From NCBI GenBank assembly GCA_944364655.1, contig CALVWG010000039.1, forward strand, positions 1 through 34,941: 34,941 nt of DNA, read 5' to 3'. The stretch comes from an uncultured Bacilli bacterium. Lineage in GTDB: Bacteria; Bacillota_I; Bacilli_A; RF39; UBA660. Shown here piece after piece: positions 1-34,941 of the stretch. How positions within the stretch are numbered: the first letter of the stretch is position 1; each line of letters starts with the position of its first letter. Under the pieces are notes generated by a model that saw nothing but the letters and a program-made list of their open reading frames with translations, searched no databases and was not told the DNA's origin. Both the position numbers and the translations under genes were made by a program.

Positions 1-203
1 AAAACAGAAAAAAGTAAATAATACTTTCCCCTTATACTAATTTTCGTTAGAAATTAGGTACAATAATTTTATAACACATTTTTCGCATGCTCAAAATGTG
101 CAATAAAATGCTAAACATTATATCATATAATTTTAACATTTACAAGCTGTAAATGTCAAAAACCTACATAATCTTTTTGTCAAAAACCAGCAAAAAAACT
201 TGA
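1..203. other. Non-coding, dyad-rich stretch beside IS66 remnant
   Basis: No convincing gene is visible. Several hairpin-forming dyads are packed together: 7-bp arms at 37-43 and 51-57, perfect 8-bp arms at 75-82 and 93-100, and 9-bp arms ACATTTACA at 136-144 and TGTAAATGT at 148-156. The density suggests the edge of a mobile element or a terminator/operator cluster, but the sequence alone does not say which. Confidence 0.4.
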
Positions 204-214
204 CATTTACAGCT
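145..214. repeat. 15-bp perfect inverted repeat with nested direct repeat
   Basis: AGCTGTAAATGTCAA at 145-159 is matched exactly by its reverse complement at 200-214. Inside the pair, the 11-mer TGTCAAAAACC occurs twice, at 154-164 and 178-188, exactly 24 bp apart. The right arm lies immediately before the IS66-like reading frame. It could be the end of a small non-autonomous element, a protein-binding array, or a stem-loop. No target-site duplication was identified. Confidence 0.6.
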
Positions 215-437
215 ATGGTACATTCATGATTTTTCTATTGATTATGATAATAACTTTATGGAAAGAGCTTTACGGATGATAAAAAGTAAAACAAAAGTAT
301 CTGGTGGTTTTAGAAGTCATAATGGTGGAATAAGATTTGGCAATATTATGAGCATAATTAAAATATCTAAGCTTAGAAAATTAAACCCTTTTGAATCAAT
401 TGTTTATATTATGGAAGGTAAAACTTTATTTGCATAA
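204..437 (+). pseudogene. IS66-family transposase C-terminal remnant
   Basis: An open frame running from a TGA at 201-203 to TAA at 435-437 reads DNNFMERALRMIKSK, then KVSGGFRSHNGG. This matches the IS66 transposase catalytic C-terminus, usually DNNxAERxLRxxK followed by KVSGGFRS. The final acidic residue of the DDE triad (the E of MERA) is kept. About 70 codons survive of a gene normally near 450-530 codons, and nothing upstream resembles the rest. There is no start codon with a ribosome binding site. It is a dead fragment; homology is convincing from about position 228 onward. Confidence 0.8.
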
Positions 438-443
438 CCTAAA

Positions 444-470
444 AAGGCATCTCAAAAATGCCTTGTTTAA
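444..470 (+). terminator. Hairpin after IS66 remnant
   Basis: AAGGCAT at 444-450 pairs with ATGCCTT at 458-464 across a 7-nt loop, followed by a short, weak T-rich stretch (GTTTAA). It sits seven bases after the transposase stop and may be its relic terminator. Confidence 0.4.
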
Positions 471-532
471 TCGTGCCTATGGCTGAGTAGTATCAGTTAG
501 TATAGATTATGATTAAAATTTCTTCAAAAGTA

Positions 533-561
533 TTGCATTTTATCAATAAATAGTGTATATT
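533..561 (+). promoter_or_regulatory. Sigma-A-type promoter for the AbiF ncRNA copy 1
   Basis: TTGCAT (533-538), a 17-bp spacer and TATATT (556-561). Predicted transcription start is near 568, only about eight bases before the conserved RNA element. The promoter therefore fires straight into the RNA, with the abi gene reached only by read-through. Confidence 0.55.
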
Positions 562-567
562 ATTTAT

Positions 568-609
568 CGAGATGTGCCTAGGAAACTTTTGAAGCCCTAG
601 GTCTTTTTC
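568..609 (+). ncRNA. Structured small RNA, copy 1, upstream of abiF-like gene
   Basis: A 40-nt element begins at 574 (GTGCCTAGG...). CCTAGG at 577-582 pairs with CCTAGG at 596-601. Inside it CTT (586-588) pairs with AAG (592-594), and TCTTTTTC follows the stem. The fold plus U-tract looks like a short RNA ending at an intrinsic terminator just before the ribosome binding site of the abi gene. A near-identical copy lies downstream of the gene. Known context: AbiF-type proteins have been associated with a conserved neighbouring RNA. Whether this RNA belongs to that family needs a covariance-model search. Confidence 0.65.
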
Positions 610-627
610 ATTTATAAGGAGGTAAAA

Positions 628-1515
628 ATGGCTAAAAAATTTAAATCAACAAATGAATTAATTGAAATATTAAATTCAAAAGGTGTAACAAGAAAAGATG
701 AAAATAATGTTAGATATTTAATTGAAAAGTATTCCTATTATTCAATAGTAAACTCCTATAAATGGATATTTAAAATAGGAAAAAATTACAAAGATAATGC
801 TTCATTTGAAGAAATATTTGCAATGTATAAGTTTGATAAAAACTTAAAGATAATAATGCTTAAATATATTCTTGAAATAGAAGCAGTAATAAAAACTAAA
901 ATTGCTAATTTATTTGCTGAAAAGTATGGATTAGAAAACTATTTAGATATTAATAATTTTGATTTAAAAGATGATAATTCCAACTTAGAACATATAGAAA
1001 AATTAATTGAAGAAATCAAAAATGAGATTGATAAAGGAAATGGTAAGCATGATGCAATAACTCATTATATGAGTAAATATGGATTTGTTCCACCTTGGGT
1101 AGTTACTAAAATTTTATCTCTTGGAACAATTAGTAAATTTTATGGTTTAATGAAACAGCAAGATAGACAAGAAATAAGTAAACAATTTCATATAAATGAT
1201 AGAATATTAAAAAATATTCTTGGTAATTTAACATCAGTTCGTAATATAGCAGCTCATGATGATAGATTATACACTTATAGAAGCACATTCTATATTAGAT
1301 TAGACAAAACTAAAAAATCACCTGAAAAAGCATTACATACAAATATGTATATAATAATTAAATCTTTAGAATTGTTATTAGAAAATGATCAAGCAATAGA
1401 AATGAGAAGTTTAATTACAAAAGAATTAGATAATTTAAAGAATAATTTAACTTCGATTACTATTGATGAAGTATTAAAAGTAATGGGATTTGATAAAGAC
1501 TATTACATTGTATAA
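628..1515 (+). CDS. AbiD/AbiF-family abortive-infection protein (Abi_2, HEPN)
   Basis: A 295-residue protein with the layout of the Abi_2 (AbiD/AbiF) phage-defence family. The N-terminal helical part contains YKFDKNLK and a downstream EIEAVIKTKIA segment. A PPWVVTKILSLGTISKFY block follows near the middle, then the HEPN signature RNIAAH at residues 205-210 (R-x4-H), followed by DDRLY. R-x4-H motifs of HEPN proteins form RNase active sites on dimerisation, so the protein is predicted to cut RNA. Length is normal for the family and all signature blocks are intact, so it looks functional. AAGGAGG lies nine bases before the ATG. The gene is bracketed by two copies of a structured RNA, each with its own promoter. 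The arrangement suggests a toxin held in check or guided by RNA. Target and partner cannot be read from sequence. Confidence 0.88.
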   Translation: MAKKFKSTNELIEILNSKGVTRKDENNVRYLIEKYSYYSIVNSYKWIFKIGKNYKDNASFEEIFAMYKFDKNLKIIMLKYILEIEAVIKTKIANLFAEKYGLENYLDINNFDLKDDNSNLEHIEKLIEEIKNEIDKGNGKHDAITHYMSKYGFVPPWVVTKILSLGTISKFYGLMKQQDRQEISKQFHINDRILKNILGNLTSVRNIAAHDDRLYTYRSTFYIRLDKTKKSPEKALHTNMYIIIKSLELLLENDQAIEMRSLITKELDNLKNNLTSITIDEVLKVMGFDKDYYIV

Positions 1516-1537
1516 ATTTTAATTCATAGCATATAAT
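1508..1537 (+). promoter_or_regulatory. Promoter for the ncRNA copy 2
   Basis: TTGTAT (1508-1513), an 18-bp spacer and a perfect TATAAT (1532-1537). The -35 overlaps the last codons and stop of the abi gene. The predicted start near 1544 lies about five bases before the second RNA element, mirroring the arrangement at copy 1. Confidence 0.5.
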
Positions 1538-1543
1538 AATGTT

Positions 1544-1586
1544 GAAAAGTGCCTAGGAAACTTTAGAAGCCTTGGGTCTTTTTCAT
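1544..1586 (+). ncRNA. Structured small RNA, copy 2, downstream of abiF-like gene
   Basis: The 40-nt element at 1549-1588 matches copy 1 (574-613) at 37 of 40 positions. Two of the three differences fall in the right arm of the main stem (CCTAGG becomes CTTGGG) and both turn Watson-Crick pairs into G-U pairs, so the stem is kept. The third is in the apical loop. The U-tract TCTTTTTC is unchanged. Preserved pairing despite change is what selection on RNA structure would leave. Confidence 0.65.
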
Positions 1587-1589
1587 TTT

Positions 1590-1934
1590 CTTCAAAATAA
1601 TTTATCAAATTAGTAGGTATCATAGTATAATGATTATAGAATTAAATTGTTTATTTATTTGTTTTGATGGTTTCGGATTATATTAACTATCGCACCATAT
1701 TGATAATAACTCGAACTTTTATAGTCTGAGTTTTAATATATTTAAATTTACAATCAATATTATCTAAATAATTTATATTAAAATACACAATAAAAAGTAA
1801 AAAATTTTAACTTTAAAATTATAAATTAATTAAAATACCAACAATTTTGTAAATATAAAATTTCTGTTAAATTACAAAAACTTTTCTATAAAAAATAATA
1901 AATATGATAAAATTAAAAAGTAAGGAGAAGATAT
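1590..1934. other. 345-bp AT-rich gap, no gene seen
   Basis: No open frame of note on either strand. TTTCTTCAAAA just after RNA copy 2 (1587-1597) also occurs before the promoter of RNA copy 1 (519-529). A TATAAT-like hexamer lies near 1627-1632, but no third CCTAGG stem follows it. A third, decayed repeat unit is therefore possible. A weak 5-bp dyad AACTC/GAGTT lies near 1710-1735. Confidence 0.35.
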
Positions 1935-2567
1935 ATGAAAAAATATCGTTGTAAAATATGTGGTTTCATTTATAATGAAGCCAAAGAAAAAGTGAAGTTT
2001 GAAGATCTTCCAGAAGATTGGACTTGCCCTTTATGTGGTGCTCCAAAAGAAATGTTTGAAGAAATTATAGAAGAAACATCTCAAAAATCTCAAGAGCAAA
2101 ATGAACAAGGAAATGATACGGATGATTTAAGAATTTTATCTAATTATGAAAAAGCTTTTATTTGTTCAAACTTAGCTAAAGCTTGTGAAAAAGAATATAA
2201 GGAAGAAGAAAAAATTTTGTTTGAAAATCTTGCCAAAAATTTTTTGAGTACTGAAAAAGAACGTTCAAGTGATTTGAAAAGCTTACAATCAAAAATAGAA
2301 GAAGACATTAAATTATTTGAAGAAGCTATGCAAGTTGCCGATGAATTTAACGATCGAGGCGCAAAAAGAGTAATAAATTGGGCATCTAAAACTGCAAATA
2401 TTATGAAAATGTTAGTTGAAAATTATCGTCAAAAAGGATTGGATTATATTACAAATAATAAAATTTGGGTTTGTGACATATGCGGCTTTGTTTACATTGG
2501 CGATGAACCACCAAAAGTTTGTCCTATTTGTAAAGTACCAAGTCTTAAAATATTGGAGGTGATCTAA
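1935..2567 (+). CDS. Rubredoxin with second C-terminal rubredoxin-like domain
   Basis: A 210-residue iron protein. The N-terminus is a classic rubredoxin, with CxxC pairs at C6/C9 and C31/C34 binding one FeS4 centre. The last 33 residues (from W178) form a second rubredoxin-like domain of the short type that ends rubrerythrins (C180/C183 and C196/C199). The middle (about 55-170) is helical and charged. It looks like a worn-down rubrerythrin helical bundle without the usual clustered ExxH diiron motifs, so oxygenase or peroxidase chemistry is doubtful and electron transfer more likely. The start has GGAGAAG just upstream. The stop is directly followed by the ATG of a ferredoxin gene, so the two are probably translated together and partner in electron transfer, plausibly for oxygen or peroxide detoxification in an anaerobe. 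Confidence 0.8.
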   Translation: MKKYRCKICGFIYNEAKEKVKFEDLPEDWTCPLCGAPKEMFEEIIEETSQKSQEQNEQGNDTDDLRILSNYEKAFICSNLAKACEKEYKEEEKILFENLAKNFLSTEKERSSDLKSLQSKIEEDIKLFEEAMQVADEFNDRGAKRVINWASKTANIMKMLVENYRQKGLDYITNNKIWVCDICGFVYIGDEPPKVCPICKVPSLKILEVI

Positions 2568-3059
2568 ATGGGAAAAGTATATGCCCATCGAGATTTAAAA
2601 ATTTGTACTAAAGATTGTCTATGTCTTTTTGTATGTCCAACAGGCGCAATTAATAATGAAACTGGTCAAAAAAATCAAAAAAAATGTATTGGTTGTGGAG
2701 CTTGTGCCGCTGCTTGTCCAGCTCATGCTATTTCATTAATACCTGTAAAAATGCCACCTCAACAGTCAAAAAATTCTAAAGTGATTGAAGCTTTACAAAA
2801 AATAGTAAAAAACAAAATTGAAGAACTATGGCAAATTCAATATCTTTTAAATAAAAGCTCATCTGCTGATGAAAAAAAATTCTTAAAAGCGTTATATCAT
2901 TCTAATAAAGTTGTCTTAGAAGATATAATGCGTGAAAAAGGTTACATGCTTCCTGAAAGCAAAAATACTCAAATTTTTTTACAAGATATATTAAAAAATA
3001 GCGCCGAAAATAAAGATATAATAGAAAAATTGTTAGCTTTAATTGAACCAAATGAATAA
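2568..3059 (+). CDS. 2x[4Fe-4S]-type ferredoxin with helical tail
   Basis: A 163-residue protein starting one base after the stop of the rubredoxin gene, with GGAGGTG as ribosome binding site. The first ~55 residues are a bacterial-type ferredoxin. The second cluster is canonical (C40-x2-C43-x2-C46-x3-C50-P). The first is spaced unusually as C13-x3-C17-x-C19-x3-C23-P, so the ligands of that cluster are less certain. The remaining ~100 residues are charged and helical, with no domain I can name. Coupling to the upstream rubredoxin suggests a short electron-transfer relay in the cytoplasm. Probably a cotranscribed pair. Confidence 0.8.
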   Translation: MGKVYAHRDLKICTKDCLCLFVCPTGAINNETGQKNQKKCIGCGACAAACPAHAISLIPVKMPPQQSKNSKVIEALQKIVKNKIEELWQIQYLLNKSSSADEKKFLKALYHSNKVVLEDIMREKGYMLPESKNTQIFLQDILKNSAENKDIIEKLLALIEPNE

Positions 3060-3136
3060 ATTCTTTTTATTTAAATACTATATAATTTATAACAGAATAA
3101 TATAAATAATAAAAAAAACAAAAATTTATTGAATTA

Positions 3137-3200
3137 AAATGACATTAATATAATATTTTCAATATTTTTGAAATTAACTATATAACATGTCATTTTTTTC
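3137..3200. terminator. Long-loop inverted repeat between convergent genes
   Basis: AAATGACAT at 3137-3145 is matched by ATGTCATTT at 3187-3195, followed by more T. The loop is about 40 nt and AT-rich. It lies between the ferredoxin gene and the minus-strand ClpX fragment, where a bidirectional terminator would be expected. The long loop makes this uncertain. Confidence 0.35.
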
Positions 3201-3309
3201 ATTGTTAATTTTTATAACCATAGTTTTATTTGATTTAATTTAGCTATTATATGCTTTTATGACTCTATTTATTACTATTTGTTGAAATTTTTAAGTTTTT
3301 CTAGATGGC

Positions 3310-3654
3310 TCATTTTTTCTTTTGCTTTTTTAATACATAAGGTTTATTATTTTTTTCGCTTGGTTTGACTAAAGAAATACTTGAATATTCTCCAGCAAAA
3401 ATTCTGAATAAAGCACTACTAATACAATCATCAAATACTGTTTTTAAACTTCTAGCACCACTTTGCTTTAAAATTGCAAGATCTGCTATATATTCAATAA
3501 ATTCATCATTAAAATCAAAATTTACATTTAGTATACCAAATAATTTTTTATATAATCGGCTAAAATCTGATTCTTTTAATATTTTAATTATGCCTTTTTT
3601 TGATAATGGATTCATAGGTATTATTTTAGAAAATCGGCCTATTAATTCTAACAT
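3310..3654 (-). pseudogene. ClpX C-terminal fragment
   Basis: A 114-residue minus-strand frame aligns by eye with the small domain of ClpX. It has ELIGRF (ClpX EFIGRL), then KKGIIKIL, a spaced LYKKLF segment, and SGARSLKTVFDD matching the sensor-2 region KTGARGLRSIIE. The AAA+ core with Walker A/B, the zinc-binding domain and the arginine finger are absent. An in-frame stop lies four codons upstream of the ATG and there is no ribosome binding site. It is best read as a decayed ClpX or ClpX-like copy. The plus-strand frame at 3365-3667 over the same bases shows no family features. Confidence 0.65.
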
Positions 3655-3874
3655 AATTATGAGTTAAATATTTTTTTATTGCGAAAGATGTATCAAAATG
3701 TTAATATATTAAACCGTGAAATTAATTTTGTCTTAGTGCTTGATTATGAAATCAGATTTAAAAAATGCGTTTTAGAATAAAATTAGAAGATATAATTGGG
3801 TAATAAGTAACTAATAAATAATACAAAGAAAAAATATTAAATATTTGAGTTTTATGATAAAGGAAGTGAAGATT

Positions 3875-4297
3875 GTGTTATGCATAGATAACAAATATAT
3901 CGATGTTATTAAACAAACAATATTTGTTGGAAATTATATAAAAAATAAAAATAAAGGTTACAATGCTAATATTCAATTAGAGTTTATTAATTGTAAGACT
4001 AAAGAAAAAGGGTATATAAATTTAGATGTTGGATTTGAAAAAGAGGATAATATTACCAATTTTTTAAATAAAGAATATATTGGGACGCCTTTTAAAGATG
4101 ACATATTTATAGAAGTGTTTGATACAGAAAAATTTATAGATACAGACATAGAAAGTAAAATTGTAGTTTCGCTAAAAGAAATAAAAGCTAATAAAGTACA
4201 TGTTATTTTTGAAGTAAATGATGAATTAATAAAAATAAAATTTGATGGATTTTTGAACTTTGATTTTACGAGAACAAAAGAAACTTTTAAATCTTAA
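3875..4297 (+). CDS. Hypothetical protein, probably beta-rich
   Basis: An unrecognised soluble protein of about 140 residues. The frame can be opened at TTG 3845 or ATG 3854, but the only good ribosome binding site (AGGAAG, 3861-3866) lies eight bases before GTG 3875, so that start is preferred. The sequence alternates hydrophobic and charged residues (IKIKFDGFLNFDF, HVIFEVNDELI), suggesting a beta-sandwich or barrel. There is no signal peptide, membrane segment or cysteine cluster. It stands 66 bp upstream of a transglutaminase-like gene on the same strand and may share its transcript. Confidence 0.55.
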   Translation: MLCIDNKYIDVIKQTIFVGNYIKNKNKGYNANIQLEFINCKTKEKGYINLDVGFEKEDNITNFLNKEYIGTPFKDDIFIEVFDTEKFIDTDIESKIVVSLKEIKANKVHVIFEVNDELIKIKFDGFLNFDFTRTKETFKS

Positions 4298-4363
4298 ATT
4301 TGTTAAAGTATAAAATAATTTAAAAAATACATATAATAAAAATCTAAAAAAAGAGGTGCTTTT

Positions 4364-5317
4364 ATGGCAAATAATTTGTTTAAAAAAAATTGTGAACAAT
4401 TTTATTACAGTACATATAAAAGTTTAGAAAATGTTTTAAAAAAAGATATCAACCAAATCAAAGAATTATATGGCAATTTTTTAAGCAATTATACCAAGCT
4501 AAATAAAATATTTGATTTGAATAATCCCATAGAAATATATACAATGTTTAATTATTTATTATATAAAGGATATTTATCTGAAAATAAAAAATTTGAATTT
4601 TCTGGTAAACAGACTAGTGATATACGAGGTTTGCTTGGCATAGAAATTATAACTGGAAGAGGAGTTTGTAGACATATTTCTGGCATGCTTACTGATATTT
4701 TAAATGAATATGGCATTGAATCAAGTCAGCTAGCCGTATACCAAAAATTTTATAGAATTAATGTTGTTCTTCTAGAGCATCCAAAATATACTAAAGAAGA
4801 ATTAATTGATTGGGTTAAAATGCATGTTGTCGATAAAAAAACTAGTGAATCATTAATAAATTTAATCGATGAATTAATTGATAAGAAAAATCAAAGCATA
4901 GAAATCTTTTCTAAAATGATTGATGATAATAATGTTCTAAAAAGAAAATTTGGAAATCATGTAATATCATTTGCTTTTAAAGACAATAAAAGTTATTTTT
5001 TAGATCCAACGCAAACTAGAATTTATCGAATGAATAAATACTATAATTTATATGATTGCAGATATGAAGATACACAAATACATTTAAAATCATCTATATT
5101 ACTTAACGATTTAAAAAGATACTTACAATTGAAAAAAAACTTATCAATGCCATACATAACAATTACACCAGAAGAAGAACAAACGTTGGTGCAAGAAACT
5201 TTAATCAAATGCAAAAATAATATGGATGTATTTGAACATTTTTATAATAATAATTGTGAATTATACGATAATATTTTAGGTAAAATGCTATGTCTAAAAA
5301 CTAATAAAATTTTTTAA
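4364..5317 (+). CDS. Transglutaminase-like protein (C/H/D triad, GVCRH type)
   Basis: A 317-residue cytoplasmic protein without signal peptide. It carries the three spaced elements of a transglutaminase/papain-like cysteine enzyme: C102 in GRGVCRHISGM, H199 in GNHVISF, and D214 in SYFLDPTQTR. The GVCRH motif recurs in the gene at 18672, so the two are probably paralogues. The substrate could be peptide, isopeptide or none; nothing fixes it. GAGGTG precedes the ATG. About 80 bp downstream is the sporulation-type sigma factor gene on the same strand, which hints at, but does not prove, a developmental role. Assignment rests on motif order and spacing, not on an alignment. Confidence 0.6.
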   Translation: MANNLFKKNCEQFYYSTYKSLENVLKKDINQIKELYGNFLSNYTKLNKIFDLNNPIEIYTMFNYLLYKGYLSENKKFEFSGKQTSDIRGLLGIEIITGRGVCRHISGMLTDILNEYGIESSQLAVYQKFYRINVVLLEHPKYTKEELIDWVKMHVVDKKTSESLINLIDELIDKKNQSIEIFSKMIDDNNVLKRKFGNHVISFAFKDNKSYFLDPTQTRIYRMNKYYNLYDCRYEDTQIHLKSSILLNDLKRYLQLKKNLSMPYITITPEEEQTLVQETLIKCKNNMDVFEHFYNNNCELYDNILGKMLCLKTNKIF

Positions 5318-5398
5318 ATTAATTAATTAATATATATAAAAAAACAAATACACATTATATTTTCTTAATTAATAATAATATTTAGAAAGAGGGTAATT

Positions 5399-6112
5399 AT
5401 GATTAAAAACATTAATTTTTTAAATTCTTTTAAATCTCCAGAATTATTATCAGCAGAAGAAACTTACAATCTATTTCAAAAAGTGAAATCAGGTGATAAA
5501 GAAGCTAAAAAAAAATTAGCAGAACATAATTTAGGATTAGTTTTCTACGAAGTAAGTCATAAATTTAAAACGGTTAATTATGATAAAGATGATATTATTT
5601 CTATTGGCGTAGTAGGGTTAATGAAAGCCATTAGTACATATAATGTTGAAAAAAAAGTTTATTTTCCATATTATGCTATTAAATGTATTGATAATGAAAT
5701 CTTACTTTTTTTGAGAAAATTAAAAAAAATTTCAACAATTAGCAGTTTAAATACTGCTTTGAGCACTGATGAAAAAGGAAATAAATTAACAATTGAAGAT
5801 ACATTAATTAATAAAATTAATATAGAAGAAGAATATTGTGTATCGGAAACTTATAGAATTATTAACCAGATTTTAAACGGTTTATCAAAAAGAGATAGAG
5901 AAATAATTAAACTTAGATTTGGCTTTTATAATGGAAGAGTCTACACCCAAGAAGAAATTGCTAAAAAAATTTCTGTTTCTCAATCATATGTTTCAAGACT
6001 ATTAATTGTAAATGTAAAAAAAATAGGTTTATTGTTACAAAAAGAAGGAGTCATAGAATTACGAAATAAAAAAAATCAAATTCAAAAATCTAATAAAAAA
6101 AGTATTAGTTAA
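5399..6112 (+). CDS. Sporulation-type sigma factor (SigE/SigK-like)
   Basis: A 237-residue sigma-70 family protein lacking region 1.1. LSAEETYNLFQKVKSGD and EHNLGLVFYEVSHKF match region 1.2/2.1 of SigE/SigK. DIISIGVVGLMKAISTYN is region 2.2-2.3, and YYAIKCIDNEILLFLRKLKK is the region 2.4 segment that in SigK reads [21 protein letters not shown]. Region 4 has LSKRDREIIKLRFG and the helix-turn-helix TQEEIAKKISVSQSYVSRL. There is no anti-sigma gene beside it, as is normal for SigE/SigK. The N-terminus is short, like a mature or pro-less form. The aromatic substitution (PYYAIKCID) makes exact orthology unclear. AAGAGGG precedes the ATG. With yqfC and yqfD downstream it implies an endospore programme or its remnant. 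Confidence 0.8.
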   Translation: MIKNINFLNSFKSPELLSAEETYNLFQKVKSGDKEAKKKLAEHNLGLVFYEVSHKFKTVNYDKDDIISIGVVGLMKAISTYNVEKKVYFPYYAIKCIDNEILLFLRKLKKISTISSLNTALSTDEKGNKLTIEDTLINKINIEEEYCVSETYRIINQILNGLSKRDREIIKLRFGFYNGRVYTQEEIAKKISVSQSYVSRLLIVNVKKIGLLLQKEGVIELRNKKNQIQKSNKKSIS

Positions 6113-6277
6113 TATTTCTAAAGTTGTCAAAAATTATTTCATTTATATTTGATTATATTCATATTATTAAACCCTATAGATAGAACATTATATAAAATCA
6201 AGACGTTTTTACAGATTAATACTTAAGACATTATTGTAGAATAATCATAAAATTTAAATTAAAAAAAAGATCATTTT

Positions 6278-6306
6278 TTGACAATCATCAAAATATTTGA
6301 TACAAT
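6278..6306 (+). promoter_or_regulatory. Consensus sigma-A promoter
   Basis: TTGACA (6278-6283), a 17-bp spacer and TACAAT (6301-6306). Predicted start is near 6313, with an AAGGGGG ribosome binding site shortly after. It drives the unknown gene at 6334. Confidence 0.75.
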
Positions 6307-6333
6307 TATATCTTCTCATAAGGGGGAATATAT

Positions 6334-6930
6334 ATGAATAAGTTATATGCATTATGTGTTTTAAGAGATAATAAAAATCCTTATTGTATTCCAATGCCAC
6401 TAGAAGAAATTGATAAAATTTTTATTGAATATCGAAATGATAAAAGTGAAATATTAAAAAAAATTAATGAATTTGATTCAGTTATGACTGAAACTGATCC
6501 AAATAAATTAGAAATTAGAACTTTAATAAATGGTAAATGGAAATATGATAAAGATTTAAATATTATTAATGATCCAGAAATTTTTACTTTTTCTATTGAA
6601 GATTTATTTTCAAAATTAAATAAAAAAAATGGGTACATTAAGGATATGAAAAATCATTTTCAAAAATATTTGAAATATGATACAACATCAAGAAGATTTA
6701 AAAAAGTTATTTTAAAAGGAACTTTTGTTGAAGATTTTGCTACTTTAGCATATGATGAACAAAGACTAATTAGATTGTATATTATAAATAAAATTGATAT
6801 AAAAAAATATTTAAATAGCAAGTTAAGTCCAAAAGATGAAAATAATAAAATAGAAGTTTTAGAAATTCCTGATGATGAAATAAAACTTACAAGAAAAATT
6901 TTACCAAATAACGATTCGAAAGCTGCATAA
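6334..6930 (+). CDS. Hypothetical protein, 198 aa, strongly promoted
   Basis: I do not recognise a family. The protein opens with a hydrophobic strand (MNKLYALCVLRDN), has FTFSIEDLFSKLNKKNGY in the middle, and ends with an acidic/hydrophobic stretch. There is no signal peptide, membrane helix or metal motif; it is soluble and charged. The gene is a single transcription unit: a near-perfect sigma-A promoter, an AAGGGGG ribosome binding site eight bases before the ATG, and an intrinsic terminator overlapping the stop codon. That isolation and strength suggest steady high expression despite the unknown role. Confidence 0.7.
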   Translation: MNKLYALCVLRDNKNPYCIPMPLEEIDKIFIEYRNDKSEILKKINEFDSVMTETDPNKLEIRTLINGKWKYDKDLNIINDPEIFTFSIEDLFSKLNKKNGYIKDMKNHFQKYLKYDTTSRRFKKVILKGTFVEDFATLAYDEQRLIRLYIINKIDIKKYLNSKLSPKDENNKIEVLEIPDDEIKLTRKILPNNDSKAA

Positions 6931-6939
6931 GCTTTTTTT
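6919..6939 (+). terminator. Intrinsic terminator overlapping a stop codon
   Basis: AAAGCT (6919-6924) and AGCTTT (6930-6935) pair across GCATA and run into T residues. The TAA stop of the upstream gene lies in the loop and right arm. Confidence 0.65.
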
Positions 6940-6973
6940 AATTTTTTTTGCATATACTTTTTTAGGTGGTTCT

Positions 6974-7213
6974 ATGCATATATATAAGACCATAAAAAAT
7001 TTCTTGCTCGATCAAAACTATTTTATAGATTTATGGCAGGATAATATTCATATATATGGCTTTACAAAAATAGAAGTATTACAGGAAACTAAGGCAATTT
7101 TTAATATTGAAGATTTTAAGTTAGAAATCATAGGAACAAATTTTCGAGTTTTAAAATTAACTAACAAAGAAATATTATTACAAGGTAGTATTTTAGAGAT
7201 GAGGAAAATATGA
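6974..7213 (+). CDS. yqfC: Sporulation protein YqfC
   Basis: A 79-residue protein with YqfC features: a single beta-rich domain including FKLEIIGTNFRVLKLTNKEILLQGSI in its second half. Identification also rests on position, since the next gene is yqfD, as in Bacillus and Clostridium. In those genera yqfC and yqfD are mother-cell (SigE) genes. The Bacillus protein is slightly longer (about 93 residues). TAGGTGG precedes the ATG. The stop TGA overlaps the yqfD ATG in an ATGA junction, so the two are translationally coupled. I could not confirm a SigE-type promoter in the short gap upstream. Confidence 0.75.
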   Translation: MHIYKTIKNFLLDQNYFIDLWQDNIHIYGFTKIEVLQETKAIFNIEDFKLEIIGTNFRVLKLTNKEILLQGSILEMRKI

Positions 7214-8346
7214 ATTATGATTATTCATGGGTAGTAGTTAAAACAAATTCTCGGGAACGTTTCTTTTTGAAATGCCAAGAATTAAATATTTTTATTTTTG
7301 ATTTAATTTATTTAAATGATAAACTAAAAATAAAAATATTAAACAAAGATTTAAAAAAATTAAAAAAGATTTGGTTTATTAAAATAGAAAAAATTGAACA
7401 ACTAGGTCTTAATTATTGGAAAAATAAATGGCAAAAATATCATATTTTTATAATTGCTCTTATATTAGGACTAATACTTTTATTTTGTTTATCCCACATT
7501 ATGCTATCTGTTTCGGTAATTCATTCTAATCAAAATATTAGATTTATAGTAACCGAAGCTTTAAAAGAAAGAGGAATTAAAGAAAATACATGGCGTAAAA
7601 GCTATGACGAAATAGAAAGAATAAAACAAGAAATTCTAGATTTATACCCAGAAGATTTAGAATGGTTAGAAATTGAAGTCAAAGGTTTAAAATATATTGT
7701 AAGAGTTGAAGAAAGAAAGATCGAATCAGAAAAACAAACTCCAGAAGCATGTAATATAGTTGCTACAAAAGATGGCATAATAAAAGATATGTTATATAGT
7801 CAAGGAGAGGCATTATATAAGCGAAATGATTCTGTTAAAAAAGGTGACATTTTAATAAGTGGCACAATAAAAAAAGATGAAGAGACTAAAAATTATGTCT
7901 GTGCTACAGGAAGCGTTTTTGCCGAAGTTTGGTATAGCGTCAAAGCGAGCGTTCCACTAAGTTATGAAACTAAAGAAAAAACAGGTAAAGTAAGATGGAA
8001 TATTCGTTTAAAAAATAATGGCTACAATGATTTTTTATTTAAAAGTCGCTTAGAAAACTATGTTGAAGAAGACAAAAATTTGTTCACATTATTTAAAACA
8101 GATATAATTTTTGCTAAACAATTTGAAACAATAAATAAAACCGTTACTATGAGCGAAGAAGAAGCCCAAAATAAAGCTTTAGATCTTGCTTTAGAAAAAA
8201 TATCCGCCACTTTAGAAGAAAAAGAAAAAATAATTGATAAAAAAGTTTTGAAAAAAGAAGTAAATAATAGTACAATGAATATAGAAGTTTTTGTCTCAGT
8301 TTTAGAACAAATTGGAACAAGGCAAGAATTTAGTATAGTAGAATAG
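7210..8346 (+). CDS. yqfD: Sporulation protein YqfD
   Basis: A 378-residue membrane protein, close to the ~398 of the Bacillus form. A cytoplasmic N-terminal domain of about 75 residues is followed by one transmembrane helix (about 79-101, IIALILGLILLFCL). The large extracytoplasmic part includes the conserved run LEWLEIEVKGLKYIVRVEER, then CNIVATKDGIIKDMLYSQGEA and the KKGDILISGTI segment typical of YqfD. Mutants of the stage IV homologue are described as blocked late in sporulation. The ATG overlaps the yqfC stop. Downstream, where Bacillus has phoH and pgpH, this genome goes straight to a VanZ-type gene. Confidence 0.85.
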   Translation: MNYDYSWVVVKTNSRERFFLKCQELNIFIFDLIYLNDKLKIKILNKDLKKLKKIWFIKIEKIEQLGLNYWKNKWQKYHIFIIALILGLILLFCLSHIMLSVSVIHSNQNIRFIVTEALKERGIKENTWRKSYDEIERIKQEILDLYPEDLEWLEIEVKGLKYIVRVEERKIESEKQTPEACNIVATKDGIIKDMLYSQGEALYKRNDSVKKGDILISGTIKKDEETKNYVCATGSVFAEVWYSVKASVPLSYETKEKTGKVRWNIRLKNNGYNDFLFKSRLENYVEEDKNLFTLFKTDIIFAKQFETINKTVTMSEEEAQNKALDLALEKISATLEEKEKIIDKKVLKKEVNNSTMNIEVFVSVLEQIGTRQEFSIVE

Positions 8347-8362
8347 AAGTGGTGGGCTAATT

Positions 8363-8980
8363 ATGGAAATAAAAATGGTTACGGATGCTTTAGCTGATAT
8401 ATGGCCAATGATGACAATATTTTTAGTTGTTATAATATCAGTTAGGTTAATGTATATACATAACAGTAGTGAAAAATTTGTTTTTTACAAAGAATTTTTT
8501 AACATTCTTTTTGTCATTTATGCTTTACTGTTATTTTCCCTTTTAACTAAATCTGAATTAAATGTTAATAGTGGCTATAATTTGGTACCGTTTACCGAAA
8601 TAACTCGTTATAAATTTGGAACAACTGGCTTTAATTTGAATGTCATTGGTAACATTTTAATTTTTGTTCCATTTGGTTATTTTATTTCCACATATATTAG
8701 AGCTAAAAAAATAAGTCACATTTTTTTAGTTACTTTTATAACAAGTTTAACTGTTGAATTTGTTCAACATTACATAGGACGAAGTTTTGACGTTGATGAT
8801 ATTTTATTAAATATAGTTGGCTCAATAATTGGCTTTTTGTTATATGTTGGCTTTGAAGCTATTAAAAAACATTTGCCAAGTGTTTTAAAAAGTGATTTAA
8901 TTTATAACATTTTGTGTTTGCTTTTATGCGCTATTGTTATAATATATTATCTAAGTGTTTTTGGTATCAAATTGTTTTAG
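8363..8980 (+). CDS. VanZ-family membrane protein
   Basis: A 205-residue integral membrane protein with about five helices. The VanZ signature blocks are present in order: YNLVPFTEI, NVIGNILIFVPFGYF, ltVEFVQHYIGRSFDVDDILLNIVGSIIGF. VanZ-like proteins are cell-envelope proteins, some of which raise glycopeptide tolerance; the general biochemical role is unsettled. There is no van resistance operon here, so clinical-type resistance should not be inferred. Seventeen bases separate it from yqfD and nine from ybeY. It sits exactly where phoH and pgpH (yqfF) stand in the Bacillus order. Confidence 0.85.
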   Translation: MEIKMVTDALADIWPMMTIFLVVIISVRLMYIHNSSEKFVFYKEFFNILFVIYALLLFSLLTKSELNVNSGYNLVPFTEITRYKFGTTGFNLNVIGNILIFVPFGYFISTYIRAKKISHIFLVTFITSLTVEFVQHYIGRSFDVDDILLNIVGSIIGFLLYVGFEAIKKHLPSVLKSDLIYNILCLLLCAIVIIYYLSVFGIKLF

Positions 8981-8989
8981 GGGGATTTT

Positions 8990-9430
8990 ATGAATTATCA
9001 AATTAATGATTTATTTGGTTATAAAAAAGATTACAGTTTTTTAGATAGTGTTATTGCTAGGACATTAACAAAAGAAAATGCAGCTGGTTCTATTTTTTCA
9101 ATTATTTTTGTTGATGAAGCAAAAATTCAAGAAATTAATAAAGCTTATCGAAATATTGATCGTGTAACTGATGTTATTAGTTTTGCCTTAGAAGATCAAA
9201 AAGATGATTTTCAACTAGAAGAAAGAGTTTTAGGTGATATATTTATCTGTATTCCAAGAATGCAAGAACAAGCCGTTAGTTATGACCATAGTGAAAAAAG
9301 AGAACTTGCTTTTTTAGTTGTTCATGGATTACTTCACTTATTAGGATATGATCATCAAACTAAAATAGATGAAGAAAAAATGTTTGGCTTACAAAAGGAG
9401 ATTTTAGATGAAGAAGGAATTAAGAGATAA
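8990..9430 (+). CDS. ybeY: Endoribonuclease YbeY
   Basis: A 146-residue protein with the YbeY zinc motif HGLLHLLGYDH (H112, H116, H122) and the conserved TDVISF segment at 60-65. YbeY is a single-strand RNA endonuclease involved in 16S rRNA 3'-end maturation and ribosome quality control. GGGGG stands just before the ATG. The last 23 bases overlap the start of dgkA, whose ribosome binding site lies inside ybeY, a normal coupling in this cluster. Confidence 0.95.
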   Translation: MNYQINDLFGYKKDYSFLDSVIARTLTKENAAGSIFSIIFVDEAKIQEINKAYRNIDRVTDVISFALEDQKDDFQLEERVLGDIFICIPRMQEQAVSYDHSEKRELAFLVVHGLLHLLGYDHQTKIDEEKMFGLQKEILDEEGIKR

Positions 9431-9788
9431 GGATAATGTTTTTGTGCATTTTTATAATAGTTGTAAATATTCTTTAGCTGGATTATTTACTTCTATTAAA
9501 ACTGAAAGAAGTTTGCATCTTCTTCTTCTTTCAATTGCCTTTGTTATAGTAATGTGTATAATATTAGAAGTTGATGCTAGAGATATTATAACAATTAGTA
9601 TGCTAGCCATATTTTTATTAGCAATGGAATTAATGAATACAGCTATAGAACATACTGTTGACATGGTAACAAAGGAATTTCATCCTTTAGCCAAAAAAGC
9701 CAAAGATTGTGGTTCAGCAGCTTCATTCGTTATTGCTGTCTTAGCAATTATAATTGTCATTTATATATTTTTAAGTTATATACTATAA
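9408..9788 (+). CDS. dgkA: Undecaprenol/diacylglycerol kinase family
   Basis: A 126-residue protein with three transmembrane helices and the DgkA-family signature MELMNTAIEHTVDMV (E74, N77 to E81). Firmicutes members phosphorylate undecaprenol, feeding the lipid carrier for wall synthesis. The start at 9408 is fixed by AAAGGAG at 9394-9400 inside ybeY. A 20-residue cytoplasmic N-terminus with HFYNSCKYSLAGLF matches the usual FxxAxxG amphipathic start. It is followed after 11 bases by era. Confidence 0.92.
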   Translation: MKKELRDKDNVFVHFYNSCKYSLAGLFTSIKTERSLHLLLLSIAFVIVMCIILEVDARDIITISMLAIFLLAMELMNTAIEHTVDMVTKEFHPLAKKAKDCGSAASFVIAVLAIIIVIYIFLSYIL

Positions 9789-9799
9789 GGAGTGGTTTT

Positions 9800-10690
9800 A
9801 TGCGGAGTGGTTTTGTAAGTATAGTCGGGCGACCTAATGTTGGAAAAAGTACCCTTTTAAATAGCATTTTAGATTATAAAATCGCTATAACTTCCAATAA
9901 AGCTCAGACAACAAGAAATATAATTCAAGGAATTTATAATGAAGAAGACACACAAATTATTTTTTTGGATACACCAGGAATTCATAAACCGGAAAGCAAA
10001 TTAGGAAAAATTTTAAATAAAGAAAGCTATTCAGTTATGAAAGATGTTGATGTTATCTTATTTGTAGTCGACGCCAAAAGTGGGATTGGTAAAGGCGATA
10101 AAATGATTTTAGAATCTTTAAAGAAAACTAACAGTCCAGTATTTTTAATTTTAAATAAAATTGATCAAATGAGTGAACAAGAAATATTTTATGCTATTAG
10201 TATTTATAAAGATATTTTTCCTTTTGCTGAGATTGTTCCAGTTAGTGCTTTAAAAAAAGATAATATTGTACATTTAATCAATGTTATTAAAAAATATCTT
10301 ACAGATAATGTTTTATACTTTGATACAGACATGATTACAACTAATTCATTAGCTTTTATGGCAAGTGAACTAGTAAGAGAAAAACTTCTTAATAAAACAA
10401 TTGAAGAAGTACCCCATAGCTTAACTTGTTATACAACAAAATTTGAAGAAAAAGAAAATATTGTTAATATAAATGTTGATATTATAGTTGATCGTGATTC
10501 TATCAAAAAAATAGTTATTGGTAAAGGCGGTCAAAGATTAAAAGAAGTAGGTATGGAAGCAAGAGTAGAATTAGAAAAAATGTTAAACAAAAAAGTATTT
10601 CTAGAATTATATGTTAAAACATTAAAAAATTGGCGGGAAAAAGTCAGCTTTTTAAAAGAATTAGGCTTTGATGAATTAAATTTAAAATAA
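9800..10690 (+). CDS. era: GTPase Era
   Basis: A 296-residue protein counted from ATG 9800, which has TAAGGAG nine bases upstream. The frame stays open further 5', but that extension (through the end of dgkA) has no ribosome binding site. GTPase motifs: G1 GRPNVGKS (10-17), G3 DTPG (57-60), G4 NKID (119-122), G5 SAL near 149. The C-terminal KH RNA-binding domain carries GKGG at 241-244. Era binds the 3' end of 16S rRNA during 30S assembly. Length and motifs are normal, and the position between dgkA and yqzL-recO is the classic Bacilli order. Confidence 0.97.
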   Translation: MRSGFVSIVGRPNVGKSTLLNSILDYKIAITSNKAQTTRNIIQGIYNEEDTQIIFLDTPGIHKPESKLGKILNKESYSVMKDVDVILFVVDAKSGIGKGDKMILESLKKTNSPVFLILNKIDQMSEQEIFYAISIYKDIFPFAEIVPVSALKKDNIVHLINVIKKYLTDNVLYFDTDMITTNSLAFMASELVREKLLNKTIEEVPHSLTCYTTKFEEKENIVNINVDIIVDRDSIKKIVIGKGGQRLKEVGMEARVELEKMLNKKVFLELYVKTLKNWREKVSFLKELGFDELNLK

Positions 10691-10746
10691 ATTGAATAAA
10701 AATTTTCTTTTACTCCCAAGATAATAATAGAAAGAGAGTGAAAGAA

Positions 10747-10833
10747 ATGGATAAAAAAGAAGCTTGGAAAAAATTTAAAGAAACAGGAAAGATTGAATAT
10801 TACTTAAAATACAAAGGAAAAGATGTGGAATAA
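10747..10833 (+). CDS. yqzL: YqzL-like micro-protein
   Basis: A 28-codon frame, ATG 10747 to TAA 10831-10833, encoding MDKKEAWKKFKETGKIEYYL and eight further residues. GAAAGAG lies upstream. Bacillus subtilis has a short YqzL between era and recO, with a W-xx-F-xx-TG-x-(V/I)-xx-YL pattern, which this peptide reproduces (W7, F10, TG 13-14, YL 19-20). The stop is two bases before the recO ATG, so coupling to recO is likely. Function is unknown even in model species. Gene finders often miss it. Confidence 0.7.
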   Translation: MDKKEAWKKFKETGKIEYYLKYKGKDVE

Positions 10834-10835
10834 TA

Positions 10836-11564
10836 ATGATTACAAAAGTGACGGGTTTTATAGTTAGCAGTGTAAATTTTAAAGAGTCGTCACTTATTAT
10901 GCAGATTTTAACCAAAGAATATGGCCTAATAAGTGTAATAGGAAAAGGAGTTAAATCTCTAAAAAGCCCTTTAAGAGCTTTGACTATGCCTTACACTTAT
11001 GGCTATTTTTATTTGTATTACAAAGAAAATAAAATATCGACATTAAAAGATGTTGATATTATTAATCCGTTATTAAATATCCATGAAGATATAGTTTTGT
11101 TAAGTTATTTAAATTATTTTAGCAATTTAATTACTCAAGTTTACAAAGAAAGTGAAAATAAAAAATTATTTGATTTACTAGTTGCTACCGCCATAAAATT
11201 AAATGATGGTTTTGATCCAGAAGTTTTAGCTAATATTTTAGAAGTTAAATGTTTGCCATTTTTAGGAGTAGGCTTAACCCTTGATTGTTGTATTAACTGT
11301 GGCAGCCAAAAAAATATTGTTACAATTGATGGTGATAAAGGTGGTTTAATTTGTAAAGATTGCTATCAAAATGAACCAATTGTTAAATTAGATACTATTA
11401 AACTTTTAAGAATGTTTATGTATGTTGATATAAATAGAATATCAAAATTAAATATAAAAAAAGAAAATAAAAAAGAAATAAATATGTTTTTAACTTTGTA
11501 TTATAATAGATATACTGGCATATATTTAAATAGTAAAGATTTTTTAAAAAAGTTAAATTTATAA
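10836..11564 (+). CDS. recO: DNA repair protein RecO
   Basis: A 242-residue protein with an N-terminal OB fold (TGFIVSSVNFKESSLIMQILTKEYGLIS) and a helical C-terminal domain. The zinc-binding cysteines are C152 and C155 in CCINCG and C173 and C176 in CKDC. RecO works with RecF/RecR to load RecA and anneal strands during recombinational repair. It follows yqzL by two bases. The next promoter lies only seven bases after the stop, so there is no room for a separate terminator. Confidence 0.93.
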   Translation: MITKVTGFIVSSVNFKESSLIMQILTKEYGLISVIGKGVKSLKSPLRALTMPYTYGYFYLYYKENKISTLKDVDIINPLLNIHEDIVLLSYLNYFSNLITQVYKESENKKLFDLLVATAIKLNDGFDPEVLANILEVKCLPFLGVGLTLDCCINCGSQKNIVTIDGDKGGLICKDCYQNEPIVKLDTIKLLRMFMYVDINRISKLNIKKENKKEINMFLTLYYNRYTGIYLNSKDFLKKLNL

Positions 11565-11571
11565 TTTAAAT

Positions 11572-11600
11572 TTGACAAATTAAAATCTTTTTTCTATAAT
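11572..11600 (+). promoter_or_regulatory. Perfect sigma-A promoter for ileS
   Basis: TTGACA (11572-11577), exactly 17 bp, then TATAAT (11595-11600). Both hexamers match consensus. Predicted start is near 11607, giving a leader of about 217 nt to ileS. Confidence 0.9.
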
Positions 11601-11606
11601 TAAGGC

Positions 11607-11803
11607 ATGCAAAAACATTAAGACACGTTTATATCTAGTCTTTTTTGTAGAGAGCCTATGGTTGGTGAAAATAGGCAAAAAGCATTTATAAATATCACTT
11701 AAGAAATTGTTTTTCGGAAGTCACTAACGATATCTAGTGAATTAAGTTAAAATTAAGGATGGTACCGTCTAATATAGACTCCTTTGGTATCATCCTTTTT
11801 TAT
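11607..11803 (+). promoter_or_regulatory. T-box riboswitch, isoleucine specifier, ileS leader
   Basis: The leader holds the ordered T-box landmarks: AGAGAGCC (11650 on), GGTTGGTGAAAA, the specifier loop with the Ile codon ATC at 11694-11696 within AATATCACTTAAG, a CACTA/TAGTG stem near 11723-11740, and the T-box sequence GGATGGTACCGTC (11757-11769). AAGGATGGTACC pairs with GGTATCATCCTT followed by T6 to form the terminator. The alternative antiterminator would be stabilised by uncharged tRNA-Ile. Isoleucine starvation is therefore expected to raise ileS expression. Confidence 0.92.
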
Positions 11804-11823
11804 TTTAGAAAGGAAATGGAAAA

Positions 11824-14800
11824 ATGAAAGATTTTAAAGCTTTAGATAAAAGAGCATCTTATGAAGTTGAACAAGACATTTTAAACTCTTGGGGTGGCGT
11901 ACAAGGGATTTATGAAAAATCAATTGCTAAACATTTAAATGATCCAAAATTTGTTTTTTATGATGGTCCAGCTACAGCAAATGGACATCCTGGTTTACAC
12001 CATATGATGGCTAAATTTTTAAAAGATACTTTTTGTAAATATCAAACAATGAAAGGACATCTTGTTTACCGAAAAATTGGTTGGGATACACATGGCTTGC
12101 CAGTAGAATTACAAGTTGAAAAAGAGTTAGGTTTTCATAACAAAAATGATATCGAAGCATATGGTATTTTAGAATTTAACCAAAAATGTCGGGAAAGTGT
12201 TTGGAAAAATGAAGAAAGTTTTTCTAGACTTACTAATAAAATGGGACAATTTATTGATTTAAAAAATCCATATATTACTTATGACAATAATTATATTGAA
12301 ACTGAATGGTGGATTTTAAAGAAATTTTTTGATGAAGGTTATTTTTATGAAGGAAGTAAAATATTACCATATTGTCCTCGTTGCGGAACAGGTCTTGCTA
12401 GTCATGAAGTTGCTCAAGGATATAAAGAAGTTAGTGTTGATACAGTTATTGTTCCAATGAAATTAAAGAATAAAGATGCTTATTTCTTAGTATGGACAAC
12501 AACTCCATGGACTTTAATTTCGAATGTGGCTGTTTGCGTTAATCCTAATGAAGAATATGTGTTATGTGAATCAAAAGGTTTAAAGCTTATTTTAGCTAGT
12601 AAATTAGCTAGTAATGTTCTAGGTGAAGATTATAAAGTATTAGAAACGTATCAAGGAAAAGATTTAGAATATGAAGAATATGAACAATTAATACCAGAAT
12701 TAAAAGTAACTGGTAAAGCTTTCTTTGTTTGTTGCGATGATTATGTTACTATGGATAGTGGAACAGGTATTGTTCATTTAGCTCCAGCGTTTGGTGAAGA
12801 TGATGCCAAAGTTGGTAAAAAATATAATTTGCCTTATGTAAATCCAGTTGGTGACGATGGAAAATACTTAGAAGGTCCTTGGAAAGGAATGCTTGTTTTT
12901 GATGCTGATTTAGAAGTTATTAAATATTTAAAAAGTAATGATAAATTATTTAAAAAGCAAAAAATAACTCATAACTATCCACACTGTTGGCGTTGTAATA
13001 CTCCATTAATTTACTACTCAAAACCAAGCTTTTATATCGAAACTACTAAATTTAAAGATAAAATTATTGCCGCTAATAAGACAGTTAATTGGTATCCAGC
13101 TTATGTTGGGGAAAAACGCTTTGGTAATTGGTTAGAAGAATTAAAAGACTGGGCAATAAGTCGTAACCGTTATTGGGGAACACCACTTCCTTTATGGAGA
13201 TGTGAATGTGGATATGATCATATGGTAGGTTCTCGAGAAGAACTTTCAAAAATGGCTACAACGAAAGTTGATTCCAAGACAGTCGAGTTACATCGTCCTT
13301 TTGTTGATGAAATAAAATTAAAATGCCCTAAATGTGGCAAAGAAATGACACGGGTTAATGATGTCATTGATTGTTGGTTTGATTCAGGATCTATGCCTTT
13401 TGCCCAATATCATTATCCTTTTGAAAAAGATAGTTTATTTGAATCACAATTTCCAGCTGATTACATCTGTGAAGGAATTGATCAAACAAGAGGTTGGTTT
13501 TATACATTATTAGTAATATCAACTTTTGTTAAAGGAGGTGCCCCTTATAAAAATGTACTAGTTAATGATTTAGTTTTAGATGCTGAAGGCAAGAAGATGA
13601 GTAAAAGTAAAGGTAACATTGTTGAACCGTTTACAACTATGGAAAAATATGGTGCTGATACAGTTCGCTTTTATCTTGCTTACGTTTCACCAGTTTGGAC
13701 ACCTTTAAAATTTAGTGAAGAAGGTTTAAAAGAAGTTTATTCTAAATTTTTAAACCCTTTAAAAAATACATACAGCTTCTTTCAAATGTATGCTAATGCC
13801 GATCATATCGATATTGATAATTGTCAAGTTCCTTATCAAGAAAGAGAAGAAATTGATCGTTGGCTTCTTTCTAAATATAACGGACTTGTTAAAAATGTCA
13901 ATGACGCTTTTAAAGAATACGATTTAAACAAAGCTGCAAGATATATTGCTAATTTTGTTTCCGAAGATTTATCAAATTGGTATATTAGACGCAATCGAAA
14001 AAGATTTTGGGATAGTGAAATGACTATTTCTAAAAAAAGTGTTTATATAACAACCTATGAAGTATTAGTAGGTATTTCAAAATTAATTGCCCCAATCACA
14101 CCATTTATCTCAGAAGAAATTTATCGAAATTTAACAGGTGAAGAAAGTGTTCATTTAGCAAGTTATCCAGAAGTAGATGAAAAACTTATTGATTTATCTT
14201 TAGAAGAAAAAATGGATTTAGTAAGAGAAATAATTCGTTTAGGAAGAAATGGTCGTGAAGAAGCTAAAATAAAGGTTCGTGAACCTCTTCTTGAAGTATA
14301 TTTAGATGGCAAAGTTGAAAATAAAATTGCCGATTTAGTTCCATTAATAATAGAAGAATTAAATGTTAAAAAAGTAGAATTTATAACGGATTTAACAAAA
14401 TACATGAATTTTACTGTAAAACCAAATTTTAAAGAAGTTGGTAAAACTTTTGGACCAAAAATCAAAAAATTTCAAGAAATACTAGAAAATTTGCCTGAAA
14501 CTGATAAAGTATGGTTAGAAAAAGGACAAGAAATTATCATTAATATGGATAATGAAGAAATAAAAGTAACACCTAATATGGTAGATGTAAGAGTTGAGGC
14601 AAAAGTCGGATTTAATGTTTCAATGGAAGGAAATCTCTTTGTTATTTTAAATACTGAAAGAACCGAAGAACTTATTTTAGAAGGTATGGCAAGAGAATTG
14701 GTAAGTAAAGTCCAAAATATGCGTAAAGCAAAAGATTTAGAAATTACTGATCGAATTATTTTGTATTATAAAGGTACTGAAACTTTTAAAAAATCATTAG

Positions 14801-14922
14801 AAATGTTTAAAAATTATATTCAAGAAGAAACTTTAGCTACAGAAATTTTAGAAAAAGATGATTTAAAAGAAACTTTTGATATTAATGGTGAAGAAGTATT
14901 CATTGATTTAGAAAAAAAATAA
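11824..14922 (+). CDS. ileS: Isoleucyl-tRNA synthetase, type 2, GXHH signature
   Basis: A 1032-residue class I synthetase charging tRNA-Ile. The active-site region reads GPATANGHPGLHH, then GWDTHGLPVE, and KMSKS is at 591-595. The usual HIGH motif is aligned with G57-L58-H59-H60 (GLHH). Length and the TANG...GWDTHGLP style belong to the type 2 (eukaryote-like) IleRS clade rather than the ~920-residue type 1 of Bacillus, which ends in a zinc-binding tail absent here. Type 2 enzymes tolerate mupirocin, and a GXHH form has been reported as especially insensitive; applying that here is inference. The editing domain with TTTPWTL is present. The gene is T-box controlled and no second ileS lies in this window. 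GAAAGGAA precedes the ATG. Confidence 0.95.
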   Translation: MKDFKALDKRASYEVEQDILNSWGGVQGIYEKSIAKHLNDPKFVFYDGPATANGHPGLHHMMAKFLKDTFCKYQTMKGHLVYRKIGWDTHGLPVELQVEKELGFHNKNDIEAYGILEFNQKCRESVWKNEESFSRLTNKMGQFIDLKNPYITYDNNYIETEWWILKKFFDEGYFYEGSKILPYCPRCGTGLASHEVAQGYKEVSVDTVIVPMKLKNKDAYFLVWTTTPWTLISNVAVCVNPNEEYVLCESKGLKLILASKLASNVLGEDYKVLETYQGKDLEYEEYEQLIPELKVTGKAFFVCCDDYVTMDSGTGIVHLAPAFGEDDAKVGKKYNLPYVNPVGDDGKYLEGPWKGMLVFDADLEVIKYLKSNDKLFKKQKITHNYPHCWRCNTPLIYYSKPSFYIETTKFKDKIIAANKTVNWYPAYVGEKRFGNWLEELKDWAISRNRYWGTPLPLWRCECGYDHMVGSREELSKMATTKVDSKTVELHRPFVDEIKLKCPKCGKEMTRVNDVIDCWFDSGSMPFAQYHYPFEKDSLFESQFPADYICEGIDQTRGWFYTLLVISTFVKGGAPYKNVLVNDLVLDAEGKKMSKSKGNIVEPFTTMEKYGADTVRFYLAYVSPVWTPLKFSEEGLKEVYSKFLNPLKNTYSFFQMYANADHIDIDNCQVPYQEREEIDRWLLSKYNGLVKNVNDAFKEYDLNKAARYIANFVSEDLSNWYIRRNRKRFWDSEMTISKKSVYITTYEVLVGISKLIAPITPFISEEIYRNLTGEESVHLASYPEVDEKLIDLSLEEKMDLVREIIRLGRNGREEAKIKVREPLLEVYLDGKVENKIADLVPLIIEELNVKKVEFITDLTKYMNFTVKPNFKEVGKTFGPKIKKFQEILENLPETDKVWLEKGQEIIINMDNEEIKVTPNMVDVRVEAKVGFNVSMEGNLFVILNTERTEELILEGMARELVSKVQNMRKAKDLEITDRIILYYKGTETFKKSLEMFKNYIQEETLATEILEKDDLKETFDINGEEVFIDLEKK

Positions 14923-14926
14923 ATTA

Positions 14927-14960
14927 AAATGCTTAATTTGAATAATTGAGCATTTTTTTT
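14927..14960 (+). terminator. Intrinsic terminator after ileS
   Basis: AAATGCTTAATT (14927-14938) pairs with AATTGAGCATTT (14944-14955) with one G-U pair and a 5-nt loop, followed by more T residues. Confidence 0.85.
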
Positions 14961-15107
14961 GTTTAAAAGAAATTAAAATCTCAAAAATTACTTTTAATAC
15001 AATTTAATAAGTATAATTAAAATAAACTTTTTACCAAAAAATAAATTTATAAAAATTATCGACAATTTTAAATATAACGAGTAAAATGATTATAGGAGTT
15101 GAGAAGA

Positions 15108-16409
15108 GTGAAAAAGAAAAATGTTATTATTATAATATGTATAGTGCTTTTTGTTATATTTATTGGTATAGGTAGCACTTTATTTTTACTTACAAAAAAT
15201 AAAACCAGTAATGAAACAATAAATGAAGTAAAAAAACCAACTATAAAAGAAAAAGTAGAAGTAGAGATAAATTCTTCTGTTTTAAAAATTTCTGATTTCT
15301 TTTCTAGTAATGTAGATTTTAAAAATGTAACTATATTTTATTATTTAAATGATGAGGAAATAACTTTTACAAACTTTTATGATAAACTAGGAGAATTCAA
15401 AGTACTAATTAAAGCTGAAGATAATGAATATCAAACACTTTTAAAGGTTATTGATACTACTGCTCCAGAGTTAGAAGTACAAGATGTAACTATAGTTAAA
15501 AATTCTGGTTATGACATTTCAAAATTTGTAGTTAGTTGCAAAGATAACAGTGAGGAAGATTGTATTTTAAAATATTCTGATAATGCCATGGCAAATTATC
15601 AAGAAGTAGGAGAATATACTGTATCCATTGTTGCAAAAGATGCTTCTGAAAATGTAGTTCAAAAAGATGCTAAATTAACTATAACAAAAGAAATTTCTAA
15701 TCAAAATCCACCTACTTCAAATAATGGATCATCTAATCAAAGCTCTTCAAATAATCAAAATATATCATCAAATTCTAATTCAACGTCAAATAATAATAGT
15801 AATAATCCAAATAATAATACCTATATAAATTATTATACGAAAGATAGAACTGAAAAAGAAGATTTCAAATATGGAGTCAAACTTGTTAAAGAAATAACGG
15901 ATTATTACAGAGTAAAACAAGATAATAGTGTAGAAACTTATGATTCAAAAGTAACACGAACTTATTATGATTTTTCAGGATATAATGGAACAGCTAGTAC
16001 TTTAACATCTGAAGCTCGTACTAATTCCGTAACTTACAGTGCAATGGCTAATGAAATAGTATCTTTAGTAAATAATTTACGAACAAGCCTTGGCAAAACA
16101 AAACTTTCCCTAGATTCTAATTTAACTACTATGGCAATGATTAGAGCAATGGAGTTAAGTTATGGTAATACCTTTAGTCATACTAGACCTAATGGAAATA
16201 TTTGCTTTTCACTAGGAAGTGAATTTAATTATCCTTTTTATGCTGAAAATATTGCAGCAGGTCAAACAAGCGCATCTAATGTTTTTAATTCGTGGAAAAA
16301 TTCTTCTGGACATTATCAAAATATGATTAATAGTGACTATAAAAAAATTGGTATAGGAGTTAATTATTTTGATGGGAAGTATTATTGGGTTCAAATTTTT
16401 AGTTATTAG
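15108..16409 (+). CDS. Membrane-anchored CAP (SCP/YkwD-like) domain protein
   Basis: About 433 residues from GTG 15108, which lies nine bases after AGGAG; an in-frame TTG at 15099 is too close to it. An uncleaved-looking transmembrane helix at about 6-28 tethers the protein outside the cell. Next come beta-sandwich regions, including IDTTAPELEVQDVTI and VGEYTVSIVAKDASENV, typical of DUF5011-type bacterial Ig domains. A Ser/Asn-rich linker follows. The C-terminal CAP domain has VNNLRTSLGKTKLSLDS, SHTRPNG, AENIAAG and SWKNSSGHYQNMI with the usual His/Glu pocket residues. CAP proteins of this type are secreted Firmicutes proteins often tied to spores or surfaces; activity is unproven. Single gene after the ileS terminator. 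Confidence 0.88.
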   Translation: MKKKNVIIIICIVLFVIFIGIGSTLFLLTKNKTSNETINEVKKPTIKEKVEVEINSSVLKISDFFSSNVDFKNVTIFYYLNDEEITFTNFYDKLGEFKVLIKAEDNEYQTLLKVIDTTAPELEVQDVTIVKNSGYDISKFVVSCKDNSEEDCILKYSDNAMANYQEVGEYTVSIVAKDASENVVQKDAKLTITKEISNQNPPTSNNGSSNQSSSNNQNISSNSNSTSNNNSNNPNNNTYINYYTKDRTEKEDFKYGVKLVKEITDYYRVKQDNSVETYDSKVTRTYYDFSGYNGTASTLTSEARTNSVTYSAMANEIVSLVNNLRTSLGKTKLSLDSNLTTMAMIRAMELSYGNTFSHTRPNGNICFSLGSEFNYPFYAENIAAGQTSASNVFNSWKNSSGHYQNMINSDYKKIGIGVNYFDGKYYWVQIFSY

Positions 16410-16436
16410 AAAAAATATAATTTTATAAGAAATAAA

Positions 16437-16464
16437 TTGAAACATAAGAAAAAAAAGGTATAAT
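16437..16464 (+). promoter_or_regulatory. Promoter upstream of peptide deformylase
   Basis: TTGAAA (16437-16442), a 16-bp spacer and TATAAT (16459-16464). Predicted start is about 16471, which is the first base of the AAAGGAGG ribosome binding site itself. The transcript would begin with its Shine-Dalgarno sequence. Confidence 0.65.
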
Positions 16465-16515
16465 AGTAAGAAAGGAGGACTGTAGTACATATATAAGAAA
16501 AAAGTATTTAAAATT

Positions 16516-17136
16516 ATGAAAAATAAAAAAAGTAAGCTAATAACGATTGCAACTGATGAAGAATATTTAAGGCAAAAATCTGCTTTTGTTGATGTAAAAA
16601 AAGATAGTAACTTAATTGAAGAATTAAATACATTAAGAGATTATTGTAAAAAAAATGATGTATTAGCTATGGCTGCTGTTCAATTGAAAATTCCCAAAAG
16701 ATTAATTTATTTAAAAAACGCGAATTTAGAAATAGTAAATAAAATTCAAAAAGATTCTATTAGTGAAAATGAAAGAAAATATGATGAGGCTCGTTTTTTA
16801 ATAAATCCCGTTATTATAAAAAAAGAGGGTTTAACAGATTATTGGGAAAACTGTGCAAGTTGTTTGGATTATTGTGGCCGTGTTTTAAGGCCTTATAGAA
16901 TTGAAGTAGAATTTGATGATCTTGATGGTTGTAAAAAGCATGAAATTTTTGAAGGATTTGCATCAACTGTATTATCTCATGAAATTGATCATTTGGATGG
17001 TATTTTGCATATGGACATTGCTGAAGAAATAAAAGAAATGCCACTTGAAGAAAGAAAATTATGGCGTCAAACTCATGGTTATAAGATTTATTCTAAAACA
17101 GGAAATTATAATTTATTAAAAAAAAACTTTGGCTAA
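16516..17136 (+). CDS. def: Peptide deformylase, divergent
   Basis: A 206-residue metal enzyme removing formyl groups from nascent proteins. Motif 1 is AMAAVQLKIP (canonical GLAAPQ), motif 2 is ENCASCLDYCGRV (canonical EGCLS), and motif 3 is SHEIDHLDGIL, keeping HExxH intact. The metal ligands Cys and two His are all present, so it is probably active. The extra cysteines around motif 2 and the V for P in motif 1 are unusual. The strong AAAGGAGG (16471-16478) is 37 bases before this ATG. The only in-frame codon at normal spacing is ATA at 16489, so translation may start nine codons upstream or the ribosome binding site may serve another purpose. Confidence 0.82.
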   Translation: MKNKKSKLITIATDEEYLRQKSAFVDVKKDSNLIEELNTLRDYCKKNDVLAMAAVQLKIPKRLIYLKNANLEIVNKIQKDSISENERKYDEARFLINPVIIKKEGLTDYWENCASCLDYCGRVLRPYRIEVEFDDLDGCKKHEIFEGFASTVLSHEIDHLDGILHMDIAEEIKEMPLEERKLWRQTHGYKIYSKTGNYNLLKKNFG

Positions 17137-17178
17137 CAAAATATTAAAATAATTAAATAGAGAAATGGAGGAATATTT

Positions 17179-17721
17179 ATGATTTATTGGGCAATGTGGT
17201 TAGTGGTTGTTGTATTACTGGCAATAATCGAAGCATCCACAGTTAATTTAGTTTCAATTTGGTTTGTAATAAGTGGGTTAGTTGCATTAATAGTGTCTTT
17301 ATTTACTGATTTATTCTATTTACAATTTGGAATATTTGTCGTTTTAGGCACACTTTTATTAATTTTAACTAAACCAATGATTAAAAAAATTAATGCAAAT
17401 AAAGAAACTAAATTAAATTTAGAAAGAATAATAGGAATGGAAGGAATAGTTACTAGCGAGATAAATAAAAATGTTATTGGTGAAGTAAAAGTTGATGGTA
17501 AACTTTGGAGTGCTATTTCTAATACTAAAATTCCTGTTAATGCGATTATTAAAGCTAAAGAAATTGATGGAGTTAAGTTAGTTGTTGAAAAAGTTAAAGA
17601 AGAAAATGCAAACACTGAAAAGAAAAAAACAACTTCCACAAAGAAAAAAACGACTTCATCAAAGAAAAAAAGTCCAGCTAAGAAAAATAATTCGAAAAAA
17701 GTTGTTAAGAAAGAGAGTTGA
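17179..17721 (+). CDS. NfeD-family membrane protein
   Basis: A 180-residue protein. The first ~75 residues hold two or three transmembrane helices (WAMWLVVVVLLAIIEAS and FGIFVVLGTLLLILT). An NfeD OB-fold follows (LNLERIIGMEGIVTS, GEVKVDGKLWSA, IKAKEIDGVKLVVEK). The last ~40 residues are an unusual lysine/serine/threonine tail with repeated KKKTTS units, positively charged and likely to contact nucleic acid or lipid head groups. NfeD proteins pair with SPFH proteins in membrane microdomains, and the next gene is exactly that. GGAGG precedes the ATG. Confidence 0.88.
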   Translation: MIYWAMWLVVVVLLAIIEASTVNLVSIWFVISGLVALIVSLFTDLFYLQFGIFVVLGTLLLILTKPMIKKINANKETKLNLERIIGMEGIVTSEINKNVIGEVKVDGKLWSAISNTKIPVNAIIKAKEIDGVKLVVEKVKEENANTEKKKTTSTKKKTTSSKKKSPAKKNNSKKVVKKES

Positions 17722-17726
17722 TTTTG

Positions 17727-18653
17727 ATGGAATTATTAATTGCTATTTTAGTTATTGTTGTTATTATAATTTTACCTTGTGTTAAAATTGTTCCCCAATC
17801 TAAAGCTTATGTTATTGAAAGATTAGGTTCATTTTTAACTATTTGGCATAATGGCTTACATTTTAAATTACCATTTATTGACCGAATTAGTAATGTTGTT
17901 GTTTTAAAAGAAATGGTTAGAGATTTTGATCCTCAACCAGTAATTACTAAAGATAATGTTACAATGCAAATTGATACAGTTGTTTATTTTCAAATAACTG
18001 ATCCTAAACTATATACTTATGGAGTAGAGTATCCTATTAGTGCAATTGAATCATTAACTGCGACAACCTTAAGAAATATAATTGGAGAACTAGAATTAGA
18101 TCAAACTCTTACTTCAAGAGATATTATTAATAGCAAAATGCGTTCAATCTTAGATGAAGCAACCGATCCTTGGGGAATTAAAGTAAACAGAGTAGAAGTA
18201 AAAAACATTTTACCGCCTCGTGATATTCAAGATGCTATGGAAAAACAAATGCGCGCTGAAAGAGAAAGAAGAGAAAAAATCTTACAAGCCGAAGGAGAAA
18301 AAAAGTCTTCAATTTTAATTGCTGAAGGTGAAAAAGAAAGTGCAATTTTAAGAGCAGAAGCTGATAAAGAAGCTAGAATTAAAAGAGCCGAAGGTGAAGC
18401 TGATGCCTTATTAAAAATTAAAAATGCTGAAGCAGAAGGAATTCGATTATTAAAAGAAGCTAAAGCTGATGAAGCTGTTTTACAATTAAAATCTTATGAA
18501 ACGTTAAGTAAAATGGCTGATGGTCACGCAACAAAGATTTTGGTACCAGCTAATTTACAAAATATTGCTACTTTTGGGACAGTCTTAAAAGAAACAATTG
18601 GCATAGAAGATAAACCAAAACATCCTAAAATAGAGAAAGGTCCAAGAGAATAA
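17727..18653 (+). CDS. SPFH/band 7 protein (paraslipin, stomatin-like)
   Basis: A 308-residue protein from ATG 17727; in-frame TTG codons lie upstream, but the AAGAGAG ribosome binding site fits the ATG. One N-terminal hydrophobic segment (LLIAILVIVVIIILP) is followed by the SPFH domain: QSKAYVIERLGSFLTIWHNGLHFKLP, VRDFDPQPVITKDNV, ISAIESLTATTLRNIIGELELDQTL, DPWGIKVNRVEVKNILPP. A charged coiled coil of EGE/AEAD repeats then ends in TLSKMADGHATKILVP. This is the QmcA/YbbK-type paraslipin fold, scaffolding membrane microdomains with NfeD. The gene starts six bases after the NfeD stop, so the pair is one operon. Lack of a flotillin-type tail favours paraslipin. Confidence 0.92.
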   Translation: MELLIAILVIVVIIILPCVKIVPQSKAYVIERLGSFLTIWHNGLHFKLPFIDRISNVVVLKEMVRDFDPQPVITKDNVTMQIDTVVYFQITDPKLYTYGVEYPISAIESLTATTLRNIIGELELDQTLTSRDIINSKMRSILDEATDPWGIKVNRVEVKNILPPRDIQDAMEKQMRAERERREKILQAEGEKKSSILIAEGEKESAILRAEADKEARIKRAEGEADALLKIKNAEAEGIRLLKEAKADEAVLQLKSYETLSKMADGHATKILVPANLQNIATFGTVLKETIGIEDKPKHPKIEKGPRE

Positions 18654-18666
18654 TTTCTCTTTTTTT
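18645..18666 (+). terminator. Intrinsic terminator after SPFH gene
   Basis: AGAGAA (18645-18650) and TTCTCT (18655-18660) pair across TAAT, followed by T6. The SPFH stop lies in the loop. The next start codon, 18672, is only about five bases past the T run. Confidence 0.7.
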
Positions 18667-18671
18667 CTTTA

Positions 18672-19379
18672 ATGAATTATATTTATGATTTGAGCGAAGC
18701 CGAAATAGATATTGTTTTAAATTCTTATAATAATATTATTTCAAAAACAACAGATTTCTTAAAAAGATTAGAAAATGAATCTATTTTTGAAGAATTCTTT
18801 TCAATTGTTTTTCTTCTTTTTGATGGCTTTTTAAGTAGTACTCATAATATTAAAAGAGATAATAATTATCATTTTGTTTCTTTTTCTAATAGCCCATATT
18901 ATTTATATCCATTAAATGGCATTGGGGTATGTCGTCATATAAATGAAATTTTGTATTTGCTGTTTACAAAACTTGGTTATAATTGTCAAAATGTTTTAAT
19001 TAATTTAAGTGAAAATAAAAGTGAAAAAAAGAAATCCAATAATCATATTATAACTTTAGTAGACTATCAAAATAGTTCTTTTGCTTTTGATTTAACAAAT
19101 TGGAATGTTTTAGCGGTCAATGATCTTTTAATTTTAAGTTGGAGAAAAGAATTACATTATTATTTTTCAAATATAGAGAAATTTAAAACCATCAAAGAAA
19201 ATAATTTGTCTTTTTTAACTAAAAGTTACAATAGTATTTTTATTAAATTAAAAAAACATATTTTAGAATTAGAACAATTTTATTTAGAAATTTTTAAAGA
19301 ATTACAAGCCATTGCCAAAATAATTGATAAATATGAAACTTATCAAAAGTTAAATATAAAAAATGTTTATAATTATTAA
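18672..19379 (+). CDS. Transglutaminase-like protein (C/H/D triad), second GVCRH paralogue
   Basis: A 235-residue cytoplasmic protein. Motifs in order: C87 in NGIGVCRHINEIL, H125 in SNNHIITLVDYQ, and D140 in FAFDLTNWN. GVCRH plus NH-hydrophobic plus F-x-D-x-T is the same layout as the gene at 4364. The N-terminal ~75 residues are helical. Odd start: the ATG comes directly after a terminator T-run, with no Shine-Dalgarno sequence and no obvious promoter of its own. It may be expressed by terminator read-through, by a promoter inside the SPFH gene, or leaderless. It ends 14 bases before the next start (19393). Family assignment is by motif order only. Confidence 0.55.
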   Translation: MNYIYDLSEAEIDIVLNSYNNIISKTTDFLKRLENESIFEEFFSIVFLLFDGFLSSTHNIKRDNNYHFVSFSNSPYYLYPLNGIGVCRHINEILYLLFTKLGYNCQNVLINLSENKSEKKKSNNHIITLVDYQNSSFAFDLTNWNVLAVNDLLILSWRKELHYYFSNIEKFKTIKENNLSFLTKSYNSIFIKLKKHILELEQFYLEIFKELQAIAKIIDKYETYQKLNIKNVYNY

Positions 19380-19392
19380 AGGAAGTGATAAA

Positions 19393-19866
19393 ATGCAAAT
19401 TTTTCATGAATTTCCACCGTTATATGATAGAAATTCTAAAATATTAATTTTAGGTTCAATTCCAAGCGTTAAATCAAGAGAAGTTGGCTTTTACTATATG
19501 CACCCTAAAAATCGATTTTGGAAAGTTTTAGAAAATATTTTTGAAGAAAAAATAACTAATAAAAAAGAATTTTGTTTAAAACATGGCATAGCTTTATGGG
19601 ATACTTGTGCTAGTTGTGAAATAAAATTTTCTTCAGACAGCTCAATTAAAAATGTTGTTCCAAATGATTTATCGACTATTTTAAGTGCTGCAAATATCAC
19701 ACAAATATTTACGACTGGCAAAAAAGCTCATCAAATATACCAAAAATATTTATATCCAAAATTTAAAATAAATGATATTTGCTTATCAAGTACATCACCA
19801 GCTAATGCCAAAAAAAGCTTAGAAGATTTAGTAAATGAGTACAAAATAATTTTAAAATATTTATAA
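19393..19866 (+). CDS. DNA-deoxyinosine glycosylase (UDG superfamily, family 6-like)
   Basis: A 157-residue protein from ATG 19393 with AAAGGAAG upstream. Motif A reads LILGSIPSVKSREVGFYYMHPKNRFW (20-43), the signature of the hypoxanthine-DNA glycosylase branch of the uracil-DNA glycosylase superfamily. ALWDTCASCE follows, and CLSSTSPAN near the C-terminus is the motif B position. The enzyme removes hypoxanthine (deaminated adenine) from DNA, starting base-excision repair. Length is typical. It probably shares a transcript with the preceding transglutaminase-like gene. Confidence 0.88.
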   Translation: MQIFHEFPPLYDRNSKILILGSIPSVKSREVGFYYMHPKNRFWKVLENIFEEKITNKKEFCLKHGIALWDTCASCEIKFSSDSSIKNVVPNDLSTILSAANITQIFTTGKKAHQIYQKYLYPKFKINDICLSSTSPANAKKSLEDLVNEYKIILKYL

Positions 19867-19907
19867 TTAGTAAAAAGTATTACTTAAAAGGCTGGTATAA
19901 CATATAC

Positions 19908-19937
19908 TTGCAATTTTAATGTAGTATGTGTTATAAT
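19908..19937 (+). promoter_or_regulatory. Promoter for rplS
   Basis: TTGCAA (19908-19913), an 18-bp spacer and TATAAT (19932-19937). Predicted start is near 19944. Confidence 0.7.
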
Positions 19938-19943
19938 CAATAT

Positions 19944-20018
19944 GCTTTTAAAAAGTGATGTATTATCCGCTTACTTTTGGTAATGATGATATGTAAAAAA
20001 GTTAGAAAGGAATTGAAA
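19944..20018 (+). promoter_or_regulatory. Possible L19 ribosomal-protein leader
   Basis: A 75-nt leader with TGATGTATTATCCGCTTAC resembles the conserved core of the Firmicutes rplS leader, in which L19 represses its own message. I recall a CCGCTTAC-type core only loosely, and there is no strong extended stem, so this is tentative. Confidence 0.4.
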
Positions 20019-20381
20019 ATGGCAAATTTAGTTGACAAAATTAATGCAAAACATATTCGTAAAGATATTCCTGAAATTCGTGTTGGGGATACAGTTAGAG
20101 TTGATGTTTGGGTAAAAGAAGGTAAAAAAGAACGTATCCAAGCTTTTGAAGGCTTAGTAGTAGCTAAAAAAGGTGGAAGTGTTTCTGAAACTATTTCTGT
20201 ACGTAAAAAATCTGGCGGAATTGGTGTTACACGTATTTTCCCAGTTAATACACCAACAATTGATAAAATAACTGTTGTTAGAAAAGGCTTAGTTCGTCGT
20301 GCTAAACTTAACTTTATTAAAGGAATGCGTAAAGAATATAAAGTTAAAGAAAGAAACGATTCTAATAAAGCAGCAGCTTAA
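20019..20381 (+). CDS. rplS: Ribosomal protein L19
   Basis: A 120-residue protein of the 50S subunit at the 30S interface. The start is ATG 20019 with GAAAGGAA upstream; the open frame extends further 5' but lacks L19 similarity there. It has the conserved IRVGDTVRVDVWVKEG, RIQAFEGLVVAKKG, TISVRKKSGGIGVTRIFP and VVRKGLVRRAKLNF blocks. Own promoter and terminator. Confidence 0.97.
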   Translation: MANLVDKINAKHIRKDIPEIRVGDTVRVDVWVKEGKKERIQAFEGLVVAKKGGSVSETISVRKKSGGIGVTRIFPVNTPTIDKITVVRKGLVRRAKLNFIKGMRKEYKVKERNDSNKAAA

Positions 20382-20383
20382 TA

Positions 20384-20416
20384 AAAACAAAGTGTTAAAA
20401 TGCACTTTGTTTTTTA
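20384..20416 (+). terminator. Intrinsic terminator after rplS
   Basis: AAAACAAAGTG (20384-20394) pairs perfectly with CACTTTGTTTT (20403-20413) across an 8-nt loop, followed by T residues. Confidence 0.85.
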
Positions 20417-20470
20417 ATTTCTAAATAGTAAAATAAATAAAATCATGATACAATTAAATAGGTGATTAGA

Positions 20471-20962
20471 TTGAAATTTTTAAAAGAACTTATTCCATAT
20501 ATAGTAATATTAATTATTGTTATTTTAATTAGAAGCTTTTTAATAACGCCGATTAAAGTAAATGGTCAAAGTATGTATGATACTTTAACTGGTGATGAAA
20601 TAATGCTTTTATATAAAATAGGTGAAATTAAACGCTATGATATGGTGGTAGCGGATTTAATTGTAGATGGAAAAAAAGATGATACTTTAATAAAAAGAGT
20701 ATATGGTCTACCTGACGAAACAATCAAATGTGAAAATGGAAATATTTATATAAATGATCATAAAATAGATGATCCTTATGCAACTAATGAAACTGAGGAC
20801 TTTGAAGCAGTAACACTTGGAGAAGATGAATATTTTTTGTTAGGAGATAACAGAACAATTTCAATGGATAGTAGAATAATTGGCCCAGTTCATCGAAAAG
20901 ACATTGAAGGTCATACCAACTTAATAATTTGGCCTTTTAATAAATTTGGAGTAATAGAATAA
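20471..20962 (+). CDS. lepB: Signal peptidase I
   Basis: A 163-residue membrane protease that cleaves signal peptides of secreted proteins. One N-terminal transmembrane helix (about 9-24) is followed by the catalytic Ser in NGQSMYDTL (S34) and catalytic Lys in IKRVYGLPDE (K75). The box D segment GDNRTISMDSRIIG carries the usual GDN...DSR. TTG 20471 is preferred over the in-frame GTG 20462, because AGGTG at 20460-20464 then serves as the ribosome binding site. It follows the rplS terminator; rplS-lepB adjacency occurs in other Firmicutes. Substrates likely include the 961-residue surface protein in this window. Confidence 0.93.
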   Translation: MKFLKELIPYIVILIIVILIRSFLITPIKVNGQSMYDTLTGDEIMLLYKIGEIKRYDMVVADLIVDGKKDDTLIKRVYGLPDETIKCENGNIYINDHKIDDPYATNETEDFEAVTLGEDEYFLLGDNRTISMDSRIIGPVHRKDIEGHTNLIIWPFNKFGVIE

Positions 20963-21042
20963 AAAATAGATTATAAGAAAATCTTAAGAATTTAGATGGT
21001 TTAAAATATATATTTTTGCCAAAATGTAATTGGAGTGATGTT

Positions 21043-22014
21043 ATGGCATTATTTGAAAAATTTACAGACACAATTTTTTTAAAAAATGATAGTAATTTAG
21101 AAAACATTATAACAACTTTACAAACAATTTATGAAAAAAATCCATCAAATTATTTAATTGAAAAAGATTTAGCTCTTTTTAAAAGAGGCTATAATGGTGA
21201 AAAAGAAATAGAATATGAATTAAAAAATGCTAATATTGGGATGTTTGTTTTAAAAGATATTAATTTGCAGTATGAAGATTTAACTGCACAAATAGATTAT
21301 GTAGTTGTAACAACTGGAAAAGTTTACTTAATAGAATGCAAAAATATGGTTGGAAATATAAGAGTTAATGAACGAGGAGACTTTATAAGAGAAATATTTG
21401 ATAAAAAAGAAGGAATTTATTCACCTTTAAGACAAGCTGAAAGACATGTTGAGATATTAAAAAAAATATGGCTTTCTAGAAGCAATTTTATTAAGAAATT
21501 TTTTGCTGAAGAAAAATTTGATTATTGGTATGTACCCTTAGTTGTTTTTGCCGATTCTAAAAGTATTTTAAATACAAAATATGCTCCAAAATATATTTTA
21601 AATAAAGTTGTTAAATCAGATCAATTAGTTAATTACATTAAAAATGATTTAAAAAAAATAGACAAAAGTTTATTAAGTGGTAAAAAAAAGACAGAAGAGA
21701 TAGCTAAATCAATTTTAGCGTTACATACACCAATACAATATAATTTTAAAAAATATGAAACCATAAACAATAGTTTTTCTACAATTAGAAACAAATTAAT
21801 AGAATTTAGAAAAAACAAATCAAAAGAAAAAAATATTCCACTTTATTATATTTTTAGCAATGAAGAATTAGATAAAATAATTAAAACTATGCCAAAATCA
21901 ATAAATGAATTAGAACATCAAAATATATTGTCAAATATTAAATTAAGATGCCATGGCAAAGAAATAATCGATATTATTAATCAGAATTTAGGAGATTTAA
22001 ATGAATCTGAATGA
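21043..22014 (+). CDS. NERD (nuclease-related) domain protein
   Basis: A 323-residue protein from ATG 21043 with GGAGTG upstream. The NERD domain covers about residues 48-170: GYNGEKEIEYEL (E53), QIDYVVVTTGKVYLIECKN with D85 and E98-x-K100 matching the D...ExK pattern of endonuclease-like folds, then YSPLRQAERHVEILKKI. These residues are intact, so DNA binding or cleavage is possible, although NERD proteins are seldom characterised. The C-terminal ~150 residues are helical and unrecognised. The stop overlaps the next gene by 14 bases, so it is coupled to a UDG-like gene. A DNA repair or DNA-processing partnership is plausible. Confidence 0.85.
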   Translation: MALFEKFTDTIFLKNDSNLENIITTLQTIYEKNPSNYLIEKDLALFKRGYNGEKEIEYELKNANIGMFVLKDINLQYEDLTAQIDYVVVTTGKVYLIECKNMVGNIRVNERGDFIREIFDKKEGIYSPLRQAERHVEILKKIWLSRSNFIKKFFAEEKFDYWYVPLVVFADSKSILNTKYAPKYILNKVVKSDQLVNYIKNDLKKIDKSLLSGKKKTEEIAKSILALHTPIQYNFKKYETINNSFSTIRNKLIEFRKNKSKEKNIPLYYIFSNEELDKIIKTMPKSINELEHQNILSNIKLRCHGKEIIDIINQNLGDLNESE

Positions 22015-22651
22015 ATTAAAAAAGAAATACGATACTTTACAAAATAAATTTGGCGATAAAAATTTAAATGCTATTTATTTTGGCGGCTGTGAAAATAACC
22101 CTGATTTTTGTTTTGTTTTTGTAAATCCAACTGGTCGAAGCATTGCCGCTGATAAAAATTGGCAAGGAATAAAAGCGCCTTGGCTAGGCATTAAAAACGT
22201 TTGGAATTTATTTTATGATCTTGGCTTTTTAAGTGAAAATATTTATAAAAAAATAAAAGAAACAAAATCATCTTCTTGGACAGTAAATCTGGCTAACCAA
22301 ATATATGAAGAATTAAATAAAAATAAGGTTTTTATTACTAATTTAGCTAAGTGTACGCAGATTGACGCAAGACCATTAAAAGATGAAATATATCAAAAAT
22401 ATTCGCCACTTTTTTTAGAAGAAATAAAAATAGTAAATCCTAAAATAATAATTTTATTTGGCAATCAAGTAAGTAGAGTTGTTTTAAATCAAAAAATTGC
22501 CGTTTCAAAATGTCGTAAACAATTTTTTAAAAAAGAATATAAAAATAAAACTTATAAATTTTATCCCGTCTATTATCCAGTAGGCAATGGAGGATTTAAC
22601 TATAAAAAAGTAATTGAAGATCTTAATTGGATTATTAAAGAAGAAAAATAA
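22001..22651 (+). CDS. Uracil-DNA glycosylase superfamily protein
   Basis: A 216-residue protein. FVFVNPTGRSIAADKNWQG and KAPWLG near residues 38-62 match motif A of UDG-like proteins. VFITNLAKCTQIDARPL is a middle block, IIILFGNQVSR a core strand, and YYPVGNGGFN takes the place of the HPS-type motif B. Catalysis is uncertain because motif B lacks the usual His. It overlaps the NERD gene by 14 bases, with AGGAG as ribosome binding site. It is the second UDG-fold protein within 3 kb, suggesting a base-repair concentration. Confidence 0.75.
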   Translation: MNLNELKKKYDTLQNKFGDKNLNAIYFGGCENNPDFCFVFVNPTGRSIAADKNWQGIKAPWLGIKNVWNLFYDLGFLSENIYKKIKETKSSSWTVNLANQIYEELNKNKVFITNLAKCTQIDARPLKDEIYQKYSPLFLEEIKIVNPKIIILFGNQVSRVVLNQKIAVSKCRKQFFKKEYKNKTYKFYPVYYPVGNGGFNYKKVIEDLNWIIKEEK

Positions 22652-22713
22652 CCTGTTTTTTAAAAAAATTATTTTGATTTTCTAAAATTATACTAATTAT
22701 AAGAGGTGAAAGT

Positions 22714-25092
22714 ATGATATTTTTAAAAATGACTCCTTTAGAAATAATTGATTATGCAAGGAAAAGTGAAGCAAATGATATTATTGATGCACTTAAAAGT
22801 GATATATCAGAAGAATTATTTAAATTGATTTTTTTTAATATAAAAGATGAAATTAAAGATAAGTTATTAGATGATGATTTAATTCTTTCTAAAATAATTT
22901 TAATGGTTAAAAATAATTCAAAAACCAAAGTATTAAAAAATTTTAGTAATAGTTTTATTTTACAATTATTATCCAAAGTTAATGAAAAAGATTTAGCTTT
23001 AATAGTAAATGCTTTACCGGAAGATAAATTGCAAAATATTATTGATTTTATAAATAAAATTTTAGAAAATAAAGAATCAAATTGTAATAAAGATGCTTTA
23101 TGTAAATTAAAAGAAAAATTAATTATGCTAAATTATAATTATGATTTATATATAAAATACGGTTTAAAAATGAAAACTGTTGTTGATGAAAATGTTTTAA
23201 TTATAGAAGGAAAATATAAATTTCCATACGATTTTTTATTAAAAATTAATGACAAAAGAATAAATAAACTTTTAGAAATTGCCAAATTAACAAATCCTGG
23301 AGAAAGTGATGCAATTATCTTTTTTTCAATAATAAAAATGTATTTAATATTTGGCTATGATAATGTATATAAAATTCTGCAAAACAAATTCACTTATAGA
23401 ACAGAAGCATCAATTATTAGATACGCAGAAGCAAATTTTGTGGATTTACGAAGACAATTTAGATTAGAAAATCAAGCATTATTTTATAGTTATGATTTAG
23501 CAACTAAAGCTTTTGAAGCACTAAAGAATAAAGACCTTGATTTCTTTAGACCTTATGTAAGAGAACAAGATGAGCAGTCATTTAAAAATTTTATCCAAAA
23601 TTTAGAAATAATTTTTCAAAAATTTTCAACTAACAAAAATGAAAAAATTCTTAGAAATATTTTTGAACAATTATTTAAAACTGAAATTATTGAAAGAGAA
23701 AAAAATTTAAAGGAAAGATATATAAAAAATATGCTTCAAAAATATAATTTAAATGCTAAGAGAAATCCAATTGGAATTGCAGAATTATATAGAATATTTG
23801 CAAATGTAAATATAAGTAGATTTAAACTGGATGATAGTGGAAAAATTATATTAGATAAAACTTTAAATCGTTTTTTACTCGGTAATGCTAAAACAGACAA
23901 TGATGCATTACTAAGATTAGTTTTTAACAAAGATGCTTTTGGATTGAATACTACTTTAGATGATGTTATAAATGATTTTTCTAAAATTAGCTACATGATT
24001 TATCATAACAAAAACTTATCTTTGAATTCAATTTTAGATGTAATAGATGTTTGTAAAGCTAAATCGTTTAATCTTCTACCAAATGAAAAAGGTATGACTT
24101 TAGATACTGTTTCTGAAATAATGAAATCGTTAAAGCATTGTACAGAAAGTAAAGAAGAATTGTTTAGAAGAGCTAGAAAACTTTATGTTGAAAGTCAAAG
24201 CAAAGTAGCTTCTTCAATTCCTTTAATTAATGGAATTTCAAAAAGTGATATTAAATATAATGTTATAAATTTTGATAATGCAGAATTGTTAACTTTAGGA
24301 ATTAATGCTGGTTGCTGCCTTAAAGTTGGTGGAAAAGGTGAAGAATTTTTAAATTATTTAATGAAAAGTCCACACGGTTATATTATAACTTTACAAGACG
24401 AAAATAATAATATATTTATTTGTCCTTTTATTCGAAATGGCAATGGCGTTTTTGGAAATGGATTAGATCCCGCACCTTATGATAGAAACTTAAGTGACAG
24501 ATTATTAGAAACCTTAAAAGAAATTGGTCAAAATATGATTTCAAAAAGTTATGATGATGAAAAAATAGAATTTGTGACAATAACTGATTTACATCTTGAA
24601 GAATTTTTAAAAGAAAAGAATCTTCCACGGTTTAAAGTTGATAAATATCTACCCCTTGACGCAGTTTTCTATTCAGATTACCATAAAAAGGATAAAATAA
24701 ATTATATTGTTGCGGCAATTTCATCAAATGTAGTACACAAAAGCTACGAACCAAAAAAATTATTTTATGAAGAACGCAAAGAGCCTTTCATTTTCGATTC
24801 TAGTAATAATGATAAAGAAAGAATTGAACAACTAATAAATTCAATAAATTATTCTTCTATTTCATTTCAGCATGATTTAACAGAAACGCAAAAAAATAGA
24901 CAAAGAAGAAACTATAAATATTTAAACGTTGCTGATTTTAATTTTATAATTGGAAATAAAGATTGGTTTATTGGAATAAAAGATTTTGAAACTATAAGTG
25001 TAGTTTTACCATATGATTTTAGAGCTAGAAATGAATATTTTAAGGCTCTAGAAGATATTAAAGAAAAATACAGTGAGCCAATGAGGAGGTAA
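22714..25092 (+). CDS. Large unknown protein, 792 aa, CC-x-GG-x-GE domain
   Basis: No family assigned with confidence. The N-terminal ~500 residues are helix-rich and charged, with repeat-like segments (LLSKVNEKDLALIVNALPED) that could form a HEAT-like solenoid. Residues ~523-575 hold a distinct motif: LTLGINAGCCLKVGGKGEEF, then GYIITLQDENNNIF, then NGNGVFGNGLD. This recalls a GNAT-like domain in large uncharacterised proteins with T-x-CC-x3-GG-x-GE, but I cannot verify it. No signal peptide or membrane segment. GAGGTGAAAG precedes the ATG. It heads a tight string with a cold-shock-like protein, an MGMT-like protein and a transglutaminase-like gene, gaps 1-7 bp or overlapping, so it is probably co-expressed with them. 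Confidence 0.65.
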   Translation: MIFLKMTPLEIIDYARKSEANDIIDALKSDISEELFKLIFFNIKDEIKDKLLDDDLILSKIILMVKNNSKTKVLKNFSNSFILQLLSKVNEKDLALIVNALPEDKLQNIIDFINKILENKESNCNKDALCKLKEKLIMLNYNYDLYIKYGLKMKTVVDENVLIIEGKYKFPYDFLLKINDKRINKLLEIAKLTNPGESDAIIFFSIIKMYLIFGYDNVYKILQNKFTYRTEASIIRYAEANFVDLRRQFRLENQALFYSYDLATKAFEALKNKDLDFFRPYVREQDEQSFKNFIQNLEIIFQKFSTNKNEKILRNIFEQLFKTEIIEREKNLKERYIKNMLQKYNLNAKRNPIGIAELYRIFANVNISRFKLDDSGKIILDKTLNRFLLGNAKTDNDALLRLVFNKDAFGLNTTLDDVINDFSKISYMIYHNKNLSLNSILDVIDVCKAKSFNLLPNEKGMTLDTVSEIMKSLKHCTESKEELFRRARKLYVESQSKVASSIPLINGISKSDIKYNVINFDNAELLTLGINAGCCLKVGGKGEEFLNYLMKSPHGYIITLQDENNNIFICPFIRNGNGVFGNGLDPAPYDRNLSDRLLETLKEIGQNMISKSYDDEKIEFVTITDLHLEEFLKEKNLPRFKVDKYLPLDAVFYSDYHKKDKINYIVAAISSNVVHKSYEPKKLFYEERKEPFIFDSSNNDKERIEQLINSINYSSISFQHDLTETQKNRQRRNYKYLNVADFNFIIGNKDWFIGIKDFETISVVLPYDFRARNEYFKALEDIKEKYSEPMRR

Positions 25093-25093
25093 T

Positions 25094-25291
25094 ATGGAAC
25101 TAATAGGTATTATCAAAGAATTAATAAATAATTCTTATGGATTTATAGAAGCAGATAAAGTTATGTACTATTTTGACAGATCTGATTTGATTTATAATTT
25201 TGAATTACATGTGGGCTTAAAAGTTATTTTTAAACCAATGATTATTAATAAAATAAATAAGGCAATTTTAATAGAAAAGATAAATGGTTAG
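25094..25291 (+). CDS. Cold-shock-domain-like small protein
   Basis: A 65-residue protein with a cold-shock/OB pattern: GIIKELINNSYGFIEAD (compare G-x-V-K-F-x6-GFI), YYFDRSDL (compare VFFHxSDI), and GLKVIFKP (compare GxxVxFxv). The aromatic nucleic-acid-binding residues are partly kept. Single-stranded nucleic acid binding is likely. It starts one base after the upstream stop with GAGGAGG as ribosome binding site. It overlaps the next gene by eight bases. Confidence 0.7.
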   Translation: MELIGIIKELINNSYGFIEADKVMYYFDRSDLIYNFELHVGLKVIFKPMIINKINKAILIEKING

Positions 25292-25604
25292 AATAATGCA
25301 AGAAAAAGTTTATGAAATAGTTAAACAAATACCATATGGTAAAGTATCAACTTATTCGCAAATAGCTGAAAAATTAGGTAACAAAAAATTAGCAAGGGTA
25401 GTTGGCAATATTCTTCATAATAATCCTGATGAAAAAAATATTTTTTGTTATAAAATTGTAAATAGTAAAGGATATCTTGCTAAAAACTATGCTTTTGGCG
25501 GAATTGAAAAACAAAAAAGAAGACTAGAAAGCGAAAACATAAAAGTAGTAAATAATAAAGTTGATTTGAAAATTTATTTATGGGAAAATGATGAGTGTAG
25601 GTGA
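25284..25604 (+). CDS. MGMT/ATL-like alkyltransferase with altered PCHR motif
   Basis: A 106-residue protein matching the C-terminal DNA-binding/active-site domain of O6-alkylguanine-DNA alkyltransferases: VYEIVKQIPYGKVSTYSQIA (helix-turn-helix), GNKKLARVVGNIL with the arginine finger position, NNP, and NSKGYLAKNYAFGGIEKQK. The active-site PCHR is FCYK here: the cysteine (C55) stays, but the His that activates it is Tyr. ATL proteins lose the Cys, so this is neither standard MGMT nor standard ATL; repair activity is uncertain. Start 25284 is used, although ATG 25296 is also possible. Neither has a strong ribosome binding site. Confidence 0.75.
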   Translation: MVRIMQEKVYEIVKQIPYGKVSTYSQIAEKLGNKKLARVVGNILHNNPDEKNIFCYKIVNSKGYLAKNYAFGGIEKQKRRLESENIKVVNNKVDLKIYLWENDECR

Positions 25605-25610
25605 ATAAAA

Positions 25611-26324
25611 ATGTTTGAATTAAAAAGTAAAACTTTAACAGAATATTATGGAAAAGTACCAAGAAACTACGATTTAAAATTTTTACATTATCAGATTGAC
25701 TTAGCGAATTTAAATCCTTTAGAATTAGAATTTTTAAGTAAAGATTTGGATAAAATTTTTGAACATATTGGCAAAAAATATTTTAAAATATACTTTTCAA
25801 ATTTAACAACATTAAAAAATGTCATGAAAAATACAGCAATTATCTCAAAATATCAAAAATTTATTTATGTAAAAATAAGAAGTGAAGGCGAATTTTTAGA
25901 ATTAAAAAATGATATAAAATGCTTAAATGTAAAAATAATTGTTGAATTAAAAGATTTAAATATTTTTTTAAACCATATTGATATTCCGTATGAATTAATT
26001 GTGCAAATAAATACAGTTAAAGAACTTCCACATCAAGCTTTAGAAAATTTAAGAAAAAGGTTTGATATTAAACAAATTTTAGTTGGGCAAATATGTTATT
26101 TATCCAATTATTTCTTACCTTTTCTTAAAAAAATGGCAAATGAATTTAATATTAATCCCAGCGATTATTTAGAAATAGAAAAAAACGTTTTAATATCTAA
26201 TGATTTTTATAGTATAGATGATTATAAAAGAGTATTAAAAGAATTAAAAAAGTTAATTTTAGAAACAACAGATAAAAATAGTGAATATAAAAATTTTCAA
26301 ATAGTATATGAAAAAAATTGCTAA
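25611..26324 (+). CDS. Upstream part of a frameshift-split transglutaminase-like gene
   Basis: A 237-residue frame with no family name I can give. It is charged and alternates strands and helices (KCLNVKIIVELKDLNIF). Its C-terminal stretch EYKNFQIVYEK has the style of the helix that precedes transglutaminase-like cores, and then the frame ends a few codons later at TAA 26322-26324. The next frame (from 26308) continues with KIAKEISYNWAG, the natural sequel. The two frames meet at A7 (26311-26317). Removal of one A would give a single protein of about 361 residues. The gene starts seven bases after the MGMT-like stop. Confidence 0.6.
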   Translation: MFELKSKTLTEYYGKVPRNYDLKFLHYQIDLANLNPLELEFLSKDLDKIFEHIGKKYFKIYFSNLTTLKNVMKNTAIISKYQKFIYVKIRSEGEFLELKNDIKCLNVKIIVELKDLNIFLNHIDIPYELIVQINTVKELPHQALENLRKRFDIKQILVGQICYLSNYFLPFLKKMANEFNINPSDYLEIEKNVLISNDFYSIDDYKRVLKELKKLILETTDKNSEYKNFQIVYEKNC

Positions 26325-26697
26325 AGAAATCTCTTATAATTGGGCTGGTTTAGAAAATGATACTTTAGAAAATCAAAATTTAATTGGTGGGTTATTTAGT
26401 AAAACCTGTGTTTGTGAAGGGTTTACTAAAATTTTACAACAAGCTTTAAGTTTAATTAATATTTCTTCTATTGTTGTAGGGGGAAACAGCCCAAAAGAAG
26501 ATGGTGGTCATTTATGGAATCAAGTAAAGATAGAAGGCAATTGGTATAATACTGATATAAGTAAAGATTCTTTATTAGTTCACAATCAAAAAGATTTTGA
26601 GAACTGTTTGGTAAGTGATCAATTTGCCTTTTTTACTAATTACCCCATAGCTAATGAGTGTCCAAATTCCTATGAAAATAATTTGAAATTAAAATAG
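26308..26697 (+). CDS. Transglutaminase-like catalytic part (C/H/D) in shifted frame
   Basis: A 129-residue frame carrying an intact transglutaminase-like triad: C36 in CVCEGFTKILQQ, H68 in DGGHLWNQVKIEG, and D83 in WYNTDISKD. This is the common bacterial form (C-x-G, H-x-WN, W-x-x-D). As written it starts at ATG 26308 inside the end of the upstream frame without a ribosome binding site. That suggests translational coupling, RNA-polymerase slippage on A7, or a recent frameshift of one ancestral gene. The core before the cysteine is short for a stand-alone enzyme, which supports the fusion reading. An intrinsic terminator follows at once. Confidence 0.7.
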   Translation: MKKIAKEISYNWAGLENDTLENQNLIGGLFSKTCVCEGFTKILQQALSLINISSIVVGGNSPKEDGGHLWNQVKIEGNWYNTDISKDSLLVHNQKDFENCLVSDQFAFFTNYPIANECPNSYENNLKLK

Positions 26698-26716
26698 ATT
26701 AAATATCTATTTTTTT
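26692..26716 (+). terminator. Intrinsic terminator of the 22714-26697 gene string
   Basis: AAATAGAT (26692-26699) and ATCTATTT (26705-26712) pair across TAAAT and run into T residues. The TAG stop lies in the left arm. Confidence 0.75.
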
Positions 26717-26779
26717 AATTGCATTTGATAAATTGATTTGTTAGAATAATTTAGAAACAAAAGTGGGGGGAGTTAATTT

Positions 26780-29665
26780 ATGAAAAAATATTTAGAAAAA
26801 TTTATTAAATTGTTTTTAGTGCTTTTAATAACATTGCAAATATATCTACCAGTTTATTTAGTTGATGCAGTAGAATTTCCAGAAGTAATTAAAGTGCCAG
26901 AAGTTAGCAAAGGAAATTTAAACGCTGAAGGAAAATATGAAATTTTATTAACGGATATAAATCCAACAGGTTACAGTGCTGATACATATTTAAAAAATGT
27001 AAATCTTAATAATGAACCATTACAAATAATAAATGGTAATGATTTTGAAACCCAACAAAACGGCATTTTTACGAAAGCTAATTCGAGTTTTTTCTACACA
27101 GATGTACAAGAACAGGGTTATGAATTTTTTGAAGCTTATGTTGGCTTAGACAAAAGTTCATTAAATACAGATGCTTCAATTACTTTTTATATTTATTTAG
27201 ATGGCGTTTTGGCATATGAAAGTAAAGAAATAAAAAGTGGAAGCAAAATAGAACATATTTATTTGGATATTAGTAAATCAAAAGTTATTCAATTAGTTGT
27301 TAAAAACAATAATAATTCAAAATATAATTACGGTGTTTGGGGAAATGCTAAGTTTATTAAAAGTGCCGCATCACCTTATTTAAAAGTAGCTGATTTAGAA
27401 TTTAATTTACCAGCACAAGTTACAGAAAGTAATATTTTAGAATATGTAAAAGCTTACAGTGTATCTGGCAAAAATTTACATGATGATATAGTTTATAAAA
27501 CAGATTACAAAGAAGGGCTTACTGGAAATTTTACAGTTACTTATACGGTTACAGATGAATTTGGCAATAAAAGAACTAGAACAGTTAGTATGATTGTAAC
27601 CGGAGAAGATTATAGCCACGAATTATCCTTAGATAGATTAAAAAAGCCTTGGGCATCTTACTTATATCATGGTAGAAATACTCTTAGTATTGAAGGTCAA
27701 AAAGCTTGGGATGTTATCCTAAAAGAAGTTTTAGATTTTAAAGCAAACAAATGGAAGCAAGTTAATAGATGGGGAACAGATTGCTATCTAATAGATATTG
27801 ATTTACAAGCTTTAAATATTTTTGTTTCAAAAGAAGAATTAACTAATTTAGTTTACATGTTTCAAGATGATGAACCTCGTTCATTTATTCTTCCTGATTG
27901 GGATACAGTTTTAACAATGAACAATGGATTAGTTTCTCATGTAAATATATATGCTCGTAAAAATTTAGCTGATAATCAAGATTATTGGTTAGAAAAAATA
28001 GAAGCTAACACTGTCAATATGCTATCTGAAAGTAAAGAAGATATGAATGAGGCTCAAAGAGTATACTACGTTTTAAAAAAATATGCTGGCTGGATTCAGT
28101 ACACAAGTGGCCAACAATTACATGAAGCATTAGGCTTAGGTCATTCTGTCTGTGGCGGTAATGCAAGAGGTACAGTTTTCTTAACCGAAAGATTAGGCGT
28201 AAAAAGTGTTTTTGGTCGAAGTGGCCCTCATGCTTGGACTTATACAAAATTATATAATTATGATGCTTGGTTTAAAAATGATTTATTAGCAGGACCAGCT
28301 ATTTTGGTAGATGCTAATTCTAGCAAACATAACATGCTTGTCGGAGGCAATTATTTAAATAGACATTATGAATGGTTTTCTTTTAGTGATAAAGATTATC
28401 CAAGAGAAAAATTTAAATATCCTTCAGTTTGGCTTACTTTAGATAATTCAAATATTTTAGTTCTTCCTAAAAACAAACCTTACAATTTACTTGATAACGT
28501 TGTTGATTTTGGAAGTATTTATGAAGACAATTTAGTCAAAGAAGATATAAATATTACAATAACAAAACTTGACGAATTTGGTAATGTTGTAACTTCTAAT
28601 TGGGAAGGACTTAAAGAATCATCTGATGGTTCTGATTTAAAAGCAGGGGATTATATAGTAACTTATACATTAATTTCAAATAAATTAGAGGCAACAGCTA
28701 CCAAAAAAGTCCGAGTTACAAGTGGTGAAGAAGATTTTTTGAAGTTAAAAGATTCTATTAATAAAGAAGGTAACATTAAAGAAAATGAATTAGTTGGTTT
28801 ATGGAATGGTACAGAAGAAAAATGGTATCAAGATGCAATTGAAACATATGAAAATGCTAGTATTTCATTTGATTTAAGTAAGGACGATTATCGTTATTTG
28901 AATTTTGATTTTGGTATTAAAAATAGTGTTCGTGAAAATACAAGTTATGGTTTTTATGGCAAAGTTATGATAGAAGTAGTAATTGATGATAAAGTAATTT
29001 ATACAAGTTCTATTTTAGGATGGAAAGATCATTACGAAACTATAACTTTGCAAATTCCTGAAAATTCAGCAAATTTAAAACTAAATGTTTTAGCTAAAGG
29101 AGACGGTAATAATCACGCGGCAATTGGTAATTTAGCATTAATTGTTGATGATGGAAGTGTTGAAGAAATTATTGAAGAAGAACCAGAAAAGCCAGTAGAA
29201 CCGCCTGTAGAGGAAAATCCAGACATTCCAGAAAATCCATCAATTGAAGAAAAACCAGAAGTTCCAGAAAATCCGACTATTGATAGTCCTTCTGAAAATA
29301 CCAATGAAGATAAACAAGAAGAACAATCAAATGAAATAGATCAATTACCAGAAACAAATAATTCCCCTTTAGAAAATTCAGATAATAATCTTGAAAATGA
29401 AGTAGAAAATAATGAAAACAATTCTGCAAATAATGCAAACGATAATCAAAACCAAGAAAAAGACGAAAATATATCAGAAGAAGATGAAACAGTTAATAGT
29501 TCTAATAATAATCAATTTGATTCTTCTTCATCAACTGAAGTAAAAAAAGATCTTCAAAATAATTTTTATAATAATATTTTCACAATTATAATTATTGGAA
29601 TCGCTGTTGTAAGCGCACTATTGATAATAATTATTTTAAGAAGAAAAAAGAGTAGCAATTACTAA
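26780..29665 (+). CDS. Secreted, membrane-anchored transglutaminase-like surface protein
   Basis: A 961-residue extracellular protein. An N-terminal signal sequence (about 1-31, FLVLLITLQIYLPVYLVDA) is followed by an NPCBM-like carbohydrate-binding region (about 45-195). A bacterial Ig-like domain follows (FTVTYTVTDEFGNKRTR). The transglutaminase-like core has C458 in GHSVCGGNARG, H484 in SGPHAWTYTK and D511 in ILVDANSS. A short Ig-like stretch and a second NPCBM-like domain come next (about 670-795). A Pro/Glu- then Asn-rich spacer (about 800-920) leads to a C-terminal helix and RRKK stop-transfer. LPETN occurs in the spacer, but too far from the helix to be a sortase site. The fold suggests a wall- or glycan-binding enzyme acting on surface proteins or mucus. 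GGGGGGAG precedes the ATG. Confidence 0.82.
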   Translation: MKKYLEKFIKLFLVLLITLQIYLPVYLVDAVEFPEVIKVPEVSKGNLNAEGKYEILLTDINPTGYSADTYLKNVNLNNEPLQIINGNDFETQQNGIFTKANSSFFYTDVQEQGYEFFEAYVGLDKSSLNTDASITFYIYLDGVLAYESKEIKSGSKIEHIYLDISKSKVIQLVVKNNNNSKYNYGVWGNAKFIKSAASPYLKVADLEFNLPAQVTESNILEYVKAYSVSGKNLHDDIVYKTDYKEGLTGNFTVTYTVTDEFGNKRTRTVSMIVTGEDYSHELSLDRLKKPWASYLYHGRNTLSIEGQKAWDVILKEVLDFKANKWKQVNRWGTDCYLIDIDLQALNIFVSKEELTNLVYMFQDDEPRSFILPDWDTVLTMNNGLVSHVNIYARKNLADNQDYWLEKIEANTVNMLSESKEDMNEAQRVYYVLKKYAGWIQYTSGQQLHEALGLGHSVCGGNARGTVFLTERLGVKSVFGRSGPHAWTYTKLYNYDAWFKNDLLAGPAILVDANSSKHNMLVGGNYLNRHYEWFSFSDKDYPREKFKYPSVWLTLDNSNILVLPKNKPYNLLDNVVDFGSIYEDNLVKEDINITITKLDEFGNVVTSNWEGLKESSDGSDLKAGDYIVTYTLISNKLEATATKKVRVTSGEEDFLKLKDSINKEGNIKENELVGLWNGTEEKWYQDAIETYENASISFDLSKDDYRYLNFDFGIKNSVRENTSYGFYGKVMIEVVIDDKVIYTSSILGWKDHYETITLQIPENSANLKLNVLAKGDGNNHAAIGNLALIVDDGSVEEIIEEEPEKPVEPPVEENPDIPENPSIEEKPEVPENPTIDSPSENTNEDKQEEQSNEIDQLPETNNSPLENSDNNLENEVENNENNSANNANDNQNQEKDENISEEDETVNSSNNNQFDSSSSTEVKKDLQNNFYNNIFTIIIIGIAVVSALLIIIILRRKKSSNY

Positions 29666-29684
29666 TTAATATGCTACTTTTTTA
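29651..29684 (+). terminator. Intrinsic terminator after surface protein
   Basis: AGTAGCA (29651-29657) pairs with TGCTACT (29672-29678), followed by T6. The stop codon lies in the loop. Confidence 0.75.
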
Positions 29685-29735
29685 TTAAATAAATTTACTT
29701 AGATAAGAGAATTGCTTTTTATCTTAATTAAAGTC

Positions 29736-29766
29736 TTGACTTAAAGTCCACTTTAACATATATAAT
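29736..29766 (+). promoter_or_regulatory. MerR-type promoter with operator dyad in 19-bp spacer
   Basis: TTGACT (29736-29741) and TATAAT (29761-29766) are separated by 19 bp instead of 17. Between them lies the perfect palindrome TTAAAGTCCACTTTAA (7-bp arms, 29741-29756). A stretched spacer with a centred dyad is the hallmark of promoters that MerR proteins untwist to activate. A merR gene starts 23 bases after the -10, so autoregulation is expected. Confidence 0.88.
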
Positions 29767-29788
29767 AATTATATTAGGAGGTATAATA

Positions 29789-30238
29789 GTGGTGTATAAA
29801 ATTAAAGAAGTAGCTAAAATGTTAGGTGTTAGCACAGCAACTTTAAGATATTACGAACAAGAAGGAATCTTGCCAAACATAAAAAGAGTAAATGGCATTA
29901 GAGTTTTTAATGATGAAGACTTTAAATGGCTAAGAGTTTTGAATTGTATGAAAAAAATTAATATGCCCATAAAAAAAATTAAAGAATATATTGATTTAGC
30001 AATGATGGGAGATTCTACTTTAAAAGAAAGATATCATTTAATATTAGAACAAAAAGAATTTATAAAAGCTGAAATAGCCAAATTAAATAATTGTTTAAAA
30101 GAATTTGAATATAAAGAATGGTATTATAAAACAGCCATCAAAGCTGGTACAGAAGCTGCCGTTAAGAATATGCCAAAAAGTTCTCCTACGTTGGAAATAG
30201 ATGAAATTCCAGTTAAAATTAAAAGAAAGGATTTATAA
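29789..30238 (+). CDS. MerR-family transcriptional regulator
   Basis: A 149-residue regulator. The winged helix-turn-helix at 1-70 has the textbook opening YKIKEVAKMLGVSTATLRYYEQEGIL and RVFNDEDFKWLRVLNCMK. A dimerisation coiled coil follows at about 80-120. The single cysteine after it (in LNNCLKEF) might sense thiol-reactive or electrophilic stress as in the NmlR/AdhR branch, but metal-binding clusters are absent. Start is GTG 29789 (or the adjacent GTG 29792), seven bases after AGGAGG. It overlaps no gene and is followed one base after its stop by a hydrolase ATG. The operator in its own promoter supports self-control of this operon. Confidence 0.92.
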   Translation: MVYKIKEVAKMLGVSTATLRYYEQEGILPNIKRVNGIRVFNDEDFKWLRVLNCMKKINMPIKKIKEYIDLAMMGDSTLKERYHLILEQKEFIKAEIAKLNNCLKEFEYKEWYYKTAIKAGTEAAVKNMPKSSPTLEIDEIPVKIKRKDL

Positions 30239-30239
30239 T

Positions 30240-31229
30240 ATGTTTGAAAATTTAAAATTAGTTGATAAATGGGATAAAACTTTCCCTAAAAGTGAAAAAG
30301 TTAATCATTGTAAAATTACATTTCATAATAGATATGGAATAGAGTTGGTTGCAGATATGTATACACCAAAAAATTATAATGGAAAATTGCCAGCTTTAGC
30401 TATAAGTGGGCCATTCGGAGCTGTAAAAGAACAATGCTTGGGACTGTATGCCCAAACAATGGCAGAAAAAGGATTTTTAACAATTGCTTTTGATCCATCT
30501 TTCACCGGTGAAAGTGGAGGAAATCCAAGAGATATGGCTAGTCCTGATATAAATACTGAAGACTTTCAAGCAGGAGTAGATTATTTAGTAAACCAAAGTA
30601 ATGTTGATCCAGAAAAAATAGGAATAATTGGTATCTGTGGATGGGGAGGCTTGGCTTTAAATGCTGCTGCAATCGATACTAGAATCAAGGCTACAGTTAC
30701 AGTGACGATGTATGATATGTCTAGAGTAAACGCTAATGGTTATTTTGATGCCGAAAATAATGAAGAAGCAAGATACGAAAAAAAGAAGATTTTAAATAAT
30801 CAAAGAACAAAAGATTATCAAAATAATTATTATGAAAAAGCTGGCGGTTGTTTAGAACTACCAATAATGATAGATGTTCCATTTTATGTTAAAGACTACA
30901 GTGAATATTATAAAAAAAGAGGTTATCATGAAAGAAGTGTAAATTCTAATTCAGGCTGGAATAAAATTGGTTGTATGTCTTTTATGGATCAACCGATACT
31001 AAGTTACAGTAATGAAATCAGAAGTGCTGTTTTAATGATTCATGGAGAAAAAGCCCATTCTCTTTATTTTAGTCAGGATGCTTATAATAATATGGTAACT
31101 AATTCTAAATATAAAGATAATAAAAAATTGCTAATTATACCAAATGCCGTTCATACTGATTTGTATGATAATTTAAATTTTATTCCATTTGATGAAATCG
31201 AAAACTTTTTTAAAACATATTTAAAATAA
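30240..31229 (+). CDS. Alpha/beta hydrolase (Cys-nucleophile, dienelactone-hydrolase-like)
   Basis: A 329-residue protein from ATG 30240 with GAAAGGA upstream. The nucleophile elbow is GICGWGG with C133, a cysteine rather than serine. The likely acid/base partners are in MIHGEKAHS (E270) and PNAVHTDLYD (H305). The oxyanion region is ISGPFGAVKEQ. Proteins of this type (GICGWGG with TMYDMSRV following) are widespread and poorly characterised, often encoded near MerR or redox regulators. With its MerR neighbour it probably detoxifies a small reactive ester, lactone or aldehyde; the substrate is unknown. The open frame upstream of 30240 is just the merR tail in another frame. Confidence 0.85.
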   Translation: MFENLKLVDKWDKTFPKSEKVNHCKITFHNRYGIELVADMYTPKNYNGKLPALAISGPFGAVKEQCLGLYAQTMAEKGFLTIAFDPSFTGESGGNPRDMASPDINTEDFQAGVDYLVNQSNVDPEKIGIIGICGWGGLALNAAAIDTRIKATVTVTMYDMSRVNANGYFDAENNEEARYEKKKILNNQRTKDYQNNYYEKAGGCLELPIMIDVPFYVKDYSEYYKKRGYHERSVNSNSGWNKIGCMSFMDQPILSYSNEIRSAVLMIHGEKAHSLYFSQDAYNNMVTNSKYKDNKKLLIIPNAVHTDLYDNLNFIPFDEIENFFKTYLK

Positions 31230-31241
31230 TGTGGTGTCAAA

Positions 31242-31769
31242 ATGCAAAAGAAAGTTATAAAAAACATAATAATTATTATACTAATTCTTTTTATTATATT
31301 AGTTGCGTTTTATATTTTTATGAAAAAATATTTTGAAATAAATAAACAAAAGAATGCTAATTATCAAGAAAATATTAATGAAATAGTAAATGATAAAAAG
31401 AAAGGTGAGGAAATGAATTTGTATATTAAAATAGGAGATAAAAGTTTAAAAGTATTATTAGAAAATAATTCTTCTGCAGCAGCATTGCAAGAAAAATTAA
31501 AGCAAAATGATATTACTGTTTTAATGGAAGATTATGCTAATTTTGAAAAAGTTGGCGAACTAGGGTTTACACTGCCAAGAAATGATAAATATATCAAAAC
31601 AGAGCCTGGCGATATAATCTTATATCAAGGAAATTTATTAACTATTTATTATGATACAAATAGTTGGACTTTTACAAAATTAGGAAAAATAGAAAATATT
31701 ACTCAAGAAGAGTTAAAAAGTATATTAGGTAGTGCTAATGTTGAAGTTACTTTATCGCTTAATAATTAA
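31242..31769 (+). CDS. Cyclophilin-like fold protein with membrane anchor
   Basis: A 175-residue protein with one N-terminal transmembrane helix (about 8-28, IIIIILILFIILVAFYIFM), a linker, then a cyclophilin-like domain from about 60. That domain includes LYIKIGDKSLKVLLENNSSA, ITVLMEDYANFEKVGELGF, EPGDIILYQGNLLTIYYDT and FTKLGKIEN, the pattern of the small cyclophilin_like family seen beside hydrolases and reductases in Firmicutes. Prolyl isomerase activity is not expected. It begins 12 bases after the hydrolase stop, so it is third in the MerR operon. An internal ATG 31412 with AGGTGAGG upstream could give a soluble form. Confidence 0.82.
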   Translation: MQKKVIKNIIIIILILFIILVAFYIFMKKYFEINKQKNANYQENINEIVNDKKKGEEMNLYIKIGDKSLKVLLENNSSAAALQEKLKQNDITVLMEDYANFEKVGELGFTLPRNDKYIKTEPGDIILYQGNLLTIYYDTNSWTFTKLGKIENITQEELKSILGSANVEVTLSLNN

Positions 31770-31808
31770 TCAAAAATTTATATAATAAATTATTAAAAAA
31801 TATTATGA

Positions 31809-31890
31809 TTTATAAACTAGCTTTTAAGCTGCTTTTTCTTTTATTTAAAAAGGATGATATAACAAAATAGATTTATGCAAGGGAGTACTT
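31809..31890 (+). repeat. Terminator/promoter cassette, copy A
   Basis: An 82-bp stretch resembling 33344-33426 along its whole length: TTTATAAA, a TAGC/CTGC or GTAG/CTAC hairpin followed by TTTTTCTTTTA, then GATGATATAA and AGATTTAT before a ribosome-binding-like AAGGGAG. In effect a terminator fused to a promoter and leader. Here it follows the cyclophilin-like gene and precedes a dead mini-ORF. Confidence 0.6.
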
Positions 31891-31892
31891 AT

Positions 31893-31985
31893 GTGGCAAA
31901 TAAAATTTAAAGCTTTAGTGATGCAAGCTACAGTAAATCTGCTAGTGTAGGAAATGAAATTAAAATAAATTATAAGTTATTATAA
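31893..31985 (+). pseudogene. Nonsense-interrupted mini-ORF
   Basis: In the frame of GTG 31893 (after AAGGGAG) a TAA at 31908-31910 interrupts a readable peptide whose second half is SFSDASYSKSASVGNEIKIN; the frame closes at TAA 31983-31985. It looks like the remains of a longer gene. No family recognised. Confidence 0.3.
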
Positions 31986-31999
31986 AATACAAAAATGAA

Positions 32000-32030
32000 T
32001 TGTTAAAAATAAAGAAGTTTATGATATAAT
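32000..32030 (+). promoter_or_regulatory. Promoter for acetyltransferase gene
   Basis: TTGTTA (32000-32005), a 19-bp spacer and TATAAT (32025-32030). Spacing is long, so the -35 is doubtful; the -10 is perfect. Confidence 0.4.
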
Positions 32031-32058
32031 TTTAATAGATAAGAAGTGTGGTATTTAT

Positions 32059-32676
32059 ATGAAATGTTTAGGTAGTTGTACAATAGAAACTGATAGATTA
32101 ATTTTAAAAGCTCAAACTATGGATGAACAATATTATTTATGGAAAGTATTAATGATTCCAGAAGTTAACAAATATTTTTTAACTGTACCCCAAAGATTTA
32201 GAGAAAAATTATTGGATTGGAATCTACAAAAAGAATATTATGAAAAAGATATGGAACATGCTAACGATAAAAATGTATTTAGATGGAGCATATTTTTAAA
32301 ACAAACTGGTGAATGTATTGGACGTCTATCTTGTCATGAGAGAAATGTAGAAGATGATTCTATTACTGATCCAAGTATAAGAGGCGTTGGATGGTTAATA
32401 GATCCAAAATATCAAGGACAAGGATATGCTACTGAAGCTGCTAAAGCAATGATAGATTACATGTTTTTAAAATGTGGAATTAAAGAAATTATTACAGGAG
32501 CAGCTATTGTAAACAAACCTTCTTGGAAGATAATGGAAAAATTAGGCTTTGAAAGGGCAAATAGAACTCGTATGGTACAGTATACTTTTGTTGATGGATT
32601 AGTAGAAACTTTTGAATATATTCTTACAAAAGAAAAATATTTAGAATTTAATGAATCCAAAAATATAAAAAAATAA
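32059..32676 (+). CDS. GNAT acetyltransferase (RimJ/RimL type)
   Basis: A 205-residue protein with TIETDRLILKAQTMDEQ at the N-terminus, the acetyl-CoA loop GWLIDPKYQGQGYATEAAKAM (Q/R-x-x-G-x-G/A), and NKPSWKIMEKLGFERANR, all typical of RimJ/RimL-like GNAT enzymes. They acetylate N-termini, amino groups or small molecules; the substrate is not predictable here. Single gene with its own promoter. It lies between the left (31809) and right (32729) parts of repeats that are contiguous at 33344-33495, so it may have been inserted into a copy of that cassette. Confidence 0.88.
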   Translation: MKCLGSCTIETDRLILKAQTMDEQYYLWKVLMIPEVNKYFLTVPQRFREKLLDWNLQKEYYEKDMEHANDKNVFRWSIFLKQTGECIGRLSCHERNVEDDSITDPSIRGVGWLIDPKYQGQGYATEAAKAMIDYMFLKCGIKEIITGAAIVNKPSWKIMEKLGFERANRTRMVQYTFVDGLVETFEYILTKEKYLEFNESKNIKK

Positions 32677-32728
32677 ATAAAAATTAATAAGAAAGCGATA
32701 AAGAGAAACAAAAATAAAAGTAATTTAA

Positions 32729-32770
32729 TTAATAAAACCATTTTTGACTATTTGATAACGGTTTATTTAA
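32729..32770. repeat. 42-bp repeat, copy 1
   Basis: Matches 33454-33495 at 33 of 42 positions with identical ends (TTAATAAAACC and TTTATTTAA). The central dyad is degraded here. Upstream A-rich bases also align, so the shared region is longer than the hairpin. Confidence 0.55.
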
Positions 32771-32873
32771 GTCTCTGTAAAATACATATAAATAAAAAAC
32801 TTGTGAGTTTTGAAAAATAAAATTAGATTCAATTACAAAAATAAGTAGTAGTTTGTTAAATGGAGGAATGATT

Positions 32874-33329
32874 ATGAAAAAAATAATTTTAACTATTTTA
32901 GTGTGTGTGGCTATGATTTTAAGCTTAACAGGATGTGAAACTAATAAAAATGAATTTAATGTTGGAAGCAAATCTCCTATTGAAATTAAAGAAAAAGGAG
33001 TAACGTTATCTGTTAAAGAAAATACACTAACCAAAAAAGGCGCTACATTAATTCTAAAAAATGGTAGTAATGTAGATGTTCAATATGGTGACTCTTATAA
33101 AATAGAAATTAAAAAAGATGGAGAATGGCACGAAATAAACGTAGAATTAAATTTTAACTCACCAGCATAGGTATTAAAGTCAAACAAATCAGAAGAAATT
33201 AAAATTAAATGGGAAAACGATTATGGCAAACTAGCATCAGGAAATTATAGAATTATAAAAGATATTTATGTAGAAACAGCTGATGAAACATTTGAAACTT
33301 TTTATGTGTCAGCTGAATTTGCCATATAA
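32874..33329 (+). pseudogene. Lipoprotein with Ig-like (Big_14-type) domain, broken by TAG
   Basis: ATG 32874 with TGGAGG seven bases upstream opens a lipoprotein signal peptide with lipobox LTGC (C21). The domain that follows (GVTLSVKENTLTKKGATLILKNG, YGDSYKIEIKKDGEW) fits a small bacterial Ig-like family found in Firmicutes lipoproteins. A TAG at 33168-33170 stops the frame after 98 codons. The same frame then continues without a break (VLKSNKSEEIKIKWENDYG, then LASGNYRIIKDIYVE) to TAA 33327-33329, which is the expected rest of the domain. TAT to TAG would explain it. The truncated form would lack half the fold. It could also be a sequencing error or suppressed stop. Confidence 0.75.
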
Positions 33330-33343
33330 ATAATAAACATTAT

Positions 33344-33426
33344 TTTATAAAGTAGCCTTTAGTCTACTTTTTCTTTTAATTAAAAAGTATGATATAATAA
33401 AATGGATTTATTTAAGGAAGTGACTA
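33344..33426 (+). repeat. Terminator/promoter cassette, copy B
   Basis: AAAGTAG (33348-33354) pairs with CTACTTT (33363-33369), followed by TTC, a clean terminator for the lipoprotein gene. TATAAT at 33393-33398 follows within GATATAATAAAATGG, then AAGGAAG (33414-33420) and a short frame from ATG 33429 to TAG (15 codons, MNENKNNVVNKTGIK). Copy A at 31809 shares this layout. Confidence 0.6.
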
Positions 33427-33453
33427 AAATGAACGAAAATAAAAATAATGTGG

Positions 33454-33495
33454 TTAATAAAACCGGTATCAAGTAGTTGATACCGATTTATTTAA
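33454..33495. repeat. 42-bp repeat with perfect dyad, copy 2
   Basis: CGGTATCAA (33464-33472) and TTGATACCG (33477-33485) are perfect 9-bp arms around GTAG, extended by AATAAAA/TTTATT to a longer imperfect stem. It overlaps the end of the 15-codon frame that starts at 33429. It may act as a terminator or as a small mobile-type hairpin. Copy 1 is at 32729. Confidence 0.65.
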
Positions 33496-33534
33496 CCCCT
33501 CCTATATATTTTATTCAGAAAGAAGGCGAAACTT

Positions 33535-34230
33535 ATGAGTCAAGAAATAAATAATATTAATAAAACCTTGCAAATTACGACACATGATTTTTTAATATAT
33601 AGAGATTCTAATAATAATGTTAAAGTTAGTGTAATGTTAATAAATAATGATATATGGCTTACCCAAAATCTAATTGCAGAATTGTTTGGTGTAGGAAGAA
33701 GTACAATTACTGAACATATCAATAATATTTTAAATAGTGGAGAACTCGATGAAAAAAACACCGTCGGAAAAACCGACGTTAATAATTCTAAAAAGCCTGT
33801 AAAGATATATAACCTTGATATGATTATTGCCGTTGGTTATCGTGTAAATTCGAAAAAAGCAACTAACTTTAGAATTTGGGCAACAAAAATTTTAAAAGAG
33901 TATATGATTAAAGGCTTTGTTATGGATGATGAAAGATTAAAAAATCCTGAGTTTGTCTTTGGTGAAGATTATTTTGATGAACTTTTAGAACGTATCAGAA
34001 ATATTCGCTCTAGTGAGAGAAGATTTTATCAAAAAATTACAGATATATACTCTTCTTGCAGTATAGATTATGATAAAAATTCAGATATAACTAAAGAGTT
34101 TTTTAAAACAGTTCAAAATAAGTTACATTATGCAATAACCGGTAACACTGCTGCTGAAATTATATATGATAGAGCAGATGCAAATAAAGAAAATATGGGG
34201 TTAACGAATTGGCTAAATTGTACCAAATGA
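33535..34230 (+). CDS. RhuM-family protein, C-terminally truncated
   Basis: A 231-residue product matching the N-terminal two thirds of RhuM-type proteins: DIWLTQNLIAELFGVGRSTITEHI (KilA-N/helix-turn-helix-like), KPVKIYNLDMIIAVGYRVNSKKATNFRIWATKIL, ERIRNIRSSERRFYQKITDIY, and YAITGNTAAEIIYDRADANKENMGLTNW. Full-length members run to about 330 residues with a further helical domain, missing here: the frame ends at TGA 34228-34230, right after the GLTNW motif. The protein may be non-functional or trimmed. RhuM genes are common on islands and near toxin or restriction genes; no function is established. Its position next to an IS1182 element suggests the tail was lost by insertion or deletion. Confidence 0.78.
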   Translation: MSQEINNINKTLQITTHDFLIYRDSNNNVKVSVMLINNDIWLTQNLIAELFGVGRSTITEHINNILNSGELDEKNTVGKTDVNNSKKPVKIYNLDMIIAVGYRVNSKKATNFRIWATKILKEYMIKGFVMDDERLKNPEFVFGEDYFDELLERIRNIRSSERRFYQKITDIYSSCSIDYDKNSDITKEFFKTVQNKLHYAITGNTAAEIIYDRADANKENMGLTNWLNCTK

Positions 34231-34364
34231 CACGAAATAATAAAATAGTAGAATTGCTTTGTTTTAAAGGAAAAATCAATGACAGAAAAATGTATATAGA
34301 TTTTTTAAACGAACAAGAAAAAGAAGTTGATTTTAAAATAGTAGTATCAATTATAAAAATATAA
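34227..34364 (+). CDS. Small hypothetical ORF overlapping RhuM stop
   Basis: A 45-residue frame from ATG 34227, overlapping the RhuM stop as ATGA. It reads MTRNNKIVELLCFKGKINDR and continues to a hydrophobic end. There is no ribosome binding site and no family recognised. It may be the debris of another gene brought in when RhuM lost its tail; bases 34365-34440 hold only short frames. Confidence 0.25.
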   Translation: MTRNNKIVELLCFKGKINDRKMYIDFLNEQEKEVDFKIVVSIIKI

Positions 34365-34447
34365 TGTCCTCAATTAGATATTACAATAAAAGATATAGCA
34401 AAATATTATTAATAAAAATTAGTTTTGAAATAGCGAAAGGGGATGTT

Positions 34448-34470
34448 AGAAAATAGATAATCTATTTTCT
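34448..34470. terminator. Inverted repeat at the end of the IS1182 gene
   Basis: AGAAAATAGA (34448-34457) and TCTATTTTCT (34461-34470) are perfect 10-bp arms around TAA. The stem extends outward as GATGT/ACATC with mismatches. It covers the stop codon of the minus-strand transposase and may act as its terminator or lie near the element end. Confidence 0.55.
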
Positions 34471-34941
34471 ATACATCTTCTTTTCTTTTGGCTTTACACC
34501 AGGAATAACTTCTTTTTGTAAACCAAATGGCCTATCCCAATAACTTTTTTTGATTAACTTTGGATTATCTAAGAGTTTAAATAATTTTCGTATATTAACG
34601 CCTAAACATTCTAACATAAATTCACACTCAACGCTATCCATGCCACGCCTTCTAAACCTTGTATAATTCATATTTTGTTTAATTTGTCCATACGTTCCCT
34701 CAACTTGTATACTTCTATTTATTCTAATTTCAATTCCATCTGGACTTAATAAGTTTTTTCTTGCCTCATCTTTATAAGTTTCATATTTAACACTTAATTC
34801 AGCCTTTCTAAAATCTTGACTTTTGTCTTTCAAGTATTCCTTGCATTTATAAGAATATTTACAATTATCGCATCCTTCAAAAATATAAAATTTTGAATCT
34901 TTATATCTCGGATGAGTTTTAGTGAAAATATACTTTCCCAC
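34462..34941 (-). mobile_element. IS1182-family transposase, C-terminal part, runs off window
   Basis: A minus-strand frame of 159 codons extending beyond the right edge, so the N-terminus is not visible; the first codon in view is not a real start. CDNCKYSYKCKEYL resembles the zinc-type cysteine cluster of IS1182-type (DDE_Tnp_1_6) transposases. INRSIQVEGTYGQIKQNM carries the last Glu of the DDE triad, and RFRRRGMDSVECEFMLECLGVNIRKL is the conserved C-terminal helix. The visible part is intact. Its terminal inverted repeat was not identified. Confidence 0.88.

Follow-up and report, generated by a model that had tools for sequence, protein, structure and literature searches.

A transglutaminase-like gene split at a run of seven adenines in an uncultured Bacilli bacterium, probably by a recent frameshift

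Introduction

In a 34,941-nucleotide stretch of DNA from an uncultured Bacilli bacterium (hereafter the window), two overlapping open reading frames that together resemble one transglutaminase-like gene meet at a run of seven adenines (A7). The question is whether such a junction is a device by which one gene gives two products, a boundary between two genes, or the scar of a mutation or an assembly error. A preliminary description, made from the sequence without database searches, had proposed the first of these, with RNA polymerase slipping on the A7 run. The draft genome, which is 82% complete, has 1,193,952 bases in 127 contigs; the window is its contig 39 and has a G+C content of 25.2%.

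Results

The upstream frame, ORF A, occupies positions 25611-26324 of the plus strand and encodes 237 amino acids, predicted to form an N-terminal alpha/beta domain and the start of the first core helix. ORF B, at positions 26308-26697 of the same strand, encodes 129 amino acids covering the rest of the transglutaminase-like core; it has an in-frame ATG at 26308 and the N-terminus MKKIAKEISYNWAG. The two ORFs share 17 nt, and the frame of ORF B is +1 relative to that of ORF A. ORF A ends in IVYEKNC followed by a TAA stop codon at 26322-26324, and frame B is shut upstream by a single TAG at 26302-26304; therefore, the switch falls between the two, in the interval 26302-26324 within which both frames are open. 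The A7 run (26311-26317, plus strand) is the sole long homopolymer inside this interval, and the frame of the relatives matches another run length at this site. When the two ORFs were aligned with the homologues of the relatives G034 and G017, the halves met without a gap at VYEK/IAKEI, ORF A corresponding to residues 1-234/235 of these homologues. The anatomy and the positions given in the preliminary description agreed with our re-reading of the ORFs, and its claim of a clean join at the A7 run was borne out by this alignment. An A7 run is not unusual in itself, as the listed ORFs of the window hold 46 A7, 16 A8, and 2 A9 runs on the plus strand.

To see how the gene is laid out elsewhere, as the preliminary description had suggested, ORF A and ORF B were each searched in 195 genomes, the own genome included. 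ORF A was found in four of them, namely the own genome, G017 and G034 of the same genus, and G078 of the same family. Both halves lie in a single open frame in G034 and G017 (369 and 367 codons, respectively), and the identity to the G034 homologue was 59% for ORF B and 45% for ORF A. A scan of public genomes yielded 35 loci, 16 of which were read. A single frame ran across the match in 15 of the 16, apparently including G034 and G017, and the split one was apparently G078. An additional full-length, single-frame copy was present in a goat ileum genome (L041), and the 12 distant loci read (L043-L054) were all single frame. A profile search of 386 genomes of the family added two copies, those of G484 and G390, of which the G484 copy (L180) is intact with 355 codons open. 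The two-ORF layout was seen in none of the 18 homologous loci read besides the window (the 16 from public genomes, G484, and G390), and one scan of viral contigs found no relative. Distant homologous matches in a 0.7-Mb genome of the same class (L010, contig 1 of G140) contained an in-frame TGA, as would suit a genetic code in which TGA specifies an amino acid. A literature search that combined phase variation with transglutaminases and homopolymeric tracts gave nothing on this gene family among the matches listed.

Four of the close copies, which number seven in all, are intact (G034, G017, L041, and G484) and encode one protein of about 360 amino acids spanning both ORFs; the fused gene that the preliminary description had expected in relatives was thus found. 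Because these four close relatives have one protein matching both ORFs, ORF A and ORF B are, as judged from the homologues, one gene carrying an indel. The other three copies are broken, each differently: the copy in the window at the A7 run, the G078 copy (L076, contig 68, about 2000-3070, minus strand) by a frame change at a TA repeat some 85-95 residues in, and the G390 copy (L181, contig 29, about 1390-2250) by a lesion that left the N-terminal domain partly missing and the remaining pieces in different frames, which looks like an out-of-frame internal deletion in the N-terminal part. The breaks of G078 and G390 thus lie at sites other than the A7 run of the window. Homologues intact in one frame and a frame change that is not conserved at its site make up the pattern of a simple frameshift or pseudogene, and three different lesions in seven copies indicate that a dispensable gene has been lost repeatedly. 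A transposase-like gene, recognized by eye, lies directly upstream of the G390 copy.

The family and the fold of the protein were then considered. ORF B gave a weak match to the Pfam family Transglut_core (PF01841), with an E value of 2.7e-4 and a score of 21.6 bits, under the 23-bit cut-off; the scores of the relatives fell on both sides of this cut-off (19.9 for G034 and 16.9 for L053; 27.8 for G017, 29.1 for L041, and 40.8 for L049). ORF A by itself matched no family of Pfam or NCBIfam. The sole NCBIfam match was to the MAG6410-family lipoproteins, membership of which was not accepted because the scores of 57-60 bits fell far short of the cut-off, 450, and the G034 homologue had no match in PHROGs or PADLOC. 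A model of the G034 homologue, built with an 18-row alignment, was confident (pLDDT 87, pTM 0.89). Its core matched Streptococcus pyogenes TglA (9crn) with a Z score of 18.8 and an rmsd of 4.5 over 195 aligned residues, and the transglutaminase 4xz7 with a Z score of 13.1 and an rmsd of 4.2 over 146 residues; both structures were also matched via Foldseek, and the profile match to 9crn had an E value of 9.2e-13. The core fold therefore seems to be common to these enzymes and the G034 homologue, although the identity to TglA is 16% and the N-terminal domain considered here lies mostly beyond the matched range. Three residues conserved in the alignments, C36 (26413-26415), H68 (26509-26511), and D83 (26554-26556) of ORF B, all on the plus strand, are candidates for the catalytic Cys, His, and Asp of the transglutaminase motif; their conservation and the weak Transglut_core match support this assignment. 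Within the window this set is confined to ORF B, so that the preliminary description had rightly placed the triad in the downstream frame. The predicted core fold together with the Cys-His-Asp set would place the intact G034 homologue in the transglutaminase-like superfamily. In its model, the junction of the two ORFs corresponds to residues 234/235, inside the predicted helix 225-239. Hence, ORF A alone stops within this helix without any catalytic residue, and ORF B alone is without its first half. By eye, the protein has no surface or secretion signal; its core is common to surface-type enzymes. The next gene downstream (26780-29665) encodes 961 amino acids with an NPCBM domain (E 6e-30), a hydrophobic C-terminal tail, and, by eye, a transglutaminase-like Cys/His/Asp stretch of its own, and two transglutaminase-like genes may thus adjoin here.

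The translation starts were compared by scoring 29 starts of the window for the Shine-Dalgarno (SD) duplex with an anti-SD sequence. The start of ORF A scored -6.0 kcal/mol. In the case of ORF B the value was +1.7 kcal/mol, the second worst of the 29, and no ribosome-binding site was recognizable. Two working products are unlikely on these grounds, because the break falls within a predicted helix and ORF B has no recognizable ribosome-binding site.

For the A runs, the 422 ORFs of at least 100 amino acids in 53 pieces of the own genome (508,795 bases) were compared with an expectation from 100 shuffles of synonymous codons within genes. The sense A7 runs were 616 against 530 expected (ratio, 1.16) and the A8 runs 203 against 222, whereas the A9 runs were 12 against 54 (0.22) and those of ten or more 3 against 56 (0.05). 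The T runs dropped from T8 on (20 observed against 40 expected). Thus, avoidance of A runs in these ORFs sets in at nine, and A7 is not avoided. The same threshold of nine was found in a large share of genomes, according to Baranov and colleagues (PMC1088944); such avoidance could also stem from replication slippage. Restoring the frame at the A7 run would require a one-base deletion in the RNA. Traverse and Ochman (PMC5574713) describe slippage in runs as mostly insertions, with deletions seldom associated with runs; this association was weakest in E. coli and more frequent in Buchnera. No A run of six or more was present at the equivalent place in any of six relatives; G017 has six As slightly upstream of it and G078 five As slightly downstream.

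The soundness of the assembly was assessed by a scan for split genes over the same 508,795 bases, with stretches of G048 and three contigs as the reference. An ORF was matched when it covered at least 70% of a reference protein in one frame, which gave 182 ORFs; the number of split genes is a lower bound, since the scan overlooks frame changes close to the end of a gene, as well as genes that have no relative in the reference. The 182 ORFs hold 331 sense runs of at least seven As, namely 246 A7, 79 A8, 5 A9, and one A17, and only two split loci were found, the present gene and a GNAT acetyltransferase gene on contig 4. A smaller scan with part of G048 had found no split among 31 matched genes. 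Neither scan gave a hint of a general homopolymer error in the assembly, and this reading was set aside. Because 331 runs came with only two split loci, the lengths of A runs in this assembly are sound in general, and the breaks occur in accessory genes; the outcome favours a real mutation at the A7 run. The split GNAT gene (L080, about 4216-4670 of contig 4) has a homologue at L074 (5896-6432); it is broken beside an A7 run, changes frame once more close to its end, and looks like a decaying pseudogene. A gene named by eye as ffh-like (L108, contig 32) contains the A17 run in frame close to its end (3514-3530), where RNA polymerase slippage would yield mixed C-termini. Elsewhere, an ATPase-like gene (by eye; L105, contig 29, minus strand, around 2643) has an in-frame TAA at an A15 run with the frame open on both sides, and contig 10 opens with 79 As (L086, 1-79), probably an assembly artefact. 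The scan flagged neither the ATPase-like gene nor the short RhuM gene described below.

Several neighbours of the gene recur near the intact copies in a different order. An S26 signal peptidase gene, the gene preceding it, and a NERD gene lie near the gene in the window, G034, and G017; the UDG-like and RhuM genes are common to the window and G017, and a GNAT gene (32059-32676) to the window and G034. The RhuM/PDC-S05-like gene (33535-34230) encodes 231 amino acids and is matched to about position 220 of family models that mostly have about 330-340 positions; hence, it is probably truncated. An ORF leaving the contig end on the minus strand (34462-34941) resembles, by eye, the end of a transposase.

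Discussion

We consider it probable that a recent single-base frameshift in the A run inactivated a two-domain transglutaminase-like gene of about 365 amino acids. The original gene would have encoded an alpha/beta N-terminal domain and a transglutaminase-like cysteine-enzyme core in one frame, and a change of one base in the length of the A run would break this frame. A ribosome that begins at the good start at 25611 would then halt after 237 amino acids, within the first core helix and ahead of every candidate catalytic residue, so that the copy in the assembly is expected to be inactive. The patchy presence of the gene, the single-frame relatives, the three different lesions in seven copies, the unconserved tract, the break inside a predicted helix, the start of ORF B without an SD, and the generally sound A runs of the assembly all speak for this reading; the gene is patchily distributed and apparently dispensable. 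Against it stands the conservation of ORF B, which at 59% identity to G034 resembles that of a living gene. We infer that the living genome carries the indel, that the indel is recent, because both frames are otherwise intact, and that the product is inactive. That neither half has a second lesion fits a very recent mutation, and it also fits an error or a switching locus.

The readings in which both frames are put to use have to be weighed against this one. If RNA polymerase slipped at the A7 run, or ribosomes shifted by +1 there, some fused protein would arise beside the short one, and the frames do join exactly at the A run. An A or T run also lies at the junction of two frames in dnaX of Thermus thermophilus and mxiE of Shigella, and RNA polymerase slippage is established on longer A runs (PMC1088944). 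However, dnaX has nine As and both of its products are used, whereas the window has seven, at a site unconserved in six relatives, where an RNA base would have to be lost. That length is not selected against in the own genome, a run conserved among homologues does not appear, deletions are rare in runs relative to insertions (PMC5574713), and the short product would stop within the predicted helix without catalytic residues. An in-frame stop-plus-SD arrangement of the prfB type was not seen by eye, and since inspection places the second frame at +1, a -1 slippery heptamer would be of no use. Slippage or frameshifting is therefore very improbable. The claim that the A7 run is prone to slippage found no support; of the proposal of one gene with short and fused products, the single gene split at the A7 run stood, whereas the dual products were not supported, although a trace of fused product may be made. 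Two translationally coupled genes encoding two subunits are still harder to credit. The ATG at 26308 sits 14 nt upstream of the stop codon of ORF A, and another pair in the window, the NERD gene (21016-22014) and the UDG-like gene (22001-22651), overlaps by 14 nt; nevertheless, the start of the overlapping UDG-like gene scores -7.3 against +1.7 for that of ORF B, which would moreover encode a protein without the first half of a predicted core helix. The two-ORF layout is not kept among the relatives read, and separate genes were rejected because these relatives have the gene in a single frame.

In the remaining readings, the gene is whole in the organism, always or at times. If the assembly or its consensus were wrong here, or if the consensus drew on mixed strains, the organism would have the in-frame length. 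The draft state of the genome, the otherwise undamaged frames, and one or more contig starts that look artefactual, such as that of the 79 As, are compatible with this; on the other hand, the only other split among 182 conserved ORFs is a decayed accessory gene, and a real A17 run in ffh was assembled in frame. Such an error is thus unlikely, though it deserves to be kept in mind. Phase variation, in which slipped-strand mispairing during replication at the A7 run reversibly switches the gene off and on, would agree with an indel in a homopolymer, a G078 copy likewise broken at a simple repeat, an accessory gene in a variable neighbourhood, and the poly-A switching known elsewhere (PMC3711429). 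Nevertheless, the tract is short, a repeat kept at one site does not appear among the homologues, hundreds of equal or longer runs lie in intact ORFs, G390 as the third broken copy has a deletion instead, and a surface or secretion signal is missing by eye, although the core is shared with surface-type enzymes. We therefore regard reversible switching at this tract as rather doubtful. A slow contingency locus, in which the copies of the gene in this family of gut Bacilli are toggled by indels at any simple repeat (the A7 run here, the TA repeat in G078), is somewhat less probable again.

The preferred reading, a recent inactivating frameshift, fits what is said of isolated frame changes by the authors of GeneTack, who put those that are not conserved down to indel mutation or sequencing error (PMC3711429). 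As in their 'singletons' and pseudogene clusters, the frame change is found in one genome with single-frame homologues, and, as in their isolated frameshifts, a poly-A run of at least seven lies at the site with no conserved recoding motif; there is no essential difference, the base in the window being that of the assembly.

If the contingency locus were true, populations would contain cells with and cells without a transglutaminase-like activity that is costly or serves as a target, and the family would exemplify phase variation among uncultured Bacilli of the gut. In a genome of 25% G+C, A7 runs occur more than once per typical gene, and finding one where two ORFs meet is weak evidence of programmed slippage; such cases can be sorted quickly by a comparison with relatives combined with a test for avoided run lengths and with the place of the break in the fold. 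The locus is mainly cautionary and looks like an ordinary accessory gene that was broken (or misread), not like a built-in switch of frame.
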